A stretch of DNA of 64,000 bases from Fimbriimonadaceae bacterium (GTDB taxonomy: Bacteria > Armatimonadota > Fimbriimonadia > Fimbriimonadales > Fimbriimonadaceae), in NCBI GenBank assembly GCA_019638675.1, contig JAHBTE010000001.1, positions 2,016,605 through 2,080,604 on the forward strand. Reading direction: 5' to 3'. The position numbers and the translations under genes were made by a program. The notes below the pieces were generated by a model. That model saw only the letters and a list, made by a program, of their open reading frames with translations. It was not told the DNA's origin and made no database searches. How positions within the stretch are numbered: position 1 is the first letter of the stretch; every line of letters starts with the position of its first letter. Positions 1 through 64,000 of the stretch are shown piece by piece.

Positions 1-1648
1 AGACCAAATCTATCTCTGATTGGAGTGGCAACTCCGCGACTTGCTCTCCGATGCCAAACGCCATGGCTTGCCGTTGACCAGCATCGGTTTCTAGAGTTAA
101 ACGAGCATGGATCGGATTTCTGGTAGGCGTGCAAGCGGCTAGCCGAACACCCGTTGAAACAAAAATCGGCTCCGGGTTTGCTTCGCCGAACGGCTCCAAA
201 GTCGCCAGGTGCTGAGCTAGTTCAAGTGATGAATCTGCGAGGTCAAGTTCTTGGTCAATGTTGAGGGTTGGCAGGAAGTCTTCGGGTTTTAGCCTTTCAG
301 AAGCAAAGACGTCCATTGACTGTGCAAACTCCTCAAGATTTACGACATCTAAGGAAACGCCCGCCGCCGCCGCATGACCACCACCTTTAATGAGTAGCGA
401 ACGGTTTGCTTCGATTGCTTCAAACAGATTAAACGCAGGGAGTGATCGGGCTGAGCCAGAAGCAACATCGCCATGGATTCCGAGTACAAAAGCGGGGCGA
501 CGGAATTTTTCGACCACTTTGCCCGCTACGATTCCAACGAGGCCCTTCTGCCAGTTTTCTCCGGCGACGACAATCGCAGATTTTTGATCAAGGCCATCTG
601 CCAATATTTTCGCGAACGTCTCTTCCATGAGTGCATCTTGGAGTTCGCGCCGCTCCGTATTTTTTTGATTCAAAAAGTTGGCGAGTTCGTACGATTCTCT
701 TGCGTCATCGGTCGTCAATAGTCGGAAAGCCACGTCGGCATCGTCAATCCTTCCCACTGCGTTGATCCGCGGGCCGAGTTGGAATCCAATGTGGCGGGTT
801 GTGAGTTTGGCAGTTGGATCGGCTAAGTTGCTGACTGTGAGGAGTGCTTGCACTCCGTGCTTTTGGCTTGCTTTGAGGGCTGTCAAGCCATGCCGCGCTA
901 TTATGCGGTTGTTGTCGCGCAAAGGCATCACGTCGGCGACTGTTCCCATTACGGCAAGGTCAAGAAAATGCCGATAAAAGACTTCCGGCTTGATGCCAAG
1001 TTCAGGCGCAAGTCCGGCGCAGAATAGGAATGCAATCCCTGCGCCGCTCATTTCGCTGGCTGGTCCGTCGTAATCCCGCCGCTTAGGGTTGACTACAGCT
1101 TCTGCCATGGGCAGAGTCTCCGGCGATTCGTGGTGGTCTGTCACGACCACTTTCATTCCTAGCTCGTATGCGGCTTCCAGTTGTTTATGACTGCTTGTGC
1201 CGCAGTCACAAGTCAATATAAGTTTCGCCCCCGATGCGTGGGCTCGCCGGATCGTATCAATATGGATGCCGTACCCTTCGTTTTCTCTGTGCGGAACATG
1301 ACCTTCTACTTCAAAGCCAGTCTTAGCAAGGAATCGGTAGAGAATCGCCGCGCTGGTAACGCCATCTACATCGTAGTCTCCGTGAATGTAGATTTTTTCG
1401 CTCCGTTCTTTAGCTCCTAGAATCGCTGCTTTGGCTTTTTCAAAGTCGGGTAACTCTTCTGGACGGCTGAATTGCGAAAGCGAAGGATTCAGAAATGTAT
1501 TTGCTTCGCTTGGGTCGGAATAGCCTCGCTGAACAAGTAATTTCGCGACAACCGGATGAAGGTTTAGCTCTGCAACTAGTTTCTGCGCCGCAAGCTCATC
1601 AGTTGGGCGCAAGTTCCAAATAGTGGGGTAGTCAGTTGCAAGAGCCAT
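1..1648 (-). CDS. recJ: Single-stranded-DNA-specific exonuclease RecJ (3' end cut by window edge)
   Basis: RecJ degrades single-stranded DNA 5' to 3' in recombination and mismatch or base-excision repair. Read on the minus strand from ATG at 1648, the frame stays open to the window edge (about 549 codons), so the C-terminus is missing. Visible motifs are the DHH-superfamily metal-binding segment GDYDVDG (residues 90-96) and VVTDHHE (DHH at 171-173), followed by a DHHA1-type region with a glycine-rich GGGHAAAAG segment. These are the expected RecJ motifs in the expected order. It lies 61 bases downstream of the trkA-like pair on the same strand and is probably the last or near-last gene of the operon that begins with the sigma factor at 7727. 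Confidence 0.93.
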   Translation of the reverse strand, partial: MALATDYPTIWNLRPTDELAAQKLVAELNLHPVVAKLLVQRGYSDPSEANTFLNPSLSQFSRPEELPDFEKAKAAILGAKERSEKIYIHGDYDVDGVTSAAILYRFLAKTGFEVEGHVPHRENEGYGIHIDTIRRAHASGAKLILTCDCGTSSHKQLEAAYELGMKVVVTDHHESPETLPMAEAVVNPKRRDYDGPASEMSGAGIAFLFCAGLAPELGIKPEVFYRHFLDLAVMGTVADVMPLRDNNRIIARHGLTALKASQKHGVQALLTVSNLADPTAKLTTRHIGFQLGPRINAVGRIDDADVAFRLLTTDDARESYELANFLNQKNTERRELQDALMEETFAKILADGLDQKSAIVVAGENWQKGLVGIVAGKVVEKFRRPAFVLGIHGDVASGSARSLPAFNLFEAIEANRSLLIKGGGHAAAAGVSLDVVNLEEFAQSMDVFASERLKPEDFLPTLNIDQELDLADSSLELAQHLATLEPFGEANPEPIFVSTGVRLAACTPTRNPIHARLTLETDAGQRQAMAFGIGEQVAELPLQSEIDLV

Positions 1649-1709
1649 TGGCTAAGTATGGACGTGAAGTGAGTTGAGGGAGTCTCGCGAACTCCCCAAA
1701 CTTTTCCAA

Positions 1710-2381
1710 TCAGCTCACGTCGGCAAAAACCGTGCGGAGTTCTTCGGCTCGTGCGGTTGGAACCATTGCAACAACCATATCGCCTGGTTGGAATTCTGTG
1801 TCTCCATTCACTTGCTGGCCAGTTCCGCCTCGGAAGATGTAAACGATGAACGAGCCTTGCGGGAGAGTGATATCACGCACAGCTTGACCGATCAATGGTG
1901 ACTTTTCGCTGAGAAGGCTTTCGACGACTTCCACATGACCACGGTGAAGGTGACCGATTGGAATAAGTTCATCGCTGGCGATTTGCTGGTCAATCAGGCT
2001 AAAGATAATCCCGGTCGAAGAAACCGTGTCGTCAATGCCAATTTCTCGGAAAATTTCCTCGTGCGATGGATCATTAACACGGGCGACTACCCGTTTTACA
2101 TCCCAAACTTCTTTGGCTAATTGGCAACAAATTAGATTGTCTTCGTCTTCACCCGTTACCGAAACAACAATGTCAGCGCGTTTGAATCCTGCTTCTTTTT
2201 GAATGAGGATGTCGCAACCGTCGCCGTAGAGAATATGTTGGTCGCCGATCAGGTTGCCAAGCTTTTGAGCTTGGCGGACATCTTTTTCAAGTACAAGGAC
2301 TTCATTGTTTCGTGCAATCAGCCGCTTTGCGAGTTGGATTCCAACGTTTCCGCCGCCAACGATAATGATGTACATGCTCAT
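1710..2381 (-). CDS. TrkA-family potassium uptake regulator (RCK_N + RCK_C)
   Basis: Cytoplasmic nucleotide-binding gating subunit of a Trk/Ktr potassium system. The N-terminal Rossmann fold has the dinucleotide motif IVGGGNVG (residues 7-14) with an acidic residue ending the second strand (VLEKD). The C-terminal part from about residue 140 resembles an RCK_C ligand domain ending in the typical 'PGDMVVAMVP' segment. At 223 residues it is a normal KtrA/TrkA length. Its ATG overlaps the stop of the preceding TrkA_N gene by four bases, so the two are coupled as in CeoB/CeoC-type tandem pairs. No membrane pore subunit (TrkH/KtrB) lies in this window, so the partner channel is elsewhere. Confidence 0.88.
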   Translation of the reverse strand: MSMYIIIVGGGNVGIQLAKRLIARNNEVLVLEKDVRQAQKLGNLIGDQHILYGDGCDILIQKEAGFKRADIVVSVTGEDEDNLICCQLAKEVWDVKRVVARVNDPSHEEIFREIGIDDTVSSTGIIFSLIDQQIASDELIPIGHLHRGHVEVVESLLSEKSPLIGQAVRDITLPQGSFIVYIFRGGTGQQVNGDTEFQPGDMVVAMVPTARAEELRTVFADVS

Positions 2382-2830
2382 ACTTCGATCTCCATAGCGT
2401 TGACGTTATAGGTGTCAACTGGCTGGAATTCGGCGTTGAGGAGCCAGTCGCGGCACATTCCAGATATAAGAGCGGCGGCGTTGATTGTGAACAAACCAAG
2501 GCGGCGATACGCTTCTGAGCGGAGAGGGTCGGCTACTTTCACTGCAACTCGCTCAACCTTAAAGTTCCGCTTAACGATCTGGGCCGCCATTAAATTTGTG
2601 TTATCTCCACGAGTCATCGCAAAAAATGCGTCGCAATTGGCGACATCGGCGCGCTCCAAGGTATCGAGATCAAGTCCGTTGCCGAGAACAATTCGGCACG
2701 GATATGATTTGCCAAGGCGGCGTAAAGACTCTGGACTCCGCTCGATTACGGTCACAGTGTGACCGAGAGAGGAGAGTTGGACGGCTAGGGAAGCTCCCGA
2801 GCGTCCGCAACCCAAAATGACAACCTTCAT
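2378..2830 (-). CDS. TrkA-N domain protein, partner of the downstream TrkA
   Basis: A 150-residue protein consisting essentially of one NAD-binding TrkA_N domain: the motif GCGRSG at residues 7-12, an acidic residue at the end of strand two (VIERS), and the conserved 'ADVANCDAFFAMTRGDNTNLMAA'-type region in the second half. It lacks an evident RCK_C domain, unlike its neighbour at 1710-2381, with which it shares a 4-base ATGA overlap. It starts 19 bases after glnD ends. By family knowledge such tandem proteins gate a potassium channel in response to nucleotides; here that is inference from domain content and pairing. Confidence 0.85.
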   Translation of the reverse strand: MKVVILGCGRSGASLAVQLSSLGHTVTVIERSPESLRRLGKSYPCRIVLGNGLDLDTLERADVANCDAFFAMTRGDNTNLMAAQIVKRNFKVERVAVKVADPLRSEAYRRLGLFTINAAALISGMCRDWLLNAEFQPVDTYNVNAMEIEV

Positions 2831-2849
2831 AGGGATGAAAAAATGTTAC

Positions 2850-5213
2850 CTACTCGTGATGGAATGCCCGCCGCAGTTGGTTGGAATCAATAGGCCGTCC
2901 TTCTGGGTCGTAAACGTAAAATCCGGCAGAAGCTGTTCCGGCCCATTGCCCTAATCTGGCACTCAGAATGTTTAGCCCCTGTTTGTGGATGACCTGGCAT
3001 AAGCGATAGGCAAGTCCTCTCCCTTTGGGAGCCCGGACTTCGATAATCGTTGGGTTTTGTGAGGAAACGTCTATCGTTAAAAATTGCTGTCGTCGGTTCG
3101 GGTCTTTGCCCATAGAGGTCATGAGGTCGGAGCGCGAAGTTTCGCCGCTGAGAACGGCTCTAAGTGAACGTTCTACTCTGCGTTGAAGTTCAAGCGAAAG
3201 GGGAGCATCCGAACGAGAAATCAAGAACGTATCGAGAATTGTTCCTGGTTCTTGTTCACTTGTTGAACATCGCAGGCTTTGCAGACTGAGGTTATGGGCG
3301 TAGAGCGTCCCGAGAATATCGGGCAGTATCCCGCTCCGGTCGGGCATTGAAATCGTGAGCTCGGTTAACTGCATATCCCGGTGGTTTTGAAATTGCAGAA
3401 CGATTTCACCTTTCCTGGCAACTTGGTAAAGGGCATGGTGCCTTAGTACGATTTCCTCGGGAGTGCTGAGCAAATAATGCGTCGGCATCACTTCAAGGAA
3501 TTCTGCGATTGTGTCGCTACTTTCATCAGTTGGCTCAACTGAGCGGAGAATTCTTTGAACTGTTTCCTGTTCGGTTGGTTCGCTGGTATCTGGGTTCAAA
3601 AGGTAAGCCGTGCGTTCAAATAGACTCAAAAGATAGGTTTCTTGAACGGGGCTCCAAATTTGGCTGTTAACGGCATTGATGTCCGCGTAAGTTAAGAGCG
3701 TCAGGGCGGACAAGCGATCAACGGTACCGACGATTTTTGAGAACTCCAAAACTGTGTCCGGGTGGTCAATATCCCGCACACGAATGAATTGGGCCATTGT
3801 GAGATGCTCCCGAACGAGCCAAGCTACGTCACTAATCAACGTGTGGTCTAGAGACCAACGCTTGCCTATCTGGTGGACTAATTTTTCTCCCACTTCGCTG
3901 TGCGGGGCTCCCGGAATGGCCTTGCCAAGATCGTGAAAAAGAATTGCTAATTTGAGAACCGAAGAATCGGGAAGGCTCTCATATATTCGCGCGAAAGGGC
4001 TGGTAAACGGAATTTCTTCCAGAAACCTTAATGCTTGTAACGTGTGCTCATAGACGGTGTACTTATGCGAGGCATCGCCGGGCATCAGGGTTCGGCACTC
4101 GCTGAGTTCAGGAAGAACGGCTTTAAGGACGCCGGAGCGTTCCAGATTACGTACGGTTTCTATGCCAGCGGTCAGAGGGATGATAATTTCTGGGCCAGCC
4201 TTCTTATTGACTGGGGCAGGATCGGTTGGTATCGTAAGACCGATCTTGGTTGCTTGCCCAATCGCTAGTGCCGCCTGACCTCCCGGCGAGCCAGGTTGAA
4301 TCCGAATCTCTCCCCGAATAGCTTGCGCGTACTTACCAAGGTCATATCGGTTTTCTTGAAGTCGGTTCAGCCCGTGATGGTAGTTTTCGTGGACGGAATC
4401 GAGCGCCCTGGCAACTCGCGAACCTAGAGTAAATGAAGTGACTTTCAGGATTCCAGCGATCTCTTCACGGCGGGCATAATTGAGTTCGTCATGATGGTTT
4501 CCGACAACTAAGTGAAGTAAATTCCGGATCATCAGAAGTTCTTCTACTGCCGGAGTGATCGGTTCAGGACGTTCGCCTAATGCTTGGCCGATCCAATTCA
4601 TGGCATGGAAATCTCGTAAGCCGCCCGCTCCGTTTTTGAGGTGAGGCTCAGTTACAAGTGGAGTTGTATTCGATTGTGCAGTTTCTTGTTGCCTCTCTTG
4701 GAGCTTGGCGAGTAGAAATTCAGCAGTTGGAAAATCGATCCATATGTTTTCTTGCAATTTTTGAAAAGGCGATGATGAGCCAGCGACGAGCCGCGCATCT
4801 AAAAGATTGCTGAGGTTGACGCTATCCAGACCAGGAATATCGGTGATCAGTCGGTTGACGTAAGCAACGCGAATACCAAGGCCTTTTCCAAACGAATCGT
4901 GGGCCGCGTTAAAAAGCCAACGAACGGCATTGTTTAGTCGTGGATCTTCACGCATTGGCACAAATGCTACGTCTACGTCGCTCCAAGGGGCCATTTCTCG
5001 GCGTCCATATCCGCCAGTTGCGACTATGGAAAGTGGAGGTAAGTCATCAAACTTGGACTGTGCTTCTGCAAGGAGGACTCGCCAGACGTTATCAAGAAGC
5101 TCTGTATGGGCCAAACACAATTTGTAACCAGAAGGCTTTTTGCGAAGCCGTTTCAAAAGGTTTTCACGATCTGCTTTTGCTTTCGAAACGATTTTTTGGA
5201 GATCGCGGCTCAT
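2850..5213 (-). CDS. glnD: GlnD-like [protein-PII] uridylyltransferase/uridylyl-removing enzyme
   Basis: Bifunctional nitrogen sensor that uridylylates and de-uridylylates PII signal protein according to glutamine level. Domains in order: nucleotidyltransferase with GGYGRREMAPWSDVDV (residues 67-82, metal-binding aspartates D79 and D81); a GlnE/GlnD helical region with the 'KNGAGGLRD' signature; an HD phosphohydrolase domain (histidine of EHT near 389, FHDLGK near 427); then two ACT domains, the first with 'MPDRSGILPDI' near 620 and the second from about 718 to the end. At 787 residues it is shorter than the enterobacterial enzyme (about 890) but has all domains. Its ATG overlaps the stop of the membrane protein upstream by four bases, coupling it to a sigma/anti-sigma pair. 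No PII gene is present in the window. Confidence 0.9.
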   Translation of the reverse strand: MSRDLQKIVSKAKADRENLLKRLRKKPSGYKLCLAHTELLDNVWRVLLAEAQSKFDDLPPLSIVATGGYGRREMAPWSDVDVAFVPMREDPRLNNAVRWLFNAAHDSFGKGLGIRVAYVNRLITDIPGLDSVNLSNLLDARLVAGSSSPFQKLQENIWIDFPTAEFLLAKLQERQQETAQSNTTPLVTEPHLKNGAGGLRDFHAMNWIGQALGERPEPITPAVEELLMIRNLLHLVVGNHHDELNYARREEIAGILKVTSFTLGSRVARALDSVHENYHHGLNRLQENRYDLGKYAQAIRGEIRIQPGSPGGQAALAIGQATKIGLTIPTDPAPVNKKAGPEIIIPLTAGIETVRNLERSGVLKAVLPELSECRTLMPGDASHKYTVYEHTLQALRFLEEIPFTSPFARIYESLPDSSVLKLAILFHDLGKAIPGAPHSEVGEKLVHQIGKRWSLDHTLISDVAWLVREHLTMAQFIRVRDIDHPDTVLEFSKIVGTVDRLSALTLLTYADINAVNSQIWSPVQETYLLSLFERTAYLLNPDTSEPTEQETVQRILRSVEPTDESSDTIAEFLEVMPTHYLLSTPEEIVLRHHALYQVARKGEIVLQFQNHRDMQLTELTISMPDRSGILPDILGTLYAHNLSLQSLRCSTSEQEPGTILDTFLISRSDAPLSLELQRRVERSLRAVLSGETSRSDLMTSMGKDPNRRQQFLTIDVSSQNPTIIEVRAPKGRGLAYRLCQVIHKQGLNILSARLGQWAGTASAGFYVYDPEGRPIDSNQLRRAFHHE

Positions 5214-6739
5214 CTGTTTAGATAGTAGGCTGTTTCGTTCAAAGAGATCATGCGAAGTTCCGTGTGAATTTTATGATCCCACATTATGCAGACCGGAGTG
5301 AGGATGACACTGCAGAAAAAACATCCCAGAGCGGCGACGGCTAAAGATGTCTTTGAAATATGCAGGATAAATTTCCCGGCTGATCTTCTCAGACGGTAAG
5401 CAATGACTTGGGCAAGAAACAGATATGTTCCGATTAATGCTAACAAAGCGTAAAAGACAGTCGATTGAACATCTTGCCACCAGCCGTCTGGTAAAGCAGA
5501 GATTAGACTTTGAAATGGAGTCGAGCTTGCAGTTGCGCCTGCGCAGACGACTGCAGCGGCCAAAACTCCAAAAGAGAAGCATAGGGCTTTGATTGCTGGA
5601 GTGGCTTTTGCAGGCGAGGAGTTAAGGGCAATTGGTGGTCGCAGGGCAAACAATGCCAACACTAGAAACACCCAGAAAGCTGGAAGTAATAGCTGAGTGA
5701 TTAAGTAAGTGCTTAACCCAATCCCGAATGCTAGAGTTAGCGGAACTGCTAATGGCCATGGCTTAGAGGGTTGCTCAGAGCGAAAAAGGATTAGTATTCC
5801 AAGCAAAATTCCTGCAATTGAGCCTGTTAAAGCCAACGAACCGGGCAGTGAGGCGGAGAGTGCGGCCTGGCCAGTTAGTTTCGCAAGATTAGTAGCTGTT
5901 GTCGGTGAAAACACAAGTGCTGCATATGCATCGTTTTCCTTCAGTGCCCTCACTGCTATTTGTGAATCTGTATCCGATTTGTCGCGTAGCAGATCCAAAG
6001 GAAACTGCATTTTGGTTGCAGTTATTTCTCTGCGTTTGAGAATCGAACTCTGAGAGCCAGTTGCAGCAATTTCCATCAAGTTATGCCCATACTTGGCGGC
6101 CTGTCTACTCTTAGAACCATCCCTGAGTAATAGTCCGTTTTCAAAAGTGGCCCATCGCGAATCTAGCGATGAATTCGCGTCAATCATGCTACTGCCAAGC
6201 GAGTAAATCATACGAGGGCCATCAATAGAGATGAGCTGGTATGCCACAGCGGGATGCCATGCCATTTCAGAGCCACTTTCTTCAGTCATACGATCCAGGA
6301 ATTTTTGAAGCCTGTTTGATTGGTAGTCGTTCCAATCAGTACGCGATGATGCGCGTAGCCAAGCCTTGTCAACGGCTTCTTTATTGCGAAGCGCGTGTTG
6401 GAAGACAGCCTCGCATTGCCGCCAATACGCATTCTGTGGCTCCTTTTCGGCGGCCATGCGGACTAACTCAGTAAGAAGTAGAAGATTATCGCGGCTGAGT
6501 GGTTCAGCATGCGCGATCTTGTTGCAAGCTACTTGAGTCCAAAGCGAAAGTTCCTCCTCACTTTGAGGCTGAGGCAGAGATTCAAGAGTTCCCGCCAGTA
6601 AAGGCGATGATTCCACGGTGGGGGAAGGGCCGAATCGCCATAAGCCGAACTGTAACCAAGGTCGAGACAGAGGGTGAAATAGAAGTGCGATCGTTGCACC
6701 AACGATCGCACCAATAAATGCCCGCTGGGCGAAAGTCAT
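5210..6739 (-). CDS. Unknown multi-pass membrane protein with long extracytoplasmic N-terminal domain
   Basis: No family recognised. The 509-residue protein starts with one hydrophobic segment (residues about 6-22). A largely hydrophilic region of about 250 residues follows, rich in Trp, Arg and Glu with short helix-like stretches. The C-terminal half holds several strong hydrophobic segments (around 290-315, 330-365, 385-405, 430-450 and 475-495), suggesting six or so membrane helices. It overlaps both neighbours by four bases: the anti-sigma candidate upstream (6736-6739) and glnD downstream (5210-5213). This tight coupling suggests it is part of the same regulon or signalling unit, possibly a membrane component controlled with the sigma factor. 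Function is not deducible from the sequence. Confidence 0.8.
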   Translation of the reverse strand: MTFAQRAFIGAIVGATIALLFHPLSRPWLQFGLWRFGPSPTVESSPLLAGTLESLPQPQSEEELSLWTQVACNKIAHAEPLSRDNLLLLTELVRMAAEKEPQNAYWRQCEAVFQHALRNKEAVDKAWLRASSRTDWNDYQSNRLQKFLDRMTEESGSEMAWHPAVAYQLISIDGPRMIYSLGSSMIDANSSLDSRWATFENGLLLRDGSKSRQAAKYGHNLMEIAATGSQSSILKRREITATKMQFPLDLLRDKSDTDSQIAVRALKENDAYAALVFSPTTATNLAKLTGQAALSASLPGSLALTGSIAGILLGILILFRSEQPSKPWPLAVPLTLAFGIGLSTYLITQLLLPAFWVFLVLALFALRPPIALNSSPAKATPAIKALCFSFGVLAAAVVCAGATASSTPFQSLISALPDGWWQDVQSTVFYALLALIGTYLFLAQVIAYRLRRSAGKFILHISKTSLAVAALGCFFCSVILTPVCIMWDHKIHTELRMISLNETAYYLNR

Positions 6740-7167
6740 CTCTGTGCAGGTTCTTCCAGATCAGGAATGTTGATTACTGAATGTCGTTCCAAAGAGGCTT
6801 CTGCTGCTTTGTTTTGAAACTGTGGCAGTACAGGTTTTTCGCTCATCATTTGTAGGATCGCAAGTAAGCCTATGCAAGCTGCCACTGCAGCAATCGCCGC
6901 AGGAGACCAGTACCCGAGTGATCTGCGGATATTGTCGGCTCGAACTCTTGCTTGCAGAGAGCTGTCAAAATTTGCACTTGCTGTAGGAACTTCGCCAAAA
7001 ATGAGATGTTCTATTGATTCGTGGTTGTCCAGCCATTCGTCCATCCACTCTGGGTTGGCTTCTAGCAAACCTTCAAACTCAGCTCGCTCAATATCGTTTG
7101 CCTGAACGTCCATCACAAGGTCAGCAAGTTCATTGAACCGCTCATGGGAGTGCATGTGTCCGCTCAT
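6736..7167 (-). CDS. Candidate anti-sigma factor, single membrane span
   Basis: A 143-residue protein encoded directly after an ECF sigma gene. I chose the ATG at 7167 because it overlaps the sigma stop by four bases (7164-7167) and has AAGGAG seven bases upstream; a longer in-frame start at 7197 would lie inside the sigma gene. The N-terminal part is acidic and helical, with a His-rich beginning (SGHMHSHERF) that could bind zinc, although the HxxxCxxC ZAS motif is absent. One transmembrane segment lies around residues 90-108, followed by a short extracytoplasmic tail. Position, size and topology fit a membrane anti-sigma factor; no recognised domain proves it. Confidence 0.7.
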   Translation of the reverse strand: MSGHMHSHERFNELADLVMDVQANDIERAEFEGLLEANPEWMDEWLDNHESIEHLIFGEVPTASANFDSSLQARVRADNIRRSLGYWSPAAIAAVAACIGLLAILQMMSEKPVLPQFQNKAAEASLERHSVINIPDLEEPAQR

Positions 7168-7727
7168 CGGAGTTCTCCTTCGTTGGCGGCAATCCAAACA
7201 GCACGGAATCGTTCTCGCGCGGCATGCAGTCGAGAACGCACAGTTCCGACAGGGATATTCAATTGTTCGGCAACTTCGTCGTAGCTCAACTGATCCATTT
7301 CTCGCAGTACCAGCGTTTCACGCTGTTCCTCCGTTAGATATTGTAGGAGTTCTTCGACGAGGATTTTAGTTTCAACTTCGCGGCCTGTGGTGCCGTCGCC
7401 TTGCTCAACGATTTCTGATGTTGGTTTTCTAGATCTAAGACGATCCATGCAGAGTCGAACGCAGATTCGATAGATATATCCAGAGTAAGCCCGGTCGTCG
7501 CGAAGCTTTTTGATTTCTCGGAAGGATTTAAGGAACGCTTCTTGGGCTACGTCTTCAGCTTCATGTCGATCACGGAGGAGATTTGCGGCAACTCGTATGA
7601 GTCGGTCGCGGTGTTTAGACACCAGGCAGTTCATGGCGACTTCATCGCCGTGGCGCAATCTGCCGACCCAATTCAGCTCATCGGCTTTCTGATCGGCCTT
7701 AACGTTTACTACCCATTCCTCTGACAT
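7164..7727 (-). CDS. ECF-family RNA polymerase sigma factor
   Basis: A 187-residue group 4 (extracytoplasmic function) sigma factor. Region 2 is visible as 'RDRHEAEDVAQEAFLKSFR' followed by the 'YIYRICVRLCMDRLR' stretch (core-RNAP and -10 recognition). Region 4 is the helix-turn-helix 'LSYDEVAEQLNIPVGTVRSR' that reads the -35 element. The ATG at 7727 has AAGGAG upstream at good spacing. It is the first gene of a run in which sigma, anti-sigma, membrane protein and glnD are each joined by 4-base overlaps, so it probably autoregulates this operon from the 106-base divergent spacer shared with the LptD-like gene. Confidence 0.93.
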   Translation of the reverse strand: MSEEWVVNVKADQKADELNWVGRLRHGDEVAMNCLVSKHRDRLIRVAANLLRDRHEAEDVAQEAFLKSFREIKKLRDDRAYSGYIYRICVRLCMDRLRSRKPTSEIVEQGDGTTGREVETKILVEELLQYLTEEQRETLVLREMDQLSYDEVAEQLNIPVGTVRSRLHAARERFRAVWIAANEGELR

Positions 7728-7833
7728 ACACCACTCCTTGACGGAAACTTAATTCTTTAGACACCTATTTTAATCCGAATCGTTCAATAATTGTTGCGAA
7801 AATTTCCGGAACGGTAGACTCGCAAGGTTCAAC

Positions 7834-9378
7834 ATGATTCCTGTCATCCCACCTTTCACGGCAAACCCGTCTTTTTCAACGCCGTCGGTGGAGGTTGTGG
7901 CGAAGCAGGAGTTCAAAGTTGATGAAACACTTACGATCGAAGCTCCCGAATGGTACGAGGATTTCGAGACTGGCGTTTTAACATTTGCGGGTGGCGTCCG
8001 GGCCACTTACGGCCCCACTGTAATCACCTGCGAAAAAATCCTTGTAGACAGATCAACAAAGACTTTTGAGACTTCCGGTACGACAAAAATCCTTGACCCG
8101 ATTGGCGTCATCAAGGCCGACTCACTAAAGGCCAGTTGGGCAGATGGTTCAAAGGGTGGAACTGCCTTCAACGTTTTCGTTGAAGTTGGATATGTGAAAA
8201 TCCAAGGCTCAGTTTTGACCATCGCGACCGAGCCGGAACAGGTTTGGACTTTGAGCGATGTCCGTTTTGAACTTTCCGATTTGGCTGCTGGTGGCAACCG
8301 ATTTCTTGCACGGACTCTCAGGCTTTACCCAGGTAAGTACGGTGTTGCCGAACACATCTTTTATCAGATTCTTGGTCAAAAGCTTGGGCCGATACCGCGG
8401 CAAAGTTTTAATTTTGACCGCCGGGTGAGCGGCCTAAAGATGCCAAGTATCACCAACCGTCGGGGGGTAGGAGTTGGGCTATCGTGGGACAGCAGTTTCT
8501 TGCTTAACGATCAGTCGAGCATTTACGCTTCCTGGGCGAGTTTTCCTGGTCAGTTGCAGGAGTACAAACTACAATACACAACTTCGCCTCTGCCCGGTGA
8601 ATTAGTAAAAACCAAAATAGCTCCAAAAGATAAGTTGGCAGAACCTCAGGGTGACGGTTGGTTCGACAACGTGATAGTTGCTTCTCCAGATAATGAGCGA
8701 AGTGCATTACGGAGTCCAAAAAACAGCTTTTCCGCCGGATTTGTTTGGAATACTTCAACAGTGGGGCGTGTTGAAGATGCAACCGGAGTCAGCAAACTCG
8801 TCGACCTGGCTTTTGAATATGGAGGCGCGGCAGGAAATGCTGGGTGGGTCGCAACGACTCGGGCGCAGAGAATCCGCGAAGGCGCCGGTGGAGAATGGAT
8901 AGATCGGGCGATCATGATTGGCACCTATTTGGCGCCTGATTATCTTGCAGGTGATCAACTGAGCAGCCATTTAAGAACAGATTTATTCGGCTCATTCAGT
9001 GAAAACGGAACATTTGGATATGCCCGAAACGAAATCGGTGTGATTTGGCATCCCAAACCAGGAATCAATATCGGGGCGGCGTACGCAGTTGGCGGACAAT
9101 CGGGGCGAGCAGACTTTACATTCGATAAGTTAGATTACACATCGGCAATGCTGTTGAGAGCTGATTATTCGGTTGGCCCTTACACAATCAGGTACTTAGC
9201 CAAATACGATTTTCGGGGTCAAACTTGGTACGACCGGGAATGGGAGTTGGCACTGGCGGCTGGTTCGCTTGAACCGTTTGTCCTCAGGCGGGAGTTTCCC
9301 AGTGACTATCGAATTGGCATCCGTTTCCGCATCGATCAGTTCACCAACCACTTGTTGGATAGGAAAGTAAAACGATAA
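7834..9378 (+). CDS. LptD/OstA-like outer-membrane protein
   Basis: Residues about 30-150 look like an OstA/LptA-type beta-jellyroll: repeated short strands such as 'GVLTFAGGVRATYGPTVITC', 'SGTTKILDPIGVIKADSL' and 'VEVGYVKIQGSVLTI'. The remainder alternates polar and aromatic residues with many strand-turn units, including a terminal strand 'YRIGIRFRIDQF', consistent with a beta-barrel. This domain order is that of LptD, which inserts lipopolysaccharide in the outer leaflet of the outer membrane, but at 514 residues it is shorter than typical LptD (about 750-800). Oddly no signal peptide is visible at the N-terminus, and no alternative in-frame start occurs before an upstream stop. AAGG lies six bases before the ATG. 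It is divergent from the sigma operon. Confidence 0.65.
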   Translation: MIPVIPPFTANPSFSTPSVEVVAKQEFKVDETLTIEAPEWYEDFETGVLTFAGGVRATYGPTVITCEKILVDRSTKTFETSGTTKILDPIGVIKADSLKASWADGSKGGTAFNVFVEVGYVKIQGSVLTIATEPEQVWTLSDVRFELSDLAAGGNRFLARTLRLYPGKYGVAEHIFYQILGQKLGPIPRQSFNFDRRVSGLKMPSITNRRGVGVGLSWDSSFLLNDQSSIYASWASFPGQLQEYKLQYTTSPLPGELVKTKIAPKDKLAEPQGDGWFDNVIVASPDNERSALRSPKNSFSAGFVWNTSTVGRVEDATGVSKLVDLAFEYGGAAGNAGWVATTRAQRIREGAGGEWIDRAIMIGTYLAPDYLAGDQLSSHLRTDLFGSFSENGTFGYARNEIGVIWHPKPGINIGAAYAVGGQSGRADFTFDKLDYTSAMLLRADYSVGPYTIRYLAKYDFRGQTWYDREWELALAAGSLEPFVLRREFPSDYRIGIRFRIDQFTNHLLDRKVKR

Positions 9379-9384
9379 AGTGTC

Positions 9385-9406
9385 GCCCGGAGACCCAACT
9401 CCGGGC
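9385..9406. terminator. Perfect hairpin after the LptD-like gene
   Basis: An 8-bp GC-rich perfect stem (GCCCGGAG / CTCCGGGC) with a 6-base loop starts 7 bases after the LptD-like stop codon. It sits between that gene and the convergent small gene at 9435-9650. There is no T-run on either side, so it would be a weak intrinsic terminator or a 3'-end stabilising hairpin. Confidence 0.5.
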
Positions 9407-9434
9407 AACTTGATCTCATACGCTAAATATGTAG

Positions 9435-9650
9435 TTAGGCGGCTTTTAAATATGGAGAAGCAGTTACTTCACACGCAACGACTCGGTCGAGTCGCAGTTC
9501 GCCAGCATCACAGATGATACATGGGCCGTAGAGGGGAACGAATGCAACGTCCCAGATTTCGACGAGTTCAGTGACTTCTGCTCCGTTACGGTCACTGTAC
9601 GTGACATTAACGAATTCATTTATGAGGGTTTTAGCTTCGGAGATCAACAT
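9435..9650 (-). CDS. Small hypothetical protein (71 aa)
   Basis: A short acidic soluble protein with beta-rich character in the middle (VNVTYSDRNGAEVTELVEIWDV) and a CIICD dicysteine motif near residue 46. It is not recognised. It has no strong ribosome binding site, but no competing reading frame lies over it and codon use resembles the neighbours. It is convergent with the LptD-like gene and divergent from the debranching-enzyme gene. Existence is moderately supported; function unknown. Confidence 0.5.
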   Translation of the reverse strand: MLISEAKTLINEFVNVTYSDRNGAEVTELVEIWDVAFVPLYGPCIICDAGELRLDRVVACEVTASPYLKAA

Positions 9651-9845
9651 TTTTGTTTGTCCGCAATTTCAAGAATTTGCCAGGGAATCCTTTCCCCAAC
9701 ACGTCTATTCTTCCGTGTGATTGTTTAGAACACCCTGTTAACTGTTCCGGTTCGTGCATTTGCAACTACGATCTGGCGACTTTGCTAGGATATTTGAACC
9801 TTGAGATAAGAATTTGAACTGGCAATCGCAGTACACTTTCGCAAC

Positions 9846-11750
9846 GTGCAAGCGGTCAAAAGAACTGTCCCAGGTGATATCTGTCGTACTTATGCTAGGG
9901 CATCTCGTTTGGAATGGATTCTTACCAACGGGATTGGCGGATACGCCATGGGCACGGTGGTGGGCAACAACACTCGGCGCTATCATGGCCACCTTGTCGC
10001 CGCAACCAAAGCACCAGCAATCCGCACCGTTCTCCTGGCTGGCGTTGAGGCATACGCTACAGTTGGAGGCGATCAGATTGGTCTCAGTAGTAACCAATAC
10101 GTTGGCACGGTGCACCCGGAGGGTTACCGGCACCTTGAATCCTTTGAAATCGGCGAATCTGCCCAATGGACTTGGGTTGTCGCAGGTCAAAAAATTACAA
10201 AGACGCTGACTCTAACTGAAGGCGAAAACACGGTAACCATTGCTTACCGAAACGAAGGCACTAAAGCAATCACCCTCTCACTGCGTCCGCTTGTTTCTCA
10301 TAAGTTCTATCACGAGAATTTTCGAGTCACTGATTTCTATCCTGAGTTTTTATACTTCCCAGAAGATCGGACGACTATCGAGCATGGCGGAATCAAACTT
10401 CACATTGATCATGCGGGTGCATCCCGCACTCCATCCACCGGTTGGTATTACCGATTTGAATCCCCTAGAGAATTAGAACGTGGGCTAGATGGAGTTGATG
10501 ATTTATTCTGCCCGTGCGAGCTGAAGTACATCTTGACTCCTGGCGATCAGGCGGTTCTGGTCGCTTCCACTTTGGACGCTGCGGAATCACAGATTCGGTC
10601 AGAAGCGGGTGGTACAGATTCTGTCAGCGTCGAAGACTCTCTTGCCTCTGCGGCCCGACACTTTTTGGTGCAAACCAAAAGTCGAACAAGCCTAATCGCA
10701 GGATATCCATGGTTTACCGATTGGGGACGCGATACCATGATTTCCTTGCCTGGAATCTGCTTGGAAACAGGGCAGATTGAAGAGGCGAGGGCAATTCTCC
10801 GAGCTTATGCAAGCCAAATGAAGCAGGGATTGATTCCCAACCGATTTATGGATCAAGGTGAAAGGCCGGATTACAACACGGTGGATGCCTCGCTTTGGTT
10901 TGGGAACGCCGTTTATCTCACACTCCAAGCTCAGTGGGACGACGCCTTTGCCAATGAAGCTCTGGGGTGGCTTTGTGAGATCATTGAATGGCATAGAAAA
11001 GGCACACTCTACGGAATTCATGTGGACGCAGAGGATGGATTGGTGACCCAAGGCGAGCCAGGTGTTCAACTCACTTGGATGGATGCCAAAGTCGGCGATT
11101 GGGTGGTCACGCCGCGCCATGGCAAGCCGGTGGAAATCAATGGACTCTGGGTGAATCTGCTCAGAGTGACCCTCTGGCTTGGCGAAAAACTAGGCAAAAA
11201 GCAACTTGATATCTCATTACTTGCCGACCAAGCCGAAGCGAGTATGCGCAAAAAATTCTGGCATCCGATGGTTGGACACTTTTTGGATACAGTTGAGCCG
11301 GATGATGCTTCTCTCAGGCCGAATCAACTGATTGCGATGTCACTTCCATTTGCTCCGCTCGGCGGGGAGGAAGCTAAGAAGGCGCTTGATAAGATTGAGA
11401 AAGAGTTGCTAACCCCGATGGGATTGCGCACTCTCGGCCCTCGGGAAGCGAGTTATGTTGGTCGGTTTGAAGGCCCGCTAGATAAGCGGGATGCCGCATA
11501 TCATCAAGGCACTGTTTGGCCTTGGCTTCTTGGCCCGTTTGTGAGCGCGGTATTGAGGGTGACTGGTGACAAGAAGCGGGCACAGTCCGCATTGACCCAC
11601 ATTGTCGAAGCGGTTGGAAGTTATGGTTTAGATGGCATCGCCGAAGTTTATGATGGCGACGCTCCGCAATTTCCGGGTGGATGTCCTTGGCAAGCATGGA
11701 GCGTTGGGGAAGTTCTGCGCGCTTGGCGAGAGTGTAATAGCGGAGAATAG
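9846..11750 (+). CDS. Glycogen debranching enzyme (amylo-alpha-1,6-glucosidase family)
   Basis: Hydrolyses alpha-1,6 branch points of glycogen or related glucans. The first 210 residues form the GDE_N beta-sandwich ('LTNGIGGYAMGTVVGNNTRR' near the start is the usual N-terminal signature). From about 230 the GDE_C (alpha/alpha)6 barrel carries 'WFTDWGRDTMISLPG' around residue 290, the 'PDYNTVDASLWF' segment with acidic catalytic candidates, 'GKPVEINGLW' and 'YHQGTVWPWLLGP'. These are the hallmark segments of archaeal/bacterial GH133-type debranching enzymes, and 634 residues is a normal length. Translation starts at GTG 9846 because conserved sequence begins directly after it. Two micro-genes follow within 8 bases. 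Confidence 0.92.
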   Translation: MQAVKRTVPGDICRTYARASRLEWILTNGIGGYAMGTVVGNNTRRYHGHLVAATKAPAIRTVLLAGVEAYATVGGDQIGLSSNQYVGTVHPEGYRHLESFEIGESAQWTWVVAGQKITKTLTLTEGENTVTIAYRNEGTKAITLSLRPLVSHKFYHENFRVTDFYPEFLYFPEDRTTIEHGGIKLHIDHAGASRTPSTGWYYRFESPRELERGLDGVDDLFCPCELKYILTPGDQAVLVASTLDAAESQIRSEAGGTDSVSVEDSLASAARHFLVQTKSRTSLIAGYPWFTDWGRDTMISLPGICLETGQIEEARAILRAYASQMKQGLIPNRFMDQGERPDYNTVDASLWFGNAVYLTLQAQWDDAFANEALGWLCEIIEWHRKGTLYGIHVDAEDGLVTQGEPGVQLTWMDAKVGDWVVTPRHGKPVEINGLWVNLLRVTLWLGEKLGKKQLDISLLADQAEASMRKKFWHPMVGHFLDTVEPDDASLRPNQLIAMSLPFAPLGGEEAKKALDKIEKELLTPMGLRTLGPREASYVGRFEGPLDKRDAAYHQGTVWPWLLGPFVSAVLRVTGDKKRAQSALTHIVEAVGSYGLDGIAEVYDGDAPQFPGGCPWQAWSVGEVLRAWRECNSGE

Positions 11751-11757
11751 TTAAAAG

Positions 11758-11892
11758 ATGAAATGGCTACGGGTTTTTGATGTGGTTCTTTTATGCGTGG
11801 GCCTGATTGCAGGTTGGTGCGCCTGTTCGGCATTTGCTGACGGCGTAGAACTTTTTAAGGCCTCTAACGTGCATTTTGAGGAACATGAGTAA
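11758..11892 (+). CDS. Small single-span membrane protein (44 aa)
   Basis: Begins at ATG 11758, seven bases after the debranching-enzyme stop. The protein opens with MKWLRVFDVVLLCVGL and has one hydrophobic segment (about residues 6-27), ending in a short acidic tail (NVHFEEHE). It may be a cleaved signal peptide or a membrane micro-protein. Its stop overlaps the ATG of the next micro-gene by eight bases, which argues for translational coupling and for both being real. Function unknown. Confidence 0.5.
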   Translation: MKWLRVFDVVLLCVGLIAGWCACSAFADGVELFKASNVHFEEHE

Positions 11893-12040
11893 CTTCGATT
11901 CTCCAAAGCCGTATTGGGGGGACTGGGTGTTCAAAATCCTAATCCTGTGCATTTTCCTGTTGATCATTTTTGCGTCGTTAATGACCAAGCAGGCAATTAG
12001 GGAAGTTCGTGATGACTTCGCGCGTTATGAGAAAAAATAG
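11885..12040 (+). CDS. Small single-span membrane protein (51 aa)
   Basis: ATG at 11885 lies inside the end of the 44-residue gene (8-base overlap). The protein has a short polar N-terminus (MSNFDSPKPYWGDW), one strongly hydrophobic helix (KILILCIFLLIIFASLM) and a charged C-terminal tail (REVRDDFARYEKK), the layout of a tail-anchored or bitopic micro-protein. A bidirectional terminator follows within five bases, so the transcript ends here. Not recognised as a known family. Confidence 0.55.
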   Translation: MSNFDSPKPYWGDWVFKILILCIFLLIIFASLMTKQAIREVRDDFARYEKK

Positions 12041-12044
12041 AATA

Positions 12045-12063
12045 GCACCGAATTTCTCGGTGC
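12045..12063. terminator. Bidirectional intrinsic terminator between micro-genes and dnaN
   Basis: 7-bp stem GCACCGA / TCGGTGC with a 5-base loop between convergent genes. On the minus strand it is followed by a T-rich tract (TATTCTATTTTTT) ending dnaN transcription; the plus side has only a weak T-rich run. Confidence 0.7.
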
Positions 12064-12087
12064 CATTTGTAACTTAATTTTTGGGCG

Positions 12088-13185
12088 TTAGCCCATCGCC
12101 ATTGGCATGACCACGCAGAAAGTATCTTCACTTTCTGTTGGTCGGAGCACAGCGGGTCGACTAGATTCAGTCATTTCCGCGCGGATTCCGTCGCTTTCCA
12201 GAGCGTTTAGCGCATCCATCACATAGCGACCGTTGAACGCGATGTCAACTTCGCCGTTTTTGCTGACCATTGCGACTTCTTCTTTCGCTTCGCCTTTATC
12301 TTCGCTACGAACCGAAATCACAACCTTTTCACCTTGACCGGAGAATCGGATGCGGTTTGCACTGTCGCGGGCAAGAATCATAGCGCGTTTGACGTTATCA
12401 AATAGTTCGCCACGATCCATAGTCCAGACCCGGGTGTATTCGCTTGGAACAACTCGTTCCCAGTTCGGGTATTGGCCGTTCAGGAGTTGGGAGACGATGC
12501 GGGCAGTGCCAATATCGACTACGAGGCGGGAATCGGCGAAACCGATTGTAATATCGTCGTCCATTCCTAAGCGAAGATTGCGGATAATGCGAAGTGCTTT
12601 TTCCGGAACGATCGCGGTGACATCAGAGCCGATGCCTTCTTGGTTGATCTTGTGAACCGCCATCCGGTGTGTATCTGTAGCCACCATGGTGAGAGTTTCG
12701 CCATCGTAGCTGAACAGAACGCCGGTAAGAACAGGACGGCTAGAGTCATCGCTGACTGCGTAAGAAACGCTAGCCATTGCTTTGATCAGTTGACCAAATT
12801 TGAGGTTGAGCGATCCCGTAGCCGTGATATCTGGAATGGGAGGGAAGTCGTCGGCAGGAAATGCCATCAGCTTCCATTCGGACATTCCAAGGCGGAGGAA
12901 TACCTGTGTTCCTTCAAGGCTGAGTTCAACTTCGCCTTCTGGCAGTTGGTGGGCGATATCGGAAAGGAGCTTTTGCTGAACGCAAACCGATCCTTCATCA
13001 TCAATGCGGGCCGCACATTTAGCGTCGGCCCACATTTCTCCATCACACCCGAGGAGAGTCAGTGCCCCATTTTTGGCTTCTAAACGAATAGAAGCCAAAA
13101 CGGGGAGAGCGGTGCGGACGGACGATGCCCCCGCGGCAATGTCGAGCGCGTCGCTCAGGTCTTTGCGTGTGACGGTTACTTTCAT
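12088..13185 (-). CDS. dnaN: DNA polymerase III beta subunit (sliding clamp)
   Basis: Ring-shaped processivity clamp that tethers the replicative polymerase to DNA. The 365-residue protein has the three repeated clamp domains: an N-terminal 'VTRKDLSDALDIAAG' segment, the middle-domain signature 'VSYAVSDDSSRPVLTGVLF' around 135, 'VATDTHRMAVHK' near 172, and the typical 'LLNGQYPNWERVVP' and C-terminal 'VLRPTESEDTFCVVMPM'. ATG at 13185 gives the canonical MKVTVTRKDL start. It is not adjacent to dnaA or recF here, and I see no DnaA-box cluster nearby, so it does not mark an origin in this window. Confidence 0.97.
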   Translation of the reverse strand: MKVTVTRKDLSDALDIAAGASSVRTALPVLASIRLEAKNGALTLLGCDGEMWADAKCAARIDDEGSVCVQQKLLSDIAHQLPEGEVELSLEGTQVFLRLGMSEWKLMAFPADDFPPIPDITATGSLNLKFGQLIKAMASVSYAVSDDSSRPVLTGVLFSYDGETLTMVATDTHRMAVHKINQEGIGSDVTAIVPEKALRIIRNLRLGMDDDITIGFADSRLVVDIGTARIVSQLLNGQYPNWERVVPSEYTRVWTMDRGELFDNVKRAMILARDSANRIRFSGQGEKVVISVRSEDKGEAKEEVAMVSKNGEVDIAFNGRYVMDALNALESDGIRAEMTESSRPAVLRPTESEDTFCVVMPMAMG

Positions 13186-13233
13186 TGTGGTCTTTCGCTT
13201 AAATCTATAACTTCCATTTTAGCTAAGCTTCTG

Positions 13234-13512
13234 TTACATCGGCAACTGGTACTGGCCAGGATGAGACTGGGCTTCCTCGAAGGAAATATCTGCGCCCATC
13301 GTTTGCATACGGAACAAGATGCGTAAGAAGTCGCGTTCATCAAACTCAGGTGCAGGATGCGCCTTGAGCAGATTGACAGTTTGAGTCAGGGTGGCCATAT
13401 CCGTGGCCAAGTTTTCATCGGTTGCTGCGGCGGATTCTAGGTCGAGCGCAAGTTCTTCTGGAAGTTCTTGCCCCGCGTAGAGGTCCACTAATTTTCGATA
13501 TAGATCATTCAT
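13234..13512 (-). CDS. Small acidic protein after ECF sigma (possible anti-sigma partner)
   Basis: A 92-residue acidic, mostly helical protein without a membrane segment or Cys/His zinc motif. It begins with the short helix MNDLYRKLVDLYAGQELPEE, resembling the N-terminal helix of some zinc-less anti-sigma domains. Its ATG overlaps the sigma stop by four bases (13509-13512), and on the same strand dnaN follows after 48 bases. The location suggests a soluble anti-sigma or accessory factor; this is inference only. Confidence 0.65.
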   Translation of the reverse strand: MNDLYRKLVDLYAGQELPEELALDLESAAATDENLATDMATLTQTVNLLKAHPAPEFDERDFLRILFRMQTMGADISFEEAQSHPGQYQLPM

Positions 13513-14054
13513 TTCAGCTTCTCCAATGAGCCGCCGAGTTTTTCACGCAAGGCTCTTCTCCCGCGATACAATCGCGATTTCAGAGCCGGGACGCTAATTC
13601 CCAGCGTATCTGCCGCTTCCTTGGCTGATATATCCTCTAAGTCGCAGAGAATGAGGGGTTCGCGGTAATCGAGGGGCAGTTCGTCCAAAGCTGCTTGGAC
13701 GGTAACCCGCAGAGCCGCGCGCTCTTCAGTTCCACTGTACGACCGTTCTCCCGAAATCTCTAGCAGTTTCGGCTGGCGCATCTTATCGATGCACAAGTTG
13801 CGTGCGATCCTGAACAACCATGTTTTGAAGGCTCCATCGGCTCGCAAATCGTTTGCGCGCCTCAAAACCCTCAAAAATGTTTCCGCAGTTGCGTCTTCCG
13901 CATCCGCACGATTGCCCAACATCCTGAATGTGTAACGGAAAATCTTTTCTCCGTACAACTTATACAACTCGCCCATCGCAGAAGCATCGCCCTTTGCAAG
14001 GGCGTTCAACCACCTTTTTTCAGCTAGTGAATCTTCACGAGGATTGCTCGACAT
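13509..14054 (-). CDS. ECF-family RNA polymerase sigma factor (second)
   Basis: A 181-residue ECF sigma. Region 2 is seen as 'LGNRADAEDATAETFLRVL' with 'FKTWLFRIARNLCIDKMR'; region 4 as 'LPLDYREPLILCDLEDIS' then the helix-turn-helix 'AKEAADTLGISVPALKSRLY'. It differs clearly from the sigma at 7164-7727 (for example LPLDYREP against LTEEQRET), so this is not a recent duplication. It is paired by a 4-base overlap with the small acidic protein downstream. Confidence 0.92.
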   Translation of the reverse strand: MSSNPREDSLAEKRWLNALAKGDASAMGELYKLYGEKIFRYTFRMLGNRADAEDATAETFLRVLRRANDLRADGAFKTWLFRIARNLCIDKMRQPKLLEISGERSYSGTEERAALRVTVQAALDELPLDYREPLILCDLEDISAKEAADTLGISVPALKSRLYRGRRALREKLGGSLEKLK

Positions 14055-14151
14055 ATAGGACGTGGGAATCTCCAGTTTCGCCGCAACAAATTATAGCGCA
14101 GGGACTTTGTAGAATCCCTGGCTTATTAACACCCTAATGCGGATAACTCAA

Positions 14152-14904
14152 TTAAAGAGTCGAAGGAATCTCGATGAAGTTGATAGAGACCTGCTTAGAA
14201 GGGGTCGGATCGTCTTCAATTCCACTGAGCAAAACAAGATAAACCTTGCCTGATTGAAGGATTTGAGTTTTTGTTGCAAATACGCCAGATGCGCCAGCAC
14301 GTCGGATTTCCCAATCTTGAGAACCGCTGTCAACTAATAGGGTAGCAGAGGCACCCGGATTGATTGAACCAGTATTGTTTAGGGGAGTCTCCGTTGGATT
14401 ACGGAATTCGACTGCGGGAGTTGTGTTTCCAAGGCTCCGTTCGAATCCGTGGAAGATGATCAAGCGAGCTTTATTGCCGTTAGGTTGAAGACGGTTGGCA
14501 GATATTGGTGTGAATCGAAGTCGTTTAATTTCTTCGCCGACTGCAAAGTTCTTGATTCCGTGAGCTATTACCAAAGTATCTGAATTAGTCGGAAAAATTA
14601 TTGCTTGCCGATCAATTTCTGTGTCGTCGACATTGAGATGAAGTGAGACATCCCAGCCATCTACATCCGCTCCTTTAAATTCAAATTCTTCAAAATCTGG
14701 GGTTGTCGCAAGGAAGCTGAGATTTGATGCCTCAACAGTATCGTTCATCTTGAAATCAAGACCGTTTGCATCTGCGCTTGAATTGACGAACATGATTACG
14801 GGATTATCTGCAGAGCCTCCACCGCCGCCACCGCAAGCAGATAGGGTCAACAGCGTCAAACACACGCCAACGAAAAGGATAAATCGCCGCATCATCGCAG
14901 GCAT
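14152..14904 (-). CDS. Lipoprotein with DUF4397-like domain
   Basis: Signal peptide with lipobox LSAC followed by a hexaglycine spacer, so it is a surface or periplasmic lipoprotein (lipidated Cys around residue 24). After the spacer, 'IMFVNSSADANGLDFKMND' and 'VYLVLLSGIEDD' resemble the start and end of DUF4397 beta-sandwich domains, which are common in secreted proteins of unknown function. I chose ATG 14904, with AGG upstream, over 14964 because the latter adds a polar stretch before the signal peptide. About 250 residues. It follows the zinc protein and ilvE on the same strand. Confidence 0.7.
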   Translation of the reverse strand: MPAMMRRFILFVGVCLTLLTLSACGGGGGGSADNPVIMFVNSSADANGLDFKMNDTVEASNLSFLATTPDFEEFEFKGADVDGWDVSLHLNVDDTEIDRQAIIFPTNSDTLVIAHGIKNFAVGEEIKRLRFTPISANRLQPNGNKARLIIFHGFERSLGNTTPAVEFRNPTETPLNNTGSINPGASATLLVDSGSQDWEIRRAGASGVFATKTQILQSGKVYLVLLSGIEDDPTPSKQVSINFIEIPSTL

Positions 14905-14938
14905 GACAATACCTGAAATACGATCATTTTGGTAGGTT

Positions 14939-15217
14939 CTAGTCGCCGGAATTTGACTTCGCACTTATCCAGGACGCATAGAAAGGATATATAAATTCGT
15001 AGCAAGCGGCGCATCCCATCAAACCAGATTCTTTGGCATCTTCTAACGTCTGACCGCAAGCAGGGCACTTTGCTGACTGTTCTGTACCGAACAAATTTGC
15101 AATAAGTTTGCCGGCCCCTGTGATTTCGACCGTACGATCAAGATCAGAAATAGGAACAACCGTCCGATAACCGTGCGAATCAATGACTTCCACGGGATCA
15201 GACGGTTGCTTAGGCAT
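14939..15217 (-). CDS. Small McsA-like zinc-ribbon protein
   Basis: A 92-residue protein whose C-terminal half contains two paired cysteine motifs: CPACGQTLEDAKESG (CxxC) and GCAACYEFIYPF (CxxC followed by Tyr). This arrangement matches the zinc-binding repeat of McsA, the activator of the protein-arginine kinase McsB in Firmicutes, where the pattern is 'CxxCGxTxxxFxxxGxxGCxxCY'. The first 50 residues (VEVIDSHGYRTVVPISDL...) are not recognised. It lies five bases after ilvE. No mcsB, ctsR or clpC is near, so equating it with McsA function would be premature. Confidence 0.7.
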   Translation of the reverse strand: MPKQPSDPVEVIDSHGYRTVVPISDLDRTVEITGAGKLIANLFGTEQSAKCPACGQTLEDAKESGLMGCAACYEFIYPFYASWISAKSNSGD

Positions 15218-15222
15218 AGGAA

Positions 15223-16113
15223 TTAGGCGTTTGCCATTGCGGCAAATGGAGTTCCGTTCTTTGTTTCTTCGCGGAACAGACCAATGATCTTCTTGGTCAT
15301 TTCGCCCGGTTTGCCAGTTCCAATTGGTCGCTGATCGAGCGAAATCATTGGAATAACTTCTGCCGCCGTTCCGGTGAGGAATGCTTCATCTGCGCTTAGA
15401 ATGTCGTAGCGAGTCATCACATCTTCGACTACCGTGATTCCAGCCGATTTTGCTAGTTTGATGACTGTATCCCGAGTGATGCCTTGTAGCAATCCTTGAG
15501 ATGGATGCGGAGTTCTTAGCACTCCATCTTTAATGATGAAAACGTTGTCGCCTGTGCATTCGGCAACGTAGCCTTCGTGGTTCAGCATCAAGCCTTCACC
15601 TGCACCTGCTTGGTTCGCTTCTTCTTTCGCCAGGATATGGTATGCGTAGCGTCCAATACATTTGAGCCGCTGATCCAGGGTACTTGGCGGGGCAACTCGG
15701 TAAGAGGTTGTGATGACGTTGAGGCCAGTATCGTACATTTCTTGGCTATAAAGAGCCAAAGAAGAAATCATGATCATCACATTAGGGGCGGTTTGCACTG
15801 CCCGTGGGTCTAACCCGAGACCAGTTCCACGTGTGACATTCAACCGAATGTAGCCATCGGCGATCCCTGCTTGAGAACAAACTTCTAGAATGGTTTTCTT
15901 AAGCGTTGGCTGGTCGATTTCCATCTTGTAGCCTAAGAACTTACAGCCGAAATACAACCGACTCAAGTGCTCATCTAGCTTGAAAACTTTGCTTCCGTAA
16001 ATGCGGATGCCTTCAAACAGGCCGTCGCCATACAGGTGCGCATGGTCGGCCGCAGGAACGGTCGCATTTTCGAGAGCTGTCACTTCGCCGTTAAACCAAA
16101 CGAGCTTTTGCAT
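15223..16113 (-). CDS. ilvE: Branched-chain amino acid aminotransferase
   Basis: PLP-dependent fold-type IV transaminase making or degrading Leu, Ile and Val using 2-oxoglutarate/glutamate. The 296-residue protein has the usual N-terminal 'WFNGE...HLYGDGLFEGIR', the PLP lysine in 'RLKCIGRYAYH' (K151), 'GEGLMLNHEGYVAECTGDN' and the phosphate-binding 'TGTAAEVIP'. Length is normal for class IV IlvE. Start ATG 16113 gives the canonical beginning. It is divergent from the VanW gene across a 116-base spacer and leads a short minus-strand run with the McsA-like zinc protein and the lipoprotein. Confidence 0.93.
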   Translation of the reverse strand: MQKLVWFNGEVTALENATVPAADHAHLYGDGLFEGIRIYGSKVFKLDEHLSRLYFGCKFLGYKMEIDQPTLKKTILEVCSQAGIADGYIRLNVTRGTGLGLDPRAVQTAPNVMIMISSLALYSQEMYDTGLNVITTSYRVAPPSTLDQRLKCIGRYAYHILAKEEANQAGAGEGLMLNHEGYVAECTGDNVFIIKDGVLRTPHPSQGLLQGITRDTVIKLAKSAGITVVEDVMTRYDILSADEAFLTGTAAEVIPMISLDQRPIGTGKPGEMTKKIIGLFREETKNGTPFAAMANA

Positions 16114-16229
16114 ATAAAGATATTACCGGTCGTTAGGACTGACAAATGGAGTCTGCGGCGACGAATAGGCCTCTCTCACGTCATACTAATTAAGAAACCG
16201 ATATTGACGGTGGAAAAGTTCAAGTTTTT

Positions 16230-17615
16230 ATGGCAAGTCGCAAAATAGCTGGAGTGGTGTTCGGCACCCTGGGGGGCATTCTTGTATTAGGAGGAGGTGT
16301 CCTCGGATTTATGTATTCGCAGTTCACACCCAAGGCATTACCGGGTCAAAAGCTGGGTGAAGTTGAGTTATTTGGAAGCAAGGATAATGTTCATACTCAG
16401 TTCAATAGCTGGTGGCAAGAGCACTCTCAGCAAGAAGTTAAGCTGAGTTCAAAGAACTTAAAGGATGGGGAGTTTGAGGTTAGCCTTGCAGATTTGAATG
16501 CATCCATTGATGTTAATAGAGAGCTTGGTAAAGTTGGATTCACGGAGTTTTTGCCGACTTTGCTCGGCGACTATGAGAAGCAAAAAATAGCCGAAGTTGA
16601 GATTAAGCCGGATGTAGTTGTCGAATCCAAAGAATATGATGAATTCGCCAAGTTTGTCAAAAAACATGAGCGTGATATTGACCGGGCAAAAGCGACTCTT
16701 GATGGCGATAAGATTGTGCTGAGTTATGAAAGTGCCGGAGTCGCCCCAGATTTTGAGAAGCTTGGCGAAGCGGTTTTAGTTGCCCTTGATAACGGCGGCA
16801 AAGGAGAAATCCCGCTCACCCAAGGTGAAAAGGCAGTTCCTGATAAGGAACTTGACCGGATTCAAGAGGTGATGAGCACTTTCAGCACAACTTTTAGTGC
16901 TGGCAATGTATCTCGATCGGCAAACATTCGTTTAGCTGCCTCGCGCATCAACGGAATCGTTTTAATGCCGGGTGAAACTTTTAGTTTCAATGGTTATTTG
17001 GGGCAACGAACCACAGCAAAAGGCTTCAAAGTGGCTGGTGTTTATGTTGCTGGTCGGCATGATATTGATGTTGGTGGCGGAATCTGCCAAGTCAGCACAA
17101 CCCTTTACAACGCTTCGTTGCAGTCAGGATTAAAGATTGCTTCACGGTCACCTCACTCGTTACCCGTACCTTACGTGCCTCTCGGTCGAGATGCGGCGGT
17201 GAGTTACCCAAATCCAGATTTGAAGTTGACCAACCCGTACGATTTTCCGATTGCGCTGGCAGCTATCCCGGGCAAAAGTTCGGTGAAGTTTGCAGTACTC
17301 GGGGCGAAAAAATCTCATCGCACTTACAAATTTGAATCTCAACTGGTCAGCACTTGGAGCCGAGGAGAAAAGATCGTGCATGATCCATCACTTCCTTATG
17401 GCAAGCGCAAAATCGTTGACAAGGGTGGGGTTGGTCGCAAAGTAAGAACCTGGAAGCTGATCTACGAAGACGGCGAGCTTGTCGAGAAGGTAGACCTCGG
17501 CTACAGCACTTACAGCGGCGGGCCAGTCATCGTGGCAGTTAACAAAAATGCTAAAAAGCCGGATGATTCACCAGATCAAACGCCAGTTGCACTGCCAGAA
17601 GAAGCTGGCGGCTAG
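16230..17615 (+). CDS. VanW-family protein with C-terminal G5-like domain
   Basis: N-terminal membrane anchor (residues about 8-30), then a roughly 190-residue extracytoplasmic region of the putative peptidoglycan-binding type often preceding VanW domains. The VanW domain follows from about 225 to 355, with 'MPGETFSFNGYLGQRT', 'GGGICQVSTTLYNASLQSGL' and 'PLGRDAAVSYPNPDLKLTN'. The end ('VSTWSRGEKIVHDPSLPYG', 'GGVGRKVRTWKLIYEDGE') reads like a G5 domain. VanW was named from vancomycin-resistance clusters, but its biochemical role is unknown; G5 domains are linked to cell-wall or glycan binding. The stop overlaps the convergent glycosyltransferase stop in the tetranucleotide CTAG. Confidence 0.88.
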   Translation: MASRKIAGVVFGTLGGILVLGGGVLGFMYSQFTPKALPGQKLGEVELFGSKDNVHTQFNSWWQEHSQQEVKLSSKNLKDGEFEVSLADLNASIDVNRELGKVGFTEFLPTLLGDYEKQKIAEVEIKPDVVVESKEYDEFAKFVKKHERDIDRAKATLDGDKIVLSYESAGVAPDFEKLGEAVLVALDNGGKGEIPLTQGEKAVPDKELDRIQEVMSTFSTTFSAGNVSRSANIRLAASRINGIVLMPGETFSFNGYLGQRTTAKGFKVAGVYVAGRHDIDVGGGICQVSTTLYNASLQSGLKIASRSPHSLPVPYVPLGRDAAVSYPNPDLKLTNPYDFPIALAAIPGKSSVKFAVLGAKKSHRTYKFESQLVSTWSRGEKIVHDPSLPYGKRKIVDKGGVGRKVRTWKLIYEDGELVEKVDLGYSTYSGGPVIVAVNKNAKKPDDSPDQTPVALPEEAGG

Positions 17616-19513
17616 AGCCTGCTTTTATCAAGAGCAATCAAGCGATACTGGCGACCTTCGTAGATTGTTTTGCCAAACTGGCTCAGGTCACCCGAGGGGA
17701 GATCGGGGAATGCTTCTGGAATTGGCTGGACTAAGTGGGTTGCTCCAGTTTCTTTAAGGATGGCGACGATTTCTTCGGGTGGACGTGGTTGAAAAACCCG
17801 TTCTGCTAACCCACGGCGGCGATTGTAATCCGGAGTTTCGCTCCAGTGACCTGCGTATGTGTATGCTCCGGCAAATCCAGATAGGAGTGGATTCAGATCG
17901 GGCAAATAAGGTGGGGCAAATAAGTCTTCAGGGGTGCCGCCAGGAATTCCTGGACGGGCGATCAGCACTTTTCGGTTGGGGATTTCATCGACTTTTGCAA
18001 GAATCTGCTTCACGTCGCTGGACATAAAGATGGACTGCATCGTTGTACTGCTTACATTTGAGCGTACAAACAAAATCTCTCTTTGGAACCAGTAGATGCT
18101 TGATGCCGAACAAATCAGCACTGCCATAAACGCAACCAGATTTCGGTTGCGTCGGAAGTTTTCAACTGATTGATTTTCCGCTTGCTTGAGTAGTTTTAAG
18201 GCTTCGTAGAGCCCGTAAGCGGCTAGGAATCCCCAAGGCACAGCGAACCCCATAGATAATTTGCGCTGGAAGAGCTGTGGGAAGTAGGGAATGATCAGCA
18301 TCACAATTCCCCAGGCGGCAAAGAAATTCCAGGCAAGTGATTCTTTGGCGGCAAACCAAACAATGGCGAGGAATCCGCAAAAAACCAGCCCCCAAGCCGG
18401 CATCGTCATAAAGTACTGCTTAGTAGGATCGTAGCCAGTGGAAACAAAAAACAGGACAACGATGGCGACACTTAATCCACCGATGCCCACCCAACGGATT
18501 GGGCCAGACTTTTCCTGCTTGAACGCGGGTAAGGCGAGTAGGAAGAGTGGAAGGATTCCCACGATGAGTTGCCGAAAAGTCTCGGTATATGTAAGGGTCG
18601 CCGCTCGCGCCTGAAAGACCGGGTCACTTTGGATAACGTGGATATACCAAAGAGCAGGCGGAATTGCGCCCAATCCGATCACTCCGCACCGGATAGCCCA
18701 CTGTTTATCAAATTGCTTGCTTGCAATCAGAGTGAGCACAAAAGCGATCAAGGTAAAAAGCACGATGAGAACATCGTATGAGTGGATGTTCATCAGCAGG
18801 AACATCGCTCCGGCCCCGTAAGGCACGGCGCGCCAGGAATCCTTTGCTTCCAGAACTTTTAGAAATACCGAAGCGATCAGGCACAAGCTGACCATAAATA
18901 AGCCGTTGACGAGCATGGAAGGGAAGCCGAATGCTTCTGGTTGCCAAACGTCAATCGGAAGACGTTGTTCCAACATTCCTGCAATTGGATTCGCCGACTT
19001 GGTCAAACGACCGAAGGCTTCCCAAACCGTGAACCCAAGTCCAGCCCCGAAACAGGCAAGTGTCATTCCTGCTTTGCAAACAAAAACCGGGATATCAAGC
19101 CGGGTGCAGAGCTTACCGAGCAGTTGAATAAAGAGAAATGTGAATACTAATCGGGCAATGCTAGATACCACCGGAATTGCCACACTTGCGCCGAGCCCTT
19201 TGAACGGAATGCAGACCAACCCAAGAACAAAAAAATAAAGGTGGATTGTTATCCCAGGTTGCGGGTCGACGGCAAATCTGTTGTCAAACAAAAAGTGCAT
19301 ATCCATCGCTTGGCGCATCCAAGCGGCGTAAACCATTTGGTCATCGGAACTGTATTGACTACCGATATACAAGAACCCTGATGGCACTACCAACATCGCA
19401 ATAAGAGTTGGGATTGCCGCAAGAACGGTTGCAATGATCGCAAGCCGCAAGGTTGCTCGCTTGATTTCGCTGGCTCTTTCTTCCGGAGTTAGTTCAGATG
19501 ATATTGACGACAT
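17612..19513 (-). CDS. Polytopic membrane protein, GT-C glycosyltransferase-like
   Basis: A 633-residue integral membrane protein with roughly 11-12 hydrophobic segments, an early extracytoplasmic loop containing acidic residues ('QYSSDDQMVY') and a soluble C-terminal domain of about 130 residues. This topology resembles GT-C fold transferases that use polyprenyl-phosphate sugars, but no diagnostic family motif was recognised, so substrate is unknown. I prefer ATG 19513 over TTG 19519. It is the last gene in a minus-strand run (22.9 to 17.6 kb) of membrane and secreted proteins and is convergent with the VanW gene. Confidence 0.7.
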   Translation of the reverse strand: MSSISSELTPEERASEIKRATLRLAIIATVLAAIPTLIAMLVVPSGFLYIGSQYSSDDQMVYAAWMRQAMDMHFLFDNRFAVDPQPGITIHLYFFVLGLVCIPFKGLGASVAIPVVSSIARLVFTFLFIQLLGKLCTRLDIPVFVCKAGMTLACFGAGLGFTVWEAFGRLTKSANPIAGMLEQRLPIDVWQPEAFGFPSMLVNGLFMVSLCLIASVFLKVLEAKDSWRAVPYGAGAMFLLMNIHSYDVLIVLFTLIAFVLTLIASKQFDKQWAIRCGVIGLGAIPPALWYIHVIQSDPVFQARAATLTYTETFRQLIVGILPLFLLALPAFKQEKSGPIRWVGIGGLSVAIVVLFFVSTGYDPTKQYFMTMPAWGLVFCGFLAIVWFAAKESLAWNFFAAWGIVMLIIPYFPQLFQRKLSMGFAVPWGFLAAYGLYEALKLLKQAENQSVENFRRNRNLVAFMAVLICSASSIYWFQREILFVRSNVSSTTMQSIFMSSDVKQILAKVDEIPNRKVLIARPGIPGGTPEDLFAPPYLPDLNPLLSGFAGAYTYAGHWSETPDYNRRRGLAERVFQPRPPEEIVAILKETGATHLVQPIPEAFPDLPSGDLSQFGKTIYEGRQYRLIALDKSRL

Positions 19514-19560
19514 TGGCAACAGCAGAGAGACTACACGAATTCAAGGCAATATCGCGACGA

Positions 19561-19911
19561 TTATCTAATCTCATCCAGATTAATTTCTGTTGGTTCTTTA
19601 CCAAGTCCGGCGTAAATGCCAACTATGGTTTGTTCCCATTCAACCGCTTCTGTGTTTTTGGGGTCGAGCTTTATGGTCTGGCGAAATAAGGCTAGAGCTA
19701 AGGGATATTTTTCGGATGGGCTAAGCACTGGGGATTCAACTACGATTGCTCCGTACTCGTAACTTGCATCGGCCAAGTTTTTGTTTGAGTTCTTAGCACT
19801 CAGATAAGCGGCTTTGGCGACAGCTAATTCTTGCTTTGCCGCCGCGATTTTTGCTTCCGGTGAAAGTTCTTGATTGCAATAGAGGATGAGAGCGATAGCG
19901 GAAAGAACCAT
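19561..19911 (-). CDS. Small TPR-like exported or membrane-anchored protein
   Basis: A 116-residue protein with a short hydrophobic N-terminus (MVLSAIALILYC) and a helical body that ends in a tetratricopeptide-like unit (YPLALALFRQTIKLDPKN). AGGA precedes the ATG with good spacing, and the start lies only three bases after the DUF4350 stop, so it is co-translated. Probably a scaffold or accessory protein of the surrounding membrane cluster; function unknown. Confidence 0.65.
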   Translation of the reverse strand: MVLSAIALILYCNQELSPEAKIAAAKQELAVAKAAYLSAKNSNKNLADASYEYGAIVVESPVLSPSEKYPLALALFRQTIKLDPKNTEAVEWEQTIVGIYAGLGKEPTEINLDEIR

Positions 19912-19914
19912 GAT

Positions 19915-21084
19915 TTATCCTATTGAGCGTTTTGCTTTTTCCTCGTTTTCTAAGTCTGTGATGTATCTCGTTAAGCCGTTCGCGATCTGAACGGCTTCGC
20001 CCCTGGCGACTTCACGACCTTGCAAAGCCGCCACATGGCTGAGCAATGCCTGAAAATCTGGATGCACCCGTGAAATGACTTCGTTTTCTGGCAAACCGAT
20101 CGGTAACCGGAGGGCATGACGGATGCGTTCAATGCAAGATTGCCGCAGAATCGCAAGAGCGTGGTCATGCCTTTGCGCGCGGTGCAGAACCAAGCTCATT
20201 GCCGACATGAGTTCCTTGGCTCCGCGAGAAGTGACGAATTCCCGACTGGCTAATCCAAATCTGGGAGCGAGCGTCGCGACAACTACGAAAACAAGGAGTA
20301 GCATTTGCCAAAATGCGGCAGGTGCCCATTTGCCCGCTTCGTCAAGTGCGTTTCGCGATTCTGCATTTCCCGCACTTGCTTCTAGAAAGATAACCTTGCC
20401 ACCCTCAGGCAAGAATTTACGCACTAGCCAAAGTGCCAGAGTCGCGTTCTGGTCTAAAGCAAGGTATCGGTTTCGGAGAAATTCTGCATCCTCTACCCGT
20501 AGAACCGTGCCGCCTCTATCCGCCACTAAGCTTGCAAGAACTCCATCACCTGCGTTGAGAAATGGAATTGCTGCTTCATCTTCTGCCGGTTTTTCAAATA
20601 TCGTATCTGACGAAAATCTCAAATTAAATTTAGTTTTTTCATTAGCGGTTTTGACTAGGATCGGCTCTGGTGACGGAACAGATTCAGATGCATAGTCCCA
20701 AAAAACGAATTGTAAAATCCTTCCTCCCGATTTGAGATGTTTCTCAACGGTTCGTTCTAACGGGGTTGGTTCTTCATTAGTAGGTTCGTCTGTGATCTCA
20801 CTTTCGGGCTGGTCCAAATAATCTTCCGCGACATTGTTCCAATAAGAAGCATAGTCTGCCGTGATCAGCAAATCTTTAGAAGTCACTACCGGTTGCATTG
20901 AACGGGTGGATTCGTACGGAATCCCCGAACTTTCCATCAGTTCGCCGAAGGCCGCTAAACCCAGTCCCTTGGGATTTGTAGTGCTTGGCATACTGCTTCC
21001 GCTGCCGTTACCAAATACGAAAACCACAGTGGCCGTTATGAGAATCAAAAGCAGTACGAATACTCCGAGATTCAAACGCCTCAT
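19915..21084 (-). CDS. DUF4350 domain-containing membrane protein
   Basis: A 389-residue protein with an N-terminal membrane helix (about residues 6-24). The DUF4350 segment, a ThuA/GATase-like fold, is seen in 'NPKGLGLAAFGELMESSGIP' and 'SKDLLITADY', followed by 'HLKSGGRILQFV'. A second membrane helix occurs near 245-262, followed by a helical cytoplasmic domain ('TSRGAKELMSAMSLVLHRAQRH'), as is typical of DUF4350 proteins. It overlaps the DUF4129 gene by four bases. DUF4350 and DUF4129 genes commonly sit with a MoxR AAA ATPase and a DUF58 protein; those partners are absent in this window. Confidence 0.82.
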   Translation of the reverse strand: MRRLNLGVFVLLLILITATVVFVFGNGSGSSMPSTTNPKGLGLAAFGELMESSGIPYESTRSMQPVVTSKDLLITADYASYWNNVAEDYLDQPESEITDEPTNEEPTPLERTVEKHLKSGGRILQFVFWDYASESVPSPEPILVKTANEKTKFNLRFSSDTIFEKPAEDEAAIPFLNAGDGVLASLVADRGGTVLRVEDAEFLRNRYLALDQNATLALWLVRKFLPEGGKVIFLEASAGNAESRNALDEAGKWAPAAFWQMLLLVFVVVATLAPRFGLASREFVTSRGAKELMSAMSLVLHRAQRHDHALAILRQSCIERIRHALRLPIGLPENEVISRVHPDFQALLSHVAALQGREVARGEAVQIANGLTRYITDLENEEKAKRSIG

Positions 21085-21902
21085 GCTTTTGCCGCCTTGA
21101 TTGCATCAAGCAACACTTGATATTCGGATCGGAACCAAACAACGTCTGGCATTCCTTGCGTATTAAATCCGTACCAGATTTGATCGAACTGCTGAGTCAG
21201 CGGAGTGAGGTCGAAAGCGGCTAATCTGCCGGGCGCGTCTTTGTACCGGTACAGGTGTTCCCAGTTCGTTTCATGCCTTTCAAACCTAAGAATTTTGGCT
21301 TCATCTAAACGAATGAGAGAAGCGAGGTAGAGGCACCGAACAGCTTCGCGGAAGCGACCTTCATTTGCCAGTTTGTCCGCCTGGGTAAGCCACTCGTCAG
21401 ATGAGCGGTCAACTTCGTCATCATCTATCAGTCCGCCGTCTGCGGTGGCGGACTCTGCTTTCCGCTTTTTATAAGCAATTGAGGCGATCATATAAACGAT
21501 GAATGCGGCAAGAACCGCTACCAGAATCCAAATCACGAAGTTAGTGAAGATGGCCGCGCCGCCTATCCCGGGAGCACTGGACTGTTTTGGCATCAGGTTA
21601 GAAGCCCGGTCGCCTATTTTTCTGAAAAGCGTTTCTAGAGCATCATTCAACCAAGAACCCTTCTGCTCACTCACTTGATCGCGATAAATAGGATTAGAAA
21701 GAATCTCTTTGACCTTCTCTTCAGGTGCCTTTCCGTTGAGGGTTGTGGGAATGTCTCCCGCAGGAGTTCCTTGCGTTCCGGTCAACGAATCACGCAGTTG
21801 TTCTAGCCGGGCGACTTCCTTTTTATCCTGCGTAGACGGTGCTTTTTGTGCGTACGCAAAAAGTGAACAGGCAAGTAACAGGAGAACTGTAAATTTACGC
21901 AT
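21081..21902 (-). CDS. DUF4129 domain-containing membrane protein
   Basis: Signal peptide (MRKFTVLLLLACSLFAYA), a periplasmic region, one membrane helix (about residues 115-140), then a cytoplasmic DUF4129 domain: 'LANEGRFREAVRCLYLASLIRLDE' and 'TNWEHLYRYKD' are its signature. I chose ATG 21902 because GAGG lies nine bases upstream and the resulting protein begins with a clean signal peptide; it overlaps the upstream gene by eight bases. A longer frame from 21947 would add polar residues. It is part of the membrane cluster with DUF4350. Confidence 0.82.
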   Translation of the reverse strand: MRKFTVLLLLACSLFAYAQKAPSTQDKKEVARLEQLRDSLTGTQGTPAGDIPTTLNGKAPEEKVKEILSNPIYRDQVSEQKGSWLNDALETLFRKIGDRASNLMPKQSSAPGIGGAAIFTNFVIWILVAVLAAFIVYMIASIAYKKRKAESATADGGLIDDDEVDRSSDEWLTQADKLANEGRFREAVRCLYLASLIRLDEAKILRFERHETNWEHLYRYKDAPGRLAAFDLTPLTQQFDQIWYGFNTQGMPDVVWFRSEYQVLLDAIKAAKA

Positions 21903-22923
21903 CCGCTCGCACCTCCAATACATCTTGAGCGAGGGTTCGGATATCAAACGCTTCTAAACGGATGCGACGGTCGTAGTAGCTCAAGGTAGCCGCCGAAGCC
22001 CAGAAGGGAAGCACGAGCCAAAGAACAATGTAACCAGGAATCATTGAAATCGCTGATTCAATTAAGTCGCCCCAGATCACACTTCCGATAAACGACTGAA
22101 CCGAGCCGCTTCCAAGAATCAAACCAGTAATCATTCCAACTCCGAAGTAAAGGCCAAGAACGATGAAGAGAGAAATGAGAACCAGATAGATTCCGACCTC
22201 AACCGATGAACTGACTTGGTTATGTGCCTTGGATAAGTATTTCCCGCGTTTGTAAGCAGATTTGATCGTGTGCTGTTCGAGAGTGAAAACCACTGGCCCA
22301 AGCAGATTGCGAAGGATTAAATACGGAGTAATGAAGAACGCCAGAAACGCCATGATTGATCCAATTATTGCGAGTAGGCCAGGGATCAAACTTTCGGGTG
22401 CACTGGCTTGCATCGCCGCACCCAGCAAAAACATCCCCGCTGAAATGAAGACGGGCATGAGTGATTCCGCTCCGATTAGACTGAGAAACAGCGTGAACTG
22501 CCAAACATTTTTGTTATCGCTTTTGTTCGCTTCGTAGTAGTTCAGATTGTCGCCAGTGATAAACGGGCTGACTTGCTGAATTGCCACCACTGAGCTCAAG
22601 CCTAAACCGTAGACAAAAAGCGGAACTGCGACAAAGAGGGTAATTGATGTGGCGACTATCATCTTCACAGCATCATTCGCCAATTCATTGACTCCACTAA
22701 CGACATAAAAGTTAGGCAGAAGAAATGTGAGTATGAATGTGATAGCAATATAGCAAAGTGCCGTCGGCAGAGCGGTTTTCGGAAGTATGTGGCGGGCGGA
22801 AATCTGATAAAAGCGAGCCGCGCCTTCCATGATTTCACCTGATGTCATCGGATGGAGCCACTGACGACGATCTAGGGAGTTCAACCTTTCTTGATGCAGG
22901 GTCAGAGGGTCTTTGCGCTCCAT
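21895..22923 (-). CDS. DUF4013/DUF975-like polytopic membrane protein
   Basis: About 342 residues with six hydrophobic segments after a polar N-terminus. The end 'SAATLSYYDRRIRLEAFDI' is the characteristic C-terminal signature of a membrane family that often precedes DUF4129 genes in bacteria, where a 'YYDLR...EGFDL'-type ending is typical. I prefer the ATG at 22923 (MERKDPLTLHQERL), as the longer reading from 22992 would run into the divergent promoter region. First gene of the minus-strand membrane cluster. No enzymatic motif seen. Confidence 0.72.
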   Translation of the reverse strand: MERKDPLTLHQERLNSLDRRQWLHPMTSGEIMEGAARFYQISARHILPKTALPTALCYIAITFILTFLLPNFYVVSGVNELANDAVKMIVATSITLFVAVPLFVYGLGLSSVVAIQQVSPFITGDNLNYYEANKSDNKNVWQFTLFLSLIGAESLMPVFISAGMFLLGAAMQASAPESLIPGLLAIIGSIMAFLAFFITPYLILRNLLGPVVFTLEQHTIKSAYKRGKYLSKAHNQVSSSVEVGIYLVLISLFIVLGLYFGVGMITGLILGSGSVQSFIGSVIWGDLIESAISMIPGYIVLWLVLPFWASAATLSYYDRRIRLEAFDIRTLAQDVLEVRADA

Positions 22924-23019
22924 AGATTTGAATCCAGGTTCTGTATCATCGTACCCATCCGTCCCAAAATCCGACACGGCAAGACCATACAATCGTCTCT
23001 AGTTGTAGGAAAAATCGCG

Positions 23020-23733
23020 ATGAGTCTTACATTGAGTTTGTTGACAGGGGTTTTGTTGGGCCAATCCAACTCTATCAGTTCTTACTGGCAATCAGGTTTG
23101 AAGGATGCTTCCTTCACCGCGAAAGTCGAAAAATCACAGCAAAAAGAACTGCAAAAAATTAACAAGGATTTTGCAAGTTCCTATCGGTTTGATTACACCG
23201 ATGTGAAGATGAAAGAGCCGTTTAAGTTGAGGCTTGAATCAAAAGTTGATGATCAAAGCATTCTTTACATCATCAATGGCACAATGCGCGCTTACAAAAT
23301 TCCACGTGCTGGCATAAGCAAAAAGGACAATCTTGCAAAAGAGCCAGGCAAGCGCCAAACCGTTTTCGATTTCGGTCTGATCACACCTGCACTGTTCAAT
23401 AACTTCATGGAAGCCAAGTTCGTGCGAATGGATCGCGCGACTGATATGCCGGTTTTCGATGTGACATACATCAGCTCTCTAGACGATTCCAGTCGGCACC
23501 GCATCTGGATTGACACAGATAAGAAAATCGTGGCCAAAAGAGAGTGGTACAGCCAGAACGGTTCAAAACCACTGATGGCGATTTTCCTTTACAAAGATCC
23601 CGTCAAGTTCGGTAGCGTGTGGATTCCAACTACTCTTGAAGTTCAAAATGCGGAAGGCAAGTTTGCTGGTCGCACCAAGTACACAGGCATTTCTGTCAAC
23701 GGCGGGTTAGCAGAATCTTTGTTTAGCCTATAA
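23020..23733 (+). CDS. Secreted LolA-like/DUF1571-like protein
   Basis: A 237-residue protein beginning with a signal peptide (MSLTLSLLTGVLLGQSNS), followed by repeated beta-strand segments with many Lys/Asp ('YRFDYTDVKMKEPFKLRLES', 'HRIWIDTDKKIVAKREWY', 'SVWIPTTLEVQNAEGKF'). This reads like the half-barrel LolA/LolB or DUF1571 fold, proteins that bind lipid or lipoprotein in the periplasm. Similarity is of fold pattern only. I chose ATG 23020, which has AGGA upstream, rather than a longer frame from 22891. A strong hairpin terminator follows. Confidence 0.62.
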   Translation: MSLTLSLLTGVLLGQSNSISSYWQSGLKDASFTAKVEKSQQKELQKINKDFASSYRFDYTDVKMKEPFKLRLESKVDDQSILYIINGTMRAYKIPRAGISKKDNLAKEPGKRQTVFDFGLITPALFNNFMEAKFVRMDRATDMPVFDVTYISSLDDSSRHRIWIDTDKKIVAKREWYSQNGSKPLMAIFLYKDPVKFGSVWIPTTLEVQNAEGKFAGRTKYTGISVNGGLAESLFSL

Positions 23734-23749
23734 GGCAAGTTGATCCGCA

Positions 23750-23783
23750 ATTACGCCTCGGTTCTTATGAACCGGGGCGTAAT
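23750..23783. terminator. Intrinsic terminator overlapping the end of hrcA
   Basis: 15-bp stem (ATTACGCC-TCGGTTC / GAACCGG-GGCGTAAT, one T-G wobble) with a TTAT loop, followed on the plus strand by AGTTTTG. It ends the LolA-like transcript and covers the last codons and stop of hrcA on the other strand, so convergent transcripts share it. Confidence 0.8.
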
Positions 23784-24802
23784 AGTTTTGTTAGGACGTG
23801 CGAAATTGAATTCGCCGTGTAATCCAGCAAGCCCATGTTGCGAGAGTAATTCATCCGAGTGGGCCCGATAATAGCGATGATTCCTGCTTCTTGTTCACCA
23901 ACCGTAAATGATTGGCGCATAAACGTGAGCGGGTAGTGCGGTTCCACCGAGTTTTCAGTTCCGATAGTCACCGTTTGACCAGTAGGTTTTGTTGCCGATA
24001 CTTCACCTCGCAGGGCGTCTTCATCTGATAGCGAATTCACAATTTTTTGCAAAGCCGCTGGTTCACGTTGAAATTCGGGCTGAGAAAGCACGTACTCTTC
24101 GCCCTCAAGAATCAGGTAACCCCGGGTAAGGTCGCGGGCTATGTTCTTGAGCGCATTTGTCGCGCTTGAGAGTAATTGATCGGTGGTTGGATGACCCACC
24201 GAAATGGGCTTGGCTTTGGAAAGATCACTTAGAGTTTGGTTAGCGGCGAGGCGATCTAAAGCTTCATTGGCTTTGCCTATCTGATCAAGAGTGAGGCCGG
24301 GAGGGCAGTCAAGAATTCGGTTTTCTGTGTGTCCGTTTTCAAGCACGGCAATGAATAGTGCCCGGTCTGGCCCCAGTGCAGTCACGATGGCATTGCGTAC
24401 CCGAACTCGAGCATCGCGAACGGTTACGGCCGCCGCCATGAGTTTGGTCATCCGGCTCAGAGCCTTGGTAGTTTCGTGAACAAGGTCGCGTAGCGTTTCT
24501 TCGTCGCGTGATGCCTTTTTAAGCGTCTTTTTGTCTTCCGTATCCAGGGTTGACTGCTGGACGAGATGATCAACAAAGAATCGGTATCCGAGATCGCTTG
24601 GAATTCGCCCAGCAGACGTATGAGGCTGGTCGAGCAATCCGAGATCGGTGATTTCCGCCATCTCGTTGCGAACAGTAGCAGAGCGCACTCCCAGTTCGTA
24701 CTTGCTGGCGATGAGTTCGCTAGAAACCGGTTCGGCGGCAGAAACATATTCAAGGACAACCGCACGTACGATTTTCCTTTTTCGTTCGCTTAGGTTTTCC
24801 AT
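23765..24802 (-). CDS. hrcA: Heat-inducible transcription repressor HrcA
   Basis: Repressor of the class I heat-shock genes, binding the CIRCE operator with help from GroEL. The 345-residue protein has the N-terminal winged helix ('LSERKRKIVRAVVLEYVSAAEPVSS', 'GVRSATVRNEMAEITDLGLLDQPHTSAGRIPSDLGYRFFVD') that is diagnostic for HrcA, then the GAF-like core ending 'IIGPTRMNYSRNMGLLDY'. Length is normal. Unusually, no grpE, dnaK or dnaJ follows, and I find no CIRCE repeat (TTAGCACTC-N9-GAGTGCTAA) in the 85-base spacer upstream. It is divergent from the pup-ligase-like gene. Confidence 0.93.
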   Translation of the reverse strand: MENLSERKRKIVRAVVLEYVSAAEPVSSELIASKYELGVRSATVRNEMAEITDLGLLDQPHTSAGRIPSDLGYRFFVDHLVQQSTLDTEDKKTLKKASRDEETLRDLVHETTKALSRMTKLMAAAVTVRDARVRVRNAIVTALGPDRALFIAVLENGHTENRILDCPPGLTLDQIGKANEALDRLAANQTLSDLSKAKPISVGHPTTDQLLSSATNALKNIARDLTRGYLILEGEEYVLSQPEFQREPAALQKIVNSLSDEDALRGEVSATKPTGQTVTIGTENSVEPHYPLTFMRQSFTVGEQEAGIIAIIGPTRMNYSRNMGLLDYTANSISHVLTKLLRPGS

Positions 24803-24887
24803 AGACTTGAATCTCTTATTAAACCAGACGTCGCAGATACAAAAAAGTCTTGACTGGCTGCTTGCTCGGAAAGCGTGCAGGCGTAGA

Positions 24888-26360
24888 ATGGAGATGATGG
24901 ATCGAAAGCCGGGCGAACGAATTTTTGGAATCGAAACTGAATTCGGTTGCCTGGTGGATGATCCGTCGGTGCTACCGGAACGGATAGTCGAGGATATTAA
25001 GAACTACATTTTTCTTGATCTCAAATTAGGAGCGATTGATCAGCACGCCCGTGACGAAGTGTTTGAGCCGATGGGTTCGGGCGGATTTATGCTCAACGGG
25101 TCGCGTCTTTACATTGATGCAGTTGGTTCGCACCTCGAATACGCCACCGCCGAGTGCCGCGACCTGGATAATTTGGTTCGTAACGACCGGGCGGGGCAGA
25201 GAATCATTGTCCGTGCACTTCAAGAGCTAGGGCTAGAGGAGTACGTCAGTGTTTACAACAACTCTATTGATCACTTTGGAGGACATACGTTTGGATGCCA
25301 CGAGAATTACCTCGTCCAAATGACCGAGAATTTTTTCAGCGAAGAGATCAACGCACTTTATGCATTTTTGGTGACTCGGCAGATATTCGCTGGAGTTGGG
25401 CGTGTGGGTGGTCACGTGTTGTACGAAGGCGGTGCTCCCAGCATGAGTGATATGTCGGCAAACCCGATTGATTACATTTGGGTGAGCCAGGTTTATCACG
25501 TGTATCCCGATGAATCGGCGGAGTTTCAATTGTCGCAACGTGCTGATCATATCCTGCGAACCGTCGCGAGCCGGGTTCGCTTCAACCGTGCCCTTGTGAA
25601 CCCTAAGTGGGAGCATTTTTACGCCCACGAAGGTATGAATCGCTTACACCTGTTATTCGGCGAAGCCAACCAGAGCATCTATGCATACAAGCTGAAAGTC
25701 GGCACAACGAATCTGGTTCTCCAACTACTCGAGGATGGGGTTTTAAAGCACGAACCAGAATTGGTTCAACCGTTGATCGCTCTTCGTGATATATCCCGTG
25801 ATACAACTTACAAGTGGGAGGTCATGCTTGAGGATGGCACGGTAACTTCTGCTTTAGATATTCAGTACCGCTTGCTTGAACTAGCTCATCGATATGCTGG
25901 TTCCACTCCCGACACTGACTGGGTTTTGATCGAGTGGTCTTATGTTTTGGACAAACTCAAGTCTGATCCTATGTTGCTCGGGGATCGCCTAGATTGGGTG
26001 GCAAAGAAGCAAATGATCGAATCGTTTATTGCCGATACAGGCGTTACTTGGCAAGATGACGTTTTACATAGCCTCGATTTGGAGTACCACAACATCAATC
26101 CAGCGCAGTCACTGTTTTATGCGCTACCGGAAGACACTCCGCTACGGCAGATTGATGAAATCGGAGTTATCGACGGCATGACCGATGCGCCAGAAAACAC
26201 TCGGGCATTTGGTCGAAGTTTGCTCGTGAAAAAGGCAGTTGATCGCGGAGTAGGGATGCCCTATATGTTTGATTGGAGCAGTGCCGCGCTCGGTCGTCGA
26301 GATTTCTACGAAATGCCTGACCCATTTGAAACATACGCAGACGTTTTGAGCCAGGCGTAA
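24888..26360 (+). CDS. pafA: Pup/UBact-protein ligase PafA-like (carboxylate-amine ligase family)
   Basis: PafA ligates the C-terminal glutamate of the small modifier Pup (or UBact) to lysines of target proteins; Dop is its depupylase paralogue. The 490-residue protein has the ATP/metal motif 'RIFGIETEFG' (residues 11-20), 'NGSRLYIDAVGSHLEYATAEC' holding the catalytic-base Asp, 'NRAG'-like 'VRNDRAGQRI', 'GCHENYL', and 'LSQRADHI'. It is closer to PafA (GIETEFG, SHxEYATAEC) than to Dop (TEVEYG). The Asp-Gly-Ser-His segment has one extra residue against actinobacterial PafA. ATG 24888 is one of three closely spaced starts (24894, 24897). No Pup, proteasome subunit or ARC/Mpa gene is adjacent. 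Confidence 0.85.
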   Translation: MEMMDRKPGERIFGIETEFGCLVDDPSVLPERIVEDIKNYIFLDLKLGAIDQHARDEVFEPMGSGGFMLNGSRLYIDAVGSHLEYATAECRDLDNLVRNDRAGQRIIVRALQELGLEEYVSVYNNSIDHFGGHTFGCHENYLVQMTENFFSEEINALYAFLVTRQIFAGVGRVGGHVLYEGGAPSMSDMSANPIDYIWVSQVYHVYPDESAEFQLSQRADHILRTVASRVRFNRALVNPKWEHFYAHEGMNRLHLLFGEANQSIYAYKLKVGTTNLVLQLLEDGVLKHEPELVQPLIALRDISRDTTYKWEVMLEDGTVTSALDIQYRLLELAHRYAGSTPDTDWVLIEWSYVLDKLKSDPMLLGDRLDWVAKKQMIESFIADTGVTWQDDVLHSLDLEYHNINPAQSLFYALPEDTPLRQIDEIGVIDGMTDAPENTRAFGRSLLVKKAVDRGVGMPYMFDWSSAALGRRDFYEMPDPFETYADVLSQA

Positions 26361-26362
26361 AA

Positions 26363-26394
26363 AAAAGCCTCCACAAAAACGTGGAGGCATTTTT
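26363..26394. terminator. Bidirectional intrinsic terminator
   Basis: 8-bp perfect stem GCCTCCAC / GTGGAGGC with an AAAAAC loop (26367-26388), preceded by a run of A and followed by ATTTTTT. The symmetric A/T flanks make it work for both the PafA-like gene (plus) and the BMP lipoprotein gene (minus). Confidence 0.92.
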
Positions 26395-26404
26395 TCTCGC
26401 TGAT

Positions 26405-27484
26405 TTACTTTTTCAGTGAGTTGTATTCTGCTTCCGTTGCCGGTACTTGAATGTCGCCGCTGACGATCTTCTTCTTGATTTCATCGAGTTCAGTCAAGAA
26501 CTTCGGATCAATTTTGTCTTTGGTGAAGGTGAGGTCGCTGATGCCAACCCCGTTTTGAGCGAGGTCGTACCACTTTTCGCCCGAAGCAAAGTTTCCAGCC
26601 TTGAGGTCGCTGATGGTTGCGAAAACGGCTTCGTCAACGCGCTTGATCATCGAAGTCAGAACATTGCCTTCGGCCTCGCCATCTTGGTCGCTGTCAACCC
26701 CGATTGCAAACAGGTTGCGTTCCTTAGCGGCTCGGATGACTCCGAGGCCAGCTCGCCCAGCCGCGTGATAGATAATGTCGGCTCCACCATCAAACAACAC
26801 GTTAGAAGCAACTTTGGCTTGGTCTATGTTGTCCCAGTTTCCGATGTACTTTGCAGGAAGAACTTCTGCATTCGGGTTTGCGGTCTTAACACCAGCGGTG
26901 TATCCGTACTGGAATTTTTTGATTAGGTCAAGCTCCATGCCACCGACGAAACCGACTTTTCCAGTCTTGGTCATCTTTCCGGCGAGGAATCCAACAAGGA
27001 ATGAACCTTCTTCTTCCTTAAACTTGAGCATCCGCACGTTAGGAGCATTAACGGTTCCGTCAACGATTGCAAACTTAATATCAGGGTAGTTAGCGGCTAC
27101 TTTTTGGAGAGCCTTTTCTTGGTTCAAACCAACCGCAATAACCAAGTCCAGCCCTTCATCGGCAAAAGCGGTGAGATTCGCTTCGTAATCTTTTTCTTCT
27201 TTCGATTCAACTTTTTGGCTAGTGATGCCAAGTTCTTTTTCTGCGCGTTGAATGCCACGCCATGCGCTATCGTTGAACGATTTATCACCAAGTCCGCCGC
27301 GGTCGAAGACAATCCCAATTTTTAGAGGCTTCTCGTCTGGATTGCTGGTTGAACCAGTGGTGCCAGTTGTTGCCGGGGCTGGCGCATCATTGTTACAGCC
27401 CGCCAGGAGTCCCAGCGAAGCTACGACAAGAACGGAGGAAAGGGCCCAAGTCGCCCAGGATCGAACTACGGTGTTGTTTCTCAT
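26405..27484 (-). CDS. BMP-family (BmpA/PnrA-like) substrate-binding lipoprotein
   Basis: Periplasmic nucleoside-binding lipoprotein of an ABC importer. Signal peptide with lipobox LLAGC (Cys about residue 30), Ala/Thr/Pro spacer, then the BMP core: 'KIGIVFDRGGLGDKSFNDSAWRGI', 'DLVIAVGLNQEKALQKVA', 'SFLVGFLAGKMTKTGKVGFVGGM', 'DIIYHAAGRAGLGVI' and 'AIGVDSDQD'. The FDxGGxxDKSFN motif is diagnostic. At 359 residues it is a normal length. No ATPase or permease gene accompanies it here. A TATAAT lies about 16 bases before the ATG (27500-27505 minus), giving a possible short-leader promoter. Confidence 0.92.
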   Translation of the reverse strand: MRNNTVVRSWATWALSSVLVVASLGLLAGCNNDAPAPATTGTTGSTSNPDEKPLKIGIVFDRGGLGDKSFNDSAWRGIQRAEKELGITSQKVESKEEKDYEANLTAFADEGLDLVIAVGLNQEKALQKVAANYPDIKFAIVDGTVNAPNVRMLKFKEEEGSFLVGFLAGKMTKTGKVGFVGGMELDLIKKFQYGYTAGVKTANPNAEVLPAKYIGNWDNIDQAKVASNVLFDGGADIIYHAAGRAGLGVIRAAKERNLFAIGVDSDQDGEAEGNVLTSMIKRVDEAVFATISDLKAGNFASGEKWYDLAQNGVGISDLTFTKDKIDPKFLTELDEIKKKIVSGDIQVPATEAEYNSLKK

Positions 27485-27545
27485 AGGTAGAATCTTTAGA
27501 TTATAGACCTGGTTGGTGCAAAGCTAGCCAAGAGGATGAGTCCGT

Positions 27546-28097
27546 TTGATCACTTGCAATCTGAATAAACCAGAAACCACGTTCGATACCATTCGAAAAA
27601 CTTACAAAGATTTGAAGCCAACTGACGCGGCTTTGATCGCTACAGCATTGGTGGAAGCCGGTCGCTTCGCAGATGCTGTTTACGATGACAAGGCTTACGC
27701 TTGGGTTCCTGAAACTTACGACGAGTTCACTCGCTCAGTAGCACGCGAAGTCACTCAAGTTCAAGAAACCGTTGAAGACACCAAAAAGGCCAAGCTGAAA
27801 GCTCAAGAAGAAGAAGCGGTAACACTTACAGTCAAGCTCAAGCCTTCAATGGCGGCAGGTGAGAAAATTCTTGGCGATCGCAAAGACCTCAAGACCTTGA
27901 TCGGCGACATTTTAGGGGAAGGCGTTGAGTACCTGTTCGCAAACACTGATATCGGATGGCACTGGACACTCGAACGAGTGAACTGGGCGACTCTTTCAGG
28001 CGGCGAACTTAAGCGACACATCAAATTCAAGGCAGATTTCGTTGAGCCACACGTTGGTTTGGAACTCGGCCCTGGCGGAAAACGCAAGAAACGCTAA
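27546..28097 (+). CDS. Unknown soluble protein (183 aa)
   Basis: Not recognised. Helical N-terminus ('KPTDAALIATALVEAGRFADAVYD'), a charged Lys/Glu linker around residues 75-95, then a mixed region and a basic C-terminal tail (GPGGKRKKR). It starts at TTG 27546: the frame has a stop at 27537 and GAGG lies ten bases upstream. A strong hairpin terminator starts 23 bases after its stop. The basic tail could bind nucleic acid; that is speculation. Codon use resembles that of neighbours, so the gene is likely real. Confidence 0.6.
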   Translation: MITCNLNKPETTFDTIRKTYKDLKPTDAALIATALVEAGRFADAVYDDKAYAWVPETYDEFTRSVAREVTQVQETVEDTKKAKLKAQEEEAVTLTVKLKPSMAAGEKILGDRKDLKTLIGDILGEGVEYLFANTDIGWHWTLERVNWATLSGGELKRHIKFKADFVEPHVGLELGPGGKRKKR

Positions 28098-28118
28098 TCG
28101 TCCACAAATAACGAACTT

Positions 28119-30503
28119 TTGAGACCACGCGGGTACCCTACCAGTGTGGTCTCTTTTCTTTTGGCAACGATAATTGCTCCTTTCCACCCGCAAGATAAAG
28201 CCCCCGAACCTGATTTCCGAATCACTCAGAAGCGGACTCTAGAAATATCTGGTTCACCTTATATTCCTGTCGGATTAAAAATAGAACCCACTCCTGAGGC
28301 AATTGCCCAAGCTCAGGCGGCTGGGGTTACCGACGTTTTGGTCGAATTACCACTTGATGCTGAACTTTGGAAACGAACGATAGCGGAGCTGGAAGCCAAG
28401 GGGATGCGCTACGTTATCGGGCTAAGTTCGCTTGCGCCAGCTGCTCAAGTTGTTGCAGTTGAACCGCAAAGCTATCGAGTTTCTGGGTTGCAGGGCGAAG
28501 TCAACCTTGATATTAGTATTCCAGGTGGAGAAAAAGCTTACGCCGTCTTGGCGAGCGAGGAAAATGGTGGAGTTCTTTGGCAGGGTGTTTTGCCAATTCA
28601 TAACAACCGACTCGTTTTTCAAAAGAAAGTTACTTCGCAGTTTTCGTACGTACTCGTACTGTATCCAATAGTGAAGGATCAGCGAATGGTTGATTATTGG
28701 GAAGGGTTTGACCAATACCGCGACCAACTACTGACAATTCTACGCCAAGCTAAGCCTGGGCCAGGATTCCAGGCACTTCTAAATCCCCTCGGAAAGGTTT
28801 TAAGAGGTTTCACAAATGAAGACCCGTTTGTGCCAACAAGTGAACTCTTTCGTATTGAACTAGAATCTTTCTTAAAACAGAAATACGGCACGCCGCAGTT
28901 GGTTACTTCGGCTTGGAATCTTGGTTTTTCTGAGATGAATTCGTTTAACGAACTCGCTCGAACTGTTCCCTTGTGGCAAGGTCAGCGGGGAATTGATTCC
29001 GTCTGGAATCTTAGTCGTGACCGCGCGGTTCCTGCTGAACGGCGATCACGGATTTGGGACGATATCCGAACCGTTATTTTGAGTAGCGCAAGTCGAAGGC
29101 TGAATAGGCTGATCGATGCGGTTAAGGCAAATACTGGAAAACCTGTCATCCAAGATTGGAACGGCTGGGGCGGATCTTACGAAGAGCAAACAGGTTCGTT
29201 GGATGCGGTTGGGTTTAGGCTCGAAGCTCAGAGCATTATCAACGTAATTGACGGCACTAGCCGCCCCTTAAGTAGTGCGACGCGTCGCGTGCGACCGATG
29301 GCTACGATTGCAACGCAGGTTCAATTACGCGGTGAAGATGCTCCAACTGTTTCAAATGTCATTCGACAAATGGAAGCCATGGGTGTTCGTGGTTGGTTCT
29401 TTACGGCCCGAACTGCGGAAGAACGGCAGTCGGTAGCAGAAGCGGCTAGTCTGTACAGAGATTCGTTGAACATTGCTAACGGATCTCCGCAAATCCTCTA
29501 CTTCCCTGAAGCTGCCATGAACCCTGCCGTAGCGGGGCGGCTTCCCGGAGGCTACCTTTGGCTCCCGGCTCCTGGCTCAGGAGAACGATTAGATTTGGGA
29601 GAAGGTCTTGAAGGCTACCGGTATTCCGATGGTCGTCGAACCTCGTTTGCGTTCTGGGCGGTTGGCCAGCCTCGTCGAATTAAGATGCGACTAGGCAGCG
29701 AAGAACTTCCAAAGTTTAAGGTTGTTGATGGCACTGACCTCGATATCAAACAAAAGAAGCTGGATGTTGAAATGACGGTTCCTATTTCGCCAGTTATTTT
29801 GGAGGATGCTCAAGAATTGCCTGTGCCGATTGACAGCTTTGAATATTCGAAAATCGGTGTGAGCTATATGATTGATACATTCGGGACACTGGTTGACTTT
29901 AATGGAACCGAATACGTGCGACTAAAAGGGTTTGCCGATTCTTTTGAAAGATCGCCTAATGCCACTTTCTTGAGTTTGCGTCAACAACTCAGAACTCTTA
30001 TCATTCGGGCAGCCCCATATAATTGGATAGAAGCTGAGAATCCAGCGACAACGAATTTTGGTGACATTAGTTCGGTTCCCGGAACTTCAGATGGAAGAAG
30101 CCTAATGCTGAATGCAAAGATTGCTTCGAGCCGTCCGCACCTAGCTCAATACATGGTTAAGAATCGGATTGGTGGAAAGCAAGATGTTTGGATTGCAGCA
30201 CGAATGGACGATGTGACTCGCCAAACGTTGCAAATGTTTTTTGGAGGATACGAGTTGCCAATTCAACCTAATCCAGTGAGCTTTTATGGGCCAGGATTTG
30301 CTTGGTACCGCTGCGGTCAAGTGGAGATACCCGAAGGCCAGAGTGTGATGACTATCTCTGCGCCTGGAAATGAGTTGATCAAATGCGACTTGGATGTGAT
30401 TATGATTTCACCTCCTGGCTTTATCCCGAATGGGCCGTATCCGCCTAGCGGTTGGCTTTGGGACGCCGTGAACCAGGCGCGCCCTCCTCAAGGAACGGAT
30501 TAG
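28119..30503 (+). CDS. Secreted GH42-like (clan GH-A) glycoside hydrolase
   Basis: N-terminal hydrophobic signal-like stretch (VVSFLLATIIAPFHP), then a TIM-barrel-like region. Segments such as 'GFTNEDPFVPTSELF' (Asn-Glu pair like the acid/base of GH42), 'LESFLKQKYGTPQLVTSAWN' and 'FSEMNSFNEL' match the pattern of GH42 beta-galactosidases. Two further regions of about 150-200 residues (residues 470-790) look like beta-sandwich modules. Substrate unknown. The annotated start TTG 28119 lies on a terminator hairpin (28121-28153), so the true start may be a later in-frame GTG or TTG. The last 59 bases overlap the convergent dipeptidase gene. Confidence 0.65.
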   Translation: MRPRGYPTSVVSFLLATIIAPFHPQDKAPEPDFRITQKRTLEISGSPYIPVGLKIEPTPEAIAQAQAAGVTDVLVELPLDAELWKRTIAELEAKGMRYVIGLSSLAPAAQVVAVEPQSYRVSGLQGEVNLDISIPGGEKAYAVLASEENGGVLWQGVLPIHNNRLVFQKKVTSQFSYVLVLYPIVKDQRMVDYWEGFDQYRDQLLTILRQAKPGPGFQALLNPLGKVLRGFTNEDPFVPTSELFRIELESFLKQKYGTPQLVTSAWNLGFSEMNSFNELARTVPLWQGQRGIDSVWNLSRDRAVPAERRSRIWDDIRTVILSSASRRLNRLIDAVKANTGKPVIQDWNGWGGSYEEQTGSLDAVGFRLEAQSIINVIDGTSRPLSSATRRVRPMATIATQVQLRGEDAPTVSNVIRQMEAMGVRGWFFTARTAEERQSVAEAASLYRDSLNIANGSPQILYFPEAAMNPAVAGRLPGGYLWLPAPGSGERLDLGEGLEGYRYSDGRRTSFAFWAVGQPRRIKMRLGSEELPKFKVVDGTDLDIKQKKLDVEMTVPISPVILEDAQELPVPIDSFEYSKIGVSYMIDTFGTLVDFNGTEYVRLKGFADSFERSPNATFLSLRQQLRTLIIRAAPYNWIEAENPATTNFGDISSVPGTSDGRSLMLNAKIASSRPHLAQYMVKNRIGGKQDVWIAARMDDVTRQTLQMFFGGYELPIQPNPVSFYGPGFAWYRCGQVEIPEGQSVMTISAPGNELIKCDLDVIMISPPGFIPNGPYPPSGWLWDAVNQARPPQGTD
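28121..28162 (+). terminator. Intrinsic terminator between the unknown protein and the GH gene
   Basis: 8-bp perfect stem GAGACCAC / GTGGTCTC (28121-28128 and 28146-28153) around a 17-base loop that itself contains the palindrome GGGTACCC, followed by TTTTCTTTT. It ends the 27546-28097 transcript but overlaps the 5' end of the downstream reading frame. Confidence 0.75.
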
Positions 30504-31203
30504 CGCGATTCAACAGCCGGATGAGGTGTTCATCATCTTGTCCGGCATAAAGTTCTGGATCGAGGTCGATGCGTCCGTAGATGCACTCTTCTTCACCCAT
30601 CCTCACGGCGTATCCTGCATCTCCGAAACTATAGTGCCACCATTCATCGCGGCAGTTACTGAACCCCGCTGCGAGCATTGCATCAACCAGAATCATGCGA
30701 TTGCGATGGGCTTGCTCGGTCAAGCCAAAAACATAAGTTGGAGCACCGCGTAACCGCTCGTATGGGGAAGTCACATCAATTTCTTCATCGTTGTCATCCC
30801 AGAGCCAAACGTCAACGGCCGCTCCGGTTGTGTGACCGGGCGGAGCTTTCTGGTCAACTGGGGCAACGAACCGGCAGAGCATCCGGCGTTTTGTGGTGTA
30901 CGAAAGCTCAGGCCGTGCTTCTTCAAGAGCGTTCCACATCCATTCCCAAATGCGAACTTGCCTTTGAAAAGGACGCCAAGCATCCACTACGCCGATGTTG
31001 TAGCCGGGCGGTAGTGATTGGGCCGCCTGTTCTAGCTTCTGTGCGACTTGAAGACGGAGATAAGGAATGACTGATTTGCGCTTAATTTGAACTGTGGGGC
31101 AGTATTCCAAAAGAGATACCAGCGGTTCGCCGTTATCAACTTCTCGGATTCGATTCAGTGCCCGGATTGGTTCCGGGCGACCTTTCGTTCGATCCCACGT
31201 CAT
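30445..31203 (-). CDS. VanX-like D-alanyl-D-alanine dipeptidase
   Basis: Zinc metallopeptidase (MEROPS M15D) that hydrolyses D-Ala-D-Ala, used in peptidoglycan recycling or nutrient use. Zinc ligands are visible: H124 and D131 in 'GHTTGAAVDV', H190 in 'EWWHYSF', with the general base E187; the substrate Arg is R77 in 'VVDAWRPFQRQ'. At 252 residues it is slightly longer than VanX (202), with an added C-terminal tail of about 30 residues. No signal peptide, so probably cytoplasmic. No vanH, vanA or vanRS genes are nearby, so there is no resistance cluster. It overlaps the GH gene end by 59 bases, convergently. Confidence 0.92.
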   Translation of the reverse strand: MTWDRTKGRPEPIRALNRIREVDNGEPLVSLLEYCPTVQIKRKSVIPYLRLQVAQKLEQAAQSLPPGYNIGVVDAWRPFQRQVRIWEWMWNALEEARPELSYTTKRRMLCRFVAPVDQKAPPGHTTGAAVDVWLWDDNDEEIDVTSPYERLRGAPTYVFGLTEQAHRNRMILVDAMLAAGFSNCRDEWWHYSFGDAGYAVRMGEEECIYGRIDLDPELYAGQDDEHLIRLLNRANPFLEEGAPGSRRPKANR

Positions 31204-31214
31204 GGGATTATTAT

Positions 31215-32411
31215 TTAGAACCCGAGCAGGAACAGAAACGCAATAGCCCCAGCCGCCGCTTTAGTGCGGGAATCTAGCGCCATGTTGGGTTTAGGGCCAG
31301 GGATTTCAATTGTTTGACCTTGGCTAAGCTCAATGTCGCCACGGTATCCAAGTTCAATATCCTCAAATTTGATTTCTCGCGGTTTTGTGTTTGCCGGAGA
31401 GAAAATCTTGATGCGGTCAGTGCGAGCACCCTCGACAAAGCCGCCTGCCATTTTGATGACTTCGGAAAGTTTTGTGCCTTCATTAATTTCGTAGCGGCCG
31501 GGTTTGTTGACTGAGCCATCAACAGTTACGAACATTTTTGGTCGCTCAGGAGCGTTTACCGTAACAACATCTCCCGGCATAAGGGCAAAGTCGTTATCAG
31601 CAGGAATAGAAAGTTCACGCTTAGATGCGCCTCGTTCAAGAGTAATAGAGCCTAAGCGCGCACCTTCTAAAAATCCGCCAGCCCGCACTAAAAGTTCGCG
31701 AAGAGTCATATTCGCAACTAAGTCGTATTTGCCAGGAAGGGCAACCAGCCCGGCGAGAGTTACCTGGGAAACCGAACCAGGGTTTGTCACAGGATTTGTT
31801 ACAGGATTCGTGACGGGATTGTTTGGATTAGTATCCGGGTTATTAGGATTTGTTGTGGGTTGGTTATTTGGATCTTTCTTTAAGAAAGTCACCTCGTCGC
31901 CCGGCATCAGCGAGAGGTTGTTGTCGGCAGAACTAGGTTTACTAGCATCAACAACTCGGAGCTTGCCGTCAGCTGATTTAACTTGAACCCGCGTGACATC
32001 TGTATTCATAGTCAGTTCGCTGATCCGCATGAGATCAATCAGAGTCATGCCAGACTTCCAAGGAGTTTCACCCTGGATTTTGGATTCGCCACCAAACTTA
32101 ATCAGCTTCACTTCAGGCGAAATGAGTTGCAAACTGATCGTGGCTTTTTTCAGGATTTTCTCATCTTCCAGCTGTTTGGAAATCTTCTTAGCGGCATCGG
32201 CTTCAGTTAAGCCTTGAACCTTGACTGCCCCCAAAAAGTCCACAAGAATTAGACCATCGCTTGTCACTCGGTAATCACGGTTCAGGTCAGATTCTTCGGC
32301 GCAAATAAGCCGCAAAGTATCGCCTGGTTTGATTGTGGTCGCAGTCTGTACCGCCCAACTTGTGGCAACGCAGAAAACGAACATGATGCTGAAAATCCAT
32401 CGTGACAACAT
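31215..32411 (-). CDS. Polysaccharide export (Wza-like) protein with SLBB domains
   Basis: Signal peptide (MLSRWIFSIMFVFCVATSWA), a Poly_export domain ('IKPGDTLRLICAEESDLNRDYRVTSDGLILVDFLGAVKVQGLT') and SLBB soluble beta-grasp domains ('VTLAGLVALPGKYDL...LRELLVRAGGF' and 'VTVDGSVNKPGRYEI...LSEVIKMAGGF'). Between them is an Asn/Pro/Thr-rich linker from tandem repeats. A hydrophobic stretch (AAAGAIAFLFLLGF) ends the protein. Such proteins form outer-membrane conduits for exopolysaccharide. I chose ATG 32411, with AGGAAGAG upstream, giving 398 residues; the longer frame to 32594 overlaps the divergent metH start. No polysaccharide co-polymerase or glycosyltransferase gene is adjacent. Confidence 0.88.
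   Translation of the reverse strand: MLSRWIFSIMFVFCVATSWAVQTATTIKPGDTLRLICAEESDLNRDYRVTSDGLILVDFLGAVKVQGLTEADAAKKISKQLEDEKILKKATISLQLISPEVKLIKFGGESKIQGETPWKSGMTLIDLMRISELTMNTDVTRVQVKSADGKLRVVDASKPSSADNNLSLMPGDEVTFLKKDPNNQPTTNPNNPDTNPNNPVTNPVTNPVTNPGSVSQVTLAGLVALPGKYDLVANMTLRELLVRAGGFLEGARLGSITLERGASKRELSIPADNDFALMPGDVVTVNAPERPKMFVTVDGSVNKPGRYEINEGTKLSEVIKMAGGFVEGARTDRIKIFSPANTKPREIKFEDIELGYRGDIELSQGQTIEIPGPKPNMALDSRTKAAAGAIAFLFLLGF
31775..31868. repeat. Short in-frame tandem repeats coding the Asn-Pro linker
   Basis: Imperfect 12-base units reading GGATTTGTTACA on the plus strand, coding VTNP on the minus strand, with longer NPNN/PDTNP variants. They lie inside the SLBB protein gene and give an unstructured spacer between export and SLBB modules. 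Copy number could vary between strains. Confidence 0.75.
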
Positions 32412-32529
32412 GATTTGTACTCTTCCTGACGGGCAAGTTCGATTGAAGTTGTCAGCAATTTTTGCGGGTTGGGGCATAGGGAGCAAAGGCTCGCCTGGGA
32501 ATAAATTTGAATTCAGTAATAATTGAAGA

Positions 32530-34476
32530 GTGAACAGCCCGTTCCTCAACCGCCTCGCCCAAGGAGTGATGATCTTTGATGGTGCGACAGGCACGCAATA
32601 TCAAGCGGCGAATTTGCCTGATTCTGATTTTGTGTTGCAGGATCGAGAGGAATATCCGGGATCAGTAAGGTCAGCGGCTCGGCGGTTAGACGGGAAGCTC
32701 CTTGACGGCTGTAATGAGATTCTCAACTTCACTCGCCCAGACGTCGTTGAGCAAGTCCATTTAGATTATTTCAATGCGGGAAGCGATATTGTTGAAACGA
32801 ATTCATTTGGCTCCACTTCAATTGTTCTTGCCGAATACGAGATCGAAGAGCTAGTTTACGAAACCAGTTTTGCTGCAGCAACCATTGCTCGAAGAGCGGC
32901 TGACAAAGCAACTCAATTACTAGGCGAGCAAAAATTCATTGCCGGAGGAGTCGGGCCAGGAACGAAGCTTATCAGTCTTGGTCAAACCGATTGGGCAACT
33001 CTGCTTGCTACCTATACCGATAGTATTCGTGGCTTGATCGATGGTGGAGTAGACGTTATTCTCCTTGAAACTCTGCAAGACCTTTTGATGGTCAAGGCGG
33101 GAATTGTTGCCGCTAAAGATGCGATGGTCGCTTGTGGACGTGAGGTTCCAATAATCGTTCAAGTCACGATGGAGCAGACTGGCACGATGCTGGTGGGTTC
33201 TGATATCGCTGCCGCGCTCAACATGATTGAATGTTTCCCTGAGGTTGTTGCAATCGGGATGAACTGCGCAACCGGGCCAGACGAAATGGCTCCATTTGTA
33301 CGGTTCTTGGGAGAAAACTCGACGCGCCCGATTTCAATTCAGCCTAATGCTGGATTGCCCATGATGGAAAAGGGGCAAGCGGTTTACAAGCTAACGCCCG
33401 AACAGCTTGCCGATGCACATGAAAAGTTTGTAACGGAACATGGGGTAGCTCTTGCTGGTGGATGCTGTGGAACCACTCCCGCTCACATAGCTGAAGTAGC
33501 AAAGCGGGTCAAGGGTCGAGCCCATAGTGCAGGTCATTGGACGGCCTGCCGTGAAATATTCAAAGATTTTGATTTCCAATATCAATCGGAATCTCAGCAG
33601 AAAGCCCGCAAACTGGATGGTTGTTCAAGCCTTTACGAATTTGTTCCTTATCAACAAGACAACAGCTTCCTCATCGTAGGTGAGCGAACCAATGCCAACG
33701 GAAGCAAGGCGTTCCGAGAAATGTTGGCGGCGGAGAACTGGGAGGGTCTCACTGAACTTGCCCGGGAATTGGAAGGCGAGGGGTCGCACCTGATTGATGT
33801 CTGCACGGCCTACGTCGGGCGGAACGAAGAAAAGGATATGGTCACCCTGCTCAAATCGTACAACCAGCATATCCAAGCACCGATCATGATCGACTCTACG
33901 GAAGCGAACGTGATTGAGGCCGCTCTGCAAAATCTTGCCGGAAAGCCCGTCATCAACTCAATCAACTTTGAGGATGGGGAAGAACGCACTCGCAAGGTTC
34001 TTGGATTCTGCCAGCGATACGGGGCGGCGGTTGTGGCTCTGACTATTGATGAATCAGGAATGGCAAAAACCGTCGAGCAAAAGGTAGCGGTTGCAGAGCG
34101 GATTCTCAAGTTCACCCGCGAATATGGACTGCCCGATTCCGACGTGTTTATTGATGCTTTGACTTTTACATTGGGATCAGGCGATGAGGAATTCCGGGAA
34201 TCGGCAATAAACACAATAGAAGCGATTAGAGAAATCAAAAAACGGAACCCACTCGTCAATACGATCCTCGGTGTGAGCAACGTGAGCTTTGGACTAAAAC
34301 CTGCTCTCAGGGTGATTTTGAATTCAGTGTTCTTGCAATACGCTCAGGAAGCAGGTCTTACTAGCGCGATAGTTCACTTCAGCAAAATTGTTCCCGAAAC
34401 CCGGGTTGATGCAGAGGTATGGCAAATCGCTTCCGATTTGGTTTTTGATAAACGAAAATACGCCGAAGTCAGCTAA
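32530..34476 (+). CDS. metH: Methionine synthase homocysteine and pterin modules (MetH without B12 domain)
   Basis: Residues 1-330 are the homocysteine S-methyltransferase barrel ('VMIFDGATGTQYQ') with zinc cysteines C246 ('GMNCATGP'), C312 and C313 ('GGCCGTTP'). Residues about 370-648 form the methyltetrahydrofolate (pterin-binding) barrel with 'ERTNANGSKAF', 'HLIDVCTAYVGRNE' and 'PIMIDST'. The protein ends right after that barrel: the cobalamin-binding and AdoMet-activation domains of full MetH (about 1200 residues) are missing. Thus it needs a separate B12 protein, as in split or MtaA-like systems. Translation begins at GTG 32530. Neighbours are unrelated. Confidence 0.9.
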   Translation: MNSPFLNRLAQGVMIFDGATGTQYQAANLPDSDFVLQDREEYPGSVRSAARRLDGKLLDGCNEILNFTRPDVVEQVHLDYFNAGSDIVETNSFGSTSIVLAEYEIEELVYETSFAAATIARRAADKATQLLGEQKFIAGGVGPGTKLISLGQTDWATLLATYTDSIRGLIDGGVDVILLETLQDLLMVKAGIVAAKDAMVACGREVPIIVQVTMEQTGTMLVGSDIAAALNMIECFPEVVAIGMNCATGPDEMAPFVRFLGENSTRPISIQPNAGLPMMEKGQAVYKLTPEQLADAHEKFVTEHGVALAGGCCGTTPAHIAEVAKRVKGRAHSAGHWTACREIFKDFDFQYQSESQQKARKLDGCSSLYEFVPYQQDNSFLIVGERTNANGSKAFREMLAAENWEGLTELARELEGEGSHLIDVCTAYVGRNEEKDMVTLLKSYNQHIQAPIMIDSTEANVIEAALQNLAGKPVINSINFEDGEERTRKVLGFCQRYGAAVVALTIDESGMAKTVEQKVAVAERILKFTREYGLPDSDVFIDALTFTLGSGDEEFRESAINTIEAIREIKKRNPLVNTILGVSNVSFGLKPALRVILNSVFLQYAQEAGLTSAIVHFSKIVPETRVDAEVWQIASDLVFDKRKYAEVS

Positions 34477-34565
34477 TCCAAAGAGGTTGAGAATCTCTGA
34501 TTCACTCAGGGGTAGCCGTTCGTCATAAAACTACCGGTCACTTGATGTGATAGGGGTTTTGACAA

Positions 34566-35960
34566 ATGAACGGGGCGTTTTTTGGTGTTTTTGCGGTCGC
34601 GGCTTTAGTTTTGGCTTGGCTGGAGCCAAAAGCAGAGGTTTCTAAACCAAGTTGGCATGGGTTAGTTGCCACCGTGGTTGGGATAGGTGTTCTAATCGGC
34701 GGAGCAATGTCTCAGGGGCTAACTAAAGAAATGCCGCTAGAAGCTCTGATGGCCTCCGTATTTGCTATCGCTCTTGTTTACTGGCGAGGGAATCCGCAAT
34801 TCGCGATGATTGGTGCGGGCGCCATTGCCGCGCATTCTTTGATGCCAGCCACTGCACAAGTTGCCGAAGTTAGTGTCAAACTTTCTGATCCGATTTTTAT
34901 GAGTCTTGCCGTTGTGGGTTGGGTTGGCGCTTGTCTTGCGTGGTTAGGTGCGGCTTCAGGTGGGGTGATTTTTAGCGGAAGCGCCGCATTGGTCGTAATG
35001 GCGAATCGCTGGACGCCGGAAGGGTTTGGCAAGATTCCGAATAGCGCAGGCTCAATGCTGGCGATTGCGATTCTTGCCGCGGCGGTAATTGTGCTCCTGA
35101 TTCAAAAAGGCAAAGCGGGAGCTGGTTCAATGCTGGCTGGTGGATTGGGGGCTGCAATTGTCGCAATGGCGGGCTTGTTCATCGGACAGTGGGGAGGCGA
35201 CGACATGACGCTCCCGGTCACGATTTTCGCGGCGGTGCTGGCAAGCTTTGTAGTGTGCTGGATGACCGTTTCTGAGCGAGATACGGGACGATTGGTGTTG
35301 GGCGGTTTGATTTGGATGGGCGTAGCTACAATGGCGTTTGCCCAAGATAAATCCTTCGGACTCGCGATGGCTTGTTTGGCTGGATTAGCGACGTTCGCTT
35401 TGTTTGGCAAGGTGACGTTAACCAGTGTGCTCGGGCCAGTGATCGGACTGCTTTCTTATCGCACTTTCCGGCTTGTGTATCCGGATATCACCCGGGCATA
35501 CGATATCGCTCAGCATTACGGGATGGTGAGCTCGATGATTGGGGTCGGCATTATGATTTTGTTGCTTGATCGCAGTTTCATGGGAAAAAACCGCAGTTCA
35601 GTGAAAGGCTGGCTACGATTTGCAATAACCGGGGTAATTGGCGTCACCGCTTGCTTAGTGGGATTGATGTTCTTTGGCACCAAGGGCGGAGTTGGACTGC
35701 TCGTGGGGCTTGGACTTGGGGCTTGGGTTACAGGATTGATCGACGAAAGCCGCGGTTTTGGCTTGATTCCGCTCATTGGACTCACTGGTGTAATCGGCGT
35801 CAGTTACGGCGCGATTAGTGAATCGTTTGAACTTGCAAGGGATGAAAAAATGCGAGTCTTTTTAATCGCAAGTTCGGTTTTGGTTGTGTTAGCGGCGATC
35901 GCCGTATTTGGGCTATCTGAACGTCAGGCAAAGGTGGAGGCTCCCCTTGAAACCGCTTAG
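34566..35960 (+). CDS. Unknown integral membrane protein (about 12 spans)
   Basis: A 464-residue hydrophobic protein with a regular series of about 12 membrane segments and few charged residues. No family motif recognised. Internal Gly/Ala-rich helices ('SMLAGGLGAAIVAMAGLF', 'GVGLLVGLGLGAWVTGLI') are typical of transport or anchor proteins. Its last 14 bases overlap the TTG start of the alpha-2-macroglobulin gene, so it is the first gene of the 34.6-45 kb envelope operon and may be functionally linked to it. Confidence 0.7.
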   Translation: MNGAFFGVFAVAALVLAWLEPKAEVSKPSWHGLVATVVGIGVLIGGAMSQGLTKEMPLEALMASVFAIALVYWRGNPQFAMIGAGAIAAHSLMPATAQVAEVSVKLSDPIFMSLAVVGWVGACLAWLGAASGGVIFSGSAALVVMANRWTPEGFGKIPNSAGSMLAIAILAAAVIVLLIQKGKAGAGSMLAGGLGAAIVAMAGLFIGQWGGDDMTLPVTIFAAVLASFVVCWMTVSERDTGRLVLGGLIWMGVATMAFAQDKSFGLAMACLAGLATFALFGKVTLTSVLGPVIGLLSYRTFRLVYPDITRAYDIAQHYGMVSSMIGVGIMILLLDRSFMGKNRSSVKGWLRFAITGVIGVTACLVGLMFFGTKGGVGLLVGLGLGAWVTGLIDESRGFGLIPLIGLTGVIGVSYGAISESFELARDEKMRVFLIASSVLVVLAAIAVFGLSERQAKVEAPLETA

Positions 35961-38900
35961 CTGGCTCAAGCCTGGCGGAATCGCTAGTGCGATTCTTGCC
36001 TTGGTTGTGATGTTCGGATTGTTTAGTTTCGGAATTACATCAGAGGTTCCAGTTGGTTCATTTGAAGGCGTAGCGACCATGCCAATGCCGAACCAAGGTT
36101 TACCGAACGCTGATGTTATCTTGTATCGGTCAACGCAAGATGGATGGGAGGGTCAGGACAGCTGGCGGGCCGTGACAGATGAATCAGGGAAGTTCAAGAT
36201 TTCTGGATTGCCGACTGGGCTTTACTCCGTTTCCATTTATGGAAAAGCGCACCATATTTATTCGAAGCCAGTTGTTATTACTGAAGGCCAAACCACAAAC
36301 GAAGATTTCTTACTAGAACGAAACCCCGAAACAGTTTCGATCAACGCAGGGAGCCGGGTGTTTACTCCCGGGCAAGAGATCACAGTCCGAACCGAAGGCA
36401 ACACGCTTGCTAGTGACGTTAAATTTTCTATTTTTGCGATCAAAGAAGATCAGCTTGATGGAGAATCATCACTCCAAAATCTGCTCTACGCGCTTGCGAC
36501 AAACCGGAGCCGCGAGAATCCTAAAACATTAGCTACATTCACTACGGTCAGAGAAGAAACTAAGCCGCTTCTGACCAAAGATATTGAAGGCCTATTTGTT
36601 CAGGAGGAAAAGCTTGGTTCATTGCCACACGGCATCTACTTATTAGAAGCGCAGGTCGGCAAGGATGTCGCTCATGCCTGGCTAACCGTTACCGACATTG
36701 CATTGGTGACAAAAACCGATGGTAAGGCGGGCGAAGCATTTGTCTGTAACATCACAACTGGCGAACCTATCTCGGGTGCAGAAGTTAAATCCATTCAAAA
36801 AGGGGTTCAGGTTGTCGCGGGAAAAACGAATAGCGACGGGCTGGTACCAATCAAAATTCAGAATCGTTTGAATCAGATGGTGATGGTCTCTGCGAAGCAT
36901 GAGAACTCTCGGGCTTACACTTGGTTTTCCAATTACTTACCACCTTCCGAGCAGATCACCGCTCATTACGTAACCGACCGACCGATCTACCGACCCGGTG
37001 ATTTGGTTCAGTTCAAAGGAACGTTTAGAAAAGGCACGACTGATAATTACACTATTCCCGCCAACGTGCCTGTCGCGGTGACAATCTCGGATACTGATGG
37101 CACGACGGTTAAGCAGTTCACGGCAACTTTAGATGAATGGGGATCGTTCTCAAACGAGTTCAAAACCACAAAAGCCGACGGTATCAGTGGTTACCGCATC
37201 GAAGCCGAGTGTTTGAATCAGAGCTCTTCGGAATGGGTTTCGTTAGCGAGTTATCGCAAGCCTTATTTTGATATCGAGGTTACGCCGAACAAAAAGCAAG
37301 TGGTGCGTGGCGATCAAGTCGAATTTACGATCAAATGCACTTCTCTTACTGGCGAGCCAGTTGCCGGGGCAAACGTTAATGCCTATCTCTACAAGGGTTA
37401 CAGCTACTGGTCTTCGCCCTTTGATGAAGATTATTCGGATTACTACTACGATGAATTTGATGGCTATGACAACGAGTTCTACAAGGAGTTCAATGGAACC
37501 ACCGATGAAAACGGGGAAATGGTTATCACCGTTGATACCCGAGTCAAGGGAGAAAACGACCGCTTTGATGATCTGAGTGATGTCAAATTCACTTTGGATG
37601 CAAGTGTCTCGGATGAAGGCGGGCGCTACTATTCGAGTAAGGGTTCGGTGATCGCCTCGCGTGGTGAATTCGATATCCGGGCAGAATGGGGTCGTTTCGT
37701 CGCGAACTCTGGTGAGCCGACTTCGCTCGAAATCGAAGCAGCTACTTCCAATGCAGACGGCAAGCTCCCGTCGCAAGTCGAAGTCGTTTTTGGCAGGGAT
37801 CAGTATTCAAAAGAAGGCTGGCGGTTTATCCCGGAAACTACGACTAGAGTGAACCTAGATTCCAGTGGTAAGGCAGTTGCCAATTTCTCGCCACAGAAAT
37901 TCGGCAGTTACATCGCGAAGATTAAAGCTAAAGATCCACGCGGAAATGAAGTTCAGTACGAAAGTTACCTTTGGGTTCGGGGCGGTGCGGATCCAGCGGC
38001 TGAAACTGAACTCACCATCGCCTTAGACAAAAAGCAGTACGAAGTTGGTGATGTGGCGGAGGTCGTGGTTCGCTCTAACGAATCAGATGGAAGCGTTTGG
38101 TTGACGGCGGAAGGCGACAATATTCTGAGTTCGCAAATAGTCCGGTTAAGCGGCTACGAAACCGTTGTCAAAATTCCGGTGACAAAAGAGTTTGCGCCGA
38201 ACTTTACGGTCACGGCCACCAGGGTTAAGAATCAAGAATTTTCGGAAGTTTCTCGCTCAGCCAGCGTTGGGCAGGAAATGCACATACTTTCCGTGGAAAT
38301 CACACCCGATCGAAACGAAATCCACCCAGGCGAGAGTGTGAATCTGCTAGTCAGCACCAAAGATTCGAATGGATTGCCTGTTCCGGCCGATGTGGCTTTG
38401 CGCGTGGTTGATGAAGGTGTTTATCAAATTTCTGAAGACCGAGAAGACCCGCTAGATACGTTCTATCCACGGCGGTGGAGCCGGGTGCAGACGGCATATT
38501 CGTTCCCATCCATCTATTTGGACGGTGAGGATAAAGCTGATGGCGAAGTAGATATCCGTAAAGAATTCGCAGATACAGCTTATTGGGGGCCGAACGTACG
38601 CACCAGTGATGACGGAACTGTTTCAGTGACTGTCAGAGTTCCCGATAACCTCACAAGCTGGCGAGTGACGGGCACAGCGATTTCCGCCAACACACTCGTT
38701 GGTAAAGGCAAAAGCAATGTGATTTCCCGCAAAGAACTCATGCTCCGGATGAGTTTGCCTTCCTTCATGACTCAAGACGACGCGCAAGAGATTGCAATCA
38801 CGGCAACGAACGCTACCGATTCTGAAATGACGGTTACACTAGAAATGGGGGCAATGGGAGCGCAGTTATCTGGCAGTGCCAAGGAAACTCTCACCATTCC

Positions 38901-40638
38901 TGCAAGGTCATCAAAGGCGATCCGCAGGGAAGTGAAGGCTCCTTCTGCCGGTAAAGCAACATTCAAAGTGGTTGGTCGAGCGCAATCTGGCGGTTTCACC
39001 GACGGACTTGAACAATCGGTAACGGTGGAGCCTCGGGCCGAACTTCGCCGTGCATTCTTCACAGGCGATGTCACGCAAGGGAACTCGCTTGTCACGGAAC
39101 TCAATCTTGACAAAATGGCGATTCAAGGATCGCTGATTATTGATCTCAGCCCAAGTCCATTCAGTTCACTCGAGCCGATGCTCACAGACCTGATTGATTA
39201 CCCTTACGGATGCGTTGAGCAAACAATGAGCCGTTTTGTTCCAGCTGTTTTGGTACGCGACTACTGGCGGCAAACGGGGCAATCGCACCCCGAGTTGGAT
39301 AAGAAAATTGACGATGTGATTCAGATCGGTTTTGGCCGAATCCGAGAGTTGCAAAATTCAAATGGAACATGGGGGTGGTTCGGTTACGACCAAACTGACC
39401 CATACATGACCGCGCTTGTGCTGGATGGCTTGTATCGAATCCGGCAAGCTGGCGTTCCGGGAACAGATAAATTAATTGAGTCAGGTTTGGATGGCGCAAA
39501 AACATTGCTCAAGGAAGCCAAAACCGAAGATTATCGGCGCATGATTCCACTGGCTTTGGCGGTCACTCGCTACCAGCCAGATGCGTCGGCGGAAAAGATT
39601 CTCCTCACTAAATTCAAAGATGTAACTACGGCCGAGCTTGCCCAGATTTCACTTGGACTTTATCTGCGGGCGAATCCAAATGGAATCTTCGTCGAAGGCA
39701 GTTCTCCTGCCGAAGGCGAAGCCCGAAAGGCATTTGCCGAACTCAAAAAACGTGCGCTGAGCGGCGGTCAAACCGTCAGCTTTGGCGACGCCTTTGACAG
39801 TGCTCTTGCATTAGAAGCCGCGTTGGCTCTGGAACCGCAAAGCGATCTATCTTCGAAGATTCTCAAGCAATTGATGCAGATGCGCACTCGGCGAGGCTGG
39901 GGCGATACGTGGCGCACTTCCACTGCACTCAAAGCGGCAGTGAGCTACATGCGTACTCGCCCGGTTCAATCTGCGGCTGGGGTAGTGGGTGTTCGCGTCA
40001 ATGGAAAGTCTATTGACCACATTGTTTTCTCCGGTGGAGCTGATCCAGCCAAGCAAATCCGGCTCTCAGTTGATGAACTGCAAGCAGGCAAAAATAAAAT
40101 CGAGCTTGAATTCACTGGCTCTGGAACTGCGCTTGCAAGTATCGAACTAGAACAGAGGGTCTACACGCAAAATAGCCGTGCAGAGGCTAAACCAGCGAGC
40201 TTTGTTCTCAAGCGGGAATATTTCCGTATGGAACCAACTCGGCTTGAAGATGGCACGATGCGGATTCGCCCGGCTAAGAATCCAAGTACCGAATTTAAGT
40301 CCGGCGAAGTTTTCCGTTGTCGGTTGACAATCAAAACATCGCAGGCGGTGGAGTATCTGGCAATCGAAGACCCGATTCCAAGTAACTGCCGAATTGTGGA
40401 TGCCGATAAACCAGAATCGGGCTACGACTGGATGAATTGGTGGGCGAACAGCACGTTCTTTGATGATCACGCGGCATTCTTTGTGACCCAACTTGATGCG
40501 GGTGAACACGTTATCGAATACGCAGTTCGGGCAGAAGGAATCGGTGACTGCAATGCGCTGCCCGCTCGGGCTTACCCCATGTACCAGCGCGATGTGATTT
40601 CCACGACTGAACAGTTGCGACTGAGGGTGAAGCAATGA
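35947..40638 (+). CDS. Bacterial alpha-2-macroglobulin family protein with intact thioester
   Basis: Protease-trapping periplasmic protein. TTG 35947 is chosen because GGAGG sits six bases upstream and the N-terminus then begins with a signal/anchor helix (about residues 10-35); no lipobox is seen. An N-terminal carboxypeptidase-regulatory-like beta domain precedes MG domains, with an unusual Asp/Tyr-rich insertion near residues 490-515. The A2M segment follows ('WGPNVRTSDDGTVSVTVRVP'), then the thioester 'YPYGCVEQTM' (C1089-Q1092), the TED helices and a C-terminal receptor-like domain. At 1563 residues it is normal for bacterial A2M. The usual partner pbpC is absent; a VanW gene follows by a 4-base overlap instead. 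Confidence 0.93.
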   Translation: MKPLSWLKPGGIASAILALVVMFGLFSFGITSEVPVGSFEGVATMPMPNQGLPNADVILYRSTQDGWEGQDSWRAVTDESGKFKISGLPTGLYSVSIYGKAHHIYSKPVVITEGQTTNEDFLLERNPETVSINAGSRVFTPGQEITVRTEGNTLASDVKFSIFAIKEDQLDGESSLQNLLYALATNRSRENPKTLATFTTVREETKPLLTKDIEGLFVQEEKLGSLPHGIYLLEAQVGKDVAHAWLTVTDIALVTKTDGKAGEAFVCNITTGEPISGAEVKSIQKGVQVVAGKTNSDGLVPIKIQNRLNQMVMVSAKHENSRAYTWFSNYLPPSEQITAHYVTDRPIYRPGDLVQFKGTFRKGTTDNYTIPANVPVAVTISDTDGTTVKQFTATLDEWGSFSNEFKTTKADGISGYRIEAECLNQSSSEWVSLASYRKPYFDIEVTPNKKQVVRGDQVEFTIKCTSLTGEPVAGANVNAYLYKGYSYWSSPFDEDYSDYYYDEFDGYDNEFYKEFNGTTDENGEMVITVDTRVKGENDRFDDLSDVKFTLDASVSDEGGRYYSSKGSVIASRGEFDIRAEWGRFVANSGEPTSLEIEAATSNADGKLPSQVEVVFGRDQYSKEGWRFIPETTTRVNLDSSGKAVANFSPQKFGSYIAKIKAKDPRGNEVQYESYLWVRGGADPAAETELTIALDKKQYEVGDVAEVVVRSNESDGSVWLTAEGDNILSSQIVRLSGYETVVKIPVTKEFAPNFTVTATRVKNQEFSEVSRSASVGQEMHILSVEITPDRNEIHPGESVNLLVSTKDSNGLPVPADVALRVVDEGVYQISEDREDPLDTFYPRRWSRVQTAYSFPSIYLDGEDKADGEVDIRKEFADTAYWGPNVRTSDDGTVSVTVRVPDNLTSWRVTGTAISANTLVGKGKSNVISRKELMLRMSLPSFMTQDDAQEIAITATNATDSEMTVTLEMGAMGAQLSGSAKETLTIPARSSKAIRREVKAPSAGKATFKVVGRAQSGGFTDGLEQSVTVEPRAELRRAFFTGDVTQGNSLVTELNLDKMAIQGSLIIDLSPSPFSSLEPMLTDLIDYPYGCVEQTMSRFVPAVLVRDYWRQTGQSHPELDKKIDDVIQIGFGRIRELQNSNGTWGWFGYDQTDPYMTALVLDGLYRIRQAGVPGTDKLIESGLDGAKTLLKEAKTEDYRRMIPLALAVTRYQPDASAEKILLTKFKDVTTAELAQISLGLYLRANPNGIFVEGSSPAEGEARKAFAELKKRALSGGQTVSFGDAFDSALALEAALALEPQSDLSSKILKQLMQMRTRRGWGDTWRTSTALKAAVSYMRTRPVQSAAGVVGVRVNGKSIDHIVFSGGADPAKQIRLSVDELQAGKNKIELEFTGSGTALASIELEQRVYTQNSRAEAKPASFVLKREYFRMEPTRLEDGTMRIRPAKNPSTEFKSGEVFRCRLTIKTSQAVEYLAIEDPIPSNCRIVDADKPESGYDWMNWWANSTFFDDHAAFFVTQLDAGEHVIEYAVRAEGIGDCNALPARAYPMYQRDVISTTEQLRLRVKQ

Positions 40639-41375
40639 AATGGCTAGCTGCAATCGTTGTCATGGTGCTTCTCGCATCGGCGTTTGTTGCGGGCGGACAT
40701 CAGGAAAAGGAGCAGGTTTATTCGGGCTACATCACGCAGTTAGAAGGCCGTTCGTCGGCGCAACGGCACAACGCAACGCTGTGCTCAAACAAGCTAAGTG
40801 GCACAGAAATTATGCCGGGGGAGGTTTTTTCATTTAACGAAGTGGTTGGCCCTTGGAGCAGAGATCAAGGCTATCGCCGCGCTCCGGTGAGCTATGGCGG
40901 TCAACTGGTTGATGCATGGGGCGGCGGAGTCTGCCAAACCAGCACCACGATCTATAACGCGGCTCTGCTGGCGGGGTTTGAGATTGTTGAGCGGCATCCG
41001 CATCACTACGCTCCCAGCTATGTTGCACCAGGACGTGATGCGGCGGTGGCTTTTCCAAACATTGACCTCAAGTTCAAAAATACACTTGATGTGCCAGTGA
41101 CCTTGATCTTGAGCCAAAGAAACGGCAAGCTCAGTGCAGAATTCCGCGCGAGAACGAATGAAAAACCCACAGCCCATGTGTGGCAGACTAATTTACAAAC
41201 GATCAAACCGATGACCCTCAATATTTCTTCGGAAAGTAAGACCTGGGTGAGGAACCCCGGAAAAGCTGGGCACGAAGTAGAAACATGGCGCGAAATTGAC
41301 GGTGTCCGCAAACGAATCAGCCGTGACAGTTATCCGGTGATGAACCGAGTGATTGACGGCGAGAGCTACCGCTAG
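40635..41375 (+). CDS. VanW-family protein, coupled to alpha-2-macroglobulin
   Basis: A 246-residue protein with an N-terminal signal/anchor (MKWLAAIVVMVLLASAFVAG), then one VanW domain: 'GEVFSFNEVVGPWSRDQGY', 'WGGGVCQTSTTIYNAALLAGF' and 'APGRDAAVAFPNIDLKFKN'. It is paralogous to the protein at 16230-17615 but lacks the long N-terminal region and shows only a short C-terminal tail ('GHEVETWREIDGV', a G5-like hint). The ATG overlaps the A2M stop (ATGA), so the two are made together. Its molecular activity is unknown. Confidence 0.9.
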   Translation: MKWLAAIVVMVLLASAFVAGGHQEKEQVYSGYITQLEGRSSAQRHNATLCSNKLSGTEIMPGEVFSFNEVVGPWSRDQGYRRAPVSYGGQLVDAWGGGVCQTSTTIYNAALLAGFEIVERHPHHYAPSYVAPGRDAAVAFPNIDLKFKNTLDVPVTLILSQRNGKLSAEFRARTNEKPTAHVWQTNLQTIKPMTLNISSESKTWVRNPGKAGHEVETWREIDGVRKRISRDSYPVMNRVIDGESYR

Positions 41376-41417
41376 GTCGTTGAGTTTTTGAACCTGTAAT
41401 GCCAGTAAAATGAACCC

Positions 41418-43982
41418 GTGCTCGCTTCACTTGTTTGTGCGTTTTTAGGTTTATCTCCGGGCACCATTAAATCGGATGATCTGGTCTATCCAAAACTAAA
41501 AGTAGAGTACGTGCCATTTGCCGGGCTCAAGGTGATGGTTGATGATGTCGCTCTAGTCGAAGGATCCGGCTATCAGTATTACGAGAAAGGCTGGAAACAA
41601 GGTTACTGGAGTTCGGCTTGGAAGCCAGTTGACATTCAAAAAGACCGATCCGGGGTGATCACAGTTTACGCAAACAGCGATGACGGCAGGGTTGCCAACC
41701 GGCAAACCTTTACGCCGATTGAAAACGGATTCAAGTGTGTTGCGGAATTCCGTTGGCGTGGTGATAAGCCTGCCATGCTCGAATATGCGGTTGGTCGCTT
41801 ATGGGCACCTTACTTGGCGAACGGATCGCTAAAACTTGATGGCGCATTAGTGCCGATGCTAAGCAGCCCAGTCAAGGAAGGTTCTACATTTGAACAAAGG
41901 ATGTTCGGTGCGGCTCGAAAGATTGCCTTTTCTGCTCCGGCGGCAAACTTGAACATTGATTCAACAACTCCATTGGTGGTGCTGGATGGTCGCAACTATG
42001 GAGTGGAATGGGCAGACGGAAAAGAGTTGTTCTGGGTTGGAGCAACCGATCAAGAAATCAAGCCGCAAGGGACAATTCGCTTTGAATACACATTCCAGCT
42101 AGAACCAGCCCCCGAAGTGAGTAAGAACCAAGAAGCGGTTCCTTGGACGGTTCAACCGTTGACCGCCGCTTTGGGGCAGAACAGCCAGAAGTTTCCTATA
42201 TTCCCAAAACCTAAATCAGTACAGAAATTAGGTGGAAGCTTAAGCGTACACAACGGATTGAAATTCTCAGCTCCGGCAGAATTAGATTCAGAGGTGGAGT
42301 GGTTCCACCGTTTCATGTTAGGAAGTTGGGATTGGGTGCCAGGTTCAGTTGATGAGCGACGATCAGTAAGTGTGCTTATCAATCCTGGCATTACTAAGCA
42401 GAATGGCTATCAGTTGAACATCAACGGCGGTGGTATCGAGATCATTGGGCAAAGCATTGAGGGTGCTCGCTACGGAATACGAACGTTAGCGCAGTTGGTT
42501 GAAGTGGCAGGCGGGGAACTCACGATGCCTTACATCAGCATCACCGATTGGCCGTCGGCTCAATGGCGGGGAGTTCACTTGTTCGTTGGGCCAACTGCTT
42601 TGCAGTTTCAAGGCAAGTTGATGGATCGGTTTTTGGCTCCGTTCAAGCTGAACACCGTTGTTCTTCAGTGTGAAAGAACCGATTGGGAATCAACGCCCGG
42701 CATAGAAACTGCCATCACGATGAAAAGGGCAGATTTGAGATCGCTAGCAAATCGGTATCGGGAACTTGGGATCGAGCCGATTCCACTTGTTCAAAGCATG
42801 GGGCACATGGAGTGGTTTTTTGCGAACAACAAGAACCGCGAACTTGCAATCAACCCGCAAGTGCCATACACATTGGATTTACGCAAAGCTCCGGCGCGAA
42901 CGTTTATGTCAAGTATTTGGGATGAAGTCAACGAAACCGTTAATCCAAAAATTGCCCATTTTGGGTTGGATGAAATAGATAACAGAGGCAACGAAGATAA
43001 GCGGCTCACTGATCGGCTTTGGCAAACTGGACTTCCTGTTTTGCAAGATATAGCGGTTAAGCACGGTACGCAGACAATGATGTGGAGCGATATGCTGCTC
43101 TACAAAGGAGAAGCGGTCGATGCCTGTCATGCCCCATCACTGGAATCGGCAAAGATGCGGCGAGGGATGCTCAAGCGCGGCACGTATATCGCTGACTGGC
43201 ACTACAAAGATGACCCTAATCCAGAGACCTTTGACGCCTCGCTCAAACTCTGGAATTCGATGGGAATGAAGCCGATTGCCGCAACTTGGTTCCGCCCAAA
43301 AAACATTCGAGGATTCACCCTATCGGCGATCAAAAATAATGCCGGAATTCTGCAAACAACTTGGGCCGGATACGAAAGTAGCGAATCGAACATGGTTCGT
43401 TCATTTGAACAATTTAGCGCGATGGCAATCATGGCGGAATATGCGTGGAGCGGCCGGACTGACAATCCAAACAGTCTCGGTTATCAACCGGGGGCCTTGT
43501 TGCAACGACTGTATTTCGGGCGACGCCAAGCCATTGCCCCGGCAGATGGATTCGCGGTAGGAAGTTCTGATAATGTACGGAAAGCAATTGGCTCATATAG
43601 CTTTTTGATGTCGGAACCTCGGCAGATGTATGGCGTGACCAGCAACGAGTCGTTCCGCGCTCCCCATTCCATTTTTGTGCCTGTAAACAACAGTGCAAAA
43701 GAGGTGGTTTTGGCAATGGATTGTATTGCTCGGGTGAACGAAGTCGCCCTTACTGGCCAGGCGATTATCCATTACACAGATGGCAAGCGACAATCGTTTG
43801 ATTTGCACTATGGAACACATTTGCGGGCAATTTCCGATGATCGCCCGACGGTTGGCACTCCCCGATCTGGAACTGTAAGCGCGATAAGGATTCCATTAGA
43901 GGCGAATAATGTTGCTAGAATTGAAATCGTGGCGTCCAACTCAGCGGCAGGTATGCGGCTTCACGGAGTGACTTTGCTTTGA
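41418..43982 (+). CDS. GH20 family beta-N-acetylhexosaminidase
   Basis: Secreted exo-beta-N-acetylglucosaminidase/galactosaminidase using substrate-assisted catalysis. GTG 41418 starts a signal peptide (LASLVCAFLGLSPG). A beta-sandwich of about 240 residues precedes a GH20b-like domain ('ARYGIRTLAQLVEVAGG') and the TIM barrel ('WRGVHLFVGP'). The catalytic pair D518-E519 sits in 'HFGLDEI', where 'HxGxDE' is the family pattern. The C-terminus holds another beta-sandwich. At 854 residues it has extra modules beyond the usual GH20. Its stop overlaps the next gene start (TTGA). Could act on peptidoglycan or chitin-derived sugars. Confidence 0.88.
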   Translation: MLASLVCAFLGLSPGTIKSDDLVYPKLKVEYVPFAGLKVMVDDVALVEGSGYQYYEKGWKQGYWSSAWKPVDIQKDRSGVITVYANSDDGRVANRQTFTPIENGFKCVAEFRWRGDKPAMLEYAVGRLWAPYLANGSLKLDGALVPMLSSPVKEGSTFEQRMFGAARKIAFSAPAANLNIDSTTPLVVLDGRNYGVEWADGKELFWVGATDQEIKPQGTIRFEYTFQLEPAPEVSKNQEAVPWTVQPLTAALGQNSQKFPIFPKPKSVQKLGGSLSVHNGLKFSAPAELDSEVEWFHRFMLGSWDWVPGSVDERRSVSVLINPGITKQNGYQLNINGGGIEIIGQSIEGARYGIRTLAQLVEVAGGELTMPYISITDWPSAQWRGVHLFVGPTALQFQGKLMDRFLAPFKLNTVVLQCERTDWESTPGIETAITMKRADLRSLANRYRELGIEPIPLVQSMGHMEWFFANNKNRELAINPQVPYTLDLRKAPARTFMSSIWDEVNETVNPKIAHFGLDEIDNRGNEDKRLTDRLWQTGLPVLQDIAVKHGTQTMMWSDMLLYKGEAVDACHAPSLESAKMRRGMLKRGTYIADWHYKDDPNPETFDASLKLWNSMGMKPIAATWFRPKNIRGFTLSAIKNNAGILQTTWAGYESSESNMVRSFEQFSAMAIMAEYAWSGRTDNPNSLGYQPGALLQRLYFGRRQAIAPADGFAVGSSDNVRKAIGSYSFLMSEPRQMYGVTSNESFRAPHSIFVPVNNSAKEVVLAMDCIARVNEVALTGQAIIHYTDGKRQSFDLHYGTHLRAISDDRPTVGTPRSGTVSAIRIPLEANNVARIEIVASNSAAGMRLHGVTLL

Positions 43983-45031
43983 AACAAATAGATGACTTGC
44001 TGAACGATTCGATTGCGAAGGGAGCATTCCCCGGGGCGGCTTATTGCTATGGCAATGAATCGGGATATGTCATCGGTACGGTGGGTAAGCATTCCATCGC
44101 TAAAGATTCACCTTTGGTGAGCGAAGCGACTTGGTGGGATTTGGCAAGCGTGACCAAGGTAATGGCGACAACCATGGGCGCAATTTGCGCGGTTCGTGAC
44201 GGGCTGTTTGATTTAGATGATCCGGTCTCAAATGTTTTGCCGGAGTCGAAGCTGAAAGGGGCGACGATTAGAAATCTATTGCTCCACAACTGCGGCATCA
44301 AGGCGTACGACACGCTGACTTCGGTAAAAGATTCCAGCGAAGCGCGTATGCGGATTCTCACATCTACGCCAACCGCTAAACCGGGCGAGAAAACTGTTTA
44401 TTCATGCCTTGGATTCATCAATTTGATGACGATTATCGAGCGGACTTCTGGAACTAACTTAGGTGCGTATGTCAACCAAAAGTTCTTTGAACCGCTGGGA
44501 ATTGAGGCAACATTTTGTCCGCCACCGCATCTGATTCCTAAATGCGCGCCGACTGAAGAAACCCCAGCCTGGCGGAGGAATCTTGCCAAAGAACGGGGGG
44601 AAGAGTGGACGATTGGTGAATATATCCAAGGATCGGTACATGATCCAATCGCTTACGTGTTGGGTGGACTGAGCGGAAACGCAGGATTGTTTGCGCCGAT
44701 TGGTGGAGTAGCAAAGTATCTGCAAGCTCTCTGCTCTAACCATGAGATCTTCGGCGGTTTGCTTCCACCGTTCATTAAAAAACAAGGATCAGAAACCCGG
44801 GCACTTGGGTTCGATACGAAGTCCCCAACGGGATCATCGGCAGGTACGAGGTTCGGGCCAAAAAGCTACGGTCACACTGGCTACACAGGCACGTGCGTTT
44901 GGGTAGATCCAGATCGCAAAGTGTATGCGGCCTTGCTCACCAATCGCGTTCACCCTAAGGATGCAGACATGCAGATCACAGCCATCCGGCCAAAGTTTTT
45001 TGATCTCGCATTTGAAGCGGCTACTTCTTAA
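43979..45031 (+). CDS. Serine hydrolase of the beta-lactamase/penicillin-binding (class C) family
   Basis: A 350-residue protein with the SxxK motif 'SVTK' (S57, K60) and 'HTG' (299-301) in place of KTG. The middle motif is 'YSC' (141-143) instead of the usual YxN. It lacks a signal peptide, so it may be cytoplasmic, unlike PBPs and AmpC. Related families include family VIII esterases and D-aminopeptidases, so substrate is open. It starts at TTG overlapping the GH20 stop. The last 11 bases overlap convergently with etfA. Confidence 0.85.
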   Translation: MKQIDDLLNDSIAKGAFPGAAYCYGNESGYVIGTVGKHSIAKDSPLVSEATWWDLASVTKVMATTMGAICAVRDGLFDLDDPVSNVLPESKLKGATIRNLLLHNCGIKAYDTLTSVKDSSEARMRILTSTPTAKPGEKTVYSCLGFINLMTIIERTSGTNLGAYVNQKFFEPLGIEATFCPPPHLIPKCAPTEETPAWRRNLAKERGEEWTIGEYIQGSVHDPIAYVLGGLSGNAGLFAPIGGVAKYLQALCSNHEIFGGLLPPFIKKQGSETRALGFDTKSPTGSSAGTRFGPKSYGHTGYTGTCVWVDPDRKVYAALLTNRVHPKDADMQITAIRPKFFDLAFEAATS

Positions 45032-45911
45032 GCTTTTCGGTGAGTTCGGGGACTGCTTCGTACAGATCCATTACCAGCCCGAAATCTGCCGCATCGAATA
45101 TCGGAGCGTCGCCATCGGTGTTGATTGCAACAATCACTTTAGAATCTTTTATCCCCGCCATGTGCTGGGTTGAGCCGCTAATGCCTGCGGCGATATAAAG
45201 GTCAGGCGCGACGATTTTTCCGGTTTGTCCAACTTGAAGTTCATTCGCGGCGATCCCGCTATCAACGGCGGCTCGAGTTGCACCGACTGCGCCACCTAGA
45301 GTATCAGCCAAGCCGCCGATGACTTTTTCAAAAGTGTCAGCATCCTTGAGGGGTCGCCCGCCACTGACAACGACTTTGGCTGAGCTGAGGTCGGGTCGTC
45401 CACCTTCGCGGACGGTTGCGGAAACTCTTTTGGTCACGCCAGTGAAAGTTGGCTTTATAGATTCCTGTTTGCTGTTTCCGCCGATGGTTGGCTGACCAAA
45501 GCCAGCGGGTCGGAAGGTTAGCAGGCAAGTTGACGCGTTCAACTCGACAGTTGTGATGACCGAGCCAGCGAGAATCGGTCGCTTAAATTTGGTTTCGTCA
45601 ACGACTTCGATAACGTCTGTAATCATTGCCCAATCGAGTAGCCCAGCAAGTCGGGCGAGCCCATCTTTAGCTTGCATACTCGAAACCGCCACAACTCGGG
45701 TGTAGTTAGCGCAAGTATCTTTGAGCGCGTTTGCTAGATATTCGGCGGGTGGTTGGCTGGGGAGGTTCCAAGTGGTTACAGATTCAGCCCCTAGGTCAAG
45801 CTTTGGTTCACCCATTATCTGAATCACGTCGTACGCTCCGGATTGCTGGCAGAATGCCGCACCGTTCAACGCGTCGCCAGCATCAAATGCAATCAACAAG
45901 GTTTTACTCAC
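45021..45911 (-). CDS. etfA: Electron transfer flavoprotein alpha subunit
   Basis: Carries FAD and passes electrons from acyl-CoA dehydrogenases to the quinone pool. The 296-residue protein contains the FAD-binding C-terminal signature 'VGQTGKIVAPDLYIAAGISG' with 'QHMAGIKDS' and 'AINTDGDAPIF', and the preceding 'VVSGGRPLKD'. GTG 45911 overlaps the etfB stop by four bases, with AAAAGGAG seven bases upstream. Co-transcribed with etfB and the FadN-type gene, which form a fatty-acid oxidation unit. Confidence 0.95.
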   Translation of the reverse strand: MSKTLLIAFDAGDALNGAAFCQQSGAYDVIQIMGEPKLDLGAESVTTWNLPSQPPAEYLANALKDTCANYTRVVAVSSMQAKDGLARLAGLLDWAMITDVIEVVDETKFKRPILAGSVITTVELNASTCLLTFRPAGFGQPTIGGNSKQESIKPTFTGVTKRVSATVREGGRPDLSSAKVVVSGGRPLKDADTFEKVIGGLADTLGGAVGATRAAVDSGIAANELQVGQTGKIVAPDLYIAAGISGSTQHMAGIKDSKVIVAINTDGDAPIFDAADFGLVMDLYEAVPELTEKLKK

Positions 45912-46648
45912 GAAAGAACTCCTTTTGCTTTCAGTTCGGAAATGAGTTCGTCAACACTACCTACTTTCTTTCCGCCGGATCGCCCTGGAGGTGCCACGTA
46001 GTCGAGTACAGCAACCCGGGGGGTATCACTTGTTTGGCGTTCGCGTTTGTGAAGGGGTTTGCTCCGCGCTTTTATAATCCCGGGCAACGGAATAAACCTC
46101 GGTTCGTTGAGTCGCAAATCAGTTGTGATCAAGCAGGGGTAGGGAAGCATAAGGGTTTCTTCGCCCGTGTCGGTTTCTCGAGTGACAGTGGCAGATTTTT
46201 CACCAAGTTCAACGTGGCTGGCAAAGGTTGCTTGGGGCCAGCCAAATCGCGCGGCTAAGATTTGTCCCGTCTGGTTATTGTCGTTGTCGGTGGTTTGCTT
46301 GCCCATTAAAATGATGTCCGGCTGAAGTTCTTCTGCGACTGCTTGCAGTTCCATGGCGACAATGCTTGGGTCAAGGGGGTCGGTGGTTTCTACGTGGATG
46401 GCTTCATCTGCGCCCATTGCCAGAGCTTTGCGAAGCTGTTCTTCAACTTCCGCACCTCCGATGGATACAGCAATAATTTGAATCTCGGGATTCTTTTCCT
46501 TTTGCCGGACAGCTTCCTCCACCGCAATTTCATCAAACGGATTGATATCGAATTTGATGTTGCCGAGGTCGAGCCCAGTGCCATCGGCCAGTGGTTTCAC
46601 CTTTGCGTATGGGTCAATGACCCGCTTGATGGGAACAAGAATCTTCAT
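45908..46648 (-). CDS. etfB: Electron transfer flavoprotein beta subunit
   Basis: A 246-residue protein with the N-terminal 'MKILVPIKRVIDPYAKVK', 'NPFDEIAVEEAVR', and the ETF-beta nucleotide-binding 'ILMGKQTTDNDNNQTGQILAA' segment, in the usual order. AMP-binding partner of EtfA. It starts five bases after the FadN-like stop and shares a 4-base overlap with etfA. Together with the acyl-CoA dehydrogenase at 50734 this indicates fatty-acid or acyl-CoA oxidation. Confidence 0.95.
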   Translation of the reverse strand: MKILVPIKRVIDPYAKVKPLADGTGLDLGNIKFDINPFDEIAVEEAVRQKEKNPEIQIIAVSIGGAEVEEQLRKALAMGADEAIHVETTDPLDPSIVAMELQAVAEELQPDIILMGKQTTDNDNNQTGQILAARFGWPQATFASHVELGEKSATVTRETDTGEETLMLPYPCLITTDLRLNEPRFIPLPGIIKARSKPLHKRERQTSDTPRVAVLDYVAPPGRSGGKKVGSVDELISELKAKGVLS

Positions 46649-46653
46649 ACTTT

Positions 46654-48825
46654 CTAGTTCCGCAGTGGCTTCCCGGTATCAACCATGTGCTTCATGCGTG
46701 CGTGCGAACGACCCTCTTTACACAGTTCAACAAAGGCGTGGCGTTCTCGCTCAACCGCATCGTTGAAGGAAGTCGCGCTCGTGAGGACATTTTTGACCTT
46801 GTCATTGATCTGGGCATCGTATTCGCTGAACGAACCGCCGGTAATCAGTTCCTTTTGCATTTGGTCGATCATGCCTTTGATCGGGCCACCGACTTCTTGC
46901 CATGCGGGACGGACAAGTGGATTTGCGGCAAGAGCAAGTTTTTTGGCTTCGGTAAGCAGTCGGTCAGGGTGATAAACCGTGATGTCTTCGTCCCTGAGGA
47001 ATCCCATTTTGCGAGCATCGTCTGCGTTTGTGCTGAGTCCGCCAGTTGCGATGAGTTTCGCGGCTTCGACAATGCCTTTGGTTCCGTTTGACTGCATTCG
47101 TAAGCGCATCACACCGATTCCAGCTCCGCCCGGGACAAGCCCAACCAATGCTTCGGGGAGTCCAATTTGAGTTTCGGGATGAGCTGCGATCAGAGAGCAA
47201 CCAGCGGCAAGCTCAAACCCGCCGCCGATGCAGAACCCCCAGACGGCGGCAACGCTCGGAATGTTGCCAATCATCGTGTTGAGCTTTTGGAAATCCGCGA
47301 TTGCTGATTCGATTTCATCAAACTGTTCGGCTTCGACCGCAGAATTGAAGAACTTGAGGTCAAACCCGGCTGAGAAAACCTTAGCCTCACTTGTGAGAAC
47401 AATGCGTCCCAACTTGCCGGATTCTAAGTAAGCGAGCAAACTTCTGACGAGAGTTGGGTCGATTACGCCCATTTTGTTGGTGATAGAAACTGCTTCCACC
47501 CCATCGCCCATATCACGGACATTGAATCCTGGCTGTTGGTCAACAATTGGATAATCGGTAATGACCGAAAATTCAGGCTCTGGCTTCGGAGTGAAGTAGG
47601 TTCCGACGTTGTCTTGGATTTGCCCGGCTTGATAGAACGGTTTTGATTCCAAATCAAGGTTTTCGGCTCCGATTGCGTCAATCATGGCAAACGGGCCTTC
47701 TTGCCAGCCGAATCCCCACTGCATCACTCGGTCGAAATCGCGTACGTTGTGCGAAATTTCTTCCTTGATGCTTACTGCGTATTGCAGTGCGGGTTTGAGA
47801 TAGAGTCGCAAGAATTCGCCGACCTCGCTTCGATCCTGAAGTGCCGCTTTGAGTCGTTCGCCCAACGGAAGTCGTTCCAGTTCTTTTAAGGTTGGTAATT
47901 CTGGATCCTGAACTTCGTTGTAGGTGTGGCGTTCAAGATCAAAGGCCACAAACTGGTTGCCTTCTTTTTTGTAATACCCTTGGCGGGTTTTGTTGCCGAT
48001 CCAGCCCTTTTCCATCAGGTAATCCATGGATTTCGGGGTTTCGAGTTGCTTGGTGCCTGGGTCGTGTGGGCATCGTTCAATCAGGTTTTGAGCAATGTCC
48101 TGCATGATGTCGAGACCGACCAGATCGTTTAAGCGAAAACTACCGCTTTTAGGGCGACCGAGGAACGGCCCGGTGATCGCGTCAACCTGCTCGATACTCA
48201 GGCGAAGTTTTTCTGCTACATGAATCGCGTGGAACATGCTCCACATTCCGTAACGATTGGCGATGAAACCCGGAGTATCTTTGACCACAACCACGCGTCG
48301 GGCGGCTTTGTCGTGGAAGAATTTTGTCGTCGCTTCAACTACCGCCGGATCGGTTTCGCTTGTTGGAATCAGTTCTAAAAGCTTGAGGTAGCGGGGTGGG
48401 TTGAAAAAGTGCGTGCCGAGGAATTTTCGGCGAAACTCGTCGGATCGACCTTCGGTGAGTAAAGAAATCTGCAGTCCACTGGTATTGGTGGAAATCAGCG
48501 CGTCTTTGCGGATCAGGGGATCAAGTGTTTCAAATAATGCTTGTTTGGCGTCGAGTTTTTCGATAATTGCTTCGCAAACCCAGTCTGCTTGCTCGACGGC
48601 ATCTAAGTCATCAGCTATGGAACCTGTTCGTATGGTTTTGCTTGTGCCGGAAAGATAAAAGTGCGGTGGTCTGAGCGAAGCGGCTTGCGCCAACTTTTCT
48701 TCTGCCATTTCGCGGGTTTGTTCGAGAAGAGTGACGTCAAACCCGAGGTTCGCAAGGTGGGCGGCAATCCCAGAACCCATCGTCCCGGCTCCAATGACGC
48801 AGACGCGGCGGCAATTCTCAAGCAT
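46654..48825 (-). CDS. fadN: 3-hydroxyacyl-CoA dehydrogenase / enoyl-CoA hydratase fusion (FadN type)
   Basis: Beta-oxidation enzyme combining hydration and dehydrogenation. The N-terminal NAD-binding motif 'VCVIGAGTMGSGIAAHLANLGF' (split here as positions 9-30) and 'STNTSGL', 'GTHFFNPPRYLKLLELIP', 'VVVKDTPGFIANR' define the HCDH domain. The crotonase domain follows at about residues 440-700 ('KVFSAGFDLKFF', 'CIGGGFELAAGC', 'IGLPEALVGLVPGGAG'). This order (HCDH first) is that of Bacillus FadN, not of E. coli FadB/FadJ. At 723 residues it is slightly shorter than FadN (about 790). Leads etfB and etfA. Confidence 0.93.
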   Translation of the reverse strand: MLENCRRVCVIGAGTMGSGIAAHLANLGFDVTLLEQTREMAEEKLAQAASLRPPHFYLSGTSKTIRTGSIADDLDAVEQADWVCEAIIEKLDAKQALFETLDPLIRKDALISTNTSGLQISLLTEGRSDEFRRKFLGTHFFNPPRYLKLLELIPTSETDPAVVEATTKFFHDKAARRVVVVKDTPGFIANRYGMWSMFHAIHVAEKLRLSIEQVDAITGPFLGRPKSGSFRLNDLVGLDIMQDIAQNLIERCPHDPGTKQLETPKSMDYLMEKGWIGNKTRQGYYKKEGNQFVAFDLERHTYNEVQDPELPTLKELERLPLGERLKAALQDRSEVGEFLRLYLKPALQYAVSIKEEISHNVRDFDRVMQWGFGWQEGPFAMIDAIGAENLDLESKPFYQAGQIQDNVGTYFTPKPEPEFSVITDYPIVDQQPGFNVRDMGDGVEAVSITNKMGVIDPTLVRSLLAYLESGKLGRIVLTSEAKVFSAGFDLKFFNSAVEAEQFDEIESAIADFQKLNTMIGNIPSVAAVWGFCIGGGFELAAGCSLIAAHPETQIGLPEALVGLVPGGAGIGVMRLRMQSNGTKGIVEAAKLIATGGLSTNADDARKMGFLRDEDITVYHPDRLLTEAKKLALAANPLVRPAWQEVGGPIKGMIDQMQKELITGGSFSEYDAQINDKVKNVLTSATSFNDAVERERHAFVELCKEGRSHARMKHMVDTGKPLRN

Positions 48826-48905
48826 AAGTTAAGTCGGAGGATACCCACGGGTAGGGCCGGAATGGGGGCAGAGAGATGCCAACAATAGGGAACATGCGCC
48901 CTTGT

Positions 48906-48935
48906 TTGACAGTCTGGATGAACCGAAGATATACT
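48906..48935 (+). promoter_or_regulatory. Sigma-70-type promoter of infC operon
   Basis: TTGACA at 48906-48911 and TATACT at 48930-48935, spaced 18 bases, upstream of infC. Transcription would start near 48942, giving an untranslated leader of about 45 bases before the ATT start. This is the clearest consensus-like promoter in the window. Confidence 0.78.
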
Positions 48936-48985
48936 AAGAATGAAACACATGACATTTTTAACAGTGCGCTCTGAGGTGCGAAGCC

Positions 48986-49591
48986 ATTAAGAAAAAGGGA
49001 TTCCGCGGTCGCCCGCGACGTGATCCAGGGCCAAATATTAATAAACGGCTCCTGAAATATGATCAATTACGAATTATAGGGGCAGATGGAGTAGCAGTCG
49101 GGGTGATTTCATCCCGCGATGCCCTGAAAATGGCAGAAGACGTAGGTCTCGACCTCGTGCTGGTTGCGCCAAACGCTGAACCTCCAGTCGCGAAAATTGT
49201 TGATCACGGTAAGTACAAATACGAGCAAGATAAGCAAAAAAAGGACCAAAAGAAGAAGCCCCAAGAAGTAAAGGGTATAAAGATAAGCCCGAATATCGCA
49301 GAGAACGATATGCGAACTGCCACGAGAAAGGCTACGGACTTTCTTGCTCATGGCGATAAAGTTCGAGTTGTCTGCCGATTTAAGTTCAGAGAGCTTGCTT
49401 ATCCGGATCGAGGAAAGGAAAAACTCCTTTGGATCGCTAAGGAACTAGAAGAGCACGGAAAGCCTGAAAAGGAACCGATCTTGAACGGACGGGAAATGGT
49501 GATGGTCATTAATCCAAAACCAGCATCTGGCGGGAGCCAAAAGAAAAATGCCAAAGCTGAAGACACACAAGACAGCAGCGAAGAGGTTTAA
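48986..49591 (+). CDS. infC: Translation initiation factor IF-3, ATT start
   Basis: IF3 binds the 30S subunit and discriminates against non-canonical start codons. I set the start at ATT 48986: GAGG lies nine bases upstream, the frame has a TAA at 48959, and the segment before the first ATG/GTG (49103) codes typical IF3 N-terminus '[19 protein letters not shown]'. That gives 201 residues with '[20 protein letters not shown]' and '[15 protein letters not shown]', and the C-domain '[17 protein letters not shown]'. AUU initiation is the classic autoregulatory device of infC, because IF3 rejects AUU when in excess. The 3' end overlaps rpmI by 44 bases. Confidence 0.93.
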
Positions 49592-49745
49592 AATCTCTGG
49601 ATCTGGGAAGATCATGCGCCGCAGTTCCGGCAACAACCACATGTTCTTCCACAAAAGCGGTAGCCAAAAGCGCCGCTTGGATCAAGCTCAACAGCTCAGC
49701 AAAACCGAGTTGCCACGCGTCAAGCGCCTACTCGCTCTGAAGTAA
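49548..49745 (+). CDS. rpmI: 50S ribosomal protein L35
   Basis: 65-residue basic protein with the canonical start '[20 protein letters not shown]', '[14 protein letters not shown]' and C-terminal '[11 protein letters not shown]'. GGGAG about ten bases upstream of the ATG lies inside infC. The gene starts 44 bases before infC ends, in a different frame, an unusually deep overlap for this operon. It is followed by rplT after a 95-base spacer. Confidence 0.97.
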
Positions 49746-49840
49746 TTTCAGATTTGCTGACCACGACCTCTACCGTCACCGCCACATTGGCTGGGAATCG
49801 GTTGAATAAAAACAAAAAAACGAAACGAGGAAAATAACAA

Positions 49841-50188
49841 ATGGCAAGAATCAAACGTGGCCTTATGCGCCACAAGCGACATAAGAAGCTAATTAGCAAG
49901 GCTAAGGGTTACTACGGTCGTAAGAAGAACGTATTTAAGAACGCGCACGAACAGGTGATGAAGAGCGGTCAGTACGCTTTCAGAGACCGACGTGCAAAGA
50001 AGCGCGATTTCCGACGACTCTGGATCGCCCGTATTTCGGCGGCATGCCGAGCTGAAGGCGTTCGTTACGGTGAACTCATTCACGGAATGAGCAGCAAGGG
50101 TATGGACGTCAACCGAAAGATGTTGAGTGAACTCGCCATTGCTGACCCGAAAGCATTTTCTGCTTTGGTCAAAGCCGCAACTAACTAA
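49841..50188 (+). CDS. rplT: 50S ribosomal protein L20
   Basis: 115-residue protein with the family start 'MARIKRGLMRHKRHKKLISK', 'GYYGRKKNVFKNAHEQVMKS', 'RDRRAKKRDFRRLWIARISA' and 'NRKMLSELAIADPKAF'. Binds 23S rRNA early in assembly and represses its own operon in several bacteria. The 95-base spacer before it (49746-49840) could hold an L20 operator, but I did not find a pseudoknot by eye. GAGG lies ten bases upstream. A strong terminator follows. Confidence 0.97.
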   Translation: MARIKRGLMRHKRHKKLISKAKGYYGRKKNVFKNAHEQVMKSGQYAFRDRRAKKRDFRRLWIARISAACRAEGVRYGELIHGMSSKGMDVNRKMLSELAIADPKAFSALVKAATN

Positions 50189-50198
50189 ATTGACAAAA

Positions 50199-50236
50199 GA
50201 AAAGCCGTCTCCGGAAGTCGGAGACGGCTTTTTTGC
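50199..50236 (+). terminator. Intrinsic terminator of infC-rpmI-rplT operon
   Basis: Stem of about 13 bp, AAAGCCGTCTCCG / CGGAGACGGCTTT with loop GAAGT, followed by a run of T. It starts about 12 bases after rplT. Its T/A flanks could also serve the convergent VOC gene. Confidence 0.95.
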
Positions 50237-50246
50237 TTTTTGATGC

Positions 50247-50603
50247 CTATTTTTGTGGCTCTTGCCAGATCATGAATTTGTTTCCGTGCGGGTCAACGTA
50301 CATTGCATGCCACATATCAGCAGATTTCTTTACTTCGGAAACATTTAAGCCATTAGTTTTCAATTGAGCTATATCGGCTTCAATCTGATCGCTACGGAAT
50401 GCCGCCATCGCATGTGGCCACGGCTGACCATCTTCGCCTTTGTGCTGCATGTAGCCTATTTTCCCTTCGCCTGGCGTTTTTAGCAGAACCCACGAATCTT
50501 GAAATGTCTCAATAATTTCCCAACCAAATGCCGAAACCATTAGGTTAGCTGTATCAGTCGGATCGGGAACAAAGTGAACCATCTCGCTGTAAGTGATCGC
50601 CAT
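50247..50603 (-). CDS. VOC/glyoxalase-fold family protein
   Basis: About 118 residues with a betaalphabetabetabeta repeat of the vicinal-oxygen-chelate fold: 'HFVPDPTDTANLMVSAFGWE' at the start and 'AMYVDPHGNKFMIWQ' at the end, where the last is a typical VOC signature. I chose ATG 50603 (MAITYSEMVHF) because longer in-frame starts at 50621 and 50948 add non-conserved residues and the 50948 one would lie over the acyl-CoA dehydrogenase. Metal-binding residues are not conserved enough to name a substrate. Confidence 0.8.
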   Translation of the reverse strand: MAITYSEMVHFVPDPTDTANLMVSAFGWEIIETFQDSWVLLKTPGEGKIGYMQHKGEDGQPWPHAMAAFRSDQIEADIAQLKTNGLNVSEVKKSADMWHAMYVDPHGNKFMIWQEPQK

Positions 50604-50733
50604 AGAAAAAGAATACAGCATTGAGCTAGAAGCAGGAGAAAATACTGGTTTGTAGGTACTTGGATTAAACGAGCATAAGAAAGATTGCTCACCATGCGAC
50701 AAGTCATAAAGATAACCAGTAGAATCCGGTGGT

Positions 50734-51903
50734 ATGTCGCAGACAACGATGGAGAAAGCGCAAAGTGGCGCGGTCATTCCTTCCCTCACTGATTCAGAGG
50801 GAACATTCCTAAAGAATGTCAGGGAATTTGTTGCCAAGGAAGTTCTTCCGAACACCCGAACTTGGGAAGAAAACACCGCATTCCCCGATGAAATCTGGGA
50901 AAAGCTCGGCAAAGTGGGAATGCTGGATATGGTTGTTCCAGAATCCATGGGCGGAAGTGGCCGAAGTTGTCGAGCCTACGTGGAAATGTGCTTGGAACTC
51001 GCAAAAGGCGATCCAGCCCTTTCGATGAACCTTGCGGCTGTCAATGCGTTGGTTATTGGTCACCTCGTTCACTTCGGCAGCGACGCACAACGCGAAAAGT
51101 ATCTCAAACCAGCAATGGAAGGAAAGCTTAAGCTTGCATGGGGGTTGACCGAGCCAGATGCAGGTAGTGACGCTCGCCGAGTTAAGACGGTTGCTACTCA
51201 AATCGAAGGCGAAGACGGTTGGTGGCACCTGAACGGTGAAAAGATGTTCATCACCAACGGCGGTAAGGCTGACCTTATTGTGATGGTCGCTCGAACCGGT
51301 GAAAAAGAACTGTCCGCGTTCCTCATGGAAACCGATCAACCAGGTTTTGAACTGATTGACCGAATCCACACCATCGGTGTGCGAGCAAGCAACACCGTTC
51401 GATTTAAGCTCAACAACGCAAGAGCCTGGCATACGCCATGTACTTTTGAACAAGCAATCTCACTCCTGTACCGAGGTCGTCTTGGTATCGCGGCGATGGC
51501 CGTTGGCATCGCGGAAAAGGCGATGGAACTGGCTTTGGAATACAGCCAGCAACGAGAGCAATTCAACCGACGACTCTGCGATATGCAGTCGGTTCAGAAC
51601 ATGCTTGCAGACTGCGGAATGGATGTGGAAGCGGCAAAACTTTTGCTTTTCAAAGGTGCCGCGATGTTCGACCGTGGCGAAGACATCACTCTGCAGTCAA
51701 GCTACGCAAAATTGTTCGCTAGCGAAGCTGCTAATCGTGTGACAAACCGAGCAATTCAAATTCACGGCGGCCGTGGCATGACATTTGAATATCTTGTCGA
51801 AAAGTTGTGGCGGGATGCTAAACTCACCGAGATCGGTGAAGGGTGCAGTGAAATCCAGCGATTGGTGATCTCAAAGCAACTCTTACGTGGTTCAAACGTT
51901 TAA
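50734..51903 (+). CDS. Acyl-CoA dehydrogenase
   Basis: FAD-dependent alpha,beta-dehydrogenation of acyl-CoA, delivering electrons to ETF. The 389-residue protein has 'LKLAWGLTEPDAGSDARRVKT' (substrate-binding signature 1), 'MFITNGGKADLIVMVART', and 'QIHGGRGMTFEYLVEKLWRDAKLTEIGEGCSEI' (signature 2; the catalytic Glu is within this end of the protein). Length and order are those of the short/medium-chain family. Neighbouring etfAB and fadN support fatty-acid degradation. Substrate length is not deducible. Confidence 0.95.
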   Translation: MSQTTMEKAQSGAVIPSLTDSEGTFLKNVREFVAKEVLPNTRTWEENTAFPDEIWEKLGKVGMLDMVVPESMGGSGRSCRAYVEMCLELAKGDPALSMNLAAVNALVIGHLVHFGSDAQREKYLKPAMEGKLKLAWGLTEPDAGSDARRVKTVATQIEGEDGWWHLNGEKMFITNGGKADLIVMVARTGEKELSAFLMETDQPGFELIDRIHTIGVRASNTVRFKLNNARAWHTPCTFEQAISLLYRGRLGIAAMAVGIAEKAMELALEYSQQREQFNRRLCDMQSVQNMLADCGMDVEAAKLLLFKGAAMFDRGEDITLQSSYAKLFASEAANRVTNRAIQIHGGRGMTFEYLVEKLWRDAKLTEIGEGCSEIQRLVISKQLLRGSNV

Positions 51904-51918
51904 GGATATACAACAGCT

Positions 51919-52872
51919 ATGATGACCAGTCTAATTGCCGCCACGGTATTGGGGGCCCAACCTCAATTAGTGGATTTAAGTCGTGTGTTCAAAAAAGGTG
52001 CTACTTACACATATGCGGTAAGAACGCATATGCTGACTGAACAGCGCCAGCAAGGCGTAATCACTTTTATCCCTAACGAAGTAGATATTAATTACGACTT
52101 CACATACAAAGTTGACGATATCAAGCCGTCAGGTTTTGCCTCGCTCAGATACAAACGTCCGACAATGTCAATCATTGAAGGGGAAACAGCTGAGGCTCCG
52201 GCAACTGAATTCAAACAAAAGGTGAATTACGACTTGCAGATTGATTTATCTCCAGTGAATGCGGTTGTTGGAATCAAAGATCTTTCAGATGGCAAATTGC
52301 AGAAGGCGCTCCTTAATCGGCGAATGGCTGCCAAAGGTTTGGGGACAACTCAAGACATCGTTTCGCAGTTCGCAGGTGAATTACAGCGACTCGCCCTGTT
52401 TATTGGTTCACTTGATTCCGCATTAGACTTTAACCCGAAACTCCCGTTTGAAGAAGTTAAGCTTGGCGAAAAATGGAAGCGCACAGTTAGCTATCAGCCA
52501 CAAGAATTGAAAGGCGGAAAAGGCGAACATGCGGTTCAACGACTGGATATGGAGTATTCCTATGCAGGCATTATCGAAAAGGCAGGTAAGAAGTATCACA
52601 GAATCAATGCCACTTTGGCATTAGATACAGATGCGTCAAAATTCATCAACCAAGCGATGGGAATGACCGCAAATCAGAGTGGTCTGGAAAGTCTGCCACT
52701 TAAGCTTGACAGCACGATTGAATTTGATCTTGATCTCAACACTCGCGACACCGTTTACGCAAAGGCAGTTACAAAAGGCGGCTGGTCGGTTAAGATTGTT
52801 GGTTTGTCAGAAGAACTGGTGGAAGAAAAAATCACTGGCAAAGCATCAATTTCGCTGAAGTCGATTAAGTAA
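51919..52872 (+). CDS. Unknown exported protein (317 aa)
   Basis: Short hydrophobic N-terminus (MMTSLIAATVLGAQPQ) resembling a signal peptide, then a beta-rich body with paired strands ('YTYAVRTHMLTEQRQQG', 'VNYDLQIDLSPVNAVVGIKD') and 'LPFEEVKLGEKWKRTV', a stretch often seen in DUF6263-type secreted proteins. No catalytic motif. It begins 15 bases after the acyl-CoA dehydrogenase stop. Function unknown. Confidence 0.6.
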   Translation: MMTSLIAATVLGAQPQLVDLSRVFKKGATYTYAVRTHMLTEQRQQGVITFIPNEVDINYDFTYKVDDIKPSGFASLRYKRPTMSIIEGETAEAPATEFKQKVNYDLQIDLSPVNAVVGIKDLSDGKLQKALLNRRMAAKGLGTTQDIVSQFAGELQRLALFIGSLDSALDFNPKLPFEEVKLGEKWKRTVSYQPQELKGGKGEHAVQRLDMEYSYAGIIEKAGKKYHRINATLALDTDASKFINQAMGMTANQSGLESLPLKLDSTIEFDLDLNTRDTVYAKAVTKGGWSVKIVGLSEELVEEKITGKASISLKSIK

Positions 52873-52891
52873 TCGAGTACTCTTCAATCCG

Positions 52892-54775
52892 ATGGACACC
52901 AAACCCGACCGCAAATTATTAGCGATCGGGTTTGGTGTTTTTTTAGTCTCCTTGCTTATCCGCCTTATTGGGATTCAATGGGGTTTGCCAAATAATGAAC
53001 GGTGGCACAGTTTCCACCCGGATGAAGAAGTTGTTCTCGCTTATTCCCAACTGATTCAACCTGCGAAGGGGCAATTCACTCCCGGTTTCTACAACTACGG
53101 CACACTATTTCTGACGGTGGAAAAGGTTGTCACAGACGTCGTCAATGGTTATGGTGGCGGGCCGCAGAAGGAAGACGGTTCAGATGTTCATGAAGCGATT
53201 GCACGCTACATTCTGGGCGGGAGGATTCTTAATTCTATTGCTTGTTCATTAGCGGCGTTAGCGGTGTTTTTGGCAATTTGTCGCCAAACTCACTGGCTCG
53301 GTGGCGTGATGGGTGGTCTTGCGATTGGCTTGACGCCTGGGTTGGTGGTTCACTCGCGCTTTCTTACTGTAGATGTGATGGCGATGAGCTTTCTGGCCTG
53401 GTCGCTTTATTTTTGCACCAAGATGTTTCCCGCTCGCGATGGCGAGCCAGTCCCTAATAAGGAAATTCTTAAGTCGTCTATTCTTGCTGGACTCTTCGCT
53501 GGCCTTTCTGCTGGAACCAAATACACGGGAATTCTTGCGATTGTCGCAATCGGTTTTGCCGCTTGGATTGTTGTTCCAAAAGGCAAGTTCGGCGAATTTG
53601 TAAAAGTTAAGGCGGCAGGCGTATTGGTCGCGCTTCTCACGTTTTTTATCGTTACTCCTGGTGCTTTGCTCGATAACGCGAAGTTCATGCAGGATTTCAA
53701 ATATGAACTTGCGCACACTTCGGCGGGGCATGGTTTGGTATTCGCTGGCACCTCTCCAGGTTGGATTTTCCACGTCAGCAACCTGATAGTGGGCTACGGT
53801 GGATTGTTGCTTGCACTCAGTTTATTTGGCTTGGGTCGGGGGATTTGGCGAAAGCAACTTTGGCTTGTTGGCCCAGTTATTTTTATGATTCTAATTTACA
53901 TTTTGATTGGTCGGGCGGAAGTGAAGTTCTTGCGATATACATTCCCTCTTATCCCGGTCTTAGCAATGGGATTTGGTTGGTTGATGGGGCAGGGGCATCT
54001 TGCACGAACCAATAAATCTCGTGTGGCGGTGGCGCTCGGCATCGTTGCTCTCGGTGGTTTTGGCGGCGGGCTAATGTCTACAGCAAGTTTGACCCGATGG
54101 ATGGCGGGAACCGATGTGCGGGACGAGATGGCGATGTTTATTCGCCAGCATTTGCCAAAGGGGTCAACGATTGGGATTGTTTCCGACCCTTGGTTCTACA
54201 CGCCAACGTTTCATCCGAATGCTCAGGCTGGCCCAGCGCAGGCACGAATTGAAGATCGGCTGGAGCAACTTGCCCAGGTACCAGACTTCGATATCGTTCG
54301 GTATACACCTTTGGACATCAGCCAGCGCAGGGATTGGGATATTCGCTTGCTAACCGAGGTCAAACCTGATTTCGTGATTTTTAGTAGCTTTGAAATTGAA
54401 GGGTTAATTAGGGTTTACGAACAAAAGGTCACTACAGAATTCTCAGCGCAACTTGCTCAATACACTGAATTTCAAAAGGAACTGCAAGCGAATTACGAGA
54501 TACTGACCGTAACGGATCAGAATGGAATGAAGGTTCCCGTTCTTGGTTTGGATGCACTCGGCACCACGGCGGGCATCCATGACATGGCTTACGTTCGTCC
54601 TCAATTATGGATTTGGATCAAAAAGAACAGTTCAGCAACGGAATCGAATGGTTCCTCGACTCGCTCAAATTCGAACGAGGAGCCAGCGAACACACCCTCG
54701 AAGCCTACTCAAGAGACCTCAACCGAGCCGCCGACTACTTCGGAGAACGAGAGCGACGCGACTGGGACGAATTAA
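52892..54775 (+). CDS. GT39/ArnT-like membrane glycosyltransferase
   Basis: Integral membrane protein with about 10-12 hydrophobic segments and the early acidic loop motif 'FHPDEEVV' near residue 42, typical of GT-C transferases using polyprenyl-phosphate sugars. A soluble domain follows from about 420. The last 55 residues (about 573-627) are a Ser/Thr/Asn/Glu/Pro-rich tail, and this is the part that overlaps xerC in another frame. It is different in sequence from the GT-C-like protein at 17612-19513. Confidence 0.75.
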   Translation: MDTKPDRKLLAIGFGVFLVSLLIRLIGIQWGLPNNERWHSFHPDEEVVLAYSQLIQPAKGQFTPGFYNYGTLFLTVEKVVTDVVNGYGGGPQKEDGSDVHEAIARYILGGRILNSIACSLAALAVFLAICRQTHWLGGVMGGLAIGLTPGLVVHSRFLTVDVMAMSFLAWSLYFCTKMFPARDGEPVPNKEILKSSILAGLFAGLSAGTKYTGILAIVAIGFAAWIVVPKGKFGEFVKVKAAGVLVALLTFFIVTPGALLDNAKFMQDFKYELAHTSAGHGLVFAGTSPGWIFHVSNLIVGYGGLLLALSLFGLGRGIWRKQLWLVGPVIFMILIYILIGRAEVKFLRYTFPLIPVLAMGFGWLMGQGHLARTNKSRVAVALGIVALGGFGGGLMSTASLTRWMAGTDVRDEMAMFIRQHLPKGSTIGIVSDPWFYTPTFHPNAQAGPAQARIEDRLEQLAQVPDFDIVRYTPLDISQRRDWDIRLLTEVKPDFVIFSSFEIEGLIRVYEQKVTTEFSAQLAQYTEFQKELQANYEILTVTDQNGMKVPVLGLDALGTTAGIHDMAYVRPQLWIWIKKNSSATESNGSSTRSNSNEEPANTPSKPTQETSTEPPTTSENESDATGTN

Positions 54776-55512
54776 CGCCCGAAGATTTAGTCCTCTACCA
54801 GACATCGGTTCGTCAAAATGCGGCGGCTTCAACTGGCCGCAGGCGATTGAGCAGTCTGCGATCCTTGCTGAAGTTTCTCAAAAAACACCACAAAGGGCCG
54901 AAAGCTGATCTTCCCAGTGCGGCGGGAATCCGGTTGCCGAAGCGAGTGCCAAAAGCACTCCCTATGGAGCAATTAGAACGGCTCTTAGCTTCACCTGATC
55001 TAAACACACCGATAGGTTTACGCGACCGCGCACTGATGGAACTGGTTTACGGTACAGGTTTGCGTGTTACCGAAGCAATTAGTTTGCGCATTGATGAAAT
55101 TGATCTTGATCAAGCAGCGTTTAGGGTGACGGGGAAACGAGGAAAAACGCGCTGGGTTCCGGTGCCGATGCACACCACGCCCTGGATTCACCAGTACCTT
55201 TTAGAAGGGCGTCCCCAATTGGTTAGGAAGCCAGTCGCGAACGTGTTTTTAGGTTCGAGGGGAGCAAAACTCAGCCGGCAGTCGGCTTACGCTATCCTTG
55301 AGCACCATCGCCTAAACGCTGGTATCGAAGCAAGGGTGAGTCCGCACACTCTGCGGCATACCTATGCGGTTCACTTGATTCAAGGCGGTGCAGATTTAAG
55401 GGTGGTTCAAGAGCTTTTAGGTCACGCTAGTATCAGCACAACTCAGGTTTACACGCAACTTGATCTTGAGCACGTTCAGCGAACTTATGACTCGGCCCAT
55501 CCGCGCAAGTGA
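54607..55512 (+). CDS. xerC: Tyrosine recombinase XerC-like
   Basis: Resolves chromosome dimers at dif. The 301-residue protein has an N-terminal SAM-like core-binding domain ('FERGASEHTLEAYSRDLNR') and a catalytic domain with the full set: R143 ('GTGLRVTE'), K167 ('GKRGKTRW'), H247-R250 ('SPHTLRHTYAVHL'), H273 ('LGHASISTTQ') and nucleophile Y282 ('VYTQLD'). The size is right for XerC/D rather than phage integrases. It starts inside the upstream gene, 169 bases before its stop, in a different frame. No dif-like site was found by eye. Confidence 0.93.
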   Translation: MDLDQKEQFSNGIEWFLDSLKFERGASEHTLEAYSRDLNRAADYFGERERRDWDELTPEDLVLYQTSVRQNAAASTGRRRLSSLRSLLKFLKKHHKGPKADLPSAAGIRLPKRVPKALPMEQLERLLASPDLNTPIGLRDRALMELVYGTGLRVTEAISLRIDEIDLDQAAFRVTGKRGKTRWVPVPMHTTPWIHQYLLEGRPQLVRKPVANVFLGSRGAKLSRQSAYAILEHHRLNAGIEARVSPHTLRHTYAVHLIQGGADLRVVQELLGHASISTTQVYTQLDLEHVQRTYDSAHPRK

Positions 55513-55513
55513 A

Positions 55514-55987
55514 CTAATTCAGAATCACTTCGATATTGCCTAGGCGCGTATCTCCGGCTAAGATCACTGCTCTCCGAACGACGATTGAGCCGTTTTCATT
55601 GGTTGCTTTTGCTTTTTGCGGAGATTTCGCCATTGCTTCGCTGGTTTTGCCAAGCCGAACTTGATCGGTCGTTGCGATTACTTTCCCGCTGTTGTCAGAA
55701 TACGTAACGGATTTGTATTTGCCTGCTTCAGCAATGCTTAAAAGTGTACGGCTCAGCCGCGCCGGATCATTGTTCAGGACAGTTGGTTCTATCGCTTCGC
55801 TCAGCGCATCTACAGACCGCTCAATCTCGGCGATCTTCGCTTGGTTCGCTCGCATATTGCCGCCCCATGCAGTAATCATGAGCAAGAATATGACGATTAG
55901 TGTCATTATTATTGGCCGCAAGTAAGGTGATTGCGGCTTTGGATGGGGTTCGGTCACCGATTGCGTTGACTCAGCTTCTTGGCTCAT
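55514..55987 (-). CDS. Small membrane protein with extracytoplasmic Cache/PAS-like domain
   Basis: 157 residues. A single N-terminal membrane helix (about residues 27-43: IIMTLIVIFLLMITAWG), then an extracytoplasmic domain of about 110 residues with 'YKSVTYSDNSGKVIATTDQVRLGKT' and 'RRAVILAGDTRLGNIEVILN', resembling the periplasmic sensor domain of signal-transduction proteins. No output domain follows, so it is a stand-alone sensor or an anchor. Convergent with xerC, two bases apart. Confidence 0.65.
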   Translation of the reverse strand: MSQEAESTQSVTEPHPKPQSPYLRPIIMTLIVIFLLMITAWGGNMRANQAKIAEIERSVDALSEAIEPTVLNNDPARLSRTLLSIAEAGKYKSVTYSDNSGKVIATTDQVRLGKTSEAMAKSPQKAKATNENGSIVVRRAVILAGDTRLGNIEVILN

Positions 55988-55996
55988 AAGTGCATT

Positions 55997-57019
55997 CTAG
56001 CGGAGAATTGGCGCAGGCGGAAATTCTGAAGTCGGAAATACATCTAAAGTGTGGTCATCGCGTTCGCCGCAAACGAGGCGGAACGACCCAGCCAATCCGA
56101 TCATTGCCGCGTTATCCGTGCAAAGCGATAACGGTGGGACGTGCAAAGTCATTCCTCTTTTGTTGCACTCAGCGGCAAGAGTTTCGCGGAGAGATTGATT
56201 TGCCGAAACGCCACCTACGAGGCTGAGGGTTTTTGAGCCAAGCTCTTCGCAAGCCCGAATGGCCTTTGAAACTAGGACGTCGACAATAGCAGCTTGCAGG
56301 CTTGCCGCGGCATCGGGGACGTTGAGATTGGTTCCTTCTTGTTGCACTAAGCGGAGCATCGCGGTTTTCAGCCCGCTGAACGAAAAACTAAACGGATCAA
56401 TCTTTATCGCGCGGGGAAGTTGGTAACGTTTTGGGTTTCCTTTGCGAGCCGCTTCTTGAATCGCTTTCCCGCCGGGATAACCCAGCCCCATGAGTCTGGC
56501 CCCTTTATCAAATGCCTCGCCAGCTGCGTCGTCTAGTGTTTCGCCGATGAGATCGTATTCGCCTGGTGACTTTACAAGAACAAGCTCCGTATGCCCGCCA
56601 GAAACAATCAGCGAAACGTGGGGGAAGTTAAGCTCAACATCTGGGTCGCCAAGTGGGCTGAGCAGATGTCCTTCCAGGTGATGGACTCCAATGAGCGGAA
56701 TCTGCTGGGCAAAAGAAATGGCTTTGGCGGCGGTAACGCCAACACTTAGCGCGCCAACTAGCCCCGGTCGATTTGTCACCGCAACCGCGCTGATCGTCGG
56801 ATTGCTTGCTTTCTTCAATGCTTCAAGGTAAACGGGAAGAATGGATTCAACGTGGGCTCGAGCGGCGGCTTCAGGGACAACTCCACCCCACTTGGTGTGC
56901 ATTTCAATTTGACTAGCTACGATGTTAGAAAGAATCGTACGCCCATGGAGCACAGCGACGGAAGTTTCGTCGCAACTGGTTTCGATGGCAAGGATGGGGT
57001 CGGGCCAGAAAGGGATCAT
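55997..57019 (-). CDS. tsaD: tRNA threonylcarbamoyladenosine synthase subunit TsaD
   Basis: Transfers threonylcarbamoyl to A37 of ANN-decoding tRNAs with TsaB/TsaE. The protein of about 340 residues begins 'PILAIETSCDETSVAV', has the metal-site 'HHLEGH', 'VSGGHTELV', 'LDDAAGEAFDKGARLMGLGYPGG', 'VGGVSANQSLR' and 'CTDNAAMIG', all diagnostic. I chose ATG 57019, which overlaps the rimI stop by four bases, over a longer frame from 57061 inside rimI. tsaB is not in the window. Confidence 0.96.
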   Translation of the reverse strand: MIPFWPDPILAIETSCDETSVAVLHGRTILSNIVASQIEMHTKWGGVVPEAAARAHVESILPVYLEALKKASNPTISAVAVTNRPGLVGALSVGVTAAKAISFAQQIPLIGVHHLEGHLLSPLGDPDVELNFPHVSLIVSGGHTELVLVKSPGEYDLIGETLDDAAGEAFDKGARLMGLGYPGGKAIQEAARKGNPKRYQLPRAIKIDPFSFSFSGLKTAMLRLVQQEGTNLNVPDAAASLQAAIVDVLVSKAIRACEELGSKTLSLVGGVSANQSLRETLAAECNKRGMTLHVPPLSLCTDNAAMIGLAGSFRLVCGERDDHTLDVFPTSEFPPAPILR

Positions 57020-57489
57020 GATGCGGAAGCTGGTTCCCAGTCGCTGAGGCCGTACATCCACATAATCACTGCGTCTTCTTTATTATCTGGATAGTAGCGT
57101 TTGCGGATTCCGGCAGGTTTGAATCCAAGGGATTCGTATAGTTTTTTGGCTGGTTCGTTTCCAGCTCTGACTTCCAATGTGCTGCAGGTTGCACCAACGC
57201 TTTGCGCTCGGAGCAAAAGTTCGGTGATCAGCTTATTCGCCACTCCTTTGCGGCGATGATCTTTATCAACCGCTACGGTAATGATATGGGCTTCATCCAC
57301 CACCACCCAGACGCCGGCAAATCCAACGATTTCTGTGCCTTCTTCCGCAACTATAAAGATGCCATGGTCGGTTTTGATTTCGTTACGGAATGATTCCTCA
57401 GACCACGGGCAGGACTGCGAACTAACCTCGATTTCGAGAACTCTGGGCAGATGCCGCTCTTCCAGCGGGGAAATGCGGATATTCGCCAC
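57016..57489 (-). CDS. rimI: Ribosomal-protein-alanine N-acetyltransferase RimI-like
   Basis: 157-residue GNAT acetyltransferase that acetylates the N-terminus of S18. Motifs: 'IVGFAGVWVVVDEAHIITVAV', the acetyl-CoA loop 'DKDHRRKGVANKLITELL' (RxxGxA), and 'LEVRAGNEPAKKLYESLGF'. It sits between livF and tsaD; the usual tsaB-rimI-tsaD order is partly kept. The start abuts the livF stop directly. Confidence 0.92.
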   Translation of the reverse strand: MANIRISPLEERHLPRVLEIEVSSQSCPWSEESFRNEIKTDHGIFIVAEEGTEIVGFAGVWVVVDEAHIITVAVDKDHRRKGVANKLITELLLRAQSVGATCSTLEVRAGNEPAKKLYESLGFKPAGIRKRYYPDNKEDAVIMWMYGLSDWEPASAS

Positions 57490-58191
57490 TTAGCCTCCTA
57501 GATAAGCTTCTTTGACCTTAGGATTGGTGAGAAGGGCCTTGCCAGTATCAGATAGGACAACATTGCCGGTTTCTAGCACGTAGGCGCGGTCAGCGACCTC
57601 AAGTGCACGAACCGCGTTTTGCTCAACCAGCAAGATCGTCACCCCTTCATCGTGCAGGTAGTTGATGACGTTGAAAATTTCGGTGACAAGGTTAGGAGCA
57701 AGCCCCATGCTAGGTTCGTCGAGTAGAAGAAGGCGGGGTCGGGACATCAGAGCCCGGCAAATAGCGAGCATTTGTTGTTCTCCGCCCGACATCGTTCCTG
57801 CGTTTTGATTCAGCCGTTCGCGCACTCTAGGAAAGCGATCCAGAAACTTATTCATATCGCTTTCGACCTCGGAATCTCGCCGAGTGAATGCTCCGAGCTG
57901 AAGATTCTCGTGTACCGACATATTGGTGAAAATGCGGCGGCCCTCTGGGCTTTGGCTGATTCCCATTTGAACAATCCGGTCAGGCGAAACAGTGGTGATT
58001 TCTTGGCCTTCAAAAGTAATTGAGCCAGTTCGCGGTCGAACTAGGCCGCTGATCGTGCGGAGCAATGTGCTTTTTCCGGCTCCGTTGGATCCGATGATGG
58101 AGACAACTTCGCCTTCATTGACTTCGAGCGTGACGTCGTTGAGGGCTTGAATTGCGCCATAAAAGACGTTGAGTCCTTCGATCTTCAGCAT
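57490..58191 (-). CDS. livF: Branched-chain amino acid ABC transporter ATP-binding protein LivF
   Basis: 233-residue ABC ATPase with Walker A 'GSNGAGKSTLLRTI', Q-loop region 'MGISQSPEGRRIF', signature 'MSGGEQQMLAICRAL', Walker B 'LLLLDEPSMGL' and 'EQNAVRALEVADRAYVLE', which is the LivF C-terminus. Its length and motif set are of LivF rather than LivG. The permeases LivH/LivM, LivG and the binding protein are absent here; it is followed by rimI and tsaD. Confidence 0.92.
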   Translation of the reverse strand: MLKIEGLNVFYGAIQALNDVTLEVNEGEVVSIIGSNGAGKSTLLRTISGLVRPRTGSITFEGQEITTVSPDRIVQMGISQSPEGRRIFTNMSVHENLQLGAFTRRDSEVESDMNKFLDRFPRVRERLNQNAGTMSGGEQQMLAICRALMSRPRLLLLDEPSMGLAPNLVTEIFNVINYLHDEGVTILLVEQNAVRALEVADRAYVLETGNVVLSDTGKALLTNPKVKEAYLGG

Positions 58192-58326
58192 GAGCGATCA
58201 TTTTAGCTGATTGACGGTGTATTCCGGGTCTACTTTGTTAGCTTGGCTAGAATGAATTTCGCAAACCGACCTAAAGGGCAGCGACCACTGCAACCCGCCC
58301 GTCTGTATGCCAGGTAGGAAAACACG

Positions 58327-59388
58327 ATGCTGCCGATTTGCGCGCTGACGCTTAGTTTAATGATTCAAACCCCAAAGATGAATGAGGTGCAAGCTAATTA
58401 TTGGGGCTTTGCCTCCATTGATAGAACAGAGTTCACTTGTACAAAGTTGGCGGATCGCGAGCGATTGCAAATTGTGGTGAAAGGTGAGCATTTCGATAAA
58501 GTGTTACCAAGTTGGAATGGCTCAGCACCAAATGGTTCCTACATGGAGATTCGCATCCAGCCCATGGTTCCAAATGCGCCAGATTTTATTTTGGGGAGGT
58601 GGAGCCAGGGTGATGCTGGTGCCTTGAGAACAAGCATTAACGATCAAAAGTCTCCAGTTGGGTTAGTAAAAACTGATATTTTAGAGCTTAACAAGTCTGC
58701 CACGAGTCTAGTGGTTACGATAGATTGTTTTCCTGGGCCAGGAGGCAATTTTGCTACACTCGATAGATTCCACATTTTATTAGTTAAGCCATTGTTGGTA
58801 ATGACTGGTAGCTTCCCTCAATACTGGAACACCTTGCTTGATGTTCCGTACCGAGCCCAGGCTAAGTACGTTGGCGGTGGGGTGTTGTGCAGCCCGACTT
58901 CGGTATCGATGATCCTAAGCTACTGGTCAAAGAAATTAGATCGGCCGGGATTAGATTTCGACGTTCCTGACGTTCAACGCGGGGTCTTCGACCCTGGTTG
59001 GAACGGAACGGGAAATTGGCCCTTTAATGTGGCGTTTGCTGGTTCTTTGCCCGGAATGACAGGCTATGTAACACAACTAAGAATGATCCAGGATATCGAA
59101 AATTTCGTAGCATGTGGAGTTCCGGTGGCAACATCGGTGAGCTACGATTTGCTTAAAGGTAAGCCGAAAAAGGGAGCAAATGACGGTCACCTCGTTGTGA
59201 TTGTGGGATTTGACAAAGAGGGACGTCCAATTTTTAACGATCCTGGTCGGAACGTTGTTCGCATGGTTTATGAACGGGATGCGTTCGTGCAGGCGTGGGC
59301 TTCGTCCCAGAACACAGTTTATTTGATTCATCCAGAGGGGTGGAATATCCCCGATGACGGGCCATGGCCCACAAAGAAGAAAGATTGA
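58327..59388 (+). CDS. Peptidase C39-like (papain-fold) protein
   Basis: Signal-like N-terminus (MLPICALTLSLMIQ), a beta-rich region of about 150 residues, then a C39_2-type domain: 'VPYRAQAKYVGGGVLCSPTS' with catalytic Cys C188, the His in 'NDGHLVVIVGF' (H288) and 'FNDPG' (N304, D305) completing the triad. Bacterial C39-like proteins include bacteriocin-processing peptidases and uncharacterised hydrolases; it lacks an ABC transporter fusion. TAGGA lies nine bases upstream of ATG. It is separated by only one base from the adaptor gene downstream. Confidence 0.82.
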   Translation: MLPICALTLSLMIQTPKMNEVQANYWGFASIDRTEFTCTKLADRERLQIVVKGEHFDKVLPSWNGSAPNGSYMEIRIQPMVPNAPDFILGRWSQGDAGALRTSINDQKSPVGLVKTDILELNKSATSLVVTIDCFPGPGGNFATLDRFHILLVKPLLVMTGSFPQYWNTLLDVPYRAQAKYVGGGVLCSPTSVSMILSYWSKKLDRPGLDFDVPDVQRGVFDPGWNGTGNWPFNVAFAGSLPGMTGYVTQLRMIQDIENFVACGVPVATSVSYDLLKGKPKKGANDGHLVVIVGFDKEGRPIFNDPGRNVVRMVYERDAFVQAWASSQNTVYLIHPEGWNIPDDGPWPTKKKD

Positions 59389-59389
59389 T

Positions 59390-61093
59390 ATGAAGAAACA
59401 CTGGCGAATTGCGCTGATTCTTGGGATTCTTGCCTTGCTTGTCATCGCTTTGGGGGCGTTGGGGCAGGCCGGAAAGAAAGCAGCCGAAGCAAAACAGTTA
59501 CAGGAGATGCTGAAATCCAGCGTCACCAAGGTTGAACGCGGTGACGTTTCGATCAAGGTTGTTGAAACTGGCTCATTGCAAGCCGAAAAGACTGTGGAAG
59601 TCAAGAGCCAGGTCGGCGGGCGAGTTGCAAGGCTTTTGGTGGACGAGGGTGACTACGTCCAAGAAGGTGACCTCATCGCTGTTATTGATCCTCAGCAAAC
59701 CCAGCTTCAACTTGATCAAAGCCAGGCGCAGCTTGATGGAGCAGTCAGCAGTGTGCGACGAATTGATATCGAAATCGCTCAACGCAAAGTAACGGCTCAA
59801 ACAAATCTTGAACGAGCGAGGCTTCGCGTTAAACAACTTGAACTGGAACTGAAAGCGCAACCAGAACTCACTTCTACCGCAATCAAGTCAGCAGAAACGG
59901 GCTACCAAAACGCGCTGAAATCGTATGACTTACTCACCAAAGTAACTCAACCGAATGCGCGAACCCAGACTGAAATCGCTCTGCAAGATGCTAATAATAA
60001 TCTTCGTCAGGCCAAGGTCGAACGAGATCGCCAGGCTGGCCTCTTTGAAAAGGGCTATGTTTCAAAACGTGAGGTTGAACAAGCTGATCTTTCATTACAG
60101 CTGGCAGAGACCAAAGCTCGGCAAGCAAAGGAAGCTCTGGATCGTTTAGAAAACGAACAGCGGATAGAACGAGAACAGCAGCAACAGCGAGTTGCTCAAG
60201 CCAAGGCTGACCTCGACCGCACAAAGGCTAACGCTTTTGTTGACCAAACTAAGAAACAAGAATATCAAACAGCTTTGCAAAATGTGAAAGATGCTGAGGC
60301 CGCTTTACGGGATGTTCAAGTCTTAGAAGAGCAAAAACGCGGCTCGCAAGCTTCAGTCGCGCAAATCAAGAGCTCGCTAGACGATGCAAAACGACTTTTA
60401 GGTGAAACTGAAGTCCGCGCTCCTATTTCGGGAGTGATCACCAAGCGATTTGTTCAGATCGGGGAATTGGTCAACGCTCTTAGTACATTTTCAGCCGGTT
60501 CGCCTATTGTGAAGATCGAAGACCGTTCCAGTATGTTGGTGAAACTTCAGATTAACGAAATCGATGTTGCTCGTTTGAATGAGGGAATGGGAGCCAACAT
60601 AACGGTAGATGCTCTGCCTGGCAGTGAATTCCACGGGGAAGTCACCAAGATTGCTCCTGCTCAAATTGAGAATGCGTCAGGTGTCGGCGGCGACCCGGTT
60701 GTTAAGTACGAAGTAGAAGTCACGCTTGATGAAGTTGGCACAAAGCTGAAAAGCGGAATGTCTGCTAAATGCGAAATGGTGTCGTTTGAGGTGAAAGACA
60801 CGTTGATTCTGCCACTTGCCTACGTGGGCGAAGATAAGGAAGGTTCTTTTGTGATGCTCTACGATGAGAAGGAAAAACCGGTCGCAAAAAGCCCACTTGA
60901 AAAGCCTAAATTTAAGGGAATCCGTCAAGCCGTTGAAGTAGGGGCAAAGGATCAATCGAATATCGTCATCAAGAGCGGGGTGAAAGAAGGGGTTCAAGTT
61001 GTGAAGCCGGAATTCACGGGCCCACCTCGCAAGGGCATGATGCAGTTTGGCCCGGATGACGAAGAAACTGACGATTCTGAGAAGAAGGAGTAG
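59390..61093 (+). CDS. HlyD/MacA-family periplasmic adaptor
   Basis: Membrane-fusion subunit of an ABC-type tripartite efflux or export system. 567 residues: N-terminal membrane anchor (residues 3-27), lipoyl-type beta segment ('VKVVETGSLQAEKTVEVKSQVGGRVARLLV'), a long coiled coil of about 200 residues with heptad Leu/Gln/Arg patterns (about 110-330), then the second lipoyl half ('VRAPISGVITKRFVQIGE') and beta-barrel domains. ATG 59390 is chosen because the frame extended to 59354 lies inside the peptidase gene. Followed three bases later by a MacB-type permease. Confidence 0.88.
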   Translation: MKKHWRIALILGILALLVIALGALGQAGKKAAEAKQLQEMLKSSVTKVERGDVSIKVVETGSLQAEKTVEVKSQVGGRVARLLVDEGDYVQEGDLIAVIDPQQTQLQLDQSQAQLDGAVSSVRRIDIEIAQRKVTAQTNLERARLRVKQLELELKAQPELTSTAIKSAETGYQNALKSYDLLTKVTQPNARTQTEIALQDANNNLRQAKVERDRQAGLFEKGYVSKREVEQADLSLQLAETKARQAKEALDRLENEQRIEREQQQQRVAQAKADLDRTKANAFVDQTKKQEYQTALQNVKDAEAALRDVQVLEEQKRGSQASVAQIKSSLDDAKRLLGETEVRAPISGVITKRFVQIGELVNALSTFSAGSPIVKIEDRSSMLVKLQINEIDVARLNEGMGANITVDALPGSEFHGEVTKIAPAQIENASGVGGDPVVKYEVEVTLDEVGTKLKSGMSAKCEMVSFEVKDTLILPLAYVGEDKEGSFVMLYDEKEKPVAKSPLEKPKFKGIRQAVEVGAKDQSNIVIKSGVKEGVQVVKPEFTGPPRKGMMQFGPDDEETDDSEKKE

Positions 61094-61096
61094 TAC

Positions 61097-62326
61097 TTGA
61101 ATCTTTTCGAGTCGTTCCGAATTGCGCTTGATATGCTGCGCTTGCACAAGATGCGGGCGTTCCTCACCATGCTCGGTGTGATCATCGGTGTTATGAGCGT
61201 GACTCTAATTTCCATGATCTCAAACGGATTTCAGCATTACATCACCTACGAGTTTAAGAAGCTAGGCTCCGATACGATCTTCCTGTTCTACGATGGCGGC
61301 GGTGGGCGACGTGCGGATCGGAACTCGATGATCAGCGGGCTGAATTACGATGATCTTGAGATATTGATGAACCAATGCACTACGCTGGACATCGCTTCTG
61401 CGACTCTTCAACTAGGGGCACAGAAAATCAGTTATCTTGACAAAGATATTTCTAATCCTGATGTAAGTGGAGTTGATGAGAATATCGCTGAGCTAAACAA
61501 AGTTGGATTACTCAGCGGTCGGGCAATCAACAAAGCGGATTTGGAAACACGGGCGAATGTTTGCGTGATTGGCACGGATATCCGCGACAATCTCTTTGGA
61601 AAGGAAGACCCGATCGGCAAGATGCTCACTTTCCCTGGCATAACCTTACAGGTCATTGGTGTTATGGATGTGGTCGAGATCATGGGGCAAAACAACAAGA
61701 AAGATGTTTGGGTTCCTCTCACCACGGCTCAAGATAAATGGATTGGCGGGGAGCACATTTCTTACATCACTACAAGGCCAAAGCCAGGAATCAGCGTTGA
61801 GTCTGCTATGGATGACGTTTGGCGTGTCCTGATGCTGAAATCCGGTAACAAGAAGGTCTATCGTGTGGATAGCCGAGAATCTATGACTAACGTTCTCGGC
61901 GGAATTCTCGGAGCTGCAGGGGCTGTTCTCGCAGGTATCGCGGCCCTCTCGTTGCTGGTCGGAGGAATCGGCATTATGAACATCATGCTGGTTTCTGTGA
62001 CTGAGCGCACTCGTGAGGTTGGTTTGAGAAAAGCGGTCGGAGCCAAGCGAACTGGGGTGATGATGCAATTTCTTGTAGAAGCCACCATGCTCAGTGTGAT
62101 CGGCGGATTCATCGGGATGGGATTTGCTTGGGTGTTAGGACAAGGAATTACTGCGATTACTGCCGTTACAAATATGCCAAGTAAAGGTGGACTTCAAATG
62201 GTGTTTCCAATTCAAGCGGCAATTACTTCAACAGTAATCTCCGCGATTATTGGCGTGATTTTTGGTCTATATCCAGCGGCAAGGGCGAGTAGTCTTAGCC
62301 CAATAGAAGCTCTGCGAACAGAATAA
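61097..62326 (+). CDS. MacB/FtsX-type ABC permease without ATPase domain
   Basis: 409 residues: four membrane helices, the first about 18-45, then a large periplasmic MacB_PCD domain, and three helices at the C-terminus with 'GGIGIMNIMLVSVTERTREVGLRKAVGAKR', which is diagnostic for the FtsX-like permease. E. coli MacB has an N-terminal ATPase; here the ATPase must be a separate gene and is not in the window. TTG 61097 has GGAG seven bases upstream. A terminator follows, so the operon ends here. Confidence 0.9.
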   Translation: MNLFESFRIALDMLRLHKMRAFLTMLGVIIGVMSVTLISMISNGFQHYITYEFKKLGSDTIFLFYDGGGGRRADRNSMISGLNYDDLEILMNQCTTLDIASATLQLGAQKISYLDKDISNPDVSGVDENIAELNKVGLLSGRAINKADLETRANVCVIGTDIRDNLFGKEDPIGKMLTFPGITLQVIGVMDVVEIMGQNNKKDVWVPLTTAQDKWIGGEHISYITTRPKPGISVESAMDDVWRVLMLKSGNKKVYRVDSRESMTNVLGGILGAAGAVLAGIAALSLLVGGIGIMNIMLVSVTERTREVGLRKAVGAKRTGVMMQFLVEATMLSVIGGFIGMGFAWVLGQGITAITAVTNMPSKGGLQMVFPIQAAITSTVISAIIGVIFGLYPAARASSLSPIEALRTE

Positions 62327-62336
62327 TTTGAGGCAC

Positions 62337-62372
62337 AAAAATCCCCCAGTTCAAAACTGGGGGATTTTATTT
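62337..62372. terminator. Bidirectional intrinsic terminator
   Basis: Stem of about 12 bp (AAATCCCCCAGT / ACTGGGGGATTT) with a short T/C/A loop, flanked by A-rich and T-rich (TTTTATTTTT) runs. It ends the MacB-type permease and the convergent Bax-inhibitor-1 gene. Confidence 0.93.
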
Positions 62373-63125
62373 TTACCGAGATCGAGCGATCTTGCTGATC
62401 AGCCGGAGCATTTCAAAGTAGAGCCAGGCAATCGTAGTGAGCAGAGCGAATCCTGCGTACCATTCCATGTACTTTGGCAATCTGTTTTGAACACCGCGTT
62501 CAATGAGGTCAAAGTCGAGTGCAAAGTTCATCGCGGCGAGAATCACCATGAGAACGCTGAATCCAATTCCGATCGGGCCAGCCGTGTAAACAGGCAGTTG
62601 CCAAACGCCCGGCCAAGCAAGACCGATGAGCATTGATCCCATGTAAAACACAACGACGGCAAGGGTAGCTCCAATGACTACAGTCCTGAAAGTCTCGGTG
62701 ACCTTGATAATCCGAGTCGCGTAAAGAGCAAGCATGGTGCCAAATACCACCATAGTTGCAGCCATTGCCATCGGCACGATTCCTTTGTATTGAGTATCTG
62801 CATACTGAATTGCATACCAGTAAGATATTCCACCTAGGAACACACCTTCAATCGGAGCATAAATCAGGCTGACAGGCATGGCGATTTCTTTCTTAAACAC
62901 CACGACAAAGCTTAAGATCAGTGCTACAAAAAACGCGCCGAGTGTAATAGGCAATGATCCAAGCTTGTAGCCAACTCCACCGCCTACCAGCATGAGGACG
63001 AAAAGTAATGCAGATTTCCCGATTGCTCCTTCCATTGTCATGGAAGTGCCATCAGTAACTCCCGCAGATTGAGTGAAGTATTCTTCCTTCATCGTTGGGT
63101 TACTTGATCTAAACCAATTGCTCAT
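62373..63125 (-). CDS. Bax inhibitor-1/YccA-family membrane protein
   Basis: 250 residues with seven hydrophobic segments and the BI-1 signature region 'APIEGVFLGGISYWYA' plus the C-terminal 'FALDFDLIERGVQNRLPKYMEWYAG', where the acidic residues are those of calcium/proton-sensing members. Belongs to the bacterial YccA/YbhL-like family whose role (ion homeostasis or membrane protein quality control) is unsettled. Isolated gene between terminators. Confidence 0.9.
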   Translation of the reverse strand: MSNWFRSSNPTMKEEYFTQSAGVTDGTSMTMEGAIGKSALLFVLMLVGGGVGYKLGSLPITLGAFFVALILSFVVVFKKEIAMPVSLIYAPIEGVFLGGISYWYAIQYADTQYKGIVPMAMAATMVVFGTMLALYATRIIKVTETFRTVVIGATLAVVVFYMGSMLIGLAWPGVWQLPVYTAGPIGIGFSVLMVILAAMNFALDFDLIERGVQNRLPKYMEWYAGFALLTTIAWLYFEMLRLISKIARSR

Positions 63126-63191
63126 GTTTTCCTTTGTTTAATTTTACTGCTTATTGCCCACGTTAGGTGCAACTACAACAAGTGTTGTGAT

Positions 63192-64000
63192 TTACGACGG
63201 AATTTGCTGCATGATTGCATCGAATTTCTTGCGTTGCTCATCGTTGAATCCAACGAGGGGCAGGCGCACGGATTCGCAATCAAAGCCTTTTTTGCTCAAC
63301 GCGTATTTGATCGGAACAGGGCTAGGATAGCTAAAAATCGCTTGAACGAATGAAGTAATACCATGCGCGGTTGTAGTTGCTTTGGCTGGATTCGTGGGGA
63401 AGTTCGCGATCATAGATTTCAAGTGGGTTCCTACGACGTGCGCGGCTACGCTGACGAGGCCATGTCCGCCGACGCTCAGAATTGGTAACAACAAGGCATC
63501 GTCACCGCTATAAATGCGGAATCCCTTGGGAGCCAATCGGCAAACATCATTGATTTGAGCGATGTTTCCGCTGGCTTCTTTTACGGCCACTATGTTTGGA
63601 ATTTCAGCAAGCCGGAGCAGGGTTTCGGTTTCCAAGTTGATTGCACTCCGGGGTTGGATGTTGTAGAGCATCACGGGCAGGTTAGTTTCCTTGGCAATAG
63701 TGCTGAAGTGAGCGTACAGTCCTTCTTGACCCGGGCGGCTGTAATAGGGGTTGACAAGCATGATCCCATGTGCTCCAGCCCTTTCGGCGGCTTTTGTCAT
63801 CTCGATTGATTCTGCCGTGTCGTACGTGCCCGTACCCATCACAACTGCGGCACGGTCTCCGACTTCTTCCAGAGTTGCATCCAGCAAAGCCAGCTTTTCA
63901 TCGTGTTTGAGCGTTGGAGATTCACCTGTGGTACCAGCAACGACGATTCCATCGTTTTTCTGCACATCAACTAAATATGCGGCGATGCGTTTAGCTTCGG
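63192..64000 (-). CDS. dapA: 4-hydroxy-tetrahydrodipicolinate synthase DapA (5' end cut by window edge)
   Basis: First enzyme of the lysine/diaminopimelate branch, condensing pyruvate with aspartate semialdehyde. The frame is open past the right edge ('AKRIAAYLVDVQKNDGIVVAG'), so the N-terminus is outside. Visible: 'GTTGESPTL', 'MLYNIQPRSAINL' with the catalytic Tyr, the Schiff-base lysine in 'IVAVKEASG', and 'RIYSGDDALLLP'. The C-terminus at 63192 is complete. It is separated from the BI-1 gene by 66 bases. Confidence 0.93.
   Translation of the reverse strand, partial: EAKRIAAYLVDVQKNDGIVVAGTTGESPTLKHDEKLALLDATLEEVGDRAAVVMGTGTYDTAESIEMTKAAERAGAHGIMLVNPYYSRPGQEGLYAHFSTIAKETNLPVMLYNIQPRSAINLETETLLRLAEIPNIVAVKEASGNIAQINDVCRLAPKGFRIYSGDDALLLPILSVGGHGLVSVAAHVVGTHLKSMIANFPTNPAKATTTAHGITSFVQAIFSYPSPVPIKYALSKKGFDCESVRLPLVGFNDEQRKKFDAIMQQIPS

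Follow-up and report, generated by a model that had tools for sequence, protein, structure and literature searches.

The window, the whole 64,000-nucleotide stretch analysed here, comes from a 2.85-Mb genome (G000) of the Fimbriimonadales, an order of Armatimonadota whose soil and water members have been little studied. It carries consecutive genes, all on the minus strand, for a sigma factor, an anti-sigma factor, a membrane protein (MP), GlnD, a pair of TrkA proteins and RecJ. Listed from the divergent neighbour onwards in the direction of transcription of the minus-strand genes, the features are:

7834-9378, plus strand: divergent neighbour, 514 aa, weakly LptA/LptD_N-like (LptD_N matches below cut-off in relatives)
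7758-7786, minus strand: putative promoter of ECF type (TGAAC-N19-GTCTA), lying about 30-58 bases ahead of the sigma start codon
7164-7727, minus strand: ECF sigma factor, 187 aa, regions 2 and 4 (Pfam Sigma70_r2, 1.4e-15; Sigma70_r4_2, 1e-16)
6736-7167, minus strand: predicted class I anti-sigma factor, 143 aa (profile of its relatives against RsiW, 5wuq_C)
5210-6739, minus strand: membrane protein MP, 509 aa (hydropathy, alignment and positive-inside counts; no Pfam family)
2850-5213, minus strand: glnD, predicted PII uridylyltransferase, 787 aa (Pfam GlnD_UR_UTase, HD, ACT)
2378-2830, minus strand: TrkA-N protein, 150 aa (Pfam TrkA_N, 2.9e-23)
1710-2381, minus strand: TrkA-N/TrkA-C protein, 223 aa (Pfam TrkA_N, 1.3e-28; TrkA_C, 1.3e-10)
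1-1651, minus strand: recJ (DHH, DHHA1, RecJ_OB)

Reading the sequence directly, we found an ATGA overlap at each of the first three junctions: sigma/anti-sigma (...GGAGAACTCCGATGAGC...), anti-sigma/MP (...AGAGATGACT...) and MP/glnD (...AACAGATGAGC...). A fourth ATGA overlap in the window joins trkA1 to trkA2. Both coordinates and junctions agree with the sequence-only reading, which had described four genes joined by 4-base stop/start overlaps and followed by two TrkA proteins and recJ. The conserved start of the anti-sigma gene is the ATG at 7167; a mechanical list of open reading frames had given a TTG at 7197. Because a 19-base gap separates glnD from trkA1, the TrkA pair is joined less tightly, and recJ starts roughly 60 bases beyond the pair. 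recJ lies downstream at seven loci, all of the window's genus, and is probably not part of the module.

The first gene encodes a protein with the hallmarks of an ECF sigma factor: its 187 residues contain only sigma-70 regions 2 and 4 (Pfam r2 and r4_2), and gene order and sequence place next to it an anti-sigma gene and a putative autoregulatory promoter motif, GAAC-N19-GTC. Its NCBIfam matches to SigW/RpoE-like models were below the cut-offs. The second product, earlier put forward as an anti-sigma candidate, gave weak NCBIfam matches on its own; a profile of 34 relatives matched the anti-sigma domain of Bacillus subtilis RsiW (5wuq_C, E 7.8e-9), in favour of that proposal. Hydropathy places a single transmembrane segment near residues 90-108, followed by a short extracytoplasmic tail. 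A zf-HC2 domain was found in 5 relatives and the zinc motif HxxxCxxC in 27 of 48; the motif is absent from the window protein and its genus. This is compatible with class membership, as the Hx3Cx2C motif occurs in about 56% of class I anti-sigma factors and zinc-less members are common (PMC7406223). Domain match and topology together mark the protein as a predicted RsiW/RseA/ChrR-related class I anti-sigma factor, with inhibition of the sigma factor its putative role.

Across 48 relatives, MP has an N-terminal transmembrane segment, a helical extracytoplasmic domain of about 275 aa, six further transmembrane segments and a C-terminal tail, as judged by hydropathy. The tail is conserved in the alignment and carries the motif NExxYYL. 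Positive-inside charge counts fit an N-in orientation with the domain and C-terminal tail outside, and the near-invariant residues (including N103, W106, W136, R195, N201, R206, D488, N501 and E502) lie mostly on this predicted outer side, in the extracytoplasmic domain and the tail. The nearest named record, Fimbriimonadaceae bacterium ACE_ARM8, which guided the placement in the order, has an MP 86% identical to that of the window. Searches of Pfam, NCBIfam and PDB returned zero significant matches, among them none to the known anti-sigma sensor partners PrsW, DegS and RseB. Identification of MP as a PrsW-like protease, channel or receptor was rejected on the lack of a family match, and an AF2 model built from two sequences (pLDDT 36) was unusable.

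A profile search recovered distant MP relatives across the phylum, some of them again behind an ECF sigma gene and a gene for a small protein (G071, the G057 and G037 paralogs, G171 and G157) and others standing alone. MP is therefore a recurrent but non-exclusive partner of ECF sigma factors. The suggestion that the membrane protein forms a third part of the ECF module gained ground, since it stands behind the sigma and anti-sigma genes in families f1, f2 and f4 and its paralogs are similarly placed; from this gene order we infer a tie between MP and the anti-sigma factor. Together the distant relatives make up what may be a new family of sensors in Armatimonadota, found repeatedly downstream of ECF sigma genes. 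They measure 545-730 aa at L203, L206, L208, L212, L213, L215, L217 and L219, and are partly arranged in tandem, with three in a row in L208.

Gene order was surveyed in 113 Fimbriimonadales genomes, in which single-sequence searches located GlnD in 86 and MP in 74. Both genes are present in 63 genomes, a count made by hand from the search tables with two further MP genes added; they are adjacent on one contig in 61, and in the other two the locus is cut by a contig end. Adjacency of MP and glnD is thus found wherever both share one contig, in about 61 genomes representing 28 genera of families f1 and f2. We compared 60 neighbourhoods, plus additional ones from both f1 and f2, and sigma and anti-sigma genes lay upstream of MP in every f1, f2 or f4 locus read, bar one cut by a contig end; the genes flanking the four-gene block differ between loci. 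Among f1 and f2 loci, a -4 overlap was available at the sigma/anti-sigma junction in 36 of 51, at anti-sigma/MP in 34 of 50 and at MP/glnD in 32 of 39; most of the MP sequences there are 20-45% identical to the window protein. The overlaps are kept more than expected by chance.

None of the sigma, anti-sigma or MP genes was found beside glnD in 19 glnD loci of another Armatimonadota class, and in family f3 of the same order glnD is located elsewhere. Exceptions also occur within f1, where G075 and G077 have glnD and the TrkA pair without sigma, anti-sigma or MP genes, and where MP is missing from the G023 locus, which does have the sigma, anti-sigma and glnD genes. As the order is kept in f1 and f2 amid variable flanks, and the sister class and f3 are unlinked, the ECF-glnD linkage is real, old and lineage-specific. 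The worry that the order might not be conserved in relatives is thereby removed, and the 19 sister-class loci agree with the earlier remark that GlnD is not usually tied to an ECF system. A search of open-access papers turned up no ECF-glnD link.

Of 51 loci, 29 carry the motif GAAC-N19-GTC ahead of the sigma gene, against a mean of 0.78 and a maximum of 3 in shuffled sequences, and no GAAC/GTC peak occurred at any other spacing in these 51 loci. Even a search with loose spacing did not reveal the promoter motif in 16 of the 51, most of family f2 among them; some f2 loci show GAAC-N19-GAC instead. The exact pattern TGAAC-N19-GTCTA, a scan that would miss weaker sites, finds the sigma operon in six of eight genomes of the genus and at most two sites per genome elsewhere, fewer in total than the reversed-pattern control. 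Because off-operon sites do not exceed the control, the sigma operon itself is the clearest target and autoregulation is best supported. GAAC-N19-GTC would, judging from its position and sequence, act as an autoregulatory ECF promoter.

Conserved order need not mean shared regulation, as gene order can simply be inherited: glnD might have joined the operon once in the f1/f2 ancestor and be transcribed from constitutive housekeeping promoters, with the ECF system adding little to GlnD level. In an E. coli study of envelope stress, glnD was stable enough to be used for normalisation (PMC2731931), which fits this neutral history, and a constitutive promoter may lie upstream of or inside the MP gene, which is 1.5 kb long. 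We nevertheless regard a frozen neutral operon as unlikely, as the overlaps and order persist although MP has diverged as far as about 20% identity and the flanks are heavily reshuffled. An internal promoter before glnD, which would make that gene independent and which the sequence-only reading had named as evidence against itself, was rejected: sigma-70-like sites are at chance level there, and in the single close pair that we compared, synonymous-site conservation shows no dip where MP ends.

Signals for translation are less telling. The anti-sigma gene has a clear ribosome-binding sequence in 94% of loci, and MP and glnD mostly lack a strong one; the control genes dnaN and OstA-like lack it as well. 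Since free-standing control genes often have no such site either, the argument from ribosome sites for translational coupling is weakened. At the start of the MP gene (6684-6712, minus strand) lies a terminator-like structure, a perfect hairpin of 13 bp followed by a T-rich tail; it was dropped from consideration, being confined to the window genome and its nearest relative and absent at the other loci checked.

The window GlnD contains the Pfam domains GlnD_UR_UTase, HD and one ACT, with a second C-terminal ACT as a weak ACT-like match, and carries the motifs GGYGRxE...SDxD and HDxGK; its TIGR01693 score of 345 bits, against a cut-off of 519, makes it a divergent member. PII is present in all 86 GlnD-positive genomes and absent from 15 of the 27 lacking GlnD, and GlnE occurs in 83 of 86 versus 5 of 27, those five being incomplete genomes. 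Absence of GlnD is associated with that of PII and GlnE (Fisher 1e-11 and 1e-15, respectively, values that are descriptive because the genomes are related). Mapped on a tree of sigma and MP, glnD has switched state six times or more; where independent pairs are compared, PII changes in step with it 4:0 (p 0.125, too few for significance). The window genome's PII carries the T-loop tyrosine (RGSTY), and the GlnD-positive genomes examined keep it, except for one extra PII copy in G082. In all six PII-positive, GlnD-negative genomes checked (G019, G020, G025, G027, G032 and G033) the tyrosine is gone. These six PII proteins (L221 and L245-L249) come from one genus, and five of the six genomes also lack the KimA-like permease described below. 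Domains, motifs and co-loss mark the glnD product, by prediction, as a genuine PII uridylyltransferase. As in the GlnD-PII-GlnE cascade of Proteobacteria and Actinobacteria, all three genes co-occur and the PII tyrosine is kept where GlnD is present; in contrast to that cascade, glnD is here embedded in an ECF operon (f1 and f2).

Losses of glnD bear on the direction of control. The sigma, anti-sigma and MP genes are retained at 11 loci that have no glnD, nine of which belong to PII-less genomes, and in most of the 11 MP is directly followed by the TrkA pair. Because sigma, anti-sigma and MP, with or without TrkA, outlive the loss of glnD, the latter is an output rather than part of the core, and because the module persists without glnD and without PII, glnD is not needed as an input. 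We conclude that the ECF module is self-contained and carries glnD as a conserved passenger or output, outside its sensing core. The lineages also provide a natural experiment, in which loss of GlnD and GlnE accompanies loss of PII or of its modified tyrosine and the ECF core can stay. Nitrogen status could conversely be the input, with GlnD or PII acting on MP or the anti-sigma factor to free the sigma factor; a shared operon of conserved order and the glutamine-binding-type ACT domains of GlnD would suit such a scheme. The 11 loci just described and the mostly extracytoplasmic placement of the conserved MP residues make it improbable.

The proposal that potassium gating is co-expressed with the sigma factor fared less well. 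The TrkA pair follows a gap and is missing from many loci that retain glnD, and TrkH occurs in 12 of 113 genomes (the window genome has one TrkH, elsewhere). The TrkA pair and the potassium link are optional to the ECF module. An APC-type KimA-like permease, present in 102 of 113 genomes (for example, L290:803-2743, minus strand), is likely the main potassium importer and may be the transporter that the TrkA pair serves; KUP, considered as the partner of the pair, gave weak matches only, and it was these that led to the APC-type permease. Alternatively, the TrkA pair could gate MP, which would then be an effector or a transporter and not the sensor of the anti-sigma factor, in an operon devoted mainly to ion homeostasis; this would suit the position of the pair directly after MP in most glnD-less loci and the lack of TrkH in the majority of genomes that carry the pair. 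However, many genomes keep MP without the TrkA pair, distant MP paralogs stand behind ECF sigma genes without TrkA, MP has zero channel-family matches and the KimA-like permease is a more ordinary TrkA partner. We consider this role for MP very improbable, slightly more so than nitrogen input.

The operon resembles B. subtilis SigW/RsiW and E. coli RpoE/RseA, in which an autoregulated ECF sigma gene is likewise followed by one for a single-pass class I anti-sigma factor and the promoter has a GAAC-type -35 element. It differs from them in its third gene, whose product is unrelated and combines seven TMs with a large domain on the extracytoplasmic side, and in running on into glnD, which to our knowledge is in neither of those operons. 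GlnD is commonly regarded as a nitrogen sensor that is produced constitutively; the f1/f2 arrangement predicts a GlnD level that tracks a surface signal, and suggests a tie between surface sensing and nitrogen sensing in Fimbriimonadales.

Our preferred reading, to which we assign a probability of about 0.6, is an autoregulated surface-sensing ECF operon with GlnD as a built-in output. MP would sense a surface signal and control the single-pass anti-sigma factor, which would release the ECF sigma factor; the freed sigma factor would transcribe its own operon from GAAC-N19-GTC, so that sigma, anti-sigma, MP and GlnD levels would rise together, with GlnD translation presumably coupled to that of MP through the ATGA overlap. 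GlnD, if it behaves as its family does, would set PII uridylylation and, via PII and GlnE, glutamine synthetase activity. The state of the surface would thereby adjust the gain of nitrogen sensing, and the TrkA pair would add a potassium output in lineages retaining it. A broader version is more tentative, and we give it less than even odds: that this is a phylum-specific ECF class in which a new 7-TM extracytoplasmic sensor controls the anti-sigma factor, the operon itself is the principal target, and a surface signal sets GlnD amount and nitrogen gain, with TrkA adding potassium control.

A response to the envelope is plausible from the predicted topology and from the weakly LptD_N-like neighbour. 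This 514-aa protein gave LptD_N matches in two of six relatives (E 0.007-0.008, below cut-off), and its gene is kept divergent to the sigma gene across most of family f1; a link between LPS transport and the ECF system via this LptD_N/LptA-like protein is possible. In E. coli, the kdsC-lptCAB-rpoN-hpf-ptsN-yhbJ-npr operon belongs to the sigma-E regulon, is induced by sigma-E and joins LPS export with RpoN and PtsN (PMC2731931), and PtsN binds TrkA (PMC13104625). It sets a precedent in that one sigma-E-induced operon brings envelope stress together with regulators of nitrogen and the control of potassium, but contains PTS-Ntr genes and not GlnD/PII, and its sigma factor is encoded outside the operon. 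The likeness is one of analogy between unrelated genes, not homology.

The window contains a second ECF sigma gene (13509-14054, minus strand), which shares 4 bases with a 92-aa gene (13234-13512) that probably encodes its anti-sigma factor. The pair lies just upstream of dnaN and is kept in several members of the genus.
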